64,000 bases of DNA, from positions 212,760 through 276,759 of the forward strand of contig QQVD01000048.1 in NCBI GenBank assembly GCA_003388555.1, in the 5' to 3' direction. Source of the stretch: Acidobacteriota bacterium. Lineage in GTDB: Bacteria; Acidobacteriota; Thermoanaerobaculia; Multivoradales; Multivoraceae. The position numbers and the translations under genes are program-made. Below the pieces are notes generated by a model. It ran no database searches and was not told the origin of the DNA. It saw only the letters and a list, made by a program, of their open reading frames with translations. Of this stretch, positions 1-64,000 are shown one piece after another. Positions within the stretch are counted from its first letter, which is position 1, and each line of letters starts with the position of its first letter.

Positions 1-1
1 C

Positions 2-628
2 CAGGGATCGATCCGCATCGAGCCCGACGTGCAGGTGGAGGCGGTGAACATCCGCTGCGCCAAGGTCTGCTACGTGCAGGGCAGCCTCACCGCGTGGAAG
101 GTGCAGGCGCAGTCGATCGAGCTCGAGGAGTCGGCGCGCGCCCACATCATCCTGCAGGAGACCGACTCGCTGCAGATCGGCCGCGAGGCGCGCCTGGTCG
201 GCAACTTCTCCTCCGAGAAGGAGCTCTTCCTGCTCTTCTCGCGCTTCGCCGAGCAGATGCGCTCGATGCCGTTCGGCTTCTCGCGCCGTTCCGAGATCGA
301 GCAGGCGAGCCGACCGCGCCTGGAGAGCGTCACGGACGAGCGGCAGCCCCGGCAGAAGGCCCTCGGCGGCGGCTCCAACGGCCGTCCCGACCAGCTCCCC
401 GACGAGCTCTTCTTCGCCCAGGTGCTGCTCGAGCGTGAGGCCGAGAAGGCCGGTGGCGGACCGACCTACCGGCGCGTCGTCGAGCAGCTGCTGACCCATC
501 TGCGGGCCGGCGACGTCGAGGCGCTGCGGCGCGATCATGCCGAGCTCTTCTCGCAGGTCAGCCACAGCTCGGACGACTTCTCGCGCGCCCGCCAGCTGGT
601 GAGCGAGCACTTCGCCTCGGTGGCGTGA
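2..628 (+). CDS. Hypothetical protein, 5' end outside window
   Basis: The frame is already open at base 2 and runs to a TGA at 626-628, so the gene starts upstream and only about 208 residues are visible. The first 70 visible residues alternate short hydrophobic strands and polar turns, which resembles a beta-solenoid of the bactofilin/FapA kind. The rest is charged and probably helical, with a Gly-rich linker in the middle. I do not recognise the family and assign no function. A GTG at 29 is in frame, but nothing supports it as the real start. The gene lies 67 bp before the paraoxonase-like gene, on the same strand. Confidence 0.6.
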   Translation, partial: QGSIRIEPDVQVEAVNIRCAKVCYVQGSLTAWKVQAQSIELEESARAHIILQETDSLQIGREARLVGNFSSEKELFLLFSRFAEQMRSMPFGFSRRSEIEQASRPRLESVTDERQPRQKALGGGSNGRPDQLPDELFFAQVLLEREAEKAGGGPTYRRVVEQLLTHLRAGDVEALRRDHAELFSQVSHSSDDFSRARQLVSEHFASVA

Positions 629-695
629 CCGGGCGCCGACCGATCCGGCGCCGGCTTCCGGCTCCGTCGTCGTTCTCTTCGTCGTGGAGGAGCAG

Positions 696-1775
696 ATGAA
701 GCTCGCCGGATTCCTGTTCAAGGTGCTGCTGCTGATGGCGGTGGTCGCCGGCATCGCGATCGTGGCCCTGATGTCGCGCGCCGGGCAGTACCGTGACGTC
801 GTGCCGCTCGCCGCCGGCGAGTGCCGCCGTTACTCCGGCGCCCCGGGCGCCGAGGACCTCGAGGTGCACCGCGAGTCGTCGACCCTGATCATCTCCTCGG
901 ACGACCGGCGTGCCGGCGGCGTGGCAGCGGGCGAGCGGGCCAGCGCCGGTCTCTTCGTGCTCGACCTGGGCCGCGCCGACGCCGAGATCCAGCCCCTGGC
1001 GCACGACTTCGCGGGGCCGCTGCGTCCCCACGGCATCCATCTGGTCGAGGCGGGGGCCGACGGCGTGCTCTTCGTGGTCAACCACGGCGACGGCCACAGC
1101 ATCGAGATCTTCCGCTTCGGCTCCGGGCCGGGCGGCCCTTCGGCGCGTCATCTGCGCACGGTGCGAGATCGGCTGCTGATCAGCCCCAACGACGTGGCGG
1201 GCCTCGACGAGCGCCGCTTCTACGTCACCAACGACCACGGCCCTGGCGGCCCGACGCGCCAGCAGCTCGACGACCTGCTCGGTCGGCATCGCGGCTCGGT
1301 GGCCTACTGGGACGGGGGGGCGATGCGCCTGGTCGCCGAGGAGCTCGGCTTCCCCAACGGCGTGGCGCTGAACCCCGAGAACCAGTACCTCTACGTCGCC
1401 GAGACCCTCGGCGGTCGGATCAATGTCTACTCGCGGGTGGAAGAGGGGGAGCGTGAGGGCGATCTCGACGTGGTCAAGCAGCTCGAGATCGACAGTGGCG
1501 TCGACAACCTCGAGGTCGACCTCTACGGAGGCCTCTGGGTGGCGGCCCATCCGCACCTGTGGAGCTTCCTGCGCCATGCGCGCGATGCGTCGGTCGATTC
1601 GCCGTCGCAGATCTTCTGGGTCGACCCGGCGGAGGACATGGAGCCGTGGCTGCGCCCGGTCTGGGTGGACGACGGGGCGCAGCTCTCCGGGGCGTCGGTG
1701 GCGGTGCCGTTCGGTGCGCGCTTTGCGATAGGTTCCGTCTTCGAATCCGACATCCTGATCTGTGACCGCTCGTGA
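696..1775 (+). CDS. Paraoxonase/arylesterase-family (SMP-30-like) calcium-dependent hydrolase
   Basis: This 359-residue protein has an N-terminal membrane anchor (residues 7-27) and then a six-bladed propeller of the serum paraoxonase family. Ligands known from PON1 can be matched: E53-D54 (AEDLE), N165-D166 (SPNDV), N221 (FPNG) and D270-N271 (VDNLE), with catalytic-dyad candidates H112 and H130. Such enzymes hydrolyse lactones and aryl esters, and the anchor suggests periplasmic action; the substrate is unknown. The ATG at 696 is preferred over the GTG at 684 because GGAGG at 686-690 sits five bases before it. No operon partner is evident. Confidence 0.85.
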   Translation: MKLAGFLFKVLLLMAVVAGIAIVALMSRAGQYRDVVPLAAGECRRYSGAPGAEDLEVHRESSTLIISSDDRRAGGVAAGERASAGLFVLDLGRADAEIQPLAHDFAGPLRPHGIHLVEAGADGVLFVVNHGDGHSIEIFRFGSGPGGPSARHLRTVRDRLLISPNDVAGLDERRFYVTNDHGPGGPTRQQLDDLLGRHRGSVAYWDGGAMRLVAEELGFPNGVALNPENQYLYVAETLGGRINVYSRVEEGEREGDLDVVKQLEIDSGVDNLEVDLYGGLWVAAHPHLWSFLRHARDASVDSPSQIFWVDPAEDMEPWLRPVWVDDGAQLSGASVAVPFGARFAIGSVFESDILICDRS

Positions 1776-1940
1776 CGACGGCGCGCTCTTCCTTCAGCTC
1801 TGCCCTCAGTCCTCCCGGTAGGCCCGCGGCCCTCGCGAGGCCGTACACAGCCCCGAACGCGGCTCCCGTCCCGCTGCGCCCCATTGGCGATGGCGGCCGG
1901 CGCTGCGGCTGCAGACCCCGCAACGACCCACGAGGTGGCC

Positions 1941-3236
1941 ATGACTTCGATCCGACCGTTCTCCCTTCGCCGCGGACGTCTCGAGGGGTCTCGCTCCATG
2001 CGCTGGCGCGGCGCCGGCCTCGTGCTGGTGCTCGCTGCCGGGTGCGCACCCTCGGAGGAGGCCGCTGGGCCGATCCAGCCGGGGCCCGACGCCCAGCGCC
2101 AGGCGCTCGAGGCCTTCGTCGGCGCCGAGGCCGGTGACGTCATCGAGTTCGCCGCCGGACGCTTCAGTTTCGATACCACCCTGTCGCTCGACGTGCCCGG
2201 GGTCACCGTGCGCGGCGCTGGCATGGAGCAGACCATCCTCGACTTCTCCAACCAGGCGGCGGGCAGCGGCGGCGAAGGGATCCTGGTCACCGCCGACGAC
2301 TTCACGGTCGAGGATCTGGCGGTGTTCAACTCGCGCTCCGACGGGATCAAGGTCGAAGGCACCAGCAACGCCAGCTTCCGCCGCGTCTTCGTCAACTGGG
2401 AGGGAGAGCCGTCGACCGAGAACGGCGCCTACGGCCTCTACCCGGTGCAGGTCGACGGGGTGCTGATCGAGGACAGCAAGGTGCGCGGCTCCTCCGATGC
2501 CGGCATCTACGTCGGTCAGTCGAGCCGCATCGTGGTGCGACGCAACGAGACCTGGGAGAACGTCGCCGGCATCGAGATCGAGAACTCGACCGCGGCCGAC
2601 GTCTACGAGAACCACGCCCACCACAACACAGGCGGCCTGCTGGTCTTCTCCCTGCCCGAGCTGCCGGTGAAGAACGGGCGCGACATCCGGGTGTGGAACA
2701 ACCGCGTGGTCGAGAACAACCACCCCAACTTTGGCAAGCCCGGCGCCATCGTCTCCGAGATCCCGGCCGGCTCGGGGCTGATCCTGATGGCGAGCGACAA
2801 CGTCGACGTCTACGGCAACGAGTTCCGCGACAACCAGACCGCAAACGTCAGCATCGTCAGCTACCTGGCGACCGGGCGGCCGTACGAGGACCCGGCCTAC
2901 GATCCCTTCTCGGAAGGCATCTCCATCCACCACAACACCTTCGCCGGCGGCGGCGCCCAGCCCGAAGGGAGTCTGGCGGAGCTGGCGGTGCCGCTGATCG
3001 GCGCGCCGCTGCCCGACATCGTCTTCGATGGCATCGTCAACCCGGAGCGGCTGCAGGACGGCCAGCTGCCGGCGGAGGCGCGCATCTACGTCGAGAACAA
3101 CGGCGACGCCGACTTCGTCAATCTCGACCTCGGCGTCGCCATGGCGGGCGGGCAGCCCAACATCGACCGCGACCTCTCGCGCTACGCCGGTTCGCTGCCG
3201 CAGCCACCGGGCGAGGTGGCGCTCGGCGGCCCCTGA
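1941..3236 (+). CDS. Parallel beta-helix repeat lipoprotein (TIGR03805-type)
   Basis: The protein (431 residues from this start) begins with a lipoprotein signal ending LAAGC, with the acylated Cys at residue 35. A right-handed beta-helix follows, built of repeated N-rich, V/I-rich turns such as DGIKVEG, AGIYVGQ, AGIEIEN and DNVDVYGNEF. From memory, the family known as TIGR03805 is such a beta-helix protein, usually encoded beside a TIGR03806 diheme cytochrome, exactly as here. Function is unknown; beta-helix proteins often bind or cleave polysaccharides. The start at 1941 follows GAGGTGG at 1932-1938. An ATG at 1998 would give a more compact signal peptide and is a real alternative. Confidence 0.8.
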   Translation: MTSIRPFSLRRGRLEGSRSMRWRGAGLVLVLAAGCAPSEEAAGPIQPGPDAQRQALEAFVGAEAGDVIEFAAGRFSFDTTLSLDVPGVTVRGAGMEQTILDFSNQAAGSGGEGILVTADDFTVEDLAVFNSRSDGIKVEGTSNASFRRVFVNWEGEPSTENGAYGLYPVQVDGVLIEDSKVRGSSDAGIYVGQSSRIVVRRNETWENVAGIEIENSTAADVYENHAHHNTGGLLVFSLPELPVKNGRDIRVWNNRVVENNHPNFGKPGAIVSEIPAGSGLILMASDNVDVYGNEFRDNQTANVSIVSYLATGRPYEDPAYDPFSEGISIHHNTFAGGGAQPEGSLAELAVPLIGAPLPDIVFDGIVNPERLQDGQLPAEARIYVENNGDADFVNLDLGVAMAGGQPNIDRDLSRYAGSLPQPPGEVALGGP

Positions 3237-3238
3237 GG

Positions 3239-4363
3239 ATGGGCGGCAGGGGGCGGCGCCGCCTGGCGCGCGGGCTCGTCCTGCTGGGCATGCCGACCGC
3301 GCTGCTCGGTGCGCTCGTCGGCTGTCGCGGCGGCGACCCGGCGACCCGCGTCGAACCGCCGTTGAGACTCTCGGAGTACCGGCTGTTCGTTGGCGATCCG
3401 GCGGCGCAGCGCCCGGCCGAGGACGTGCTGCTCTACGAGCTCAACTCGCCGCTCTTCTCCGATCACGCCGACAAGCACCGCTTCGTGCGCCTGCCGCCGG
3501 GCGGCGAGATCGGCTACCGCACCGACGACACTCTCGAGATGCCCGTCGGCACGGTGATCGCCAAGACCTTCTCCTACCGGCGGCAGGACGGCGGCCGCCA
3601 CCTGCTCGAGACCCGCATCCTGCGCCGCCTGGAGAGCGGCTGGGAGGCGCTGCCGTACGTCTGGGACGAGGCCCAGCGGGAGGCGCGGCTCGAGATCATC
3701 GGCGGCGTGCGCCCGGCGCGGGTGCCGCTGCCGGGCGGCGAGTGGATCGAGCACGCCTACCGGATCCCCAACCGCAACCAGTGCAAGGGCTGCCACCGTC
3801 GACGCGGCGACGAGCTGCTGCCGATCGGCCCGACCGCGGCGCAGCTCAACCGCGAGGTGGAGTTCGCCGACGGAGCCGAGAACGTGCTCGACCGTTGGCG
3901 TCGGCTCGGGGTGCTGGCCGGAGCACCGCCGGCCGCCGAGGCGCCTCGGGCGGCGGTGTGGAACGACCCGGCCAGCGGCACCCTCGACGAGCGCGCCCGC
4001 ATCTGGCTCGACGTCAACTGCGCCCACTGCCACAACCCCGAGGGGCCGGCACGCACCTCGAGCCTCGACCTGCGCGCCGGTCACCGCGACCGGCCGGCGC
4101 TCGGCGTCATGAAGACGCCGGTGGCGGCAGGTCGTGGCTCCGGCGACCGGCTGTACAGCATCGTGCCCGGGGCGCCGGACGAGTCGATCCTGGTCTACCG
4201 CCTCGAGTCGCTCGACCCGGGGGCGATGATGCCCGAGCTGGGGCGCTCCCTGGTCGACCACGAGGCGGTGAGGCTGATCCGCGACTGGATCGTCGCGATG
4301 GCTGCGAGCGATGTTCCTGGATCCGAGGTGCCGGCCGCCGCGTCGCGCTCGGCGGGTCCCTGA
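3239..4363 (+). CDS. SO2930-family diheme c-type cytochrome lipoprotein (TIGR03806-type)
   Basis: The 374-residue product has a hydrophobic N-terminus with a lipobox (LVGC) and two heme c motifs, CKGCH in the middle and CAHCH in the C-terminal part. The sequence LNSPLFSDHADKHRFV and the spacing of the two hemes fit the SO2930/HNE_0200 family. The ATG lies two bases after the TGA of the beta-helix gene, so the two are translationally coupled and should work together at the cell envelope. It probably passes electrons, but the redox partner and reaction are unknown. Open reading frame exists upstream of 3239 in the same frame, but it overlaps the beta-helix gene and is not coding. Confidence 0.85.
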   Translation: MGGRGRRRLARGLVLLGMPTALLGALVGCRGGDPATRVEPPLRLSEYRLFVGDPAAQRPAEDVLLYELNSPLFSDHADKHRFVRLPPGGEIGYRTDDTLEMPVGTVIAKTFSYRRQDGGRHLLETRILRRLESGWEALPYVWDEAQREARLEIIGGVRPARVPLPGGEWIEHAYRIPNRNQCKGCHRRRGDELLPIGPTAAQLNREVEFADGAENVLDRWRRLGVLAGAPPAAEAPRAAVWNDPASGTLDERARIWLDVNCAHCHNPEGPARTSSLDLRAGHRDRPALGVMKTPVAAGRGSGDRLYSIVPGAPDESILVYRLESLDPGAMMPELGRSLVDHEAVRLIRDWIVAMAASDVPGSEVPAAASRSAGP

Positions 4364-4420
4364 CGGTGACGGCAGGCGCAGTGGTGAGGTCGAGGGGCTG
4401 AGGTCCAGGGGGATCCGAGG

Positions 4421-5062
4421 ATGGGGATTCGAGCGGTGATCTTCGATCTCGGCGGCGTCGTGCTCGGCTCGCCGCTGCACGCCATCGCGCGGCTCGAGGA
4501 GGAGCACGGCCTGGAGCGCGACGTGGTGAACCGGCACGTCGTGGCGAGCGCGCCCGACGGAGCCTGGCACCGCATGGAGCGCGGCGAGGTCGCCGTCGGC
4601 GACGCCTTCTTCGCCGAGTTCGACCGCGAGCTCGCCGGCGCCGGTGCGCCGATCTCGAGCGCGGTGCTGTTCGAGCGCATCGCCGCCGAGGCGCAGCCGC
4701 GGCCGATCATGCTGCGGGCGATCGACCGCCTGCGCGAGGCGGGCTTCAAGGTGGCGGCGCTGACCAACAACTGGAGCGACGAGCGTCCTGGCAGCGACAG
4801 CTCGTTCAAGCGCGGCGACCTGCACGCGCGCTTCGAGCTGGTGGTCGAATCGAGCGTCGTCGGGCTGCGCAAGCCGGACCCGCGCATCTACCGGCTGACC
4901 TGCGAGCGCCTGGGCGTCGAACCTGCCGAGGCGGCGTTCCTCGACGACATCGGCTCGAACCTCAAGAGTGCGCGGGCTCTCGGCCTGACGACGATCAAGG
5001 TGGTGACTCCCGAGCAGGCGCTCGAGGAGCTCGAGGACGTCGTCGGCCTGGCGCTGCGCTGA
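4421..5062 (+). CDS. HAD-superfamily hydrolase, ACAD10/epoxide-hydrolase N-terminal-like
   Basis: A 213-residue HAD hydrolase. Motif I is FDLGG with D9 as nucleophile, motif II is LTNNW, motif III is the K of LRKPDPRIY, and motif IV is FLDDIGSN. The second Asp of motif I is Gly, as in the ACAD10/11-type branch, so this is a family trait rather than decay. The substrate cannot be read from the sequence; a small phosphorylated metabolite is typical. The ATG follows GGGGGA at a usable distance. The gene is convergent with the rhodanese gene downstream. Confidence 0.85.
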   Translation: MGIRAVIFDLGGVVLGSPLHAIARLEEEHGLERDVVNRHVVASAPDGAWHRMERGEVAVGDAFFAEFDRELAGAGAPISSAVLFERIAAEAQPRPIMLRAIDRLREAGFKVAALTNNWSDERPGSDSSFKRGDLHARFELVVESSVVGLRKPDPRIYRLTCERLGVEPAEAAFLDDIGSNLKSARALGLTTIKVVTPEQALEELEDVVGLALR

Positions 5063-5097
5063 AGCGGCAGGCGTCGGCGGGCCGCGTCGCAGCCCTG

Positions 5098-6018
5098 CTA
5101 CAGGGCGCTCGCCTCGCCGGTGGCGACCGGCAGGTCGCGCCGGCACCACTCGCTCCACGAGCCGACGTAGAGCCGCGGCGCCGGCAGGCCGGCGATCTCC
5201 ATCGCCAGGGCGAGGTGGCAGGCGGTGACGCCGGAGCCGCAGCTCACCGCGACGCCACCTGTTGCCTCGCCTGGGCCACCCAGCGCGGCGGTGAGCCACT
5301 GGCGCAGCTCGTCGGGGGAGCGGAAGGTGCCGTCGCTGCGCAGGGCTTCGGCGAACGGCGCGTTGCGCGAGCCGGGGATGTGACCGGTGACCGGATCGAA
5401 GGGGTCGCCCTCGCCGCGGAAGCGCTGCGCCGAGCGGGCGTCGAGCAGTCTCAGCCTCGGCGGCGCTTCGCCGCGCGAGTCGAGATGCTGCAGTTCGCGC
5501 CAGCCGATGAGCGTGTCGCTCCAGTCGTCCACGGGGTACGGAGGGCTCGATCGTGGCGGCGGGGAAGCGGTCGGGCGGGTCGGGATGCCGGCGGCGAGCG
5601 CGGCGGGCAGGCCGCCGTCGAGCACCCATGCCCTGCGGTGCCCGGCGGCGCGCAGCATCCACCAGCAGCGCGCCGCCGCCATCGCGCCGCCGGCGTCGTC
5701 GTAGACCACCACGTCGGTCGTGGGCGTGATGCCCCAGTCGCCGAGCTGGCGCGCCCAGGCCTGCCGCGACGGCAGCGGGTGACGGCCGCCGTCCGCGGGG
5801 TCTGCGGTCTCGGCGCTGAGGTGGCGGTCGAGGTCGGCCTCGCGGGCGCCGCGGAGGTAGTCGCCGCGCTCGCGTGCGGTGGCGGCGGGACGGGCGTCGA
5901 GAAGCACCAGGCCGGTCGCGGCGCCGGAGAGGTCGTCGCCCGGCAGCGCCAGCAGTCGCGACGCGAGGGCCGCCGCGTCGATCAGCGGCGTCGAGTGGTG
6001 AGGATCGGCTCCGCCCAT
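5098..6018 (-). CDS. sseA: Two-domain rhodanese, thiosulfate/3-mercaptopyruvate sulfurtransferase
   Basis: The 306-residue protein has two rhodanese domains. The N-terminal one has LLDARP and VVYDDAGG but no catalytic Cys. The C-terminal one has LLDARS, GHIPGSRNAPF and the active-site loop CGSGVTA, with C260 as the sulfur-carrying residue. CG[ST]G[VT]T loops are typical of 3-mercaptopyruvate sulfurtransferases, while CRKGVT loops are typical of thiosulfate enzymes, so mercaptopyruvate is the likelier donor. The ATG at 6016-6018 is preferred to longer in-frame starts because GGAG precedes it and homology begins just after. It is transcribed away from the respiratory operon. Confidence 0.87.
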   Translation of the reverse strand: MGGADPHHSTPLIDAAALASRLLALPGDDLSGAATGLVLLDARPAATARERGDYLRGAREADLDRHLSAETADPADGGRHPLPSRQAWARQLGDWGITPTTDVVVYDDAGGAMAAARCWWMLRAAGHRRAWVLDGGLPAALAAGIPTRPTASPPPRSSPPYPVDDWSDTLIGWRELQHLDSRGEAPPRLRLLDARSAQRFRGEGDPFDPVTGHIPGSRNAPFAEALRSDGTFRSPDELRQWLTAALGGPGEATGGVAVSCGSGVTACHLALAMEIAGLPAPRLYVGSWSEWCRRDLPVATGEASAL

Positions 6019-6400
6019 GGCGAGGTCTCCAGGTGGGCTCCGGTAGCGGCCCGCGACATCGACGCCGGCGCACCCGCAGGCCGACTCGGGAGGCGGAACT
6101 CCTGCCGTGTGAGGGCCTTCGCGGCGCCCGATCGTCACCGGCCGGGCGACGTCTCCGAGGGCCGTCCGAGCGGCCTCGGTCGAGCTTGTGAATCCTTTCA
6201 CAAGCGGATACGCTGCGCCCTGCAGTGAGCGATGACCGTTTCGTGACACAGTCCGACCCACGGTCCGCCAGAGCCCGCGACAGAGTCTCGCGAGAGCGTA
6301 CTGCCCGCCCGAGCCGCCGCCGGTGAACGCCATCGGCTCGCGCCGGGTCCGTGCGAGACCGCCTCAGTCCGTATCGATTCGCAGCCACCGAGGTCCACAG
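6019..6400. other. Divergent intergenic region between rhodanese gene and actA
   Basis: These 382 bases separate two divergent genes and should hold the promoter of the large respiratory operon. They contain the 9-bp inverted repeat described separately (6185-6206). Overlapping it is a promoter-like pair, TTGTGA at 6188-6193 and TACGCT at 6210-6215, 16 bases apart. No convincing gene is present, although several frames are open by composition. Confidence 0.5.
6185..6206. promoter_or_regulatory. CRP/FNR-family operator candidate
   Basis: A perfect 9-bp inverted repeat (GCTTGTGAA and TTCACAAGC around TCCT) contains TGTGA-N6-TCACA, the core recognised by E. coli CRP. It lies about 200 bp before actA and 170 bp before the rhodanese start. 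A promoter-like hexamer pair overlaps it, so bound regulator might repress or reposition polymerase. Assignment to a CRP-family protein is inference; the regulator is not in the window. Confidence 0.5.
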
Positions 6401-7060
<660 letters not shown>

Positions 7061-7072
7061 GGGGACGAATTG

Positions 7073-10000
7073 ATGGTTGCCAAGGATCTAGACGGCCGCG
7101 AGGCCGCCGAGCGCACTCCCGAACCGCGCCAGGAGCGGCCCACCAGGGCGGCCGGCGTGACGCTGACGGTGCTCGATGACGACCGGGTCGCGAGCGCCGC
7201 CACCACCGTCGACGGCGATCAGCACCGCGAGCCCGAGGGGCAGCGGATGTGGCGATCGCTCGAGGAGTACGCCGACGCCGAGGCCTTCCGCGAGCGCATC
7301 GAGAGCGAGTTCCCCCGCTACGCGCCTTCGGAGTGGGACGACGGTCCTTCGCGCCGTGCCTTCCTCAAGCTCGCCGGTGCCTCGATGGGCCTGGCCGGCA
7401 TGGCCGCCTGCACCCGGCAGCCCAACGAGCGCATCGTCCCCTACGTCGACCAGCCCGAGTACCTGGTGCCCGGCAAGGCCCAGCACTACGCGACGGCGAT
7501 GCCGATGGACGGCTACCTGACGCCGCTGCTCGCCGAGAGCCACATGGGGCGGCCGACCAAGGTCGCCGGCAACCCCGAGCACCCGCTCACCCAGGGCACC
7601 AACGACCTCTTCGCCCAGGCCTCGGTGCTCGATCTCTACGACCCGGATCGCTCGGCGAATGTCTCGCGCGGTGGGCGGATCACCCCCTGGGAGACCCTCG
7701 TCGCCGAGATCCAGCCCACCCTGCGCGCGCTCGAGGCGCTGTCGGGGGAGGGGCTACGGATCGTCACCGCGCCGACCAGCTCGCCGACGATGGTGGCGCT
7801 GATCGACGCCGTCCGGCAGCGTTTCCCGCAGGCGCGCTGGACGCACTACGAGCCGGTGGCGCGCGATGCCGCCCTCGCTGCGTCGAGAGCGGCTTTCGGC
7901 GTCGACGTCGAGACCCACTACGACCTCTCGCAGGCCGATGTCGTGGTGTCGCTCGAGGCCGACTTCCTGAACTCCGGACCCCACCGCCTGCGCATGGCGC
8001 GCGACTTCGCGCAGCAGCGTCGCCTGCTCGGCGACAAGCGCACGATGAGCCGCTACTACGCGGTCGAGAGCGTGCCGACCGGCTCCAGCTCGCTGGCCGA
8101 CCACCGCCTGATCGTGCGCCCGGCCGAGCTCGCCGCCTTCGCCGGCGCCCTGGCGGCGCGGGTGGGCGCCACTGGCGCCGTTGCCGCCGACCTCGCCAGC
8201 GCCCCAGGCGCCGAGGAGTGGCTCGCGGCGGTCTCCGAGGACCTCATGGCCCACCGCGGACGCTGCGCCGTCATCGCAGGCGACGCCGCCCCGGCCCCGG
8301 TGCACGTGCTCGCCCACGCGATCAACGCGGCGCTGGGCAACGTCGGCGCCACCGTGCGCTACACCGATCCGGTGATCGCCGAGCCCGAGCTCGGTGGCGC
8401 CGTGATCGCCGACCTGGCGCGGGAGATCTCCGAGGGTCAGGTCGAGGCGCTCTTCCTGCTCGGCGTGAATCCCGTCTACGACGCTCCCGGCGACGTCGAC
8501 TTCGCCGCCGCGCTCGCCGACGTCCCGCTGTCGCTGCACCTCGGCCCCAAGGTCGACGAGACCGCGGCGGCGTGCACCTGGCACGTGCCGCAGTCCCACT
8601 ACCTCGAGGCGTGGGGCGACGGCCGCGCCGCCGACGGCACCCTGTCGATCGTGCAGCCGCTGATCGAGCCGATGTACGCCAGCAAGTCGGAGCTCGAGGT
8701 GCTCGCCATGCTCGCCGGCCAGGCCGAGCTCGACTCCTACGAGCTGGTGCGCCAGACCTGGCGCAATGCCGGTCTCGAGGCCCAGTGGCAGAAGGTGCTG
8801 CACGACGGCTTCGTGATCGACTCGGCGTTGCCGGAGAAGACGGTGGCGCTGGCGCCCGACGCCGCGGGCGTCGCGGCGCGCAGCGCCGCCGAGGCCCTGG
8901 CGGCCCAGGCCGCCGCGGCGGAAGGCGAGGTCGACCTGCTGCTACGTCTCGATCCGTCGCTACACGACGGCCGTTTCGCCAACAACGGCTGGCTGCAGGA
9001 GATCCCCAAACCGCTGACCAAGGTGGCTTGGGACCAGACGGTGCAGATCTCCCGGGCGACCGCCGAACGGCTCGGCGTCAGCTTCGGTGACGTGGTCAGG
9101 GTCAGCGCCGAGGGCCGCTCGCTGGTCGGGCCGGCCTGGGTGCAGCCGGGGCAGGCTCCGGAGACCGTGGTGGTGCACTACGGCTACGGCCACACCGCCA
9201 TCGGCCGCACGGGTGACGGCAACGGTGAGAACGCGCATCGGCTGCGCGGCAGTGCCGGCACTCCGGCGCGCGCCACGATCGAGAAGACCGGTCGCAGCCA
9301 GAAGATCGCCAGCACCCAGGAGCACTACCAGCTCGAGCTGCAGTCCGAGCAGGCCGAGCGGCGTCACCTGGTGAAGCACGGCACGCTCGCCCACTTCAAG
9401 GAGGACGAGCACTTCGTCGAGCACCTCGGCCACCACATCCCCACCGCGCCGATGTTCGATCGTTGGGAGTATCCCGGCAACTCGTGGGGGATGGCGATCG
9501 ATCTCGGCCTGTGCACCGGGTGCAACGCGTGCATCGTGGCCTGCCAGGCGGAGAACAACATCCCGGTGGTCGGTCGCGAGCAGGTGATCGCCGGTCGCGA
9601 GATGCACTGGCTGCGCATCGACCGCTACTTCCAGGGCGACCTCGACGCGCCCAAGGTGCACCACCAGCCGGTCGCCTGCCAGCAGTGCGAGCAGGCGCCG
9701 TGCGAGGTGGTCTGCCCGGTCGGGGCCACGGTGCACAACCACGAAGGCCTCAACGACATGGTCTACAACCGCTGCATCGGCACGCGGTACTGCTCCAACA
9801 ACTGCCCCTACAAGGTGCGGCGCTTCAACTTCTTCAAGTACCAGGACACCAAGACGCCGGTGCTCAAGCTGCAGCGCAACCCCGACGTGTCGGTGCGCGC
9901 CCGCGGCGTGATGGAGAAGTGCACCTACTGCGTGCAGCGCATCAACAGGGTGCGGCAGAAGTCCAAGGTCGAGCGTCGACCGATCCGCGACGGCGAGATC

Positions 10001-10294
10001 AAGACGGCATGCCAGGAGGTCTGCCCGACCCAGGCGATCGTCTTCGGCGACATCAACGACGAGACCACGCAGGTGTCGCAGTGGAAGAAGAGCCCGCTGA
10101 ACTACCAGCTGCTCGAGGAGCTGGCGACCCTGCCGCGCACCACCTACCTGGCCAAGATCGACAACCCGAACCCGGCCCTCGACGACGGGCACGGCGGCGG
10201 TCACGGTGGCGGGCACTCCGCCGGCGGCGACCACGGTGAAGGTCACTCCGCGACCGCGGGTGACGACCACTCACAGCCGACCGCCCAGCACTAG
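7073..10294 (+). CDS. actB: Alternative complex III subunit ActB, molybdopterin-oxidoreductase-like plus ferredoxin-like fusion
   Basis: The 1073-residue protein joins a molybdopterin-oxidoreductase fold (about 120-760, thought to lack cofactor in this complex) to an FdhB-like iron-sulfur domain (about 800-1010). The latter has the clusters [35 protein letters not shown] and CTYC...CQEVC. An internal twin-arginine signal, SRRAFLK at 93-99, follows the MWRSLEEYA segment of the extended Tat domain (TIGR04519-like). The C-terminus is a Gly/His-rich tail that might bind metal. The ATG at 7073 has GGGGA upstream. An ATG at 7247 with GAGGGG upstream would remove 58 poorly conserved residues and is a serious alternative start. 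Confidence 0.95.
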
Positions 10295-10305
10295 GAGCGC
10301 ACGTC

Positions 10306-11693
<1,388 letters not shown>

Positions 11694-11694
<1 letters not shown>

Positions 11695-12239
11695 TGGCCA
11701 CTCAGCAGAAGGGGCCGCAGCTGCACGGCCTGATGGCCGAGTTCGCCACTCCCACCGCCCTGGTGGCGGCGGCAGAGGCGACGCGCGATGCCGGCTTCGC
11801 CAACTGGAACTGCTACTCGCCCTATCCGGTGGAAGGGGCCTGGGAGGCGATGGGCCACAAGACGCCGATGTCGAAGCTCACCTTCCTCGGCGGGCTGACC
11901 GGAGCGGTCTCGGCGTTCGGCTTCATCACCTGGACCCAGGTGGTCGATTACGCCTGGAACGTCGGCGGCCGCCCGACCTTCAGCTGGCCGGCGTGGATCC
12001 CGCCCACCTTCGAGACCACGATCCTGCTCGCCGGCCTCACCGCCGGCATCGGCATGCTGGCGGTCAACGGCTTCCCGCAGCCCTACCATCCGGTGTTCAA
12101 CGTGCCCGAGTTCGTGCGCGCCTCGAACGACCGCTACTTCCTGGTCATCGAGAGCGCCGATCCGAAGTTCGATCGCGCCGCGACGACGGACTTCCTGCGC
12201 GGTCTCGACCCGATCGGAGTGCACGAGGTGGACGAGTGA
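11694..12239 (+). CDS. actD: Alternative complex III subunit ActD (DUF3341)
   Basis: This 181-residue membrane protein has two helices in a hairpin (about 60-80 and 105-125) and the family signature around YSPYPVEG. It ends in a soluble region with a ferredoxin-like look (YFLVIESADPKFD). It is a small structural subunit of alternative complex III. The start is the ATG at 11694, sharing its A with the actC stop and preceded by AGGAGGA. The longer frame open upstream overlaps actC and is not coding. It overlaps actE by one base. Confidence 0.92.
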
Positions 12240-13021
12240 TGCCCGACCCGCAGACCGCCTCGCCGCGACAGAACGAGGATCTCCCGATGAGGACGTTGAT
12301 GCAGACCGGCCCCGTCCGGCGAGCGCCGACCGGGCGTCGCGCACGGCTGGCGGCGTGTGTCGCCGCGGCTCTCGCGCTCGCGGGGTGCCGCCAGGACATG
12401 CACGACCAGGCCAAGATCGAGCCCTACGAGGAGAGCGACTTCTTTGCCGACGGCGTCGGCGGAGCGCGGATCCCTCCCGCCCACACCCTGCCGCGCGGCA
12501 CGAACTGGGACGACGTCGCCTTCACCAGCGGCTACCACCCGGACGGCACGATGGTCGCCGAGCTGCCGCTCGAGCTGACCCCCGAGCTGCTCGATCGCGG
12601 CGAAGAGCGCTACAACATCTTCTGCTCGCCCTGCCACGCACGGACCGGGGCCGGCAACGGCATGATCGTCGAGCGCGGCTTCGCGCAGCCCCCCTCGTAC
12701 CACGAGCAGCGCCTGCGCGAGATGCCCCTCGGCTACTTCTTCGACGTCGCCTCGAACGGGTACGGCCTGATGTCCGGCTACAAGGCGCAGATCAAGGCCG
12801 CCGACCGCTGGGCGATCGCCGCGTGGATCCGGGTGCTGCAGCGCAGCCGCAACGCGCCGATCGACGTGCTGTCACCGGAGGAGCGTCAGCAGGTGATCGC
12901 CGCCGGCGCGAGCGCGGCGCGACCCGCGGACGAGCCGGCACGCCAGGCGGCTTCGGGCGATGAGAACGAGAACCAAGACGACGGCCGGGCGGCCGCGGGG
13001 CGCGAGGTCGGAGCACTATGA
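12239..13021 (+). CDS. actE: Alternative complex III subunit ActE, monoheme cytochrome c lipoprotein
   Basis: The 260-residue product has a lipoprotein signal (LALAGC, acylated C50) and one heme motif, CSPCH at 129-133. Typical ActE sequences lie before and after it (RGEERYNIFCSPCH and LREMPLGYFF), the latter offering a Met as distal ligand. It should carry electrons from the complex toward the oxidase. The start at 12239 overlaps the actD stop and has GAGGTGG upstream. An ATG at 12287, also with GAGGA upstream, gives a shorter and cleaner signal peptide. The acidic C-terminal tail is not conserved. Confidence 0.92.
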   Translation: MPDPQTASPRQNEDLPMRTLMQTGPVRRAPTGRRARLAACVAAALALAGCRQDMHDQAKIEPYEESDFFADGVGGARIPPAHTLPRGTNWDDVAFTSGYHPDGTMVAELPLELTPELLDRGEERYNIFCSPCHARTGAGNGMIVERGFAQPPSYHEQRLREMPLGYFFDVASNGYGLMSGYKAQIKAADRWAIAAWIRVLQRSRNAPIDVLSPEERQQVIAAGASAARPADEPARQAASGDENENQDDGRAAAGREVGAL

Positions 13022-14196
13022 GCCAGGTCTACGAAGCGAGTCGCTACCAGCCGCCGAGCGCGCTGGACGGGGTGCAGACCAAGGCGCTGATCGTCGGCGT
13101 CGTGGCGGCGGCGATCAGCATCGCCGGTTTCTTCCTCGATCGCACCCAGTTCTTCCAGTCCTATCTGGTGGGCTGGATCTTCTGGTTCGTCATCGCCCTC
13201 GGCTGCCTCGGTTGGACGATGATCCAGCACCTGACCGGCGGCCTCTGGGCGCTGGTGCTGCGCCGGGTCCTCGAGGCCGCCGCGCGCACGCTGCCTTTCT
13301 TCGGACTTCTCTTCCTGCCCTTCGTGTTCGGGATGGAGGAGGTGTGGAGCTGGACCCGGCCCGAGGCGGCCAACGACCCGCTGATCCAGGAGAAGGTGGG
13401 CTACCTCAACCAGCCCTTCTTCTGGGGTCGGTTCGCCTTCTACTTCGTCTTCTGGACCGTGCTCGCCTTCCTGCTCAGCCGCAACTCCGCCAAGCAGGAC
13501 GAGGGTGACGAGAAGGTCACCGTGCGCATGCGCATGATCAGCGGACCGGGCATCGTGCTGTTCGTGCTGATCGGCTCCTTCGCCTCGTTCGACTGGCTGA
13601 TGTCGCTCGAGCCGCACTGGTTCTCGTCGCTGTTCGGCTTCTACTTCATCTCCAGCACGGCGCTGGCCGCGATGCTCTTCATGATCGTCTGCGCCTGGTG
13701 GCTGCACCGGCAGCAGCCGCTGGACGACGTGCTGACCAAGCGTCACTTCCACGACTACGGCAAGTTCACCCTGGCGCTGGTGATGTTCTGGGCCTACATG
13801 ACCCTGTCGCAGTTCCTCATCACCTGGTCGGGCCACATCCCCGAGTTCACCCAGTGGTACGACGCCCGCAACACCGGGGGTTGGAAGTCCTACACCGTGC
13901 CGCTCATCGTGCTGCACTTCTTCGTGCCCTTCCTCATCCTGCTCTCCGCCAGCCTCAAGAAGCAGCCGTCGAAGCTCGTGCTGGTGGCGCTCTACATGCT
14001 GGTGATGCGCTTCTTCGACCTCTACTGGCAGGCGGCCCCGAACTGGCACGAGACCCTGACCTTCCACTGGCTCGACGTCACCACCCTGGTGGCGGTGGGC
14101 GGGCTGTGGCTCTTCGTCTTCGTGCGCGAGCTCAAGCGACGCGCCCTGCTGCCGGTCGGAGACCCCTACCTGAAGGAGGTTCTCGGCCATGTCTGA
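13018..14196 (+). CDS. actF: Alternative complex III subunit ActF, second NrfD-like membrane subunit
   Basis: The 392-residue protein has about ten membrane helices and recognisable ActF motifs, including FLDRTQFFQSYL near the N-terminus, ASFDWLMSLEPHWFS and HDYGKFTLALVMFWAYM. It pairs with ActC in the membrane and may hold a second quinone site or a proton path. Start and preceding stop overlap as ATGA, and the end overlaps the next gene by eight bases, which points to tight coupling. Length and order match known act clusters. Confidence 0.93.
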   Translation: MSQVYEASRYQPPSALDGVQTKALIVGVVAAAISIAGFFLDRTQFFQSYLVGWIFWFVIALGCLGWTMIQHLTGGLWALVLRRVLEAAARTLPFFGLLFLPFVFGMEEVWSWTRPEAANDPLIQEKVGYLNQPFFWGRFAFYFVFWTVLAFLLSRNSAKQDEGDEKVTVRMRMISGPGIVLFVLIGSFASFDWLMSLEPHWFSSLFGFYFISSTALAAMLFMIVCAWWLHRQQPLDDVLTKRHFHDYGKFTLALVMFWAYMTLSQFLITWSGHIPEFTQWYDARNTGGWKSYTVPLIVLHFFVPFLILLSASLKKQPSKLVLVALYMLVMRFFDLYWQAAPNWHETLTFHWLDVTTLVAVGGLWLFVFVRELKRRALLPVGDPYLKEVLGHV

Positions 14197-14734
14197 AACG
14201 GGAACCGATCCGGGTTCTGATCTGGGGGCTGGGATGAGCACCACATCGACGCAAGCCGACGAGACGAAGAACTTCCTGGGAAGAGAGCTTCCCTACCGCG
14301 CGCTCTACGTGGCGGTCATCGCCATCCTCGCGGTCTGCGTCGTCTTCGCGATCCTGCTGCTGCCGATGGTCCGGGGCTTCGCCTCGTGGTCCGACGCCAC
14401 ACAGGAGCGGGCCCGCACCCGGCCGACGCCGGTGAATACCAGGCCCGTCGGCCCGCTGCTCCAGTCGAGCCCCGAGGGACAGTTGATCGACTACGACCGC
14501 GAGATCGACCGCGAGCTCGCCAGCTACGGTTGGATCGACGAGAACGGCGGCATCGCCAAGATCCCGCTCGAGCGTGCCCGCGAGCTGATCCTCCAGGAGG
14601 GCCTCGGCGGCATCGCCGACGGCGCTTCCGGCTCCGATCAGAGCGTGCCCTCCGACACCGACCCGGCCGCCACCGATGGCGGCGTCTCCGCTGCCGAGGA
14701 GGCGGCGGAGGAAGTGGAGAGCTCCGAACCTTGA
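14189..14734 (+). CDS. Small single-span membrane protein of the act-cox cluster
   Basis: A 181-residue protein with one membrane helix (about 37-59), a short cytoplasmic N-terminus and a C-terminal part containing YGWIDENGG...IPLERARELIL. Similar YGWVD...IPIDRAM stretches occur in small proteins encoded between ActF and SCO in other such clusters, so it is probably a conserved accessory or assembly factor; its function is not established. The last 45 residues are acidic and low in complexity. The start has AAGGAGG at 14172-14178. It overlaps actF by eight bases and the SCO gene by four. Confidence 0.8.
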   Translation: MSETGTDPGSDLGAGMSTTSTQADETKNFLGRELPYRALYVAVIAILAVCVVFAILLLPMVRGFASWSDATQERARTRPTPVNTRPVGPLLQSSPEGQLIDYDREIDRELASYGWIDENGGIAKIPLERARELILQEGLGGIADGASGSDQSVPSDTDPAATDGGVSAAEEAAEEVESSEP

Positions 14735-15642
14735 CCCCCCTTCGCGGCTCACGCCGCTCCCTGACGCACACGAGCCGGGCGCTCTGTCTGAGCCTCGGCC
14801 TGGTCGCGGCGTCGGTCTCCGCCGTGGCGGCGCAGACGCAGACGATGGCCGTGTCGCGTCAGAAGGTCACCCCCGATCCGCTGCAGGAGAGCAACCTGCC
14901 ACGCGAGCTGCGCGATCTCGGGTGGGAGCAGAAGATCGGCGCGCCGGTGCCGCAGGACCTCGAACTGGTCGACCACACCGGCCAGACGGTGCGCCTCGGC
15001 GACCTGATCGGCGAGCGGCCGGTGCTCTTCGCGCCGGTGTACTACGAGTGCCCGATGCTCTGCTCGCTGGTGCTCGACGGAGTGGTGCGTGGGCTCAAGC
15101 CGCTGGCGTTCCAGCCCGGCGCCGACTTCGACGTCATCGCGCTGAGCTTCGATCCCGGCGAGTCGGCCGACATGGCCCGGGTGTCTCGGAACACCGCGCT
15201 GGCGCGCTATGGCAAGGATCGCGCCGACGGAGAAGATCGAGCAGCCGGCTGGCACTTCCTGACCGGCGACCAGCAGTCGATCCGGGCGATGATGGACGCG
15301 GTCGGCTTCCGCTACCGCTACGAAGAAGAGACCGACGAGTACGCCCACGCCGGCGGCGTCGTGCTGCTCACTCCCGAAGGCCGCATCTCGCGCTACTTCT
15401 ACGGCGTCGACTACGCGCCCAAGGACCTGCGCCTGGGTCTCGTCGAGGCGAGCCAGAACCAGCTCGGCAGCGTCGTCGACCAGGTGCTGCTGTTCTGTTT
15501 CCAGTACGACCCGGAGATCGGCAAGTACAGCGTCCTCACCCTGCGCATCATCCAGGCGGCCGGTGTGCTCACCGTGCTGCTGCTCGCGGGCTTCGTGATC
15601 CGCATGCTGTGGGCGGAGCGCCGCCAGACGGTGACGGCATGA
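14731..15642 (+). CDS. SCO1/SenC-family copper chaperone for cytochrome oxidase
   Basis: The 303-residue protein has an N-terminal signal sequence, a thioredoxin fold and a C-terminal membrane helix (about 270-293). Copper ligands of SCO proteins are present: C107 and C111 in CPMLC and H206 in YAHAGG. It delivers copper to the CuA site of CoxB, which is the next gene. The chosen start is a TTG at 14731 overlapping the preceding TGA as TTGA. It gives a normal signal peptide (cleavage near AVAAQ), and no ATG is available closer. The C-terminal anchor in addition to a signal peptide is common in SCO proteins of act-cox clusters. Confidence 0.9.
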   Translation: MTPLRGSRRSLTHTSRALCLSLGLVAASVSAVAAQTQTMAVSRQKVTPDPLQESNLPRELRDLGWEQKIGAPVPQDLELVDHTGQTVRLGDLIGERPVLFAPVYYECPMLCSLVLDGVVRGLKPLAFQPGADFDVIALSFDPGESADMARVSRNTALARYGKDRADGEDRAAGWHFLTGDQQSIRAMMDAVGFRYRYEEETDEYAHAGGVVLLTPEGRISRYFYGVDYAPKDLRLGLVEASQNQLGSVVDQVLLFCFQYDPEIGKYSVLTLRIIQAAGVLTVLLLAGFVIRMLWAERRQTVTA

Positions 15643-15723
15643 CGAACAGAGACCAGAGAAACGCCGCGCCGCTCCACGCGATGTCCCTCGCGCGGAGACC
15701 CTTCAGCGATTGGAGTACCCCCC

Positions 15724-16776
15724 GTGCTTGAGTTCATCGACAAGTACCTCCCGGGATTCCTCGACAACCTGCCGCTGCTTCCGCCCCAGGCATCGACCGT
15801 CGCCGGTGACGTCGACCTGCTGACCCTGGTGTGGACCCTCATCAGCTTCGCCGTCGGCACGTTGATCGTGGTGGTCATGATCTACCTGGCGGTGCGCTAC
15901 CGCCGCCGCGCCGTCAACGAGGTGGGCGGCGCCGAAGTGCACGCGCCGATGGTCGAGATCGTCTCGATGCTGATCCCGTTCATCATCAGCATGGGCATGT
16001 TCGTCTGGGGCACCAAGGTCTTCGTCGACCTCAAGCGCCCGCCGGCCGACGCGGTCGAGTACTTCGCCTTCGGCAAGCAGTGGATGTGGAAGTTCCAGCA
16101 TCCCAACGGCCTGCGCGAGATCAACAACTTCACCATCCCGGTCGACACGCCGATCAAGGTGACGATGACCAGCGAGGACGTCATCCACTCGTTCTTCATC
16201 CCGGCTTTCCGGGTCAAGCAGGACGTGGTCCCGGGCCGCTACACGACGGTCTGGTTCGAGGCCACGCAGACAGGCCAGTTCCGCCAGCTATGCGCCGAGT
16301 ACTGCGGCAGCGAGCACTCGTTGATGGGCGGCATCGTGACTGTGCTGGAGCAGGACGAGTACCAGGCATGGCTCAACGGCGAGCAGTTCGAACGCACCAC
16401 GACGCCGTCGTCGAGCGGCGAGCAGCTCTTCACGTCGCTGGCCTGCTCGACCTGCCATCTCAGCGGCGACTCGAACCGCGGCCCGGCGCTGCACGGCCTG
16501 CCGGGGAGCGAGGTGCAGCTGGCGTCGGGCGAGACGGTGATCGCCGACGACGCCTATCTGCGCGAGTCGATCCTCGAGCCGCGCGCGAAGCTCCGCCAGG
16601 GCTATGTGCCGTTGATGCCGACTTTCGAGGGGCAGGTCAGCGAGGAGCAGCTGCACGACCTGATCGCCTTCATCAAGACCATCGAGCCGGAGTCGAGCTC
16701 CCGTGAGGGCTCGGTCCAGGTGGCCGAATCGAACCAGACTCCCGGTGTGAGCAACGCCGGTGGAGGAGGTCGCTAG
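15724..16776 (+). CDS. coxB: Cytochrome c oxidase subunit II with fused cytochrome c domain (caa3 type)
   Basis: The 350-residue protein has two membrane helices (about 33-56 and 78-100) and a cupredoxin domain with all CuA ligands: H155, C190, E192, C194, H198 and M201. A C-terminal cytochrome c domain carries CSTCH at 241-245 and an MPTF methionine ligand. The fused heme domain marks a caa3-type oxidase that receives electrons directly from a carrier or from ActE. The start is a GTG with GGAG nine bases before it. It lies two bases before coxA. Confidence 0.95.
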
Positions 16777-16778
16777 AC

Positions 16779-18450
<1,672 letters not shown>

Positions 18451-18458
<8 letters not shown>

Positions 18459-19152
18459 CCATGCATCGGGGGTGCTCGCGCACCACTTCCACAGCATCTC
18501 GCAACAGCGTGCGGCCCACTCGCTGGGCATGTGGCTGTTCATGGCCCAGGAGATCATGTTCTTCGGCGGTCTGTTCACCGCCTACGTGGTCTACCGGGCA
18601 CTGAACCCGCTCGACTTCGCCGTTGCCAGCTCGGAGCTCGACGCCGTGCTCGGAGGCGTCAACACGCTGGTGCTGATCGCCAGCAGCGTGACCATGGCGC
18701 TGGCGGTCAAGTACGCCCAGCTCGGGAAGAAGAACATGATCGTCCTCTTCCTGATCTTCACCTTCCTGTTCGCGTCGACCTTCCTGGTGATCAAGTACTT
18801 CGAGTACTCGGCCAAGTTCGAGCACCACACCGTGCCGGGCTACGACTTCGATTTCCACGTCCCGGCCGACGTGATCCAGAAGTTCGAGCTGTCGCCCGAA
18901 CGCATCGCGACGATGGAGAAGCGGGCCGAGGTCTTCTTCTCGATCTACTTCGCGATGACCGGTCTGCACGGGCTGCACGTCTTCATCGGCATGTGCCTGA
19001 TCATCTGGCTCATCTTCCCGGCGATGAAGAACAAGTTCAACGTCGACTACCACTCGCCGGTCGAGAACTTCGGTCTCTACTGGCACTTCGTCGACCTGGT
19101 GTGGATCTTCCTCTTCCCCCTGCTGTATCTGCTCGGCAGGAACATCCACTAG
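18451..19152 (+). CDS. coxC: Cytochrome c oxidase subunit III
   Basis: The 233-residue membrane protein has the seven-helix subunit III pattern, starting with [16 protein letters not shown] and ending with [18 protein letters not shown] soluble insert of about 40 residues sits between helices (near [16 protein letters not shown]). The start is taken as the TTG at 18451, eight bases inside the coxA 3' end, because GGAGG at 18440-18444 lies six bases before it. A further upstream start at 18415 lacks such a site. Confidence 0.94.
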
Positions 19153-19164
19153 GGGTCAGCATCG

Positions 19165-19632
19165 ATGGCTACGCAAGCGCACACTGGCGACGAGCACCAC
19201 GACGAAGAGGTGCACATCTCCCCGCACTCCACCTACTACTGGGTGTTCGGTGCTCTGGTCGTCCTCACCATCCTGACCGTGTGGACGGCGGGTATGGACC
19301 TCGGTCCCCTCAACGACGTGGTGGCGCTCGGCATCGCCTTCACCAAGGCGAGCCTGGTGGTGCTCTTCTTCATGCACGTGAAGTACAGCAGCCGCCTCAT
19401 CCAGCTGATCGTCGTCGGCTCCGTGGCCTGGTTGGCGATCATGTTCGGGCTCACCATGATCGACTACGTCTCGCGGGAGATGGTCGGCGTCGACCCCGAG
19501 GCGGTGCCCAACCCCTACGAGCGCTTCGAGATGCCGGCTGCGGACAGCGGGCACGGCGGAGACCACGGTGGGGGAGATCACGGCGGGGACGCGGCGCACG
19601 CCGAGGCCTCGGCCGGCGACGACTCGCACTGA
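19165..19632 (+). CDS. Cytochrome c oxidase subunit IV (CoxD-like, caa3 type)
   Basis: The 155-residue protein has three helices with the subunit IV pattern (YYWVFGALVVLTILTVW, KASLVVLFFMHVKYS and WLAIMFGLTMIDY). It stabilises the oxidase core in the membrane. The last 30 residues are rich in Gly, His and Asp, like the ActB tail, and could bind metal ions. It is the last gene of the respiratory operon. Downstream, 19643-19671 holds a short tandem repeat of CTCACCGGCCAGGC and no convincing terminator. Confidence 0.9.
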   Translation: MATQAHTGDEHHDEEVHISPHSTYYWVFGALVVLTILTVWTAGMDLGPLNDVVALGIAFTKASLVVLFFMHVKYSSRLIQLIVVGSVAWLAIMFGLTMIDYVSREMVGVDPEAVPNPYERFEMPAADSGHGGDHGGGDHGGDAAHAEASAGDDSH

Positions 19633-19875
19633 CCGCGGGCCGCTCACCGGCCAGGCCCTCACCGGCCAGGCTGCGCTGAGCGTGGAGCGGGCGCGCCGCC
19701 GCCGCCCTGCGGTCACCTCGCGCACGAGCGGCAATCCTTTGGCGACGCCGCCACCGGCGGCGAGCGCCCACGGCGTCCGCGACGGCCGACGCGCTAGAGT
19801 GAGCCTCGGGGGCTCGCCGAGCATGAGGACCGTCGACGCGGAAACAGCAAGATCACGCGCACCGGGACATACCGG

Positions 19876-20646
<771 letters not shown>

Positions 20647-20680
20647 GCGCACCGCGACGGTCCGCGGGCCGGAGGACACG

Positions 20681-23044
20681 GTGAGGGCTTTGCAGCGCAA
20701 GCTGCTGCGCGACCTGTGGGCTCAGCGCTCCCAGGTGCTGGCCATCGCCGCGGTCGTCGCCACCGGCATCTGCCTGCTGTTCGCCGCCCGCTCGACCTTC
20801 GGCTCTCTGCAGCACACCCAGGACGAGTACTACGAGCAGGGGCGTTTCGCCGACGTCTTCGCCTCCATCAAGAGGGCGCCGTGGTGGGTCGCCGAGCGGG
20901 CCGCTGAGCTCGACGGCGTCGCCCAGGCGCAGGCCCGGGTCGTCGTCGCCGTCAACCTCGACGTCGCCGACATGGAGGAGCCCAGCCGCGGCCTGCTGAT
21001 CTCGCTGCCGGACCGCGGCGAGCCGGTGCTCAACCGGGTGCTGCTCGACTCCGGACGCTGGGTCGACCCGCTGCGCGACGACGAGGCGATCCTGTCGCTG
21101 AAGTTCGCCGAGGCGCACGGCCTCGAGGTCGGCGACCACGTCGTCGCGGTCATCAACGGCAGGCGCAAGCGACTCGAGGCGGTGGGCATCGGCCAGTCAC
21201 CGGAGTACGTCTACGCGATCTCGGGAGGCGATCTCTTCCCTGACCCGCGACGCTTCGGCGTGCTGTGGATGGCGCGGCGTCCGCTCGCCTCGGCTTTCGA
21301 CATGGAGGGCGGCTTCAACGACCTCTCGCTGCGCCTGCTCCCCGACGTTCAGCCGCAGGGCGTCATCGCCGAGCTCGACCGCCTGCTCGAGCCCTACGGC
21401 GGCCTCGGCGCGATTCCGCGCTCGCAGCAGACCTCGCACTGGTACCTCACCAACGAGCTGACCCAGCTCGAGAGCACCGGCTACGTCGTGCCGCTGCTCT
21501 TCCTCACCGTCGCCGCCTTCCTGCTCAACGTCGTGCTGGTACGCCTGGTGGCGGCGCAGCGCGAACAGATCGCTGCGCTCAAGGCGCTGGGCTACTCCAA
21601 CCGCGCCATCGGCCTGCACTACGTGCAGTGGGGCCTCGGTGTCTCGGCGCTCGGCGCGGCGCTGGGGCTGCTCGGTGGCATCTGGATGAGCCGCAGCTGG
21701 CTGGCCACCTACGAGACCTACTTCAGCTTCCCGCGGCTGATCCACCAGATGTCCTGGAACGACTTCGCCCAGGCGGCGGGAGTGAGCGTGGTCGCGTCGA
21801 TGGTGGGCGCTCTCGGCGCGGTGCGGGCGGCGGTGCGCCTGGCGCCGGCTGAGGCGATGCGGCCGGCGCCGCCGGCGACCTACCGGCAGACCGCGCTCGA
21901 GCGGCTCGCCGAGTGGCTGCAGGCCAGCGTGGCCTGGCGGATCATCCTGCGCAATCTCGCCCGCCGTCCGGTGCGATCACTGCTCTCGGTGGTCGGCATC
22001 GCCTTCGCCGGCGCCACCCTGGTGCTGGGCAGCTCGCTGGTGAGCTCGATCACCGAGCTGGCGGCGGTGCTCTTCGACCGCATGCAGCGGCAGGACGTCA
22101 TGGTCACCTTCAACGAGCCGGCTTCTTCGTCGTCGGCCTTCGAGTTGACTTCGCTGCCCGGAGTGCGTTCGATGGAGCCGATCCGCACCGTGCCGGCACG
22201 CCTTCGCTCCGGCGCCCGCTCGCGCCAGGTCGGAGTGCTCGGCATGGTCGCCGATCCTCGGTTGTGGCGGGTGCTCGACAGCGAGCGGGGAGCCGTGGCG
22301 ATGCCCGCCGAGGGCCTGATGCTCTCCTCGATGCTTGCGGAGATCCTCGGTGTGCGCGCCGGCGACCGGGTCGAGATGGAGGTGCTCGAGGGCCGCAGGC
22401 CGGTGCTCGGGGTCGATGTGGCCAGCGTCGTCGACGACTACGTCGGCGCCTCGGCCTACATGGAGATCGAAGCCCTGCGCCGGCTGCTCGGCGAGCAGGG
22501 GACGACCAGCGGCGCGGTGCTGACCATCGATCCCCTGGCGGAGTCCGAGCTCTACGCGGCGCTGAAACGCACGCCGCGCGTCGCCGGCGTCGCGCTGCGC
22601 TCCGCCACCATCGAGAACTTCGAGACCTTCCTGTCGGACAACATCGGCTCGATGATGTTCGCCAACCTGCTCTTCGCCTTCGTGATCGCCTTCGGGGTGA
22701 TCTACAACACCGCCCGCATCTCGCTCGCCGAGCGGGCGCGCGAGCTCGCGAGCCTGCGGGTGCTCGGCTTCCGCCGCAGCGAGATCAGCGGCATCCTGCT
22801 CGGCGAGCTGGGGCTGCTGACCGCAGCCGGGATCCCGCTCGGCTTCGGCCTGGGAGTGCTCTTCGTGCTCTGGGCGGTGCGCGCCTTCGAGACCGAGCTC
22901 TACCGGATCCCCTACGTTTTCGACACGCGCACTTTCGTGATCTCGGCGGTCGCCGTCGTCGGGTCGATGGTGGTGTCGGCGCTGGTGGTGCGGCGGCGCC
23001 TGCACGAGCTGGACCTGGTGGCGGTGCTGAAGAGCCGCGAGTGA
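20681..23044 (+). CDS. ABC transporter permease with two FtsX domains
   Basis: The 787-residue permease has an N-terminal helix, a large periplasmic MacB-like domain, three helices (about 270-400), a second periplasmic domain and three final helices. It is thus the duplicated FtsX form. It should use ATP hydrolysis by the preceding gene product for mechanotransmission or export of a lipid, peptide or drug; the cargo is unknown. The start is the GTG at 20681, because GGAGG at 20671-20675 lies five bases before it. The open frame to 20585 overlaps the ATPase gene. Confidence 0.9.
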
Positions 23045-23084
23045 GCCCCGCGAGGGGCCAGTGGAGGAGATCGGGGGAACCGAG

Positions 23085-24305
23085 ATGGTGGACGAGCGAG
23101 CACGATGGCGACGACGGATCCTCTTCGCGGCCCTGGGGCTCGGCGTGCTGGTGCTCGCCTACCTGGCGCTGCGACCGGCCGCGGTGGAGGCCGAGTTGGG
23201 CGAGGTGACCCGCGGACCGATGGCCGAGATCCTGCGGGAGGAGGGCGAGGCGCGGGTGCGCGAACGCTTTGCGATCTCGGCCCCGGTCGCCGGCCGGGTG
23301 CTGCGCAACGACCTGGAGGTCGGCGATCCGGTGCGCGCCGGCGACACCGTGCTGGCCACCTTCGTGCCCAGCGCGCCGGTGCCGCTGGACCGGCGCAGCC
23401 GCGAGGAGGCCGCGGCGGCTCTCGAGGCGGCCGAGGCGGCGATCGGTCGCAACCGCGCCGAGATCGGTAGGCTGCGCGCCGAGCTCGAATTCGCCGAGAC
23501 CGAGCTGCGCCGCCTGCAGGCGTTGGCCGAGCAGGGCATCGTCTCCGCCGAGGACCTGCAGCGCCGCGAGCTGGCCCAGAGCTCCGCTCAGGAGGCGCTG
23601 CGCGCCGCCGAGTTCGCCGAGCGCTCGGCGCGCAGCGAGCGACGACGCGCCCAGGCCAGGCTGATGGCGGCGTCATTCGACGCCGATCTCGGCGAGACGA
23701 TCGAGATCCTCTCGCCGATCGACGGCGTCGTGCTCTCGTTGCTGCGCGAGAGCGAAGCCGTGGTGCCGGTGGGAGAGCCACTGGTCGAGGTCGGCGACCC
23801 GGCCGATCTCGAGATCGTCGTCGACTACCTGTCGCGCGACGCGGTGGCGATCGGCCCCGGCCAGAGGGTGCTGATCGAGGAGTGGGGTGGACCCGTTCTC
23901 GACGGCGTGGTGCGGATCGTCGAGCCGACCGGTTTCACCAAGATCTCGGCCCTGGGCGTCGAGGAGCAGCGGGTCAACGTGCGCATCGATCTGCTGCCCC
24001 AGGCTCTCGAGGCCGCCGGCGGCCGGCTCGGCGACGGCTACCGTGTGGTCGCCGGAGCGGTGGTCTGGGAGTCGTCCGAAGAGCTGCGGATCCCCGTCGG
24101 GGCGCTGTTCCGTCGCGGCGACGGCTGGGCCACCTACGGGCTCGACGACTCGGGCCGCATCGTCGAGCTGGCACTCGAGATCGGCCGACAGAGCTCGGGC
24201 ACCGGCGGCTTCGCCCAGGTCCTCTCGGGCGTCGAGCAGGGGCGCGTGGTCGTGCTGCACCCCGGCATGGAGGTGCGTGCGGGTCGCAGGGTGCGCAGCG
24301 AGTGA
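23085..24305 (+). CDS. HlyD/RND-type periplasmic adaptor protein
   Basis: The 406-residue protein starts with one membrane helix, then a lipoyl half-motif, a long Ala/Glu/Arg-rich coiled coil (about 105-205), the second lipoyl half (LSPIDGVVLSL) and beta-barrel domains. It would link the upstream permease to an outer-membrane channel, which is not encoded here. The ATG at 23085 follows GGGGGA six bases upstream. A GTG at 23061 is an alternative start that would add eight residues. It lies 40 bp after the permease gene. Confidence 0.88.
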   Translation: MVDERARWRRRILFAALGLGVLVLAYLALRPAAVEAELGEVTRGPMAEILREEGEARVRERFAISAPVAGRVLRNDLEVGDPVRAGDTVLATFVPSAPVPLDRRSREEAAAALEAAEAAIGRNRAEIGRLRAELEFAETELRRLQALAEQGIVSAEDLQRRELAQSSAQEALRAAEFAERSARSERRRAQARLMAASFDADLGETIEILSPIDGVVLSLLRESEAVVPVGEPLVEVGDPADLEIVVDYLSRDAVAIGPGQRVLIEEWGGPVLDGVVRIVEPTGFTKISALGVEEQRVNVRIDLLPQALEAAGGRLGDGYRVVAGAVVWESSEELRIPVGALFRRGDGWATYGLDDSGRIVELALEIGRQSSGTGGFAQVLSGVEQGRVVVLHPGMEVRAGRRVRSE

Positions 24306-24340
24306 GAGGGCGCACGCCCGCGGCCGGTCGCCGGACAGCC

Positions 24341-24349
24341 TGCTACTCT
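24341..24349 (+). promoter_or_regulatory. Extended -10 promoter candidate for yhbY
   Basis: TGCTACTCT fits the extended -10 pattern TGnTAnnnT and lies 50 bp before the TTG start. No good -35 hexamer is visible. The same motif occurs before two other genes (37043 and 50752). Confidence 0.35.
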
Positions 24350-24398
24350 CGCCGAGTCCACGCAGGTCCCGAGTTCGGCCGTCGAGGGGAGCGCTGAC

Positions 24399-24737
24399 TT
24401 GCAGAGCGATTCGCACAGCGGGGGAGTGCAGGCGAACGCCGGTTCCGACGGCCCGGGAGAGCTGCGGCTGTCGAGCGCCGATCGGCGCCGGCTACGCGGC
24501 GAGGCGCACGCCCTCAAGCCCGTCGTGCAGCTGGGCCGCGACGGCCTCGATGACGGCGTGCTGCATCAGATCGACGCGGCGCTGGACCACCACCAGCTGA
24601 TCAAGATCCGCTTCGTCAGCGGCCAGGACACCCGCCGCGAGGTGTCGCGGCAGATCGCCGCCCGACTCGGTTGCGCCCTGGTCGGCATGATCGGCCACGT
24701 GGTCATCCTGTTCCGGCCCAAGCACGAAGGCGCCTGA
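24399..24737 (+). CDS. yhbY: YhbY/CRM-domain RNA-binding protein
   Basis: The 112-residue protein consists of a short disordered N-terminus and a CRM (CRS1-YhbY) domain. Features include LRGEAHALKPVVQLGRDGL, with the GxxG-like loop, and a C-terminal GHVVILFRP strand. In E. coli the protein associates with pre-50S ribosomal particles. The start is a TTG at 24399 with GAGGGGA about eight bases upstream. The gene is convergent with the glycosyltransferase gene, with 15 bp between the stop codons. Confidence 0.88.
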   Translation: MQSDSHSGGVQANAGSDGPGELRLSSADRRRLRGEAHALKPVVQLGRDGLDDGVLHQIDAALDHHQLIKIRFVSGQDTRREVSRQIAARLGCALVGMIGHVVILFRPKHEGA

Positions 24738-24752
24738 CCGCCGGCCCAGCCG

Positions 24753-25934
24753 TCAGAGCTGCGCCTGCAGCTGCGCCAGGTCGATCTCCCCGGTCACCAG
24801 ACCGCGGTAGATCTTCCAGTGTCGAGCCGCGGCCTTCTCCCAGGTCACCGCTGCGGCTCGATCGCGCCCTTCACGTCCGCGCCCGCGGCGTTCCTCCGGC
24901 GACTCCTGCATCCGCAGCATGGAGTGGGCCCAGGCCTCGGGCGAGTCGTTCTCGGGCACGAGCAGCGCCGATCCCAGCTCCTCCAGGGCGCCGCACTCCT
25001 CGCCGACGATGGCGGGGATGCCGGCCGCGGCAGCTTCGAGCACCGGGATGCCGTACTCGAACTGCTGGGACGGACTGAGCAGGCAGTTGGCGCCGCGATA
25101 GAGAGCCGGGAGCAACTCGACCTCGGGCTCCTCGATCAACAGCAGTCGGCCCTCGAATCCCTCGCGACGCAACAGGTCCATGACCTCGAAGGAAGCGTCC
25201 GCGGTGACGCACATCACGATCGGCGGAAGCTCCGCCACCTGCGACTGGGCTCGGGCCCAGGCCTCCAGCAACATCAGAAGCGCCCCCTGGTTCGCCGACA
25301 GGTCGGTGCACAGGAGGTACGGTTCCTCGAGGAACGGGAAGCGCTGGAACAGCGTCTCGATGCTGGCCGCCTTCGGCGTCTCGCGAAAGCGCGGGTGCAC
25401 TCCGGGCGGCACCACCGTCAGCTTGTCGGCCAGCCGCTCGCAGCGCGGGGTCTTGGCGATCGCGGTCTGCACCTGCTGCTTGAGGCGGTTGGAGGTGCAG
25501 ATGACCCGATTCGCCGCGGCGAGCGAGCGTCGCAGCGGCGCCGGCAGCCGGCCGCCGCGTGTCGGTTGCATCTGATGCAGGGTCAGCACCCTCGTTGCGG
25601 CGCGCGACGGCATCAGCGGCGGCGCCAGGGTGTGGCACACGTCGAGCCCGAACTGCTGCTCGCCGTCGTTGACGAAACGCTCGACCGCGGGAAAGGAGAG
25701 CAGCCGCCAGAGGCCGTTCGACCGGCGCCCGCCGAATGGGGCGGTGCGCTCGGACAGCTTCTCGTTGCGCAGCAGGAAGGCGAGCGGCGTCGCGTCGTCC
25801 TCCTCGCCATGGAGCACGATCAACTCGTCGCGCCCGACGGCGTGTGCGAGCAGCGACGGCAGCAGCTCGAGGAAGTACGTCGCCGCGCCGCTTCGCTGCG
25901 CGAGCACCGAGTTGGTGTCGAGTCCGATGCGCAT
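24753..25934 (-). CDS. Glycosyltransferase family 4 protein
   Basis: The 393-residue protein has two Rossmann-like halves of the GT-B fold. The C-terminal half carries LLSPSQQFEYGIPVLEAAAAGIPAIVGEE, which matches the donor-site EX7E region (FEYGIPVLEA). The N-terminal half begins with MRIGLDTNSV. It probably transfers a sugar from a nucleotide-sugar donor to a lipid, polysaccharide or protein acceptor that cannot be named. It is 80 bp downstream of the selenoprotein gene and may share its transcript, but no functional link is evident. Confidence 0.82.
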   Translation of the reverse strand: MRIGLDTNSVLAQRSGAATYFLELLPSLLAHAVGRDELIVLHGEEDDATPLAFLLRNEKLSERTAPFGGRRSNGLWRLLSFPAVERFVNDGEQQFGLDVCHTLAPPLMPSRAATRVLTLHQMQPTRGGRLPAPLRRSLAAANRVICTSNRLKQQVQTAIAKTPRCERLADKLTVVPPGVHPRFRETPKAASIETLFQRFPFLEEPYLLCTDLSANQGALLMLLEAWARAQSQVAELPPIVMCVTADASFEVMDLLRREGFEGRLLLIEEPEVELLPALYRGANCLLSPSQQFEYGIPVLEAAAAGIPAIVGEECGALEELGSALLVPENDSPEAWAHSMLRMQESPEERRGRGREGRDRAAAVTWEKAAARHWKIYRGLVTGEIDLAQLQAQL

Positions 25935-26014
25935 TCAGGGTCTGCCCTCGAGTTCCGGTCTGCCGCTCGCCGGGATCGCAGCGGCCGGCTCGACCATCGA
26001 GCTCTGACTCACCA

Positions 26015-26560
26015 TCAACCCACGACTGGCGCGGCGTCCTTCCCCGCTTCTTCGTCGATCAGCCGCGCCAGGATCTGCTCGACCGAGGTTTCGGCGAGGG
26101 CAGCCACCTCGTCGTCGGTGCGGTCCTGGATCGGGTGGGCGACGAGCACGGAGCGGTCGGGAGAGCCGAGAGAACGGGCCTGCGCCAGCGCCGCCTCGCG
26201 GAACTCCGAGGAGGCGACGAAGACGGCCGGAAGCCCCAGCTCCTCGAGCTCCGTCGTGTCGTGCACACTGCACGACGTGCACGACCCTCAATCGGCGAGC
26301 GCCTCGACGACTGCATGGCAGCGTTCGGCGATCTCGCGCCGCAGGTCCGGCGGGGCGTTGCGGGTGAAGGTCGGTTTGCGGAAGCGCTCGACCCGTGCGC
26401 CCCGCTGTTCGAGTAGCGCCTGCAGGCGGTCGAGGAAGACGTCGCCGCGTGGCTTGGAGATGTCGAGCAGGCCGACGGTGGTGCCCTCGAGCCCGGCGAT
26501 CCGCCGAGCTCGCGGCCGCGCGGCGGGCCTGAGCTCGTGGGTGGGGTCGAGAAGCTGCAT
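26015..26560 (-). CDS. UGSC-family selenoprotein (in-frame UGA read as selenocysteine)
   Basis: Two open frames, 26560-26291 and 26287-26015, are in register and separated only by a TGA at 26288-26290. Read through as selenocysteine this gives 181 residues with the motif U91-G-S-C94-T-S-C97 followed by SVHD, the hallmark of the UGSC selenoprotein family. The N-terminal half has a beta-alpha pattern (TVGLLDISKPRGD) and the C-terminal half a second one (AVFVASSEF, VAHP), so the redox motif sits at a domain junction. A well-formed SECIS candidate starts 12 bases after the UGA. The function is not established; a thiol/selenol redox role is likely. The upstream gene encodes a thioredoxin-fold fusion protein 54 bp away, so the two probably form an operon. 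The ATG has GAGGA about 11 bases upstream. SelA, SelB, SelD and tRNA-Sec must be elsewhere in the genome. Confidence 0.88.
26258..26276 (-). promoter_or_regulatory. Bacterial SECIS element candidate
   Basis: In the mRNA, bases 12 to 30 after the UGA form a perfect 8-bp stem (GUCGUGCA with UGCACGAC) closed by the loop GUG. A stem near this distance, with a small apical loop starting in G followed by U, is what bacterial SECIS models require for SelB binding. A competing 9-bp stem beginning three bases after the UGA with a ten-base loop is also possible. Confidence 0.75.
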
Positions 26561-26614
26561 CGCGGATGTGGTCCTCGGTTCGTCGACGCGGGTCCTGGCT
26601 GGTGAGCCTCGGGC

Positions 26615-28123
26615 TCAGCCGAGCTCTTCGACGGCGCGCGTCACCGGGATACTACCGGTCGAGCCGCCGACCCAACCACCGAGCACAGCCGAGAAGAGGC
26701 CGGCGCCGCCGCCGGCACGGGCGAGCAGGAGTGCGTCGGGACGTAGCTTGGGCAGCTTCTCCGGAGCAGGATCGGGAAGGCGATCCTTCGCCACGCCCTC
26801 GGCGCAGCCGCCGGCGCCGCGCTCGATCTCCGCCAGCGGCAGCTGCAAGCGCTCTAGCAGCTCGCCGCGCAGCCGGGCCCGGCTCCAGCCCGCCTGGTCG
26901 ATCACCCGGCAGTGCTCGGGTGACAGCACCAGCAGCGCGTCGAAGCCGAGCACCAGCTTCGGATGCGCCACGGAGCGCAGTCCAGCGGCGAGCGACCAGG
27001 CGAGCGATTCGGGGGTGCGCGAGAGCTGATCGACGATGCCGCGTGGGCCCTCGCCGGCGAAGAGGGTGACTGCGGAGCGGCCGGCCTCGACGCCACGCTC
27101 CGCCGCCAACGAGCCCCAGGCCGCCGGATCGTCGCGCCAGTCCTCGTTCTCGGTGAAGCAGAGCGACAGCTTGCCCGGGTTGCCCAGGGTGGCGCGGTCG
27201 ATGCCGCCCGGGACGACGCCGCCGACGTTGCGCAGCGTCAGTTGCAGCGCCCTGCCGATGGTCGAGTTGGCGCGGTTGCCCTGGCCGAGGGCATTGACTC
27301 CCGAGTTCATGCCGATCCGGCTTGCCACCGGACCGTTGACCACCACCACGGGGCCCGAGAAGTAGGTGGTCGCGGCCAGCCCGTGCCAGTTGAACGGTTC
27401 GCTGCAAGCCGCCTCGATCGCGGTGAGCACGATCGGCAGGTACTCGGGCAGGCAGCCGGCCATCACCGCGTTGATCGCCGCCTTCTCGACCGTACACACG
27501 CCGTAGTCGGGCGCCACGCGGGCGAGCACCTCGGCCGGGTCGCGCCGCGTGCCGCCGAGCATGCGCTGCACGCGCTCCGCGGTCGGGGGGACCACCGGAA
27601 GCCCGTCACTCCAGCCGCGCCGGAAGCAGGCCTCGATCGGGTCCTCCTCGTCGCCGATCTCGACGCTACGGGCCAGGGGCCCGCCGCGGTCGAGAAGAGC
27701 CAGCCGCTCGGCGTGGGGCGACTGCAGGTTCAGCGCGCCGCATCCGGGCCGCTGCTCCGGCAGCCCTTCCCCGAGGTCCTCGATGCCGGTGAGTCGGCGC
27801 CACTCGGCGCGGTTCCACCCCACCGCGCGCCCGACGCTGTCGCCGCCACGCCGCACCAGCAGGGTCGGCACGGTGTCGACCTCCAGACGATGGGAGAGCA
27901 GCAGCTCGTGGTCGAGAGCGGTGGGGATCCCGAGCTCGTCGAGGAACCCGATCGGGTGATCCTGCGCCACCACCTGGAGCGGCTCCGGAGCCCGCTGCAG
28001 CCGCTGCAGCGCGCCGGCGACCAGCGAGCAGGTCGGGCAGTCGCTCTTGACCACCACCACCCAGCCGTCTGCGAGTGGTTGCGCGTCGCCGGGCTGTGCC
28101 GTGGCCGGTGCAGAGGGGCTCAT
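26615..28123 (-). CDS. Thioredoxin-fold protein fused to a large uncharacterised domain, UGSC-associated
   Basis: The 502-residue protein starts with a thioredoxin-like domain (about 18-110) with CPTC at 29-32 and the cis-Pro strand VDTVPTLLV. It continues into a domain of about 350 residues that begins with WSDGLPVVPPTAERV and includes VCTVEKAAINAVMAGC and NGPVASRIGMNSG. I recall DGLPVVPPT proteins as neighbours of UGSC selenoproteins, but their activity is unknown. The pair with the next gene suggests that CPTC and U-GSC-TSC exchange electrons. The start at 28123 is chosen because the fold begins shortly after it; an ATG at 28183 is possible. Neither has a clear Shine-Dalgarno. Confidence 0.75.
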   Translation of the reverse strand: MSPSAPATAQPGDAQPLADGWVVVVKSDCPTCSLVAGALQRLQRAPEPLQVVAQDHPIGFLDELGIPTALDHELLLSHRLEVDTVPTLLVRRGGDSVGRAVGWNRAEWRRLTGIEDLGEGLPEQRPGCGALNLQSPHAERLALLDRGGPLARSVEIGDEEDPIEACFRRGWSDGLPVVPPTAERVQRMLGGTRRDPAEVLARVAPDYGVCTVEKAAINAVMAGCLPEYLPIVLTAIEAACSEPFNWHGLAATTYFSGPVVVVNGPVASRIGMNSGVNALGQGNRANSTIGRALQLTLRNVGGVVPGGIDRATLGNPGKLSLCFTENEDWRDDPAAWGSLAAERGVEAGRSAVTLFAGEGPRGIVDQLSRTPESLAWSLAAGLRSVAHPKLVLGFDALLVLSPEHCRVIDQAGWSRARLRGELLERLQLPLAEIERGAGGCAEGVAKDRLPDPAPEKLPKLRPDALLLARAGGGAGLFSAVLGGWVGGSTGSIPVTRAVEELG

Positions 28124-28260
28124 CGCGGAGCAGGATACAGCGCTCCACCCGTCGCTGCCGCCCTGGCCGCGCCGGATCTTCATCGAGTACGGCGCCCGCC
28201 CACGGCCCGGCTGCCGCTATCCTCGGGCCCTCGATCTGACTCCCGACGACCTCTCAGGCT

Positions 28261-28300
28261 CCAACCCCTGACCCCCAACCCCCATCCACTGACCCCACCC
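28261..28300. repeat. C-tract repeat (ACCCCTGACCCCCAACCCCC type)
   Basis: Six C-runs of four or five bases spaced by CTGA, CAA or similar lie between two divergent genes. The opposite strand could form a G-quadruplex. The same sequence type occurs in both arms of the element at 36742-37017. Confidence 0.6.
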
Positions 28301-28386
28301 AGAGCCTCGAGCCACGCCGCGACCTCCCCGAGCTCCGATGTACCCCAACGTGCACCCTGCCACCCCTGACCCTCGGCGGAGCTGAC

Positions 28387-29049
28387 GTGACCGAGACCTC
28401 CGAGCACGATCGTCGACAGCCAGCGCCCGCAGTCGCCGCCGCCGCGCGCGTCACCCTCGTTCCGGGCACGGCCCTGCTGCTGGTGCGACACGGCGAGAGC
28501 GTCGCCAACGCCGAGCGCCGCTTCACCAGGGACGAGCACGAGCCGCTCACCGAACAGGGGGTGGCGCAGGCCCGCCGCACGGCGCTGCGCCTGGCCGAGA
28601 GTTGCAGTGCGGTGGCCCTCTACTCGAGTCCCTACCGCCGCGCCCACCACACGGCGCTCGAGATCGGCTCGCGGCTGCGGCTCGAGCCCCGCATCGACCA
28701 GCGGCTCTACGAGCAGGGTTTCGGCGAGCTCACCGGGAGGCCCTACGGCGACTACTTCGGGCGCCACGCGCACGTCGCCGGCGCCGGCCGCTGGCGACTG
28801 GCGGCGCCCGGAGGAGAGTCGCTCGAACAGGTCGCCGGCCGCGTCGGTCCCGCGATCGCCGAGATCGCCTGCCGCCATCCGGGGCAGGCGGTGGTGGTGG
28901 TCAGCCACGGAGGCGTCATGGCGGCGCTCCGGCTGTGGGCGCACGGCGACTTCGAGAGCGCGCCGGTTCCGACCGAGAATGCCGGTGGGTACCGTCTGGT
29001 TGTCGGGTCCGGAGGCGCCTGGTTCGGACCTCCCGAGCCACTGTTCTGA
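28387..29049 (+). CDS. Histidine phosphatase-family protein (phosphoglycerate mutase-like)
   Basis: The 220-residue protein has the catalytic LLVRHGES motif, in which the His is phosphorylated, and a second active-site region VVVVSHGGVM. The core LYSSPYRRAHHTAL is also typical. Members act as phosphoglycerate mutases, sugar or nucleotide phosphatases, and the sequence does not decide between them; the free-standing context favours a phosphatase. The start is a GTG at 28387 with GGAG upstream. A stretch of about 20 residues precedes the domain. Confidence 0.87.
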   Translation: MTETSEHDRRQPAPAVAAAARVTLVPGTALLLVRHGESVANAERRFTRDEHEPLTEQGVAQARRTALRLAESCSAVALYSSPYRRAHHTALEIGSRLRLEPRIDQRLYEQGFGELTGRPYGDYFGRHAHVAGAGRWRLAAPGGESLEQVAGRVGPAIAEIACRHPGQAVVVVSHGGVMAALRLWAHGDFESAPVPTENAGGYRLVVGSGGAWFGPPEPLF

Positions 29050-29087
29050 AGCCACCCGCCGCAGGGTCGCAGCGAGCCCTCGGTTCC

Positions 29088-29116
29088 TTGACAGTCTGGC
29101 GGGTCTCCCATAGAAC
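29088..29116 (+). promoter_or_regulatory. Sigma-70-type promoter for the binding-protein gene
   Basis: A perfect TTGACA at 29088-29093 is followed after exactly 17 bases by TAGAAC at 29111-29116. It lies about 180 bp before the start codon of the next gene and just behind the histidine phosphatase stop. This is the best promoter match I saw in the window. Confidence 0.6.
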
Positions 29117-29291
29117 TGACGGCTCCCGCGCCAGTTCACTCCCTCGCGACCAGAGTCCGGCCGAACCCCTCTCGGCCGCCGTCTTCCAGGACCTCCAGGC
29201 TCCCACCCCCGCAGCGCCACGCGGCCCCCGACACCGGAAGAGATCGAGTAGGGATCGCAGCCGCCGCCGACGCGCCGCCAACCTGCCACGG

Positions 29292-30545
29292 ATGACCATG
29301 ATGAAGATCAAGCGCTCCCTCCAGACCGTCGCCACTGTGGCCCTCGCCGGCCTCGCGCTCGCTTGCCCGAGCTCCGACGAGGCGAAGAAGATCGGCGTCG
29401 TGCTGCCCCTCTCCGGCGAGGACGTGACCTACGGCGAGTCGATCCGCGAAGGCCTCGAGCTCGGGCTCGACGAGGTCAACGCGCGCTCGGAGGTGCCGGT
29501 GCAGTTCACCATCGACGTGCAGGACTCCAAGTCCTCGCCCGAGGGGGCCGCCGAGGCCTACCGGGTGGCCGCGAGCGAAGCGATCGCGGTGATCGGCGGA
29601 GCGACCTCGCCGGAGGCGCTCGCCCTCGCGCCGCTCGCCGATTCCGACCAGAAGGTGCTGCTCTCGCCGACCGCTTCGAGCCCCGAGCTGAGTCGCGTCT
29701 CGCAGTGGTTCTACCGCATCTTCCCGAGCTCCGAGGCCGAGGCGGTGGCCATGTCCCGCTTCCTCAACGACAAGACCTGGCTGCAGCCTGAGGTCGCGGT
29801 CGCGTTGATCGCCGACGAGCCTTACGGCCGCGGTGCGGCGGACAGTCTCGGCGAGGTGCTGGATGGCGGCTTCGACGCAGAGGTGACCTTCCCCGCGGGC
29901 ACCGCCGACCTCACCGCGCAGATCGACGAGGTGCTGGCCGCCTTCCCTCAGCGCGACGACCCGGAGAAGGCGCGGGTGGTCTTCGTCGCCGCCCGAGGTG
30001 GCGACCTGTTTCGGGCCATCAGCGGCCTGCGCACCGCCGGATTCAACGCCAACCACCACTGGGTCTTCGCCACCTCGGCGCTGGCCAGCCCCTTCGTGAT
30101 GAGCAACCTCGGGGTCGACGCCAACCGCGTCTTCTTCGCCCAGGGAGCCTTCGACGTCGAGTCGGAAGAGGAGCCGATGAAGAGCTTCGTCGCGGCCTAC
30201 GAGCTGCGCTACGGACGCAAGCCGGACCTCTACGCCGCCCACGGCTACGACGCCATCCACGTCCTCGGTCAGGCGAGCATCGAGGCCCCCAACGTCCAGT
30301 TCCCCTCCGACATCCTCACCGGCATGCGCTCGATCAGCAACTACCAGGGCGCCACCGGAAACATCCAGTTCCGCGAGAGCGGCGACGTGCAGAAGTTCGC
30401 CCGCATGTTCTATGTCGACGACGGCGAGATCGTCGACTACCAGGAGTGGGAAGAGGAGCGCCAGAAGGAGCGCGCCGATCGGATGCGGGAGCTGCAGCGT
30501 CGCCAGGAGGAGCTGAACCGGCGACTCAACGCAGTCGAGAACTGA
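29292..30545 (+). CDS. ABC-type substrate-binding lipoprotein, Leu/Ile/Val-binding (type I periplasmic) family
   Basis: The 417-residue protein has a signal peptide ending ALAC, then the type I binding fold with KKIGVVLPLSGEDVTYG at the start and GGATSPEAL in the first lobe. LivJ-like proteins bind branched-chain amino acids or other small ligands, but no permease or ATPase genes of that system lie nearby, so it may be a sensor component or an orphan. The last 35 residues form a charged helix (EERQKERADRMREL) that looks like a coiled coil and is unusual for the family. The start may also be the ATG at 29298 or 29301. Confidence 0.85.
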   Translation: MTMMKIKRSLQTVATVALAGLALACPSSDEAKKIGVVLPLSGEDVTYGESIREGLELGLDEVNARSEVPVQFTIDVQDSKSSPEGAAEAYRVAASEAIAVIGGATSPEALALAPLADSDQKVLLSPTASSPELSRVSQWFYRIFPSSEAEAVAMSRFLNDKTWLQPEVAVALIADEPYGRGAADSLGEVLDGGFDAEVTFPAGTADLTAQIDEVLAAFPQRDDPEKARVVFVAARGGDLFRAISGLRTAGFNANHHWVFATSALASPFVMSNLGVDANRVFFAQGAFDVESEEEPMKSFVAAYELRYGRKPDLYAAHGYDAIHVLGQASIEAPNVQFPSDILTGMRSISNYQGATGNIQFRESGDVQKFARMFYVDDGEIVDYQEWEEERQKERADRMRELQRRQEELNRRLNAVEN

Positions 30546-30709
30546 CGGCTCGGACGGCTGGGTCGTGGCGCTGGGGCAGAGGGCCGACGGCTCCCGGCGC
30601 TGCTGGAATCGAGTGCGCCTCGGCGTCGTACCGGATCGCCACGGTCGCGGATCGCGTGGCCGTCGGCTCGTCGGGCGGGTCGAACGGTGAGTGACTGGAG
30701 GAGCATCCC

Positions 30710-32095
30710 GTGGCGGGAATCGAACGATACGGCAGCTACGTCCCCTTCTTCCGCCTGACCCGCGCCGCCCTCGGTGGCGGCAAGGGCGAACGCGCCGTCG
30801 CCAGCTACGACGAGGACAGCGCCTCGATGGCGGTGGAGGCGGCCCGCGAGGCGCTGCGGGGCTCAGAGGGTGGCGTCGACACCCTGCTCTTCTCCACCAC
30901 CAGCCCGCCGTACGCCGAGAAGCTCAACGCCGCCACGGTCGCCGCGGCGCTGCAGCTCGAGGAAGGCGTCTGCGCGCTCGATCTCGGCGGCTCGTCGCGT
31001 ACGGGCCTCTCGTCGCTGCTCGCCGCTCTCGATCTGGCCAGCTCGGGCCGCCGGGTGCTGGCCACGACCGCCGACGTGGTGGTGGGGGCACCGAGCGGTC
31101 CGCGCGAGGCCGCCGGCGGCGACGCCGCGGCGGCGTTCGTCGTCGGCTCCGACGACGGCATCGCGCGGCTGATCGGTCGTGGCGCGACCACCCGTGAGGT
31201 GCTCGACGTCTGGCGCACGGAGCAGATGCCCTTCGCCCGTCAGTGGGAGGATCGTTTCGGTGCCGAGGTCTTCGAGCCGCTGGTGCAGGCCACCGTCGAC
31301 GAGGCTCTCGAGGACGCGGGCTGCGAGATGAAGGACCTGGCGCGGGTGGTCGCCGACGGAACCAACCCGAGGGTGCTCAAGTCGTTCGCCAAGAAGGCAC
31401 GCCTGAGCCCGGAGCAGATCGGCGCCGACCCGTCGATGCGCATCGGCCGCGCCGGCGCCGCCGCAGCCGGCCTGGGCCTCGCCGCCGCGCTCGACGAGGC
31501 GAAGCCAGGCGACAAGATCCTCGTCTTCTGCGCCGCCGACGGGGTCGACGCGGCGGTCTTCGAGGTCACCTCGAGCGTCGATCAGGGCCGACCGCGCCAC
31601 TCGGTCGGCTCCTGGATCGACTCGAAGCGCAGCGACCTCGCCTACACGTCCTATCTCAAGTGGCGCGAGATCCTGCCGTTCGAGCCACCGCGGCGTCCCG
31701 ATCCCGATCGCCCCGCGGCGCCGCCGATGCAGCGGGCCGAACGCTGGAAGTTCGCCTTCGTCGGGTCGCGCTGCGGCAACTGCGACTCGGTCAACCTGCC
31801 GCCGCAGCGGGTCTGCGTGGTCTGCCAGGCGGTCGACCAGATGACTGCCGAGCCGTCGGCGGACGCCGAATGCCGCGTCGCCACCTACACCATCGACCGG
31901 CTGGCCTACTCGCTGCAGCCGCCGATCGTCGCCGCGGTGGTAGACTTCACCAACGGCGGGCGTTTCAACTGTCAGCTCACCGACGTCGACCCCGACAGCG
32001 TCGGCATCGGCGACGAGTTGGAGATGACCTTCCGGCGCTTCTTCACCGCTGGCGGCGTGCACAACTACTTCTGGAAGGCGCGTCCCAAGCGCTGA
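30710..32095 (+). CDS. HMG-CoA synthase-like protein fused to DUF35 OB-fold domain
   Basis: The 461-residue protein joins a thiolase-superfamily domain of the HMG-CoA synthase/KAS III kind (about 1-340) to a DUF35 domain (about 345-461). The latter has a rubredoxin-like zinc site (CGNC...CVVC) and an OB fold. In archaea, separate HMG-CoA synthase, thiolase and DUF35 proteins form one complex, and here a thiolase gene follows. The nucleophilic Cys expected after ALDLGGS is replaced by Ser (S95-S96), so condensation by the usual route is doubtful. The start is a GTG with GGAGGAG upstream. Isoprenoid, lipid or steroid metabolism are all possible roles. Confidence 0.8.
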   Translation: MAGIERYGSYVPFFRLTRAALGGGKGERAVASYDEDSASMAVEAAREALRGSEGGVDTLLFSTTSPPYAEKLNAATVAAALQLEEGVCALDLGGSSRTGLSSLLAALDLASSGRRVLATTADVVVGAPSGPREAAGGDAAAAFVVGSDDGIARLIGRGATTREVLDVWRTEQMPFARQWEDRFGAEVFEPLVQATVDEALEDAGCEMKDLARVVADGTNPRVLKSFAKKARLSPEQIGADPSMRIGRAGAAAAGLGLAAALDEAKPGDKILVFCAADGVDAAVFEVTSSVDQGRPRHSVGSWIDSKRSDLAYTSYLKWREILPFEPPRRPDPDRPAAPPMQRAERWKFAFVGSRCGNCDSVNLPPQRVCVVCQAVDQMTAEPSADAECRVATYTIDRLAYSLQPPIVAAVVDFTNGGRFNCQLTDVDPDSVGIGDELEMTFRRFFTAGGVHNYFWKARPKR

Positions 32096-32206
32096 CCGCC
32101 GTTGGGCCTCAGGTCGCGCCTGAGCGCGCGGCTCGCCGCCGCATCATCGGACTCGCACCACCCCTACCGAGCGGTCGGCAGGTGAACCGGGAAAGAGGAG
32201 AGCACC

Positions 32207-33382
32207 ATGGCCAGCAAGGGCATCTGTGATCGCGTCGCCATCGTCGGAATGGGGTGCACACGATTCGGCGAGCACTGGGACCGCAGCGCCGCCGACCTGC
32301 TGGTGGACGCGGCGCAGGAGGCCTACGCCTCCGCCGGAGTCGAGGCCGACCAGGTCGACGCCTACTGGCTGGGGACCATGGGCAGCGGCATCTCGGGACT
32401 CACCGCCGCAGAGCCGCTGAAGATCCAGTACAAGCCGGTGACCCGGCTCGAGAACATGTGCGCCACCGGCAGCGAGGCGATCCGCAACGCCGCCTACGCG
32501 GTGGCCAGCGGTGCCTACGACCTGGTGGTGGCGATGGGCGTCGAGAAGCTCAAGGACTCGGGCTACAGCGGGCTGGTCGGCAACGCCCCGCCGGGCGACG
32601 GCACCGAGTCGGGAATGACCGCGCCGGCGAACTTCTCGCTGCTGGCGCCGGCCTACGCCGAGAAGTACGGCGTCGAGCTGGAGACCCTGCGCGACGTGCT
32701 CTCGAAGATCGCCTACAAGAACCACTACAACGGCGCCCGCAACCAGAAGGCACAGTTCCAGCGCGAGGTGCCGCTCGACGTGATCAACGCCTCGCCGAAG
32801 GTCGCCGGCATGCTCGGCATCATGGACTGCTCGGGGGTCAGCGACGGAGCCGCCGCGGCGGTGATCTGCCGCGCCGAGGACGCACACAAGTACAACGCCA
32901 AGCCGATCTTCATCAAGGCGCTGTCGTTCGTCGCCGGGCCTGCCGAGGGCGCCAAGCGTCAGGACTACGACTTCACCACCTTCCCCGAGGTCGTCGCCAG
33001 CGCCAAGGACGCGTACGAGCAGGCCGGCATCGAGGATCCGCGCGAGCAGATCAGCATGGCCGAGGTGCACGACTGCTTCACCCCGACCGAGCTGGTGCTG
33101 ATGGAGGACCTCGGGTTCTCGCCGCGCGGCAAGGCCTGGCAGGACACCCTCGACGGGCGCTTCGATCTCAAGGGGGCGCAGCCGGTCAATCCCGACGGCG
33201 GGCTGAAGAGCTTCGGCCACCCGATCGGCGCCAGCGGACTGCGCATGATGTACGAGATGTGGCTGCAGTTGCGCGGTGAGGCGGGCGAGCGTCAGATCGA
33301 CTCCCCCAAGCTCGGCCTCACCCACAACCTCGGCGGCGGTCCGGGACGCGCGGTCAGCTTCGTCTCCGTCGTCGGTCTCTGA
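32207..33382 (+). CDS. Thiolase, SCP2/acetyl-CoA acetyltransferase-like
   Basis: The 391-residue thiolase has the nucleophilic C85 in LENMCATGSEA, the His of EVHDCFTPTE, and the catalytic GHPIGASG loop. The second Cys region of degradative thiolases is replaced by HNLGGGPG, as in SCP2-type enzymes. It should make or cleave a 3-ketoacyl-CoA. It follows the HMG-CoA-synthase-like/DUF35 gene by 111 bp and probably acts with it, perhaps channelling acetoacetyl-CoA. GAGGAG lies seven bases before the ATG. Confidence 0.88.
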   Translation: MASKGICDRVAIVGMGCTRFGEHWDRSAADLLVDAAQEAYASAGVEADQVDAYWLGTMGSGISGLTAAEPLKIQYKPVTRLENMCATGSEAIRNAAYAVASGAYDLVVAMGVEKLKDSGYSGLVGNAPPGDGTESGMTAPANFSLLAPAYAEKYGVELETLRDVLSKIAYKNHYNGARNQKAQFQREVPLDVINASPKVAGMLGIMDCSGVSDGAAAAVICRAEDAHKYNAKPIFIKALSFVAGPAEGAKRQDYDFTTFPEVVASAKDAYEQAGIEDPREQISMAEVHDCFTPTELVLMEDLGFSPRGKAWQDTLDGRFDLKGAQPVNPDGGLKSFGHPIGASGLRMMYEMWLQLRGEAGERQIDSPKLGLTHNLGGGPGRAVSFVSVVGL

Positions 33383-33401
33383 GCCGGCCGCTCCACGACG
33401 C

Positions 33402-33866
33402 GTGGAGGAGGGCGCGCCCCTGCCCGGCGACGACTCACGGATCCGTCCTCAGCGGCCGCGGCGCGCATCGCCGGAGCCCCCGAGCGACGAGCGTTCGCTC
33501 TTCGAGCGGGCCGTCGAGGAGCTGTCGCGACGCGACGCCCGGACGCTGCAGCGCTACAAGCACGGTGGCCGGATGCCGAGCGAGCGCCCGCTCGCCGGCC
33601 CCGCTGCCCGCGGCTCCGGCGAGACGGCCTACTCGCGTCGCCTCGATCTGCACGGCCGCGATCCGGAGGCGGCGGAGAGCCTGGTCGATCGGCTGCTCGC
33701 GGCGGCACCTTCGGGTGACTGGGTGCTGGTGGTCCACGGCCGCGGCTCCGGGCGCCTGGCGCGCCGCGTCGTCGACCAGCTCGATCGCGACCCCCGCGTC
33801 GCCGAGCACCGCGGCGCGCCACCTCGCCTCGGCGGTGAAGGAGCGAGGCTGGTGCGCGTAAGATAG
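33402..33866 (+). CDS. Smr-domain protein
   Basis: The protein (154 residues from this start) has a basic, disordered N-terminal half and a C-terminal Smr domain with the signature LDLHG and VHGRGSG. It ends like MutS2 (GGEGARLVRV). Smr domains are nicking endonucleases or ribosome-associated nucleases, and a stand-alone Smr protein may act on branched DNA or on stalled ribosomes. The GTG at 33402 is the nearest start after the thiolase stop. A CTG at 33420 has a better Shine-Dalgarno (GGAGGAGGG) and may be the true one. Confidence 0.8.
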   Translation: MEEGAPLPGDDSRIRPQRPRRASPEPPSDERSLFERAVEELSRRDARTLQRYKHGGRMPSERPLAGPAARGSGETAYSRRLDLHGRDPEAAESLVDRLLAAAPSGDWVLVVHGRGSGRLARRVVDQLDRDPRVAEHRGAPPRLGGEGARLVRVR

Positions 33867-33930
33867 GCCGACGGCTCCTCCGGGCGGGTGACGTTCCTCG
33901 CCGCGGTCGGATGGTGCCGAGAGGACCGAC

Positions 33931-34662
33931 GTGCAGGAGACGCGAGTCACCAGGCGACAGGATGCGGACAGGCCCGTGGAGCGCGCCGCTCCCCGGGAAG
34001 CACGGTCGTTGCTCCTCGGCGGGGCAGCGCACGAGCTCAACAACATCTTCGCCCAGACCCTCCTGCTCGCCGAGGTGCTCGCCACCGCCGACCTCGATCC
34101 CGAGCTGGCCGGCATGCTCGAGAGCCTGCAGAGATCCGTGCAGAGAGGCATCAACGTGGTCGGGCGGCTGGTGGAGCAGAGCCATCTCGCGCCGGGCGAG
34201 CCGATCCGTCTCGATCCCCGGCACCTGGTGTCGGCGGTGCACAAGCGCTCGGAGGGCCTGATCGGCGAGGACGTGCTGATCAGCCACCGCTATCCCGAGA
34301 CGGTGTTCGACATCCAGGTCGAGCCCCAGGGCCTGCTCGATACCATCCTCGAGTTGTGCCGCGCGACCGCCGTGGAGCTGGTGGCGGGCGGCCACCGGCC
34401 GCGCGTCGACGTGCTGGTGACGATGCTGGAGGGGTCGCCCGGTAGGAAGGTCTGCCTCGGCGTCACCGCGCCGCCGTCGCTGATCGTCGAGGGCGGCCTC
34501 GAGCCGTGCGACGCCCTGGACCTCGACCGATACCGCGAGCACCGGCACGGCGGCCTGCTCGAGGGTCTGAGCGCGGCGGCAGGCCGTCTCGGTGCCAGCT
34601 GCCGCGTGATGAGGGAAGGCCCCGGGATCTTCCTGGCACTGGTGTTCGACGCCATCGAGTGA
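33931..34662 (+). CDS. Histidine-kinase-like protein without a recognisable ATPase core
   Basis: The 243-residue protein has an H-box-like segment, GGAAHELNNIFAQTL with H34, followed by a second helix, as in the dimerisation domain of NtrB-type kinases. The later part has some features of a GHKL fold (LLDTILELCRATAVELV in place of the N box). The N, G1 and G2 motifs are not visible, so ATP binding is doubtful. It could be a phosphotransfer protein or a pseudokinase. No response regulator lies nearby. The start is a GTG with GAGG about seven bases upstream. Confidence 0.6.
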   Translation: MQETRVTRRQDADRPVERAAPREARSLLLGGAAHELNNIFAQTLLLAEVLATADLDPELAGMLESLQRSVQRGINVVGRLVEQSHLAPGEPIRLDPRHLVSAVHKRSEGLIGEDVLISHRYPETVFDIQVEPQGLLDTILELCRATAVELVAGGHRPRVDVLVTMLEGSPGRKVCLGVTAPPSLIVEGGLEPCDALDLDRYREHRHGGLLEGLSAAAGRLGASCRVMREGPGIFLALVFDAIE

Positions 34663-34748
34663 GGTGAGCGGGTGCGGGGTGGCCAGCGGGTCGAAGACGG
34701 TCTCCCGCACGCCTCCAGTGTGCCCGGTGGATTTTCAGGGAGGTGACG

Positions 34749-35543
34749 ATGGCGACGGACGCGGGACTCGCGGTGTTGGACTCCTTTCGACTCGACGGAC
34801 GGGTGGCGGTGGTCACCGGCGCCTCGTCGGGTCTCGGGGTCGTGTTCGCCCGTGCCATGAGCGCCGCAGGAGCGGCGGTGGTGGTGGCGGCGCGGCGCGA
34901 AGAGCGCCTCCAGGAGCTCGCGGCCCGGCTCGCCGAGGGCGGCAGGGAGGCGCTGGCGGTGCGCTGTGACGTCACCGATCGTGGCGACGTGGCGCGCCTG
35001 TGCGAGCGGACGCTGGAGGAGTTCGGGCGCGTCGACGTGCTGATCGCCAACGCCGGAGTCTCGGACCCGAAGCCCGCCGAGTCGGAGCCCGAGGAGACCT
35101 TCCGCTGGATCGTCGACGTCAACCTGCACGGCGTGTTCTGGTGCAACCAGAGCTTCGGCGCCGCGATGCTGGGGCAGGACGGCGGCGGTTCGATCGTCAA
35201 CGTCGCCTCGGTGCTCGGCCTGGTCGGCGGCGGACAGATCCCACAGGCCTCCTACACCGCGAGCAAGGGCGCGGTGGTGAACATGACCCGCGAGCTCGCG
35301 GCGCAGTGGGCGCGTCGCGGCGTGCGGGTCAACGCGCTCGCCCCAGGGTTCTTCGAGTCCGAGATGACCGAGGAGATGTTCGCCTCCGAGACGGGGCGCA
35401 ACTGGATCCGCAAGCGCACACCGATGGGTCGTGCCGGCGCCGAGCACGAGCTCGCGGCTGCGGCGCTCTTCCTCGCCTCCGACGCGTCGAGCTACGTCAC
35501 CGGGCAGACCCTGGCGGTCGACGGAGGGTGGACCATCGTCTGA
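34749..35543 (+). CDS. Short-chain dehydrogenase/reductase, FabG-like
   Basis: The 264-residue SDR has the NAD(P) site VTGASSGLG, the NAG strand (LIANAGVSD), catalytic Ser in NVASVLG, and YxxxK in SYTASKG. It ends with the usual LAVDGG region. The substrate is not clear; FabG-like SDRs reduce 3-ketoacyl or small ketone groups. The thiolase and HMG-CoA-synthase-like genes about 1.4 kb upstream could share its pathway, but this is weak evidence. The ATG at 34749 is preferred to the GTG at 34743, with GGGAGG five to six bases upstream. Confidence 0.9.
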   Translation: MATDAGLAVLDSFRLDGRVAVVTGASSGLGVVFARAMSAAGAAVVVAARREERLQELAARLAEGGREALAVRCDVTDRGDVARLCERTLEEFGRVDVLIANAGVSDPKPAESEPEETFRWIVDVNLHGVFWCNQSFGAAMLGQDGGGSIVNVASVLGLVGGGQIPQASYTASKGAVVNMTRELAAQWARRGVRVNALAPGFFESEMTEEMFASETGRNWIRKRTPMGRAGAEHELAAAALFLASDASSYVTGQTLAVDGGWTIV

Positions 35544-35748
35544 GCTTCGCGACGCCCGACGTCGACGGCGGTCGCTGCTGGCGGCACGCCGCGGAAACAC
35601 GATCGCGGTCGCCGGCGTAGTCGGGGAGACTCGGGACGTGGCGATCGCAGCGAGGAAGCGCGCTGCCTGTCGCTGCTCCCGCCGGCCAGACATCCCGTCC
35701 AGACCCTGTCCACAGCGACGATGCCCGACTGCCAGGCCGCCATGAGCC

Positions 35749-36762
35749 ATGAGTGAAGACACCCGATCGAGGAGCGGCTGCTGGCGTTGCGGCTGCTGGG
35801 GCTGCCTGGCCGTCGTGGTCGGCGGCATCCTCCTGCTCGTCGTCATGGGCGTGGCGCAGTACGCCCGCCAGCGCGGCGAAGCGGTGGTCGAGGAAGTCAC
35901 CAGCGATCGCGCGTTGCCCACCGTCGCAGACCTCGAGGCGCTGCGTCGCGCCGGCGAGATCGGTGGCCCGACCAGACTGCCCGATGCCGAGGACTCGGCG
36001 GGAGTCGCGGTGGGCACGGTCGAGCTCGATCTCGGGCTCGGCGAGTTCGAGATCGTCGCCGGGCCTCCGGGCTCCGGCGTCGAGGTCAGTGGCACCTACG
36101 AGCCCGATGCCTTCAACCTGCGTGAGGAGCTCGAGCAGCGCGACGACGGCAGCTGGACCTACCGCCTCTCCTTCCGGCCACGTGGCGGCATGCTGGGGAT
36201 GATGTTCACCGGCGCCGGCAACGACCCGCAGAATCGGCTGCGCATCTCGCTGCCGCCGGACAAGCCCTTCGATCTGGTCGGCGAATGGGGCGTCGGCGAG
36301 GTCCACGCCGAGCTGGGTGGTCTGTGGCTGCGCACGGTCGACCTCGAGATCGGCACCGGCGGTCACTCGGTGAGCTTCTCCACCCCCACGGTCCAGCCGG
36401 TGGGTGAGGTCCGGCTGCGCAAGTCGATCGGTGAGCTCGAGGTCGATCAGCTCGGCAACGCCTCGCCTGCCAGCGCGGTGATCACCCAGCGCATCGGCGA
36501 GCTGCGCGTCGACCTCGACGGCGCCTGGATCGCCGACGCCGACCTCACGCTGCGCAACCGGCTGGGAGAGCTCGACGTCGACGCGCCGCGCGGGGCGCGG
36601 ATCGAGGTCAGCGGCGAGGCTCAGGGACTGGTCGAGAGGCGCATCGACCTGCCGGACGAGAGCGCACTTCCCGACGACGCGCCGCTCCTGCGCCTCGACC
36701 TCAGCGCGCAGGTCGGCGAGGTGCGGGTCGATCCGCCGCGCCGGGGAGAGGATGGGGGATAG
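35749..36762 (+). CDS. Membrane-anchored protein with beta-rich LiaF-like C-terminal domain
   Basis: The 337-residue protein has a Cys/Trp-rich N-terminus (CWRCGCWGC), one membrane helix (about 20-40) and a C-terminal beta-rich domain. Repeated G-E-L/V-x-V/L-D turns (VGEVHAEL, IGELEVDQL, IGELRVDL, LGELDVD) resemble the toastrack or LiaF/DUF4097 beta-solenoid. Function is unknown; such domains are often part of envelope stress or scaffold proteins. The last codons run into the G-rich arm of the repeat at 36742, and the terminal residues EDGG are encoded by it. Confidence 0.7.
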   Translation: MSEDTRSRSGCWRCGCWGCLAVVVGGILLLVVMGVAQYARQRGEAVVEEVTSDRALPTVADLEALRRAGEIGGPTRLPDAEDSAGVAVGTVELDLGLGEFEIVAGPPGSGVEVSGTYEPDAFNLREELEQRDDGSWTYRLSFRPRGGMLGMMFTGAGNDPQNRLRISLPPDKPFDLVGEWGVGEVHAELGGLWLRTVDLEIGTGGHSVSFSTPTVQPVGEVRLRKSIGELEVDQLGNASPASAVITQRIGELRVDLDGAWIADADLTLRNRLGELDVDAPRGARIEVSGEAQGLVERRIDLPDESALPDDAPLLRLDLSAQVGEVRVDPPRRGEDGG

Positions 36763-37017
36763 GGGTGTAGGGGATGGGGACCGAGGAGAGGGTGTAGGGG
36801 TTAGGGGATAGGGGTTGGGGGAACAGTGAGGTCGCGGTTCCGCCGCGATCGTGGCCGATGGTCTGCCGATGCGCTCCTCCGGGAGCGCGGAACGGAAGCG
36901 AGACTTTGTACACGGGTCCTTGTTCCCTGTTCCCTGTTCCCTTGCCCCTAACCCCTAACCCCTAACCCCCAACCCCCAACCCCCTGACCCCCAACCCCCA
37001 ACCCCCAACCCCTCCTC
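36742..37017. repeat. Inverted G-tract/C-tract element with telomere-like GGGGTTA units
   Basis: The left arm (36742-36822) is a run of GGGG blocks spaced by ATA, TTA, TTG or TGTA. The right arm (36944-37017) is its inverted counterpart built of CCCCTAA and CCCCCAA units. Between them lie three tandem TGTTCCC units at 36921-36941. Either strand could form G-quadruplexes, and the arms could pair. The element fills most of the gap between two genes on the same strand. A related fragment is at 28261. Confidence 0.75.
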
Positions 37018-37203
37018 TTCCCGGCGAGCGATCGCCCCGACTTGCTACTGTCTGCCCCGAAGCCCCGACTGGTCGACGCGGCCCCGTGCCTGCGTCGAGG
37101 AGAGAACCTCAGCCCCGATGACGCCGTTCGATTCGAAGGTGGCTCGAAGGCGCGCCCACCGTGATGCGGTGGGGCTGCAAGCACTCGTCCGGCGAGTGAC
37201 CCG
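36763..37203. other. Intergenic region dominated by the G/C-tract element
   Basis: These 441 bases contain the repeat arms and TGTTCCC units. After the repeats comes TGCTACTGT at 37043-37051, an extended -10 motif that could drive the next gene about 150 bp further on. No gene is supported here. Confidence 0.5.
37043..37051 (+). promoter_or_regulatory. Extended -10 promoter candidate for the GST-like gene
   Basis: TGCTACTGT fits TGnTAnnnT. It nearly matches motifs before yhbY (24341) and the molybdenum hydroxylase genes (50752). No clear -35 box is visible. Confidence 0.35.
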
Positions 37204-38220
37204 ATGAGCGACGCGGCTCGGGACGGTGGGATCTTCCTCCACCACTATCCCTCCTCGCTGTTCTCCGAGAAGGTACGGCTGGCGCTCGGCGTGCGCGAGC
37301 TGGCATGGCGGTCGGTGCGCATCGCCGAGATCATGCCGCGCCCCGACCTGATGCCGCTGACCGGTGGCTACCGGCGCACGCCGGTGCTGCAGATCGGCGC
37401 CGACATCTATTGCGACACCGGCTGCATCCTGCCCGCCATCGACCTCCTCCCTGGTGGCGGCCCGTCGCTGTTCCCGTACGGCGGCCGCGAATGGCCGATC
37501 GCGCGCTGGGCCGACACCGCCTTCTTCCAGAGCGCCGTCGGCGTCGTGTTCGGGAGGATCGATCCCGCGGCGCTGCCGCCGGGATTCGTCGCCGACCGCG
37601 AGAAGCTGTCGGGGCGCCCGTACGATCTCGCCGCGCTACGCGCTGCGCTGCCGCACTCGGCCGCTCAGCTGCGCGGCGCCGCCGCCTGGGTCGAGCGCTC
37701 GGCGAGCGCCGGCCCGCGATCCGGCTTCCTGCTCGGCGATCGAGTCAGCGCCGCCGATCTGGCGGTCTACATGGTGTTCTGGTTCGTCGAGCACCTGGCT
37801 CCGGACGCCCTGTCCGGGATCGCCGGTCCGGCGACCCGGGCCTGGATGCAGCGCGTCGCCCTGATCGGGCACGGATCGCCGCACACGGCGACGGCGCAGG
37901 AGGCTCTCGAGGCCGCCGCGCAGGGGAGTCCCGCGGCCGGCCCAGGCGAGGTCCTCGACGCCGGACTGGCGGTCGGGGAGCTCGTCGCGGTCACCCCCGA
38001 CGACTACGGCCGGGTACCGGTCGTCGGCGAGCTGCTGGTCGCCGACCGCGAGCGGATCGTGGTCCGTCGCCACGACTCCCGTGTCGGTGAGGTCGCAGTG
38101 CACTTCCCGAGGGTCGGATTCCATCTCGCGGCCGCACCGCCGGAGATGTCGGACCACGACGAGACGCCCGGAGCCGGCGACGACGCCTCCGACGCCGCGG
38201 CGGGGGAGGCTTCCCGATGA
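37204..38220 (+). CDS. Glutathione S-transferase-like protein
   Basis: The 338-residue protein begins with a thioredoxin-like GST N-domain (FLHHYPSSLFSEKVRLAL, then RTPVLQIGADIYCDT with the cis-Pro) and a helical C-domain with the GDRVSAADLAVYM motif. The final 90 residues form an extra beta-rich domain (VAVTPDDYGRVPVVGELLVADRERIVV) followed by an acidic tail, making it about 100 residues longer than an ordinary GST. The Ser of SSLFS may be the thiol-activating residue. Its stop overlaps the start of the transporter gene (ATGA), so the two are co-translated. Glutathione use is not proven. Confidence 0.8.
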   Translation: MSDAARDGGIFLHHYPSSLFSEKVRLALGVRELAWRSVRIAEIMPRPDLMPLTGGYRRTPVLQIGADIYCDTGCILPAIDLLPGGGPSLFPYGGREWPIARWADTAFFQSAVGVVFGRIDPAALPPGFVADREKLSGRPYDLAALRAALPHSAAQLRGAAAWVERSASAGPRSGFLLGDRVSAADLAVYMVFWFVEHLAPDALSGIAGPATRAWMQRVALIGHGSPHTATAQEALEAAAQGSPAAGPGEVLDAGLAVGELVAVTPDDYGRVPVVGELLVADRERIVVRRHDSRVGEVAVHFPRVGFHLAAAPPEMSDHDETPGAGDDASDAAAGEASR

Positions 38221-40547
38221 CCCTGGAGATCGGTTTCCTCTTCGCCCTCCTGGGGGCGATGGTCTACCTCTTCCTCACCGAGAAGATCCCGGTCGATCTG
38301 ACCGCCTTCCTCGGCCTCGTGATCCTGATCTTCGCCGGCTACGTGGCGCCGGAGGACGCCTTCTCGGGCTTCGCCTCTTCGGCCGTGATCACCATGCTGG
38401 CGATCTTCATCGTCAGCGCGGCGCTGCTCAACACCGGGGTGGCGGACGGTGTCGCCGGGCGCATCCATCGCTGGGTTGGCAGCCGCGAGATCCCGCTCGT
38501 CGTCACGATCATGATCGTCGCCGGCGTGCTGTCGGCGTTCATGAACAACATCGCGGCGACGGCGGTGCTGATGCCGGCGGTCGCCAGCCTCGGCCGCAAG
38601 GCCGACCTGCCGCCGTCGCGGCTGTTCATGCCGCTCGCCTTTGGCGCCATCCTCGGCGGCACCACGACCCTCGTCGGCACGCCTCCCAACCTGCTCGCCG
38701 GGGCGATGCTCGAGGAGCGCGGCATGCAGCCGTTCGGGCTCTTCGACTTCACCCCGATCGGCCTGCTCCTGCTCGGCCTCGGCACGGTGTTCATGGCGAC
38801 GCTCGGGCGGCGACTGCTGCCGCGGGTCGACGCCGAGAAGGCCGGCGGCGAGGGGGGGCTCGAGCTGGCTCGCCTCTACCAGCTCGAGGGCAGCCTGCTG
38901 AGCATCGCGGTGCCCAAGGACTCGAGGCTCGACGGCGCGACCCTGGAGGAGACCGACCTCGGCTCGACCCTCGGGGTGCAGATCCTCGAAATCCGCCGCG
39001 ACCGCCAGAAGCTGCTGGCGCCGTCGCGCACCACCCGTCTGCAGGCGGGCGACGAGCTGCTGGTGCAGGGCAAGCTCGAGGACCTGCGCGAGATCCTCAG
39101 GGTGCGCGGCGTCTCGGTCGCCGATGCCGAGAGCGGCATGATGCGCCGGCCGCAGAGCAGCATCCGCGGTGTGCGGGCGAAGCTGCCCGAAGGCTCGCCG
39201 CTGATCGGCCGTTCGCTGCGCGAGCTCGACTTCCGTGGCCGCTACGGCTGCGCCGTGATCGAGATCGAGCGAGAGGGCGAGGCGGTGCGCGATCACCTGG
39301 CCTCCGAGATCCTGATGCGCGGCGACGTGGTGATCGGTATCGGCGTCGAAGGCGCGCTCGATCGGCTCGAGGAGGAGTTCGATCTCGTCGACTCGAGCGC
39401 CGAGGTGCTCGAGAGCCTGTCGGAGCGCTCGATCTTCCTGCTCGACGTCCCTGCCACCTCGCCGCTGGTCGGCGTCAGCCTCGGGGTCAGTCGCATGGGC
39501 GAGCTGATGGGCCTGACCGTCATCGGCATCGTGCGCGGCAGCGGCAACTGGCTCCCGGTCACGGCCGACGAGGTGATCGAGGCCGGCGACAAGCTGCTGG
39601 TTTCCGGCGAGCGTTCGCGCATCCAGGGTCTGGTGGCCCTCGACGACCTGCGGCTGGAGTCGGTCAGCTCGCTGCCGAAGCTGGAGTCGGAGAGCGTGCT
39701 GGTGGCCGAGGCGACGATCGCGCCGCGCTCGGGCCTCGACGGCAAGACCCTCCGCGAGCTCGACTTCCGCGACCGCTACGGGGTGCAGGTGCTGGGCGTC
39801 TGGCGCGAGGGCAGCGCCATCCGCGAGCGCCTCGCCCAGCTGGCGCTGCGGGTCGGCGACGGCCTGCTGCTGCAGGGGCCGCGCGAGAAGATCGCGGCGC
39901 TCGGCAGCGACCGCGACTTCATCGTGCTGGCCGACGTCGCGGTGCAGGAGCGGCGCACCCGCAAGGCGCCGTTTGCCATCGCCGGGCTGGCGCTGATGGT
40001 GGCGCTGGTGGTGGCCGGGATCCAGCCGATCCAGGTCTCGGCCTTCGCCGCCGCGACGCTGGTGATCCTGAGCGGCGCGCTGACCATGCAGGAGGCCTAC
40101 CGTGCGATCGAGTGGCGGGCGATCTTCCTGGTCGCCGCGGTGCTCCCGGTCGGCGGCGCGATGGAGAAGAGCGGCGCGGCGCTGCTGCTCGCGCAGACCG
40201 TGATCGACGGCGCCGGGCCACTCGGACCGTACGCCGTGCTCGGCTCGCTCATCGTCCTCTCCAGCCTGCTCAGCCAGGGGCTCGACGGGGCGCCCGCCGT
40301 CGTGCTGCTGACTCCGGTGGTGCTGCAGGCGGCGGAGGGACTGGGCCTCAGCCCCTATCCCCTGATGATGGGCGTCGCCCTCGCGGCCTCGGCGGCCTTC
40401 ATGACGCCGTTCAGTCACAAGGCCAACCTGCTGGTGATGGGTCTCGGCGGCTACAGGAGCATGGACTACGTGCGGGTCGGCACGCCGCTGACGATCGTCC
40501 TGCTGGCGTTGATGACCTTCCTGGTGCCGTTCTTCTTCCCCTTCTGA
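38217..40547 (+). CDS. SLC13/DASS-family permease with four TrkA-C (RCK_C) domains
   Basis: The 776-residue membrane protein has the two halves of a divalent anion:sodium symporter-type carrier. Signature turns are NNIAATAVLMPAV and GTPPNLLAGAM in the first half and SQGLDGAPAVVLLTPVV in the second. A central soluble region of about 320 residues (220-540) contains four RCK_C-like repeats, each ending with a GD(E/V/K/G)L(L/V) strand; two are more usual. Substrate may be sulfate, dicarboxylate or another anion. It overlaps the GST-like gene by four bases. Confidence 0.87.
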   Translation: MTLEIGFLFALLGAMVYLFLTEKIPVDLTAFLGLVILIFAGYVAPEDAFSGFASSAVITMLAIFIVSAALLNTGVADGVAGRIHRWVGSREIPLVVTIMIVAGVLSAFMNNIAATAVLMPAVASLGRKADLPPSRLFMPLAFGAILGGTTTLVGTPPNLLAGAMLEERGMQPFGLFDFTPIGLLLLGLGTVFMATLGRRLLPRVDAEKAGGEGGLELARLYQLEGSLLSIAVPKDSRLDGATLEETDLGSTLGVQILEIRRDRQKLLAPSRTTRLQAGDELLVQGKLEDLREILRVRGVSVADAESGMMRRPQSSIRGVRAKLPEGSPLIGRSLRELDFRGRYGCAVIEIEREGEAVRDHLASEILMRGDVVIGIGVEGALDRLEEEFDLVDSSAEVLESLSERSIFLLDVPATSPLVGVSLGVSRMGELMGLTVIGIVRGSGNWLPVTADEVIEAGDKLLVSGERSRIQGLVALDDLRLESVSSLPKLESESVLVAEATIAPRSGLDGKTLRELDFRDRYGVQVLGVWREGSAIRERLAQLALRVGDGLLLQGPREKIAALGSDRDFIVLADVAVQERRTRKAPFAIAGLALMVALVVAGIQPIQVSAFAAATLVILSGALTMQEAYRAIEWRAIFLVAAVLPVGGAMEKSGAALLLAQTVIDGAGPLGPYAVLGSLIVLSSLLSQGLDGAPAVVLLTPVVLQAAEGLGLSPYPLMMGVALAASAAFMTPFSHKANLLVMGLGGYRSMDYVRVGTPLTIVLLALMTFLVPFFFPF

Positions 40548-40621
40548 CGCGATCGGGGCGGCGCCGGCGCAGTCGTGGCGGGACTTGCCACGGAGGGGGT
40601 CGATGCGGGATCCTGGCAAGG

Positions 40622-43228
40622 ATGAACCCGGTCGCGATCGAGCTCCGGCGCGCTGCGGGACCGCGGCGGTCCGCGGCCGCTCTGTGCCTCGCGCTCGCCT
40701 GCGTCGCGGCGGCCGGCGCCCAGCCGTGGCCCGAGTCGAGTCCACAGGAACAGGGAGTGTCGAGCGAGGCGATCGAGGCGATGGTGGCCCACGTCCGGGA
40801 CCACCCCCGCTTCTCGCACAGCTACGCGCTGCTGGTGGTCCGCCACGGCACGCTGATCTCGGAGACGTATTTCCGCGGCCGCGATCCGGAGGCTCTCAAC
40901 GATCTGCGCTCGGTGACCAAGAGCGTGCTCTCGCTGCTCACCGGCATCGCCATCGAGCGCGGCGAGCTCGCCGATCCGCAGACGCTGGTACGGGAGATGC
41001 TGCCGTCCTACGCGCCGCTGCTCGCCGGGCGGCCGCAGTGGGAGCTGTCGATCGAGCACCTGCTGACGATGCAGGCCGGCCTGCGATGGAGCGACTCGGC
41101 GGCGCCCTGGCTGCCCGCGGTCTTCGAGAGCCCCGATCTGGTCGAGTTCGTGCTCGTCCAGCCGAGCGAGACCGAGCCGGGCCGCCGCTTCCTCTATTCG
41201 ACCGGGCTCTCCCAGGTGCTGGCCAAGGCGTTGATCGGCGCCACCGGGATGCAACCGCACGACTACGCGCGACAGCATCTGTTCCCGGCCCTCGGCATCG
41301 AGCGCAGCAGCTGGCTGGTGCGGCCTTCGGGTGACGACTACGGCGGGCTGGGGATGGCGCTGCGGCCGCGCGACCAGTGCCGGCTCGGCCAGCTCGCCCT
41401 GCAGCGCGGCTTCTGGAACGGCGTCCAGGTCGTCTCCGAGGATTGGATCGACCAGTCGACTCTCAACCGCAGCCCCGACCCGGCGAACGGCTACGGCTAC
41501 CGCTGGTGGGTGCCGATCCAGGATGCCGCCGCGGGGCGCTTCGTCGCGATCGGCTACGGCGGCCAGTACGTCGACGTCGACCCGGCCACCGACACGGTCA
41601 TCTGCCTGACCAGCGAGTGGAACGTGCCGAACAACCGCCACATCGCCCTGTGGGAGTTCCAGACGCTGCGCGACCTGTTCGCTTCCGGTCTGCTGCCCGA
41701 GGCGCCCTCCGGACTGCGGTGGCTCGACGCCGCCGGCCAGCCGGCGGCCGACCCGGTGGTGGTGCTCGAGCGCGACGAGGATCACACCTACACCTTGCAG
41801 CTCGAGCGCCACGGCGCCGCCGACGGCAGCCTGCGGCTGCGCCTGCAGACGGTGCGCGGCTCGGCCCGCCCACGCAGCGACTACGTGCCGCTGCTGCGGG
41901 AGCTCTTCTGGCCCGCCGGCGACGCCTCGCCGCGCCCGGTCGAGATCACCGTGCTCGCCGACCAGACGCCCGAGCCGAGCGAGGACTTCGCGCTCCGTGC
42001 CACCGTGCTCGCCGGCAACGCCACCGCGCCGCCGGACCTCGCACTGCGCATCGAGGAGGGGCCGGCGACCCTGCCGACCGTGCTGCGGTGGTCGTCGTCG
42101 GAGGTGGCGGTCGTCGAGGGTGGGTCCGAGTCCGTCGGACTGCATCGCGAGGGTGATCTCGGCACCGAGCTCAGCGTCGAGGTCGTCGCTCTGCCGGTGA
42201 CCACGGGCGCCGACGAGGTGACGCTCGCGGTCCCCGCGCAGGGTGGCGGTGGTTCCGGCGCGCTGACGCTCACCTTCGCGGTCGGCGAGGCGCTCGCGCC
42301 GCTGGTGCTGGCGGCGTCGGAGGACGGCTTCGAGGAGGCGAGTGAGATCCTCGAGCTCACGGTGCTCGGCCACCAGGACCTGACGCTGCCGCCGCCGCTG
42401 CCGGTGGTGGTGCAGGACGCCGGCGCCCTCGACGCCGAGTGCGCGCCGACGGCCCCCGGCTGCCTCGCCGGCGGGCGCTTCCGGGTCGAGGCCACCTGGC
42501 GGGACCCGGTCGGTGGCGGGGTCGGATCGGCCACGCCACGGCGTCTCGGCGCCGGCACGGTCGCGAGCTCGGTCGCGATGACCTTCTTCGACCCGGACAA
42601 CGTCGAGCTGCTGATCAAGCTGGTCGACGGCGGCGCCATCAACCAGCACTTCTGGAGCTACTTCGGCAAGCTCTCCGATCTCGACGTCTGGCTGGTGCTC
42701 AGCGATCGCGCCGCGCGTCGGGTGCGGGTCTACCGTGCACCGGGCGGCACGCTCTGCGGCGGAGCCGACGTCGAGGCGTTCGGGTCGGCGCCGGCGCCCG
42801 CCGTGACCGCTGGGCCCATGCCTGCGGCGCCGCTCCCCCGGTCCTCTGCTCCTGGCCTGGGAACGGAATGCCCCTCGGACGCCATCTGTTTCCACGACAG
42901 GTTCGAAGCGCGGGTCAGCTGGCGCGACGCCGAAGGCGTCAGCCACACCGGCTTCCCGGTCGTTCCAGGGACCTCCCAAGGGGGGTCGCAGTCCGGATCC
43001 TCCAGAGACTCCGGATCCTTCTGGTTCTTCACCGCCGACAACGTCGAGGTGACCGTGAAGGTGCTGGACGGACGGCCGCTGAACCAACGGTTCTGGATCT
43101 TCGGCGGCTCGCTCACCGACCTCGACTACACCGTCGAGGTACTCGACCGCAGCGACGGCTCGGAGCGCTCCTACCACCACCCGGCCGGCGACCTCTGTGG
43201 CTTCGCCGACACCGACGCCTTCGACTGA
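40622..43228 (+). CDS. Secreted serine hydrolase (class C beta-lactamase-like) with duplicated C-terminal domain
   Basis: The 868-residue protein has a signal peptide ending AAGAQ and a class C beta-lactamase/esterase domain (about 40-350). SxxK reads SVTK with S97 and K100, and Tyr is in the LYSTG loop. Two or three beta-rich, Calx-beta-like segments follow. The end holds two copies of a domain of about 100 residues, starting near GGRFRVEATWRD and CFHDRFEARVSWRD, each with FxPDNVE/FTADNVE, a LNQRFW-like core and a final LCG.AD..AF. Such domains recur in Acidobacteria exoproteins, as I recall, with unknown role. The hydrolytic substrate is unknown. The start is poorly supported by a Shine-Dalgarno. 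Confidence 0.85.
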   Translation: MNPVAIELRRAAGPRRSAAALCLALACVAAAGAQPWPESSPQEQGVSSEAIEAMVAHVRDHPRFSHSYALLVVRHGTLISETYFRGRDPEALNDLRSVTKSVLSLLTGIAIERGELADPQTLVREMLPSYAPLLAGRPQWELSIEHLLTMQAGLRWSDSAAPWLPAVFESPDLVEFVLVQPSETEPGRRFLYSTGLSQVLAKALIGATGMQPHDYARQHLFPALGIERSSWLVRPSGDDYGGLGMALRPRDQCRLGQLALQRGFWNGVQVVSEDWIDQSTLNRSPDPANGYGYRWWVPIQDAAAGRFVAIGYGGQYVDVDPATDTVICLTSEWNVPNNRHIALWEFQTLRDLFASGLLPEAPSGLRWLDAAGQPAADPVVVLERDEDHTYTLQLERHGAADGSLRLRLQTVRGSARPRSDYVPLLRELFWPAGDASPRPVEITVLADQTPEPSEDFALRATVLAGNATAPPDLALRIEEGPATLPTVLRWSSSEVAVVEGGSESVGLHREGDLGTELSVEVVALPVTTGADEVTLAVPAQGGGGSGALTLTFAVGEALAPLVLAASEDGFEEASEILELTVLGHQDLTLPPPLPVVVQDAGALDAECAPTAPGCLAGGRFRVEATWRDPVGGGVGSATPRRLGAGTVASSVAMTFFDPDNVELLIKLVDGGAINQHFWSYFGKLSDLDVWLVLSDRAARRVRVYRAPGGTLCGGADVEAFGSAPAPAVTAGPMPAAPLPRSSAPGLGTECPSDAICFHDRFEARVSWRDAEGVSHTGFPVVPGTSQGGSQSGSSRDSGSFWFFTADNVEVTVKVLDGRPLNQRFWIFGGSLTDLDYTVEVLDRSDGSERSYHHPAGDLCGFADTDAFD

Positions 43229-43362
43229 AGCTCACCCGCGCTAACGCTCCCCGATCCACGGTACCTCTGTTCATCCGCCTGCCGTCGAGCTCACCGCGAA
43301 CCCGCGGTCGCTACGCCAGCTCGCTCGTCGCCCAGACGGGATCCCCTCTCAGGAGACCTCCG

Positions 43363-43887
43363 ATGCCGCGCAAGTCGATCCTCGTCCCGCTCCTCCTCAT
43401 CGCCGCCGTCGCCGGCTATCTCGGCGCCCGCGCCATCGCGCCGGGCCAGGCCGCAGCGGCGCCCAACCTGGCGATGACGCCGGCCGCAGTGGCGGCGTCG
43501 TTGCCCGAGGACACCAGTGACGCGGTGCGCGAGAAGACGCAGCGCTACATGGAGTACGAGAGCTCGCTGCGGCTCGACGCCGAGCAGCAGAAGATCAAGG
43601 AGGCGGCGTTGACGCCGATCCCGGCGCCGTGCTGCAGCGACAACAGCGCTCTGACCTGCTGCTGCCCGTGCAACCTGTCGCGCACCATCTGGGGACTCAC
43701 CGCCCATCTCATCGTCGAGCAGGGCGTCACCGATCCGGCGAAGATCCAGAGCGAGGTCGAGTCCTGGATCGAAGAGGTGAAGGGCCCGGCCGGCTTCTCG
43801 GGCGACACCTGCTACACCGGCGGATGCGGCCGCGCCTTCCACGACAACGGCTGCGGCGGCATGCGCCCGAGTCAGCTGGTGCTCTGA
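43363..43887 (+). CDS. Exported Cys-rich hypothetical protein
   Basis: The 174-residue protein has an N-terminal signal anchor (about 5-24), a charged helical segment, and nine cysteines in two groups: residues 90-103 (CC...CCCPC) and 150-164 (CYTGGC...NGC). The motif CNLSRTIWGLTAHLI between the groups looks like a conserved core. The pattern suggests metal binding or a disulfide-bonded fold, perhaps with a redox role. I do not recognise the family. AGGAG lies about eight bases before the ATG. It precedes the TauE/SafE-like permease gene on the other strand. Confidence 0.65.
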   Translation: MPRKSILVPLLLIAAVAGYLGARAIAPGQAAAAPNLAMTPAAVAASLPEDTSDAVREKTQRYMEYESSLRLDAEQQKIKEAALTPIPAPCCSDNSALTCCCPCNLSRTIWGLTAHLIVEQGVTDPAKIQSEVESWIEEVKGPAGFSGDTCYTGGCGRAFHDNGCGGMRPSQLVL

Positions 43888-43899
43888 GGCGATCGCTCC

Positions 43900-44706
43900 T
43901 CACAGCGCGCCGCTGAGCAGGCCGAGACCGACAAGCACCAGCAGGGCGGTGGTCAGGCGGCGGATGCCGCGCACCGTCGCCTTGCCCAGCATGCGTTTAC
44001 CGAGCAGGCTGCCGCTGAGGGCGCAGACCACGGCCACCACCAGGACCTGCTGCTGCTGACGTCCGCCGAGCCCGCTCAGCGAGCCGCCGGCCAGCGCCAC
44101 GGCGTACGCGCCGAGGCGGAAGACGTCGACCACCGAGGCGAGCACCGCCTGGGTGCCGGCGTAAGTCCTCGGCTCGAGCTCGAGCGGTACCAGGAAGGCC
44201 GCGCGCAGCGCTCCCTGGTGCCCGGAGAGGCCGCCGAAGAAGCCGGCGATGGCGCCGCCGAGCGGCAGCCAGCGCGGTGCGAAGCGCAAGCGCCGGGTGG
44301 CCGGCAGGACCTCCAGCGCGGCGAACAGCAGGATCAGCACGCCGAGCACCGCCTCGACGGCACTGACCTGCCAGAACAGCATGCGGCCCACCAGTGGATC
44401 GAGCGGCGGGCTCCACGAGAAGAGCACCGGTCCGCCACTGAGGGCCGCCAGCGTCGCGGCGCCGAGCAGTGCGGCGAGGGCCGCCGGGATCCCGAAGCGC
44501 AGCACCACCCGGTAGTCGGCCTGGCGCCAGAGCAGCGCCAGCTTGAACAGGCTGTTGCAGCCGTGCACGATCGCGGTCAGCAGCACTGCGACCGGCGCCG
44601 GGAAGAAGAGCGCCAGGGTGGGCATCAGCAGGGTGCCGAGGCCGAAACCCGAGAAGAGCGTCAGCAGCGCGACGGAGAAGCTGACGAGGGCGACGACGAA
44701 GAGCAC
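43900..44706 (-). CDS. TauE/SafE-family (sulfite exporter-like) permease
   Basis: The 268-residue protein has about eight helices and a typical TauE/SafE pattern: an N-terminal helix with GFGLGTLLMPTLALFF and a second-half GGLSGHQGALRAAFL. It exports sulfite, sulfoacetate or another organic anion; the substrate is not decided. The start is a GTG at 44706 with GGAG five bases upstream, which removes an unlikely 39-residue Arg/Cys-rich extension. It is 52 bp downstream of metG on the same strand. Confidence 0.85.
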   Translation of the reverse strand: MLFVVALVSFSVALLTLFSGFGLGTLLMPTLALFFPAPVAVLLTAIVHGCNSLFKLALLWRQADYRVVLRFGIPAALAALLGAATLAALSGGPVLFSWSPPLDPLVGRMLFWQVSAVEAVLGVLILLFAALEVLPATRRLRFAPRWLPLGGAIAGFFGGLSGHQGALRAAFLVPLELEPRTYAGTQAVLASVVDVFRLGAYAVALAGGSLSGLGGRQQQQVLVVAVVCALSGSLLGKRMLGKATVRGIRRLTTALLVLVGLGLLSGAL

Positions 44707-44758
44707 GCTGCACTCCAGCTGCGGTCGGTCGGTCGTTGCGGCGCCGGCGCCGCCGCGG

Positions 44759-46840
44759 TCAGCGCACCCGCAGGCCCGGTGAGGCGCCGGCGTCCGGCGA
44801 CACCAGGAAGATCTCCTCGCCACCGGGACCCGCGGCGAGCACCATCCCCTCGGAGGTGCCGAAGCGCATCTTGCGGGCTTTGAGGTTGGCGACCACGACG
44901 ACGTGCCGATCGACCAGGTCCTCCGGCGAGTAGGCCGACTTGATGCCGGCGAAGACCTGGCGCCCGACGCCGGAGCCGAGGTCGAGCTCGAGGCGCAGCA
45001 GCTTGTCGGCCCCCTCGACCGCCTCGGCGCGCACGATCCGGGCCACCCGCAGGTCGAGCTTGGCGAAGTCGTCGATGGTGATCTCGGCGCCGATCTCCTC
45101 GCCGCCGGGCGGCCCCGCGGGTTCGGGCGTCTCGGCCGGCTCGTCCGGGCTCGCGGTCATGGTGTCCTTCGAGGCCTCGACGACGGCCTCGACGGCGGCC
45201 GCCTCGATGCGGGTCATCAGCGGCTCGTAGGGCGCGATCGTCTCGCCGAGCAGCGGCCGCAGCCGGTCGTCCCAGCCGAGCTCGACGCCGCCGAGGAACT
45301 GCTCGCCGCGGCGGGCGATGCCTGGCACGATCGGCTTGAGGTAGATCAGCAGGGTGCGGAACAGGTTGATGCCGGTGGTGCACACCGCCGCGACCTGGTC
45401 GCGGGTCTCCTCCTGCTTGGCGAGCACCCACGGCTTGCGCTCGTCGACGTAGCGGTTCGCCTCGTCGGCGAGCGCCATGATCCTGCGCACCGCCTGGTTG
45501 GTGGAGCGGCGCTCGTAGAGCTCGGCGATCTCGTCGCCGGCGGCGGCGAAGCGCTCGAACAGCTCGGCGTCGTCCAGCGCGTCGGCCAGCCTTCCGCCCG
45601 AGTGCTTGTGCAGGAAGCCGGCGCAGCGGCTGGCGATGTTGACCGCCTTGCCGACCAGGTCGGAGTTCACCCGCTGCACGAAGTCCTGCAGGTTGAGGTC
45701 GATGTCGCCGAGACCGCTGCCCAGCTTCGCCGCCAGGTAGTAGCGCAGCGCGTCCGCCGGCAGGTGGTCGAGGTAGGTGCGGGCCATGATGAAGGTGCCG
45801 CGCGACTTCGACATCTTGGTGCCGTCGACGGTGAGGAAGCCGTGCACCGGCACCGACGTCGGCAGGCGGTAGCCGCCGCCCCACAGCAGCGCCGGCCAGA
45901 ACAGGCAGTGGAAGTAGAGGATGTCCTTGCCGATGACGTGGTACACCTCGGTGCGCCCGGCGTTCTCGCGCTTCCAGAAGTCGTCGAACTCGATCCCCTC
46001 GCGCTCGCACAGCTCGGCGAAGCTGGCCAGATAACCGATCGGCGCGTCGACCCAGACGTAGAAGTACTTGCCCGGCGCATCGGGGATCTCGAAGCCGAAG
46101 TAGGGCGCGTCACGCGAGACGTCCCAGTCCCGCAGACCCTCGGCGAACCACTCCTCGAGCTTGTTGACCACCTCCGGCTGCAGGTTGTCGGTGGTCGCCC
46201 AGCCGCGCAGCACCTCCTCGAAGTCCGCCAGGCGGACGAAGAAGTGCTCCGAGTCGCGCTCCTCCGGTCTGGTGCCGGAGAGGGCCGAGACCGGGTCGAT
46301 CAGATCCTGGGGGGTGTAGGTGGCGGCGCAGTTGTCGCAGCTGTCACCGTTCTGGTTCGGCGTCTTGCAGCGCGGGCAGGTGCCCTTGACGAAGCGGTCG
46401 GCGAGGAAGATGCCGCGCTCGGCGTCGAAGAACTGGGTCACCGAGCGCTGCACCACGTGGTCGCCGTCGCGCAGGCGGCGCCAGATCGCCTCGACGAACT
46501 CGCGATTGCGTTGCGAGTGGGTGGTGCCGTAGTTGTCGAAGCCGATCGCGAAGTCGGCGAAGTCGCGCTCGTGCTCGCGCTGGGTGGCCTCGATCAGCTC
46601 CTCGGGAGTGACTCCCTCCTTCTCGGCTCGCAGCATGATCGCCGTGCCGTGGGTGTCGTCGGCGCAGACGTACCAGCACTCGTGACCGCGCAGCTTCTGG
46701 AAGCGCACCCAGACGTCGGTGTAGACCACCTCGGTGACGTGGCCGAGGTGGATCGATCCGTTGGCATACGGCAGCGCGCTGGTGACCAGGATGCGGCGGC
46801 GCGTGCCGGCGGGAGCGTCGGTGGTCTTCGGTGGCGACAT
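44759..46840 (-). CDS. metG: Methionyl-tRNA synthetase
   Basis: The 693-residue class I synthetase has HLGH (HIGH motif) near the start, KMSKS in the middle, the zinc knuckle [17 protein letters not shown] and an anticodon-binding domain. A C-terminal tRNA-binding OB fold (EMAP II-like, [20 protein letters not shown]) completes the E. coli-type architecture. It charges tRNA-Met for initiation and elongation. The ATG at 46840 starts at MSPPKTT, shortly before the catalytic domain. A longer frame to 46987 is open but adds no conserved sequence. Confidence 0.96.
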
Positions 46841-47007
46841 GTTGGGGTTCGGTCTCAGGGGACGCGGCGAGGAGCTACGGTCGCCGCGATGCGACGACCG
46901 CGGATCCGAGCCGCCGATGATAGCGAGGGTGGGAGGGATGGCACCCGGGCTCGGGAGCTCTGTCGGCTCGGCTCGTGCCGGCGTCATCGCCGCGATGCCG
47001 CCCTAGC

Positions 47008-47916
47008 TCAGCCCAGGGTGCGGCGCAGAAACTCCAGGGTTCGGCGCCAGGCGTCCTCGGCGGCCTGCGCGTCGTAGCGCTCGCCCGACGGGTTGGCGAA
47101 GGCGTGCGCTGCGCCCTCGTAGATCTCGATCGTGGCGTCCTTGTCGAGCTCCTCGAGCAGGCCCGCGAAGCGGCGCACGTCGTCGACCGGGATGCCTTCG
47201 TCGGCGCCGCCGAACAGTCCGAGCAGCGGATCGTCGAGGGCCGCGAGCTGCTCGCGATCGGTGACCACCCGGCCGTAGTAGACGACCGCCGCGTCGACCT
47301 CACCGGGAAGGCGCAGCGCGGTCTGCAGCGACCAGCCGCCGCCGAAGCACCAGCCGAGCACCGCCACGCCCGTCGCCCGGTGCTGCGTGCGCAGCAGGGC
47401 GGCGGCCTTGGCGACCTGGGCGAGCAGCGCGTCCGGATCGGCACTCGCCTGCTGCATCAGGGTGCGGGCCCGTTCCGGCGTCTCGGCGGTCTCGCCAGCG
47501 TAGAGGTCGACGGCGAGCACCAGGTAGCCCTCGCCGGCGAGGCGGTCGGCCATCGCGCGCACGTTGTCGTTGAGCCCCCACCACTCGTGCAGCACGACGA
47601 TCCCGGGCAGCTCGGGACGTGCCTCCACGGGGGCGTAGGGCTGGGCGAAGTAGCCGAGCCGTTCGGGGCCGAGTCCCAGCTCGGCGCCCATCACCGGCAT
47701 GGCCGGAGCCGGCACCGTCGCCGCCGTCGCCTCGGGGGACTCCTCCCCGTGCTGGCGGGCCATCGCCTCCTGGTGTCTGCCTTCGGGGTCGGACTGCTGC
47801 GAGAACGCAGGCGCCGCGGCGACGAGGATCGACGCCAGGAGGCTGGCGACGCCGCAGGTCGCGGCCTGCGGCCTGGGTCGGAGGGGCTGGGTCGGTGAGA
47901 GCTTCGGGTACGACAT
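47008..47916 (-). CDS. Exported dienelactone hydrolase-family protein
   Basis: The 302-residue protein has a signal peptide (cleavage near AFSQQ) and the dienelactone hydrolase fold. Motifs include VVLHEWWGLN and GWCFGGG with the Cys nucleophile C190, plus an Asp and His later (EGAAHAF). A Cys rather than Ser is typical for the family. It likely hydrolyses an ester or lactone in the periplasm; the natural substrate is unknown. It is divergent from nothing nearby and lies 167 bp upstream-facing from metG with no sign of co-regulation. Confidence 0.88.
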   Translation of the reverse strand: MSYPKLSPTQPLRPRPQAATCGVASLLASILVAAAPAFSQQSDPEGRHQEAMARQHGEESPEATAATVPAPAMPVMGAELGLGPERLGYFAQPYAPVEARPELPGIVVLHEWWGLNDNVRAMADRLAGEGYLVLAVDLYAGETAETPERARTLMQQASADPDALLAQVAKAAALLRTQHRATGVAVLGWCFGGGWSLQTALRLPGEVDAAVVYYGRVVTDREQLAALDDPLLGLFGGADEGIPVDDVRRFAGLLEELDKDATIEIYEGAAHAFANPSGERYDAQAAEDAWRRTLEFLRRTLG

Positions 47917-48093
47917 CGCGGGCCTCCGTTGCGCCGGCGCGGTGGCGCTGGCGTTGGTGCAGATTCGTGACCGATCTTAGAGCGCCTGGTGTCGGTGTCG
48001 CGATGCGCCGGACCGCCGCGTGCAGTCTCGGGACTCGCCGGGCCCTGTCTGGACAGCGCCTCAGCGCCCGCTGGCCCGCGGGGAGCCGGAGCC

Positions 48094-50613
48094 CTACGGA
48101 GTGGTCGAAGACCAGGACGAGGTGTCGCCCGATTCGAAGCCGTCGACGAAGACGAGCTGGGTGCTGACCGCGGTCGGCCGCAGCAGCACGGTGAGCCGGC
48201 TGGTCGGCGTCGTCGGGTCGCCGGGCGTGAGCTCGAGGTCGGCGCCCTGCCAGGCGTCGAGGGTCTGGGCCGGTTCGACGTCGACAGTCAGCGAGACGGT
48301 GGCGGAGCCGCCCGGAGCGAGGGTCAACACGGACGGCGCCGCCCGCAGGTGGAGGTCCGGGGCGCCGGTCAGTGCGATCGACCAGGTCTCGGTGGCGTCG
48401 TCGACGTTGGTGAAGGTGCGCTCGAAGGAGCAGGTCCCGGCGCAGGCACCGTGCATCAGCGAAGGGAGATTCAGGGTGCGGGGATCGCCGCCGGAGGTCG
48501 GGTCGGCTGCCAGGTAGTCGGCGGTGTCCTCGTCGAGCACCAGGGCGGCGCGCGCCGCCGCGACGACGTCGATGCGCCCGGCGCCGCGCTCGAGCGCTCC
48601 GATCGGCGAGGTGCCGTCCTCGAGCGTCAGGCCGTCGCGCACAGCGGTCGTGGCCAACGCCGAGCGCACCTGATCCGGCGTCCAGGCGGGGTGCAGCGCT
48701 CGCAGCAGCGCGGCGGCTCCGGCGACGTGCGGGCTCGACATCGAGGTGCCGCTGGCGAAGCGCAGCGGCACGCCTCCGAAGTCGGGCTGGAAGGCGGAGA
48801 TCGTCTCGGCGCCGAGCACGCCGATCGCCTGGAACGTCGGCGCCAGCCGGACCGCCGAGCCGGGAGCGACCAGATCCGGCTTGAGCACGTCGAAGTCGGG
48901 ATTGGGGCCGATCGAGCTGAACGAGCGCAGTCGCTCGGCGTTCACCGCCGAGTCGGTACGCAGCGCCGCCGAGATCTCCCCTGAATGGCCGGCGCCGCTC
49001 GCCAGCCAGGTGCGCACCGTGTTGCTGGCCGCGGTCTCCAGGCCGATGCTCGGGATCCGGGTGGCGAAGCCGAGAGACGAGCTGCCGCCGCCCAGCTGGA
49101 TCATGCCGCCGGCGCCGGCTTCGAGCAGGTTCTTCGACTTGAAGCTCGTCGGGCTCGAGTTGGTGCCCTCGAAGCTCTCGCAGGCGACGATCTCACCGGA
49201 GAAGGTGCCCGGCGGGAACGGATTCGGCTGCACCGTCGGGCGGCTCGAGCCGCAGACGCGGGCGGCGGCGTCCATCGATCCGTAGTCTCCGGCGTAGACC
49301 ACCGACACCGGGCCGAGGGCGTCGTCGTTCAGCGAGCCGCCGTCGAAGGGCCCGATCATCGACGGACCGCCGGTCAGGGTGAGGGTGGCGCGGTAGGAGT
49401 CGCGATCGTGGGTGGTGGCGCCCACCGCCGCGACCCAGGGACCCAGGTGGGCGACGCTCGACGGGTCGGGGCCGTCGTTGCCGGCGCCGGCGGCGACGAA
49501 GATGCCCGCGTCGATGGCGTCGAGCAGGGCGCGGTCGTCGTCGTTCCACGGGTCGAAGCCGCCGAGGATCGACAGGTTGATCACGTCGACGCCGTCGAGG
49601 ATCGCCTGGTCGATCGCGGCCTCGACGGCCGCACCCGAGCAGAACGACTGGAAGGGCGCCGACTCCTGCCTCGTGCAGGCGTCGTAGACCACGAGACTGG
49701 CGTGCGGCGCGACGCCCGAGATCTCGACGATGGTGCCCGAGGGCGCCACGTGGTTGCCCACCGCGATGCTCGCGACGTGGGTGCCGTGGCCGTCCTGGTC
49801 GGCCGGGCCGTCGGCCTCGGTGCAGCTCGGCGAGGCGGCGCAGAACGCGTCCATGTAGTCCCAGGCGCCGATCAGCTTGTCGTTGCACGCGTAGAGCGGC
49901 GAGTAGTCCGGGTGGCCCGGGTCGCACCAGCCGAGGAAGGTGCCGCTGCCGAGCGGGTTGGTGTACGTGTGACCATCGGCGGGAGCGTCGCCGAACGACG
50001 GGTGAGAGAACAGGATGCCGGAGTCGATCACCGCGACGACGACGCCTTCGCCCTCGCTGGCGACGCCGGTGGCGGCGCCGCTCCACACCGCGTCGGCGCC
50101 GATCCAGGCCGGTCCGTTCTCGCCGATCTCGGGCCACCGCCGATCGCGCCGCACCGAGAGCACCGCCGGGTGCGCCGCGAGGCGGTCGGCCTGGCCGGGA
50201 TCGAGCACGACGGCGAAGCCGGGCCGCCGGGCCCGGAAGGTGAACACCGGATCGAGCCGCTCGACTGCCAGCTCTGCAGCCAGCTCGGCGCGCCGCTGGT
50301 CCAGCAGGTGTTCGACGGCAGCGCGCTGCTCGGCGGCGGCAGCACGGCCCTCGGCGCCGCGCAGCCAGCGGTGCAGCGCCCGGCCCGCTGCGGGAGTGGT
50401 GGCGCCGCGCAGGCGATCGATCACGCCCGGGTCGTCGAAGCGCACGCTGTAGAGCTCGAGGTCGGCGGCCGCGGGGCCGTCGCCGGCCTGCGGCTGTGCC
50501 GCCGCGACGGTCGCCAGCAGGCACGCCAGGGGTGCCGCGGCGAAGGCGAGGACTCGCCGGGCGGCCGGCGTCGGGTGGCGGGAGGGGGTCATCTCGTGGG
50601 GGGGTTCGGTCAT
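48094..50613 (-). CDS. Secreted subtilase (S8 peptidase) with DGFESGD C-terminal tail
   Basis: The 839-residue protein has a signal peptide (cleavage near VAAAQ), an inhibitor-like N-domain and an S8 catalytic domain. The triad is D197 (VIDSGI), H276 (GHGTH) and S624 (GTSMSSPH). A PA-like insert lies between H and S, and beta-rich Fn3-like domains follow. It ends with a short tail containing VDGFESGDTSSWSSTTP, shared with the protein at 61426. It probably degrades extracellular protein. Neither the ATG at 50613 nor that at 50592 has a clear Shine-Dalgarno. Confidence 0.9.
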   Translation of the reverse strand: MTEPPHEMTPSRHPTPAARRVLAFAAAPLACLLATVAAAQPQAGDGPAAADLELYSVRFDDPGVIDRLRGATTPAAGRALHRWLRGAEGRAAAAEQRAAVEHLLDQRRAELAAELAVERLDPVFTFRARRPGFAVVLDPGQADRLAAHPAVLSVRRDRRWPEIGENGPAWIGADAVWSGAATGVASEGEGVVVAVIDSGILFSHPSFGDAPADGHTYTNPLGSGTFLGWCDPGHPDYSPLYACNDKLIGAWDYMDAFCAASPSCTEADGPADQDGHGTHVASIAVGNHVAPSGTIVEISGVAPHASLVVYDACTRQESAPFQSFCSGAAVEAAIDQAILDGVDVINLSILGGFDPWNDDDRALLDAIDAGIFVAAGAGNDGPDPSSVAHLGPWVAAVGATTHDRDSYRATLTLTGGPSMIGPFDGGSLNDDALGPVSVVYAGDYGSMDAAARVCGSSRPTVQPNPFPPGTFSGEIVACESFEGTNSSPTSFKSKNLLEAGAGGMIQLGGGSSSLGFATRIPSIGLETAASNTVRTWLASGAGHSGEISAALRTDSAVNAERLRSFSSIGPNPDFDVLKPDLVAPGSAVRLAPTFQAIGVLGAETISAFQPDFGGVPLRFASGTSMSSPHVAGAAALLRALHPAWTPDQVRSALATTAVRDGLTLEDGTSPIGALERGAGRIDVVAAARAALVLDEDTADYLAADPTSGGDPRTLNLPSLMHGACAGTCSFERTFTNVDDATETWSIALTGAPDLHLRAAPSVLTLAPGGSATVSLTVDVEPAQTLDAWQGADLELTPGDPTTPTSRLTVLLRPTAVSTQLVFVDGFESGDTSSWSSTTP

Positions 50614-50951
50614 CCGGGGTCAGGCCGGGCGTCGATCGGCTCGACCCGTCGCGGCGTCGTTGCAGGCCCGGTCAGCTCCCCTGGCGAAGGCCCCGGCGAC
50701 TTCCCTCGACCGGGGGACCGGCCGACGGGGTACGGATCCGACGTCGCGGATTGCTACTCTAGGTGAGCAGACCATCCCGTAGGCGCCGGCTCGGGTTCCC
50801 CGGGAGCATAGTGACTGCCGGACCCGCGCGAGAACTCTTCGCGACGTGTCCGTGGACCCGCGGCCGACGCCCGGTTCCTCTCGCCGACCGTGACGCGGCC
50901 GGCGGACGGCCGATCGGCATCGCCGCCAGAGCCCGCACAGGAGGACCGCGC
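50614..50951. other. Divergent intergenic region, subtilase and molybdenum hydroxylase genes
   Basis: These 338 bases separate divergent genes and include the extended -10 motif TGCTACTCT at 50752-50760. The frame of the downstream gene stays open back to 50763 but lacks conserved sequence. No other gene or strong repeat was seen. Confidence 0.45.
50752..50760 (+). promoter_or_regulatory. Extended -10 promoter candidate for the molybdenum hydroxylase genes
   Basis: TGCTACTCT fits TGnTAnnnT and is identical to the motif before yhbY at 24341. It lies about 190 bp before the first ATG, so a long leader would result. No clear -35 hexamer is visible. Confidence 0.35.
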
Positions 50952-51434
50952 ATGGCGATTCGCATGAAGGTGAACGGTGAGGAGAGGGTCTTCGACATCG
51001 ACCCGGACACTCCTCTGCTCTGGGCGCTGCGCGACACCTTGGGGCTGACCGGCACCAAGTACGGCTGCGGCATGAACCGCTGCGGCGCCTGCACGGTGCA
51101 CGTCGACGGCCGCGCGCGTCGTTCGTGCATCCTGCCGATCAGCCGCCTCGAGGGGCGGGAGATCGTCACCATCGAGGGCCTGTCGCCGGACGGGGGACAC
51201 CCGGTGCAGAAGGCCTGGGAGAAGATCAACGTGCCGCAGTGCGGCTACTGCCAGCCGGGGCAGATCATGAGCGCCTCGGCGCTGCTGGCCGAGACGCCGC
51301 AGCCGAGCGACGAGCAGATCGACGGGGCGCTGCAGGTGAACATCTGCCGCTGCGGCACCTACCAGCGGATCCGCCTGGCCGTGCACGAGGCCGCCGCCGA
51401 GCTCGCCGGTGAGACCGACGGAGAAGCACGATGA
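50952..51434 (+). CDS. iorA: [2Fe-2S] small subunit of a xanthine-oxidase-family molybdenum hydroxylase (IorA-like)
   Basis: The 160-residue protein has two [2Fe-2S] clusters: the plant-type one with C39, C44, C47 and C59 and the helical one with C97, C100, C132 and C134. It passes electrons from the molybdenum centre in the large subunit to an acceptor. The length and two-subunit arrangement without an FAD subunit match isoquinoline 1-oxidoreductase. The ATG at 50952 has GGAGG upstream and starts at the fold; longer frames upstream are not coding. It overlaps the large-subunit start as ATGA. Confidence 0.9.
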
Positions 51435-53704
51435 GCGCCGCCAGGACCCCGATCCGCAACCCCGCAGGCGAAGACGCGACGGGCAAGGGTCGCGTCTTCA
51501 AGGCCGAGCTCGACCGCAGGCGTTTCGTCCAGGCCGGCGCCGCCGCCGGCCTGACTCTGGGCTTCACGCCGCACGTGCTGGCCCGGCTCAACACCGCCGG
51601 CACCTCCAGCGCCGCCGACGCCGCCAAGTCCTTCGCGCCCGCCGCCTACATCCGGATCGACGCCTCGGGCACGACGCTGATCGTGCACCGCAGCGAGATG
51701 GGCCAGGGTGCCCGCACCTCGTGCGCGATGCTGCTCGCCGAGGAGCTCGAGCTGCCGTGGGAGGAGATCCGCATCGAGCAGGCCGACGGCGACCCGAAGT
51801 ACGGCAACCAGAACACCGACGGCTCGACCACCGTGCGGCTCAACTGGCAGCCGCTGCGCGAGGCGGGCGCCGCGGCTCGGACGATGCTGGTGGCGGCCGC
51901 CGCCCAGGGCTGGGACGTGGCGGCGGGAGAGTGCCGGGCGGAGGCAGGGCGTGTGCTGCACGCCGGCTCCGGGCGCAGCGCCACCTACGGCGAGCTGGCC
52001 GCCGTCGCGGCCACTCTCGACGTGCCCGAGAAGCCGATGCTGAAGGACAAGAAGGACCACAAGATCCTCGGCACCCCGCGTGCCCTCGTCGACGTGCCCG
52101 ACATCGTGCGCGGCCAGGCGGTCTACGGCATCGACGTGGTGCGTCCCGGCATGCTCTACGCCTCGATCGAGCGCTGCCCGACGATCAAGGGCACCCTCGG
52201 CTCCCTGGACCCCGAAGCGGCCCTGGCCGTGCCCGGGGTGAAGAAGGTGCTGCCGCTCGAGGGCGCGGCGCAGCCGTTCAACCTCAACGCCGGCGTCGCG
52301 GTGGTGGCCGAGAACACCTTCGCGGCGCTCAAGGGGCGCAAGGCGCTGCAGATCGAGTGGAAGACCGGCGAAGGCCTCGAGAGCAGCGGCGCGTTCCGCG
52401 ACAAGCTGCAGCAGCTCGTCGACGGCGACGGCAAGCCGTTCCGCAGCGAAGGCGACTTCGCCGCCGCCAAGGCCGCCGCGGCGCGCACCCTGAGCGCCAG
52501 CTTCCACGGTCCGCACCTGGTGCACGCGCCGATGGAGCCGCTCGCGGCCACCGCCGTGGTCACCGACGAGGGCTGCGAGATCTGGGCTCCCTGCCAGGAC
52601 CCGATGACGGCGCGCCAGCGCGTGGCGGCGGCGCTCGAGCTCGACCTCGCCCAGGTCACCGTGCACGTGACCCTGCTCGGCGGTGGCTTCGGCCGCAAGT
52701 CGAAGCCCGACTTCATCCTCGAGGCGGCGAAGATCGCGCAGCAGATGAAGGGAACGCCGATCAAACTCACCTGGACCCGCGAGGACGAGGTGCGGCACGG
52801 CTTCTACCGGGCGCAGAACGCGCAGAAGCTCGAGGCGACGCTCGACGAGAGCGGCCGCCTGACCGGCTGGCGGCAGCACACCGCGTTCCCGACCATCCTC
52901 AGCACCTTCATGCCGGGAGCCACCGATCCGAGCGGCTTCGAGCTCGGCATGGGGCTGACCAACCTGCCCTACCGGATTCCGTCGATCCAGCTCGAATCGA
53001 GCGGCATCGCCTCGGACGTTCGCATCGGCTGGCTGCGCTCGGTGTGCAACACCTTCCACGCCCACGCCGTGAACTGCTTCGTCGACGAGATCGCCGAGGC
53101 CGCCGGCAAGGACCCGGTGCAGTGGCGGCTCGAGATGCTCGGTGAGCCGCGCAAGCTCGAATTCTCCGATCGTGACAAGCCGTACGGTCTCGACACCGGC
53201 CGGCTCAGCGCCGTGATCCGGCGCTGCGCCGAGGTCTCGCGTTGGGGCGAGAAGACCCTCGCCGAGGGCGTGCAGCGAGGCTTCGCGTCGCACTTCAGCT
53301 TCCTCACCTACGTCGCTGCCACGCTCGACGCCTCGCTCGACGAGGAAGGCAAGGTGAAGGTTCACGAGGTCGATCTGGTGGTCGACTGCGGCACCGTGGT
53401 CAACCCCGACACGGTGCGGGCGCAGATGGAAGGTGCGGTGGTCTTCGCGCTGTCGATGGCCTTCTTCGGCGAGATCACGGTCGAGAACGGCGCCGTGCAG
53501 CAGTCGAACTTCCACGACTACCCGATGCTGCGCATCGACCAGATGCCGCGGGTCAACGTCGAGATCCTCGACAGCGACGCGCCGCCCTCTGGCGTCGGTG
53601 AGCCGGGCGTGCCGCCGATCGCGCCGGCGCTGGTCAACGCCATCGCCAAGCTGACCGGCAAGCGGGTCTACGACCTGCCGCTGACCAGGGCTGGTCTCGC
53701 CTGA
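51431..53704 (+). CDS. iorB: Molybdopterin large subunit, IorB-like aldehyde/xanthine-oxidase family
   Basis: The 757-residue protein has a twin-arginine signal ([13 protein letters not shown] at about 28-40) and a two-part molybdopterin-binding domain. Motifs include [19 protein letters not shown] and [16 protein letters not shown] with the Glu that acts as base. It should hydroxylate an N-heterocycle or aldehyde; IorB from Brevundimonas is the known relative, but the substrate here is not proven. With the small subunit it forms a periplasmic enzyme. The start overlaps the previous stop by four bases. Confidence 0.9.
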
Positions 53705-53860
53705 CGTTCGAGTGCGGCTGGCGGCGGCAGCTGAGTGATCCGCATGCGATAGCGCCGCGACGGCTCGTCGCCCGGAGCTGCTCTCGTTGGCCAGCGGGTC
53801 CCGCATAGACTCGTCCGCTCGGCGGGGCGCCGCGCGCTCGGTCCCCGCGAAGCACCTGCG

Positions 53861-56851
53861 ATGGCCCTCCGACTGCTCGACGAACGTCTCGACGCCTCGG
53901 TCCGTTCCGGACTCGCTGCGGAGCTGCGTCGGGAGCTGCGCGGAGAGGTGCGCGACGACGCGATCGCGCGCGGCATCCACGCCACCGACGCCTCGCACTA
54001 CCAGATCGTCCCGGCCGTCGTCGCCTGGCCGATGGACCGCGCCGACGTTCTCGCGGCGCTGCGCATCGCCCACCGGCGCCGGGTGCCGGTGACGCTGCGC
54101 GGCGCGGGCACGAGCCTCTCCGGACAGACCCATGGACCGGGCCTGATCCTCGACACCTCGCGCCACCTGGGCCGGGTGCTCGACATCGACGGGTCACACC
54201 ACCGGGCGCGGGTGGAGCCGGGAGTGATCCTGCAGCAGCTCAACGCCCGGCTCGAGCCGCACGGAGTGCTCTTTCCGCCGGACCCGGCCACCTCCTCGCG
54301 CGCCACGGTCGGTGGGTTGATCGGCAACAACAGCTCCGGCACCCGCTCGGTGCGCTGGGGCAAGACCAGCGACAACGTGATCGCGCTCGAGGTGGCCCTC
54401 GCTGACGGCACGGTGCTCGAGCTGGAGCGGCTCGATGAGGAGGGCTGGCGCGAGGCGACGGAACGTCCGGGGCGGGAGGGCGAGATCTACCGTGGCGTCG
54501 AGGAGGTGGTGGCGCGACATGCGGGAGCCATCCGCGAGCGCTATCCGAAGGTGATGCGCCGGGTCGCTGGCTACGCCCTCGACGCCCTGCTCCCCGAGGC
54601 GCCGCGGCGCTCGCTCGCCGATCTGGTGATCGGTAGCGAAGGCACCCTGGCGGTGGTGCTGTCGGCGACGCTCCGTCTGGTCGAGAAGCCGCACGCCACC
54701 GCGGTCTGCGTGCTGCACTTCGACGACGTCGTCGAGTCGTTGCGCCACCTGGGCCGGATGCTCGAGTGGGAGCCGCTGGCGATCGAGATGCTCGACGACG
54801 TCATCCTCGGCGAGGCGCTGGTCAACGCGGCGACGGCGCGTCACGCCGGCTTCTTCGTCGGCGCGCCGAAGGCGGTGCAGATCGTCGAGCTCGACGGCGA
54901 GACGGCGCGTCAGGCGCGGCTGCGAGCCGAGCGCTTCGCCGCGGCGATGGCCGACGGCGGCGTCGGCACGGCACAGGTGGTGCTCGCCGACCCCGCGGCG
55001 CAGCGCGACGCCTGGGAGGTGCGCCGGCTCGGACTGGGCCTGATCAGCAACGTGCGCGGCCCGCGCAAGGGCCAGGCGTTCATCGAGGACGCCTGCGTGC
55101 CGGTGGAGCATCTCGCCGGCTACGTCGAGAGGGTGCTGGCGCTGTGCCGGGACGAGGGCCTGGAGGTCTCGGTGTACGGCCACGCCTCGGTCGGCGTGCT
55201 GCACATCCGGCCGATGCTCGACCTGCACCGGGCGAGCGAAGTCGAGGCGATGCGGCGCATCGCCGAGCGCTGCTTCGAGTGGGTCCGCGAGCTGGGAGGC
55301 TCGTGGTCGGGCGAGCACGGTGACGGCCTGGTGCGCGGCGAGTTCCTCGAGCGCTCTTTCGGCCCCGAGCTCGTCGGCGCCTTCGCCGAGGTCAAGCGCC
55401 TCTTCGATCCCGAGGGGCTGCTCAATCCCGGCAAGATCGTCGCCCCCGCCAGGATGACCGAGAACCTGCGCTATCAGGTGCCCGGCTATGCCGAGGCGAC
55501 CGGCACCGCCGAGGCCGCGGCACGCTTCAGCTACCGCGACCAGGGTGGCTTCGCCCTCGCCGTCGAGCAGTGCAACGGCGTCGGCGCCTGCCGCAAGCTG
55601 GGCAGCGGAACGATGTGCCCGAGCTACATGGCGCTGCGCGACGAGGAGCACTCCACGCGCGGCCGCGCCAACGCGCTACGCCTGGCGATGAGCGGCCAGC
55701 TCGGCGAGCCGCTCGAGGCGTTGGCTTCCGACGAGTTGCACCAGACCCTCGACCTCTGCCTGGCCTGCAAGGCGTGCAAGGCGGAGTGCCCGAACGCGGT
55801 CGACATGGCGCGCCTCAAGATGGACGTGCTGGCGCTGCGCCACCAGCGCCGCGGGACGCCGCTGGGAGCCCGCGCCGTCGGCGCTTTGCCCGAGCTCGCC
55901 GGCTGGCTCGCCGGGCCGCTGGCTCCGCTCGCCAACGTGGTGCAGCGCAGCACCCTGTTCCGGCACCTGGCGCATCCGCGGCTCGGCCTCGACCCGGCCC
56001 GCCGCCTGCCGCCGTTCAGCCGTCGTCCCCTTCGTCGCCCGCGCCGCCCCTCGCCGGCGCGACCCGCGGCACCGGCTTCGGGCGCGGTGGTGCTCTTCGC
56101 CGACACCGCCTCGCGCTACTACGAGCCGGAGGTGGCGCACGCGGCGCGCCGCGTGCTCGAAGGTCTCGGCTTCGCGGTGCACCTCTCGTTCGCCGGCGAC
56201 AGTCAGCGGCCGCGGCTCAGTCAGGGGCTGCTCGACTCCGCGGCGGCCGCGGCGGGCGGGGTCTACCGTTGCCTGCACGAGTCGCTGCAGCAGGCGCTCG
56301 CCGGCGGCGACTCACCGAGGGTGCCGATCCTCTGCCTCGAGCCCTCGGACGCTTCGGCACTGGTCGACGACCTCCCCGACCTGCTGCGGGACGACGATCC
56401 GCTCCGCGCCGAGGTGGTGTCGCGCATCGAGCGTTTCGACGCCTTCCTGCTCCGCCATGCGGCGCGGCTCCGGGTCGATGCGCCGGCGATCTTCTGGCAT
56501 CTGCACTGCCACGAGCGGGCGGTCTTCGCCGCCACCACGCCGCGCATGCTCGGCGGCGCCCACGTCATCGACAGCGGTGCCGGGTGCTGCGGTATGGCGG
56601 GCTCCTTCGGCTACCAGCACGGCGACCTGTCGCGGCGCATCGCCGACGACCGCCTGCTGCCCAACCTGCGGCGGGCCCTGGAGGCGCAGGGGCCGGAGCT
56701 GCTGGTGGTGGCCAGCGGCTTCTCTTGCCGCCACCAGATCCGCGATTTCGCCTCCTCCGAGCTGGGGCCGGAGCGGGTGGTGCACCTGGCACAGGCGGTG
56801 GAGACAGTCGTCGAGCCGGCGCCGGCCGCGGGCTCCGAGCACGGGGCGTGA
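53861..56851 (+). CDS. FAD-binding and Fe-S dehydrogenase, YdiJ/D-2-hydroxyacid dehydrogenase-like
   Basis: The 996-residue protein combines an FAD-binding PCMH domain (about 40-280), an FAD-oxidase C-domain (about 290-530), a ferredoxin-like domain with CNGVGACRKLGSGTMCP and CLACKACKAECP, and a CCG domain (CCGMAGSFGY). The architecture and length match E. coli YdiJ, a D-2-hydroxyglutarate dehydrogenase; D-lactate or glycolate are other possible substrates. Electrons would enter the quinone pool and then the act-cox chain. The ATG follows a weak GCGAAG motif. Confidence 0.9.
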   Translation: MALRLLDERLDASVRSGLAAELRRELRGEVRDDAIARGIHATDASHYQIVPAVVAWPMDRADVLAALRIAHRRRVPVTLRGAGTSLSGQTHGPGLILDTSRHLGRVLDIDGSHHRARVEPGVILQQLNARLEPHGVLFPPDPATSSRATVGGLIGNNSSGTRSVRWGKTSDNVIALEVALADGTVLELERLDEEGWREATERPGREGEIYRGVEEVVARHAGAIRERYPKVMRRVAGYALDALLPEAPRRSLADLVIGSEGTLAVVLSATLRLVEKPHATAVCVLHFDDVVESLRHLGRMLEWEPLAIEMLDDVILGEALVNAATARHAGFFVGAPKAVQIVELDGETARQARLRAERFAAAMADGGVGTAQVVLADPAAQRDAWEVRRLGLGLISNVRGPRKGQAFIEDACVPVEHLAGYVERVLALCRDEGLEVSVYGHASVGVLHIRPMLDLHRASEVEAMRRIAERCFEWVRELGGSWSGEHGDGLVRGEFLERSFGPELVGAFAEVKRLFDPEGLLNPGKIVAPARMTENLRYQVPGYAEATGTAEAAARFSYRDQGGFALAVEQCNGVGACRKLGSGTMCPSYMALRDEEHSTRGRANALRLAMSGQLGEPLEALASDELHQTLDLCLACKACKAECPNAVDMARLKMDVLALRHQRRGTPLGARAVGALPELAGWLAGPLAPLANVVQRSTLFRHLAHPRLGLDPARRLPPFSRRPLRRPRRPSPARPAAPASGAVVLFADTASRYYEPEVAHAARRVLEGLGFAVHLSFAGDSQRPRLSQGLLDSAAAAAGGVYRCLHESLQQALAGGDSPRVPILCLEPSDASALVDDLPDLLRDDDPLRAEVVSRIERFDAFLLRHAARLRVDAPAIFWHLHCHERAVFAATTPRMLGGAHVIDSGAGCCGMAGSFGYQHGDLSRRIADDRLLPNLRRALEAQGPELLVVASGFSCRHQIRDFASSELGPERVVHLAQAVETVVEPAPAAGSEHGA

Positions 56852-57108
56852 GTGCCGGGCTCGATGTGCCGCCATGGAGCCGGACGAGCCCCGGCGGGCT
56901 GACGCGCCCCCGTTGACCGGTCGATCCGGCCGGTGGCACGGCATCGGCCGTTGCCGAGGTCCGATCCCGGTGGTTCCCCTCAGGCACACGATCGTGGTGC
57001 ACCGAAGCGGGTACGGAAACTGCATCGCTGGGCGGAAGGCCTGTGGTGAACCGACTCGAATCGGGACGTCCCAGGGGTTGAGGAAGAAGCGAGACCGCTG
57101 GAGTTCGC

Positions 57109-58110
57109 GTGGTGAGCCCGTACTTCGATCAGCTTGTCGAGAACGCGCGTGAAGGGGTCAGCCTCGTCGAGGCCGATGCCACCCGCACGATCCGCTACGT
57201 CAATCCGGCGTTCGAGAGGCTGACCGGTTTCGAGGCCGCCGCCTGCCTCGGTCGCAGCCTCGATCTGCTCGGCGTCGCCGAGGAGAGCAAGGAGGCCTAC
57301 CTGACGCTGCTCGACGGGCTCGATCGGGGCGAGGCGGTGCAGCAGGTGCTGCGCTGTCGGCGGCGCGACGGCTCGTGGTTCTGGAACCAGGTCTCGCTGG
57401 CGCCGCTCCCCGCCCGGAACGGCGATCCGCGGCGGGTGGCGCTGTTCCACCGCGACGTGACCGAGGAGGGCGAGCAGCTGCGCTACGTCGCCCTGCTGGA
57501 GGAACAGCTGGCGGCGCTGCAGCGCCAGCTCGACCGCCTCTCGACCAGCGATCCGGCGACCGGCGCCGCCAACCGCCGCTTCTTCGACCAGCAGCTCTCG
57601 ATGTTGTGGCGCATCGCGGCACGCGCCCACGAGTCGGCGGCCTGCCTCTTCGTCGAGCTCGACCAGTTCGACGAGATCGTCGCGGGTGGCCGCGGATCGA
57701 CGGAGGGGCCGGAGTTCGAGACCCGGAGAGCGGCCCTCGAGGAGATCCTCCGGGGCGTCGCACAACTGCTCGACGAGAACTTCCAGCGCGCCGGCGACAT
57801 CGTCGCGCGGTACGACGACAGGCGGCTCGTGGTGGTCTCGCTCGGCGCCGGAGGCAAGACCCTCGACGACCACGCCAGCCGGATCTGCCGGACGGTGCAC
57901 GGTCTCCGGCGCCAGGCGGGCGCTGCGGTGCCACCGACCACGGTGAGCGTCGGCTACTCGTCGACCGCGCCCGTCGCCTTCAGCGAGCCCCAGGGCCTGC
58001 TCGGCGCCGCCCGCGCCGCCCTGGCTCAGGCGCGGGGCAGCGGTGGCGATTGCGCCGTGCGGGTCGAAGTCGCCGAGCCAGCTCCCTTCACCAGCGCCGA
58101 CGCGGGCTGA
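57109..58110 (+). CDS. PAS-domain protein with degenerate GGDEF domain
   Basis: The 333-residue protein has a PAS domain (about 5-120; VNPAFERLTGF and FWNQVSLAPL, followed by a PAC-like FHRDVTEEG), a short coiled coil (125-145) and a GGDEF-like domain (about 146-320). The domain start DPATGAANRRFF and strand FVELDQFD are normal, but the signature position reads RYDDRRLVVV instead of RYGGDEFAVL, so cyclase activity is unlikely. It may bind a nucleotide or act as a signalling partner. The start is a GTG with GGAG five bases upstream. No flavin-binding Cys is obvious in the PAS domain. Confidence 0.82.
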   Translation: MVSPYFDQLVENAREGVSLVEADATRTIRYVNPAFERLTGFEAAACLGRSLDLLGVAEESKEAYLTLLDGLDRGEAVQQVLRCRRRDGSWFWNQVSLAPLPARNGDPRRVALFHRDVTEEGEQLRYVALLEEQLAALQRQLDRLSTSDPATGAANRRFFDQQLSMLWRIAARAHESAACLFVELDQFDEIVAGGRGSTEGPEFETRRAALEEILRGVAQLLDENFQRAGDIVARYDDRRLVVVSLGAGGKTLDDHASRICRTVHGLRRQAGAAVPPTTVSVGYSSTAPVAFSEPQGLLGAARAALAQARGSGGDCAVRVEVAEPAPFTSADAG

Positions 58111-58255
58111 CCTCTCTGCGCGGCGGCCCCGTCCTCGCAACGGTGGCGCGGCGAAGGTCGCGGCTGGAGCCACCGTGCGGTCGACCGGCAGCGCGTGCCG
58201 TCGACGCGCGAACCGGTTCGAGCTGAGTGTGCGCGCCCACGGGGGCCGGGCGGCG

Positions 58256-60454
58256 TCAGCGGCCGCCGCCGCTCGCCTGCTGCTCCTGGTACAGCCGGTC
58301 GCGTCGATCGAGCACGAAGGCGCGGATGTTCGCCACGTCCTGCGGGTCGAGCACGTCGGCGAACGCCGGCATGCCGTTCTCGACCCTGGCGCCCTCGAGC
58401 ACGATCTGGTCGTAGAACTCGTACACCCGCGGGATCGACTGGCGCAGGTCGGTGATCACGTTGCCGCCGACGGCGGCGTAGCCGTGGCAGACCAGGCAGT
58501 AGCGGTTGTAGGCCGTCTTGCCGGCGGCGATCATCTCGGGCGTCGACTGGTGCTCGACGCGGGTGACCTGGATCTCGGCGTCCGGCTGGCGCTCGATCTC
58601 CTCGCCGCGGGCGCCGAGCGCGAAGACCACGACGCGTCCCTCGCTCTCCACCGCCTTGCGCGCGGCGCGCGAGCCGACGACCCCGAACGCTCCGCCCCAC
58701 CCCGACATGATCGCCACGTACTGGGTGTCGCCGACCTGGAAGGTGATCGGCGGCGCGATGACTCCGCTGCCGGTGTAGCTCTCCCACAGCTTCTCGCCGC
58801 TGGTGGCGTCGTAGGCGGTGAGCATGCCGTAGGGAGTGCCCTGGAAGACCAGGTTCCCGGCCGTCGCCAGGGTGCCGCCGGTCCACGGCACGTCGTACTG
58901 GAAGCGCCAACGCTCCTCCTGCGCCACCGGATCCCAGGCCAGCAGGTGTCCGGTGCCGACGAGCTCGGCGGGCGGATCCTCGAAGGTCTCCTTGGTGGTG
59001 CCGGGGATCGCCTCGAGCACCGCGTCGGGCACGTCGGCCGCCTGCGCCGGCGTCACGCCCAGGTTCCACTGACCCTCCTGGTGCTCGTACTCGAGGTCCG
59101 GCACGTAGAGGTTCGACATCTCCTGGGCCGGGATGTAGACCAGCCCGGTGAGCGGGCTGTACGACATCGGATGCCAGTTGTGGCCGCCGAGAGGCCCGGG
59201 GAAGACCACCGCGGTCTCGTCGACGAAGCGGGCGCCCGGCAGCTCGACCGGACGGCCGGTGTCGGGGTCGACGTGCGAGGCCCACGTCGTGGTGACGTAG
59301 TTCTTGGCCGAGATCAGCTCGCCGGTGGCGCGATCGAGCACGTAGAAGAAGCCGTTCTTGGGAGCCTGCATCAGCACCTTGCGCACTCGGCCGTCGATCG
59401 GCAGCTCGGCGAGCATGATGTGCTGGGTGGCGGTGTAGTCCCAGGTGTCGCCGGGTGTCGTCTGGTAGTGCCAGACGTACTCGCCGGTGTCCGGGCGCAG
59501 GGCGACGATCGACGAGATGAACAGGTTGTCGCCGCCGCCGGGGCTGCGCAGGTTCTGGTTCCACGGCGAGCCGTTGCCGACGCCGACGTAGAGCAGGTCG
59601 AGCTCGGGGTCCCAGGTGAACGAGTCCCACACCGTGCCGCCGCCGCCGGTCTTCCACCACTCGCCGTTCCAGGTCTTCGCCGCCATCTCCATCGCCTCGT
59701 TCTCGAAGCCGTCGGCGGGGTTGCCCGGCACCGTGTAAAAGCGCCACACCAGCTCGCCGGTGTCGGCGTCGTAGGCCGACAGATAGCCGCGCACGCCGTA
59801 CTCGGCGCCGCCGTTGCCGATCAGCACCTTGCCCTTGACCACCCGCGGCGCCCCGGTGATCGTGTACGGCTGTTCGGGATCGACGGTCTGGGTCTCCCAC
59901 ACCAGCTCGCCGGTCTGCGCGTCGAGCGCGATGAGTCGGCCGTCGAGAGTGCCGGAGAGGATCTTGCCCTCGTAGAGGGCGGCGCCGCGGTTCACCACGT
60001 CGCAGCACGCCTTCTGGGCCACCTCGCGCGGCACGTCGGGGTCGTGCGTCCACAACGGCTCGCCGGTGACCACGTCGAGGGCGTAGACGACGCTCCAGGC
60101 GCCGGTCGTGTAGAGCACGCCGTCGACCACCAGCGGCGTCGCCTCGATGCCGCGCTTCGAGCCCAGCTCGTAAACCCAGGCGATGCCGAGCTGGTCGACG
60201 TTCTCGCTGGTGATCTGGTCGAGCGGCGAGTAGCGCTGCTCCTTGTAGGTGCGGCCGTAGCTCAACCAGTCGCCCGGCCGGGCTTCGGCGGCGATGAGCG
60301 CGAAGTCGTCGACGCCGTAGGTCGCCGACGTGCGGCGCTGCTGCGCCCGGGTCGACACCGCCGCGACTGCCAGCGTGACGGTGAGGGCGAGAACGATGGC
60401 GAGGGTCCACGACGGTGTGCGTGCTGGCGTCTCGGAACGTGTGGAGTGGTGCAT
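58256..60454 (-). CDS. PQQ-dependent alcohol dehydrogenase, quinohemoprotein
   Basis: The 732-residue protein has a signal peptide, an eight-bladed PQQ propeller and a C-terminal cytochrome c domain with CLVCH. The adjacent cysteines C150-C151, which form the ring disulfide, are intact. The catalytic Asp motif reads WDYT. Lanthanide-dependent enzymes carry a second Asp at the position of this Thr, so a calcium enzyme is likely. It oxidises alcohols or aldehydes in the periplasm and gives electrons to a cytochrome. The ATG at 60454 is chosen because it starts the signal peptide; upstream frame has no conserved sequence. Confidence 0.92.
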
Positions 60455-60784
60455 GGTCAAGAGGGCTCCCTGGCCGAGGATTCGCGAAGGGGCGGGGGGA
60501 TGTCGCTCCCGAGCGCGCGGCGACGCCGCGGCGAGGGCGTCGCTCCGATCGTGAGGGGTTCTGGTCGAGCATTCTACGAGAGGGCCGGCGAGCTCCGAGC
60601 GTTCCTGCAGTTGGCGAAGGGTTCGCTGGTATGCGGCTTGCTCACTGGAGCCTCTGGCGCGAGGGGAGGAAGGCGGCGAAGGAGTTTCGCGGCCGGTTCC
60701 GAGGAGAAGTTTCCAGCAGCGGCGGGACGCTTTACCTGCCGAAGCCGGACGACAGGCGGCGAAGGCGGCTGAGGAAGAGCAGCG
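60455..60784. other. Divergent intergenic region, PQQ dehydrogenase and secreted protein genes
   Basis: These 330 bases lie between divergent genes. I saw no convincing promoter pair, inverted repeat or gene here. Confidence 0.4.
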
Positions 60785-61429
60785 ATGGTCATGCGAGTGC
60801 GATCCCGGCGGGGCAGCGATCCTGTGACGAGAGGTCGTTCTCCCTCGCGCCAGGCCTGGGCAGATTCCCCCGATGCACTGTCTCCTGCCGCCGCGCGGGT
60901 CGCCCCGCGACGTCCGTCGCTGTCGCCGCTCCTCGCCGCCGGGATCGTGGCTCTGGCGACCCTGGCCACGGCCGTGGCGCCTCAGCGCCTCGATGCCCAG
61001 TCTGCGTCGAGCCAGTCGCCGCCGGTCGTGTCGCTGCAGTCGCCCGGCGCGCCACTCGCCGCCGGCGCCGGGCCGGGCGGCAGCCTGCTCTTCGCCGAGG
61101 CCCGTGGCCGCTGCAGCGAGCGGGTGCTGCGGGCCGGCGAGGTCGTCCTGCACTGGGAGCTGCCGCCGCTCGAGGCCGGCCAGGGGGGCGGGCTGACGGT
61201 GCAGCGACTGCAGCTCACCCGGTTCCGGGACGGCTTCGAGACCGGCAACTACGAGGAGAGCGGCGACCTGCCCCTCGACCTCGGCGAGCTGGTCGTCTCC
61301 GCGCCCGAACCGGGAGTCCTCTACCGCTGGCGGATCGTCGTCCTGAAGAGCGCGCTGCCGATCCTGGTCGCTTCGACGGAGCGTTTCGAGGCTCCCGTCT
61401 GCCCGGGTGACGGAGTCGACGCGCCATGA
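60785..61429 (+). CDS. Secreted hypothetical protein with internal FRDGFETGN motif
   Basis: The 214-residue protein has a long basic N-terminus and a signal-like hydrophobic segment (about 45-65, cleavage near RLDAQ). It continues with a Ser/Pro-rich linker and a beta-rich part with two cysteines (about 110 and 206). The stretch [10 protein letters not shown] resembles the C-terminal tail of secreted proteins in this window but is internal. I do not recognise the family. Its stop overlaps the next start (ATGA), so the two are co-translated and may act together outside the cell. The ATG at 60791 could also be the start. Confidence 0.65.
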
Positions 61430-63867
61430 CCGCTGCGATCCGCCGGACCTCGCGGCGCGGTCCGGTGCGCACCGCGGCACCGATCGCCACGCTCCTGTCG
61501 ACGACCCTGCTGGCGACCCTGCTGACCACGTGGCTCGTGCCAGCAGCCGGCCTGGCCCAGTCGGTGGCCTTCACCGACGTCAACCCCGACTCCTCGAACA
61601 CCGACGTCTTCGACCCGGGCGGCGCCAGCGGCGGCCGCATCCACCAGCTCGGCGTCGTTCCCGGCGATCGCGACCGCATCTACGCGGCCAGTGAGTGGGG
61701 CGGGCTCTACCTCACCGAGGACGGCGGGCTCAACTGGTCGTACCTCGCCGGGCACGGGCCGCAGGCGCTGTGGGACGTCGAGGTCGATCCCTCCAACCCG
61801 CAGCGTGTCTTCGCCACCTCGTTCTTCGACGGCCACACGCTGGCGACGTCGCGCTCGGGGATCAACCGCAGCAGCGACGGCGGCGTCACCTGGTCGCAGG
61901 CGTCCTCGGCGACGCCGCCGCAGGGTCTCTGCCTCGATCCGGTCGACCGCTCCGAGCGCGCCGCCTACGGCATCGCGATCGCCCCCGACGACAGCAGCCG
62001 GGTCTACGTCGGCACCAGCTGTGGCATCGCCATCAGCACCGACTCCGGCGACACCTGGACCTGGCGTGACCCGACCCCCGGTGACGGCGGCGCCGACCGC
62101 CTGTGGGACGTGCTCGCCACCGGCTCGGGCGTCATCCACGCCTGTGGCGACGACGGCCACGTCGCCTCGCTCGACGGCGGCGTCACCTGGACCGTCGGCA
62201 GCGGCCTCGCCTCCGGGCGCTGCAGCCTGGCGGCGTCGCCCGACGAGCCGTACGTGCTCTTCGCCGTGGTCGGCACGACGCTCTACGAGACCACCAACGG
62301 CAACGATCCGGGCGGCGCGACGTGGACCGCCGGCCGCCAGAACCCGGTGCCGCAAGGCCGCATCCCGTTCGTCGCGACCAATCCGCGCGGCACCGTGCGC
62401 GGCGCGGGCGGCGCCTGGGACCTGTGGTTCGGCGACGTCTCCCTCTACCGGGTCGGCTGCACCACACCGGCGGCGCCGGCTCCCGGCGGCGCGGCGCGCT
62501 GCGGCACCACCGGGTCGCACCCCTGGCAGGGCCCCTACACCCGCACCGTCGGCGGCCACGACGACGTCGGCGATCTCGCCTTCGACCCCGAGGCGACGAC
62601 CGACGCCTGTCCGGTGCTGCTCGCCTCCGACGGCGGCGTCTACTGGAACCAGAAGTCGGGGCCCGACTGCCACGCGCCGGAGTGGGAGCAGCCGATGGTC
62701 TCGCCGCACGGGCTGTGGCTCTTCTCGATGAGCGGCGCGGTGGCCGACGACGGCGCCACCCGGCAGCTCTACTTCGGCAACCAGGACAACGGCGTCTTCG
62801 GCACCCTCGACGTCGACGCCGACCCGCCGGAGTGGAACAACGACATCTGCTGCGACGGGTTCGACGTCGCCAGCGAAGGAGCGCAGGGCGTCTACACCGT
62901 GTGCTGCTTCTACGACGGTGGCCGCTGGAGCCGGGTCTTCCGTGCCGTGCCGGGGGTGTCGGGGCCGTTCGAGATCGCCAACTATCCCCCCGGCGGCCTG
63001 CTGCCCGCCTTCGTCTTCCCCGACGCCCTGGCCCACATCGGCGACGGTCGCTACGTGCTCGCCACCCGCGACTGCGTGCCGGGTGAAGTCGGCTGCAACG
63101 GTGGCGACGGCGGGGTCTTCGTCACCGACGACATCGAGGCCAGCCCGGTGCAGTGGGTGGAGCAGGGAGCGGCGAGCGAGCCGCCGACCCACGACGCCTG
63201 CGCGGTGTACGCCGGGGTCGAGGCGGGCGGTCAGGCGACCTTCTACCTCCAGCGCGGCACCTGCAACCAGGACACCACCACCGATCGCATGTACCGCAAG
63301 CGTCCTGGGCAACCGTGGCAGGAGATCGTCCTGCCCGGCGGCGGTTTCGGCGTCTTCGCCGTCGACCCCGCCAACCCGGAGCGCCTGCTCGCGGCCTCCC
63401 AGACCACCACCAGCGGCCAGGTCTACAGCTCGCAGAACGGTGGCGTCTCGTGGACCGCCATGCCGGCCCTGCAGCAGCTGATGACCGGCAACGGCACCTT
63501 CCCGTTCAGGAACCGTCGCGGCCCGACCAACTTCACCGGCCAGAACGGCTACTGGCAGCCCAGCCTGCTCGCCTTCGACCCCGCCAGCGACCTGGTGATC
63601 GCCGGCGCTCAGGACTCCGGCGTCTTCCTCAGCTCCGACGACGGAGCCACCTGGCGCCTGGTCACCGATCCGATGACCCCGGCGCAGAGCGGCGTGCCTC
63701 ACCTGCCGCGGCCGCGCTATGCCACCTTCCTGCAGCACGGCGGCGCGACGTCGATCTACATCGGCACCCAGGGCCGCGGAGTGTGGCGGCTCGAGGTCGG
63801 CGACGAGCTGTTCCGTGACGGGTTTGAGTCTGGAGACAGCATGGCGTGGTCTGCGACCACGCTGTAG
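61426..63867 (+). CDS. Secreted BNR/sortilin-like propeller protein with DGFESGD tail
   Basis: The 813-residue protein has a signal peptide (cleavage near GLAQS) and a propeller built of BNR-type Asp-box repeats. These include [50 protein letters not shown] and [10 protein letters not shown]. Similar propellers occur in sialidases and exo-acting glycoside hydrolases, but no catalytic set is evident, so it may bind rather than cleave. Eight or more cysteines are typical of an exoprotein. It ends with [18 protein letters not shown], matching the subtilase tail. The start overlaps the preceding gene by four bases. Confidence 0.82.
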
Positions 63868-63879
63868 CTGTCTCCAGAC
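63828..63879 (+). terminator. Large hairpin at the end of the BNR-protein gene
   Basis: GTCTGGAGACAGC at 63828-63840 pairs with GCTGTCTCCAGAC at 63867-63879 (13 bp). Inside it GCGTGGTC at 63844-63851 pairs with GACCACGC at 63855-63862 around the loop TGC. The stop codon lies in the hairpin. There is no long T tract after it, so a terminator role is probable but not certain. Confidence 0.55.
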
Positions 63880-63889
63880 GTCAGCGGGT
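63835..63889 (+). repeat. 55-bp direct repeat, copy 1
   Basis: This block, which includes the last codons of the BNR gene and the right hairpin arm, is identical to 63937-63991, 102 bp downstream. The flanks diverge, with the left hairpin arm of the second copy interrupted by eight unrelated bases. Confidence 0.9.
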
Positions 63890-63936
63890 CACGCAGCGCC
63901 TTCGGCTCGCGTTCCGCGTTGAGTCTGGTTCGGATC

Positions 63937-63991
63937 GACAGCATGGCGTGGTCTGCGACCACGCTGTAGCTGTCTCCAGACGTCAGCGGGT
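63937..63991 (+). repeat. 55-bp direct repeat, copy 2
   Basis: The second identical copy of the block at 63835-63889. Read in frame it would encode [10 protein letters not shown] and a stop, so it looks like a duplicated gene end. The window ends nine bases after it, so further copies could follow. Confidence 0.9.
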
Positions 63992-64000
63992 ACGTAGGCA

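Follow-up and report, generated by a model that had tools for sequence, protein, structure and literature searches.

Introduction

The UGSC family of selenoproteins was in print by 2008, and the available part of PMC2398784 places it among the major selenoprotein families in metagenomes from aquatic habitats, with 255 selenocysteine and 21 cysteine forms in the GOS data. A thioredoxin-like fold was suggested for it in 2008. The original prediction for the locus described here had stated that the function of the family is not established, in agreement with the available part of PMC13188914. The same source names the UxxCxxC motif for GrdB, and GrdB and PrdB are understood to act by reductive bond cleavage in glycine and D-proline reductase, as PMC13188914 covers in part. 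For bacterial SECIS elements, the accessible text of PMC1088965 describes a hairpin immediately 3' of the UGA whose small apical loop contains a G.

The locus lies on the minus strand of a window of 64,000 nucleotides, which is the whole stretch of DNA that was analysed, from contig QQVD01000048.1 of an Acidobacteriota bacterium. The coordinates of its features are collected in Table 1.

Table 1. Features of the UGSC locus, in positions of the window.
Feature	Position	Strand	Remarks
UGSC-family selenoprotein gene (predicted)	26015..26560	(-)	181 codons, one in-frame TGA, terminal TGA; translation, PF24696, NF041046
In-frame TGA, predicted selenocysteine, residue 91	26288..26290	(-)	First residue of UGSCTSC (UxxCxxC)
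Predicted bacterial SECIS	26253..26285	(-)	8-bp upper stem, GUG apical loop, 5-bp lower stem
Partner gene, 522 aa as mechanically called	26615..28183	(-)	54 bases before UGSC start
Thioredoxin domain of partner, residues 32-134	27782..28090	(-)	
CPTC motif, residues 49-52	28028..28039	(-)	Translation; in all ten thioredoxin-bearing alignment rows
Large domain of partner, about residues 175-522	26618..27661	(-)	Adjoins or fused to UGSC in relatives

The UGSC gene and its selenocysteine codon

The locus had been read as two frames in register, split by a single TGA and continuing as ...LADUGSCTSC. Translation bears this out and supplies the strand, which had not been given; on the plus strand of the same interval the frame is absent. 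The gene starts with ATG and remains open save for the TGA at codon 91, round which the translation runs ...VVEALADUGSCTSCSVHDTTELEELGLPAVFVASS.... In the Pfam profile search the product matched PF24696 ('UGSC family') over residues 3-167 at 8.2e-44 and 150.2 bits, against a cut-off of 25, while the NCBIfam profile search gave 150.7 bits for NF041046 ('UGSC family (seleno)protein'), against a curated cut-off of 125. The product thus aligns with the UGSC family as proposed, and the match takes in the halves upstream and downstream of the TGA, so that both belong to one known protein. Both curated cut-offs are passed by a protein whose UGSC motif carries a TGA codon. Eight positions (P6, U/C91, S93, C94, F120, G132, H142 and P143) are invariant in all 66 aligned UGSC rows.

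The absence of selA, selB, selD and tRNA-Sec had been named as the finding that would speak against a selenoprotein. The genome to which the window belongs (G000), which spans 6.8 Mb over 74 contigs and is 98.76% complete, encodes all four above their cut-offs, with SelA at 422.1 bits (cut-off 267.9), SelB at 315.4 bits (242.25) and SelD at 228.3 bits (125). The tRNA-Sec, at C14:253-347(-), reached 70.1 bits against a cut-off of 47 and was called by ARAGORN as tRNA-SeC with anticodon tca. Ten other tRNA-Sec candidates in this genome remained under the cut-off, and the two of these loci that were checked hold tRNA-Ser.

Directly 3' of the UGA, the RNA is predicted to fold into a stem-loop with a small G-bearing apical loop. 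The upper stem pairs +14..+21 with +25..+32 (counting the T of the TGA as 0), that is, 26276-26269 with 26265-26258. The 61 nt from the TGA onwards have a minimum free energy of -27.9 kcal/mol (z -2.55), and 3 of 200 shuffles were equally stable. Against synonymous-codon shuffles of the first 45 nt, the mean z over 112 sequences was -1.35, with 65% below -1; the window's own hairpin scored -1.79, and that of a paralogue in the same genome (L010) was not unusually stable (z +0.68). Among 59 distinct 36-nt sequences, taken from UGSC matches of 100 bits or more, the inner six pairs (+16..+21 with +25..+30) are formed in 353 of 354 cells, and the outer pairs +14/+32 and +15/+31 in 53 and 43 sequences, respectively. 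The register of the stem pairs 85% of cells, compared with 60% or less for eleven other registers. Two-sided changes of a pair occur at +17/+29 (four sequences), +14/+32 (three), +20/+26 (one) and +21/+25 (one); these sequences are related to one another, and the counts overstate the number of independent events. The serine codon in the loop is AGT in all 45 distinct sequences that have serine there (matches of 150 bits or more), against a background of 7.0% among 314 other serine codons of the same frames and 6.2% among 1721 in the large partner domains. Judged from these alignments, the hairpin is under an RNA constraint beyond that of the protein, as would be expected of a bacterial SECIS.

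Given the family match, the selenocysteine machinery and the conserved hairpin together, the gene is confirmed, at the level of sequence, as a new member of the known UGSC selenoprotein family with selenocysteine predicted at residue 91.

Relatives of the UGSC gene

It had been anticipated that standard gene callers would report such a gene as fragments, and the protein databases contain many. A search found 1092 homologues; among the best 120 listed, 115 cover only half of the query (49-50%, at 99-119 aa), and the five sequences read from these all end in ...ALAD, at the residue before the TGA. The other five of the 120 listed are full-length and hold C (two), W (two) or R (one) at the selenocysteine site. 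Tryptophan is what TGA gives under code 4, and these five records are known here from their protein sequences.

The relatives are the best 80 of 586 from a contig scan whose search patterns exclude the selenocysteine position, and their record titles name Acidobacteriota, Myxococcota, Actinomycetota, Chloroflexi, Gammaproteobacteria, Gemmatimonadota, Latescibacterota and others. Every one of the 110 UGSC HMM matches of at least 60 bits in loci L023-L131 has U at the motif; matches under 60 bits, such as a 40-bit piece in L108, were left out of this count and of the synonymous-shuffle set. The expectation that homologues carry U or Cys at this position thus holds for 110 of 110 matches in these loci, but not for the three of the five full-length database homologues with W or R. 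Within the phylum, 396 genomes were examined, the window's own included: a UGSC match occurs in 37, in 26 of them over the cut-off, and each of the 28 rows over the cut-off holds exactly one TGA. Some rows below the cut-off are without a TGA, and one has an additional TAA.

The partner gene

The original prediction had paired the UGSC gene with a thioredoxin-fold gene upstream. A domain with the CPTC motif is indeed present, but the description was incomplete, as this domain makes up only about 100 N-terminal residues, and the larger domain of the same protein is the part conserved beside UGSC. The N-terminal domain has thioredoxin topology as well as the CxxC. Translation may in fact begin at residue 21 (the ATG at 28123), and residues 1-33 have pLDDT values below 50. 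The partner protein has at least 8000 homologues, and no Pfam or NCBIfam family matched it. For the large domain, Foldseek gave a lead, long but weak, to class I fumarate hydratase.

Among the best 80 of the 586 relatives, with the best UGSC match taken for each locus, the large domain adjoins UGSC in all but one (79 of 80). It lies upstream on the same strand in 72 and is divergent in 7; the locus in which no partner was found is a 3-kb contig (L053). In the same-strand loci the gap between the HMM matches has a median of 32 bases and is at most 150 bases in 70 of 72. In another clade (L050, L051) the large domain and UGSC are fused in one chain. The thioredoxin domain is absent from the paralogue in the window's own genome and from L090 and L098 and is therefore not obligatory. 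Two loci (L060, L074) end before the thioredoxin region, and three more (L067, L081, L126) were scored as being without the domain only because the large-domain match is split; the thioredoxin match is present in them.

The neighbourhood of UGSC does not give the substrate, and the permease and molybdenum-hydroxylase genes found there are leads only. In the diverged pair of L049 (23-3047), the UGSC gene is of the YGHUGSCTTG type and precedes the large domain; the gene ahead of this pair encodes a xanthine/uracil-type permease (PF00860, 1.4e-88). Near the divergent UGSC and partner genes of L082, L100 and L101 are a metallo-beta-lactamase-fold protein, a CoxG-like protein and subunits of a molybdenum hydroxylase, each Pfam-tested in one locus and belonging to blast clusters of 6-8 loci. 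A histidine phosphatase (PF00300) adjoins the partner gene in the window (28387-29049(+)); PF00300 is also found near the partner in L101 (5781-6377(-)), with a blast cluster of 8 loci.

Predicted fold and resemblance to GrdB

In the AlphaFold2 model of the UGSC protein (mean pLDDT 92.0, pTM 0.86), strands and helices alternate along the chain; there are five strands, and the selenocysteine lies behind the third, before the next helix. Foldseek and VIA-align matched the model to lumazine synthase, LarB, PurE and response regulators, among others; each program listed 50 matches, none of them a thioredoxin. On the model and these listed matches the fold is predicted to be Rossmann-like alpha/beta, which differs from the thioredoxin-like one suggested in 2008.

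When 66 UGSC members were compared with NCBIfam at E <= 1, the GrdB model TIGR01917 was matched by 55 (best 3.6e-5) and the GrdF model NF040794 by 54 (best 4.7e-5). Apart from that of their own family, the other models matched by more than two members were various-selenoprotein-B (24), GrdH (19) and PrdB (7), and no unrelated NCBIfam family was matched by more than two of the 66. Of the 29 Pfam families matched by the same members, 25 were listed; GRDB is absent from these 25, and DUF116 was matched weakly by 22 of the members. Assignment of UGSC to the GrdB family itself was rejected, as the family cut-offs are missed by far.

For a comparison of profiles, 34 GrdB-like sequences were gathered from L132 and aligned. 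In hhalign, UGSC against this set gave P 9.2e-6 at a probability of 83%, and other pairs gave P 0.14 and 0.48. The C-terminal part of UGSC alone gave P 2.9e-6 and a score of 43.9, where 200 column shuffles scored no higher than 24.2, and the N-terminal part gave P 0.028. With the seven motif residues masked, P was 0.0022 and the score 26.7, against a maximum of 22.8 in 100 masked shuffles and a score of 23.7 in a reversed, unmasked control. Most of the resemblance comes from some 29 columns surrounding the motif. UGSC and GrdB are likely to be distant homologues, a relation that rests on this short region. The UxxCxxC motif reads UGSCTSC here and UATCSRC in the GrdB-like gene of L132. In the parts of the literature that the search reached, no statement of a relation between UGSC and GrdB was found.

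The GrdB/PrdB selenoprotein B family has a partner of the GrdE/PrdA (pyruvoyl) kind. The UGSC partner, compared by hhalign with a single GrdE-like sequence, showed no similarity to that sequence (P 0.35). Further frames of these kinds were noted. In another genome of the phylum, the GrdB-like gene with its in-frame TGA (L132, 1486-2829) stands between two GrdE-like frames, identified by eye. L136, L139 and L140 hold PF07355-type frames with in-frame TGA (UPMC, UPSVC and UPNC) that are perhaps PrdB-like selenoproteins, and PF07355 is also matched at C9:103626-103991 of the window's own genome.

Additional copies

The window's own genome contains a second, diverged pair of UGSC and large domain on contig C11 (L010, 380-2031 and 2078-3430), in reversed order and without the thioredoxin domain. 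This pair adjoins a sulphur-transport protein (PF04143), a DUF6691 protein and a rhodanese.

A much larger number of copies occurs in one genus (g63, of family f39), in which nine genomes have at least 9 UGSC matches each. Five of these nine (G107, G116, G188, G242 and G250) were analysed and hold 102 PF24696 matches (28, 19, 12, 27 and 16 per genome), 99 of them over the cut-off. A TGA is present in 82 of the 102 (20, 18, 11, 17 and 16 per genome), and its place was checked in 28 of these 82: among 30 matches fetched (L144-L173), U aligns at the selenocysteine position in 28, and the remaining two are without TGA and lack both U and C there. The motifs are USSC, UGSC, USQC and UDGC, and within-genome identities among the 28 copies compared range from 27 to 87%. 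Many copies are long frames with a hydrophobic, signal-like N-terminal stretch, as judged by eye, and the large-domain motif was found in 14 of the 15 copies caught by a regular expression. All five genomes have a tRNA-Sec over the cut-off. Contamination is 5% in two of the five and 7% in one, so that a small number of the copies may come from other organisms or be duplicates. The accessible text of PMC5029168, a study of more than 5200 organisms, gives the figures 26 and 33 for UGSC and 39 for the largest bacterial selenoproteome at that time. Set against these figures, the copy numbers mark the genus as unusual, as far as that text extends.

Proposed mechanism and alternative explanations

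On balance, the UGA is best read as selenocysteine, and the product is probably the selenol subunit of a two-part reductase formed with the upstream thioredoxin-domain protein. The large domain of the partner would bind and activate the substrate, and the selenolate of UGSC would attack it and cleave a bond reductively, by analogy with GrdB and PrdB. A selenosulfide would then form between Sec91 and Cys94, which the CPTC thioredoxin domain of the partner could reduce in cis; where that domain is missing, a free thioredoxin could serve.

Two alternatives concern the TGA itself. It might be a genuine stop or a pseudogene mutation, and the gene's own terminator is also TGA; this is very improbable in view of the recurrence of the same TGA in all 110 matches from several phyla, the conservation of the protein on both of its sides, the two-sided changes in the conserved hairpin and the selenocysteine machinery of the genome. 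Translation as tryptophan under code 4, or non-programmed read-through, is scarcely credible: W stands at the site in two database homologues, but the UGSC gene and the partner gene both terminate at TGA, the genome has a tRNA-Sec with anticodon tca, and the hairpin is conserved.

Other alternatives accept the selenocysteine and differ on what the protein does. According to the suggestion of 2008, UGSC would be a thiol oxidoreductase of thioredoxin fold in electron exchange with the thioredoxin-like protein beside it. As a redox motif, UxxC would suit this role, but the confident model places the selenocysteine behind strand 3 of five strands alternating with helices, and thioredoxins are missing from both lists of 50 structural matches, which leaves this explanation quite unlikely. 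A repair or detoxification enzyme acting on, for example, peroxides, electrophiles or oxidised thiols, and not a substrate-degrading reductase of the GrdB/PrdB type, is less improbable but still doubtful. Such a role would fit the thioredoxin domain in cis, the conservation of neighbours in only 6 to 29 loci with no common catabolic neighbourhood, and the occurrence in records whose titles name Actinomycetota, Acidobacteriota, Gammaproteobacteria and Chloroflexi, groups that are not known as Stickland fermenters. However, a simple thiol peroxidase would seem to have no need of a second conserved domain of some 350 residues, and one genus has 11-20 diverged TGA-bearing copies per genome, a pattern more suggestive of diversified substrates.

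The two-part reductase can be extended into a bolder and more tentative proposal, to which we give less than even weight. UGSC and the large domain may represent a selenium-dependent reductase of a new class, distantly related to the glycine and D-proline reductases and made up of a single-domain selenol subunit, a substrate domain and a thioredoxin in cis; in one genus it might have been fused, exported and multiplied to 11-20 selenoproteins per genome for different substrates. The near-constant partner, the fusions, the fold prediction and the resemblance to GrdB lead to a testable hypothesis of a two-part selenocysteine reductase with its electron donor in cis, and the genus with so many TGA-bearing copies per genome is a natural place to seek the substrate. 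The family is cut in half by gene callers, as the 115 of 120 best homologues listed show, and the partner, the fold, the GrdB resemblance and the expansion are results that may be useful to the specialist.

Comparison with known systems

The protein shares with the UGSC family (NF041046/PF24696) the UGSC motif, the selenocysteine codon, a bacterial SECIS-like hairpin and scores over the cut-offs. It does not itself differ from the family as published; the additions are the thioredoxin-fused partner and the differing fold prediction. No statement of a thioredoxin-fused UGSC partner was found in the accessible portions of the literature searched. The fusion of UGSC with Unknown_1 in the GOS paper (Figure S1A) resembles L050 and L051 in that UGSC is fused to a conserved extra domain, a likeness of fusion layout only.

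Residues 32-134 of the partner match the thioredoxin-like fold of CcmG, ResA and DsbE and hold the CPTC motif, but unlike those proteins the partner carries in the same chain a further domain, of about 350 residues and with no assigned family. With GrdB (TIGR01917, PF07355) and PrdB (TIGR04483), UGSC shares the UxxCxxC just behind a hydrophobic stretch, and GrdB and UGSC have in common a G-I/L-P about 19 residues after the motif and an HP about 30 further on; the profile match across these residues is weak yet reproducible. In contrast to these proteins, UGSC remains far under the family cut-offs, with 12.0 of 602.2 bits for TIGR01917 and 11.1 of 300 for TIGR04483. It also differs from GrdB in being one short domain and in having a partner with a thioredoxin domain of its own.
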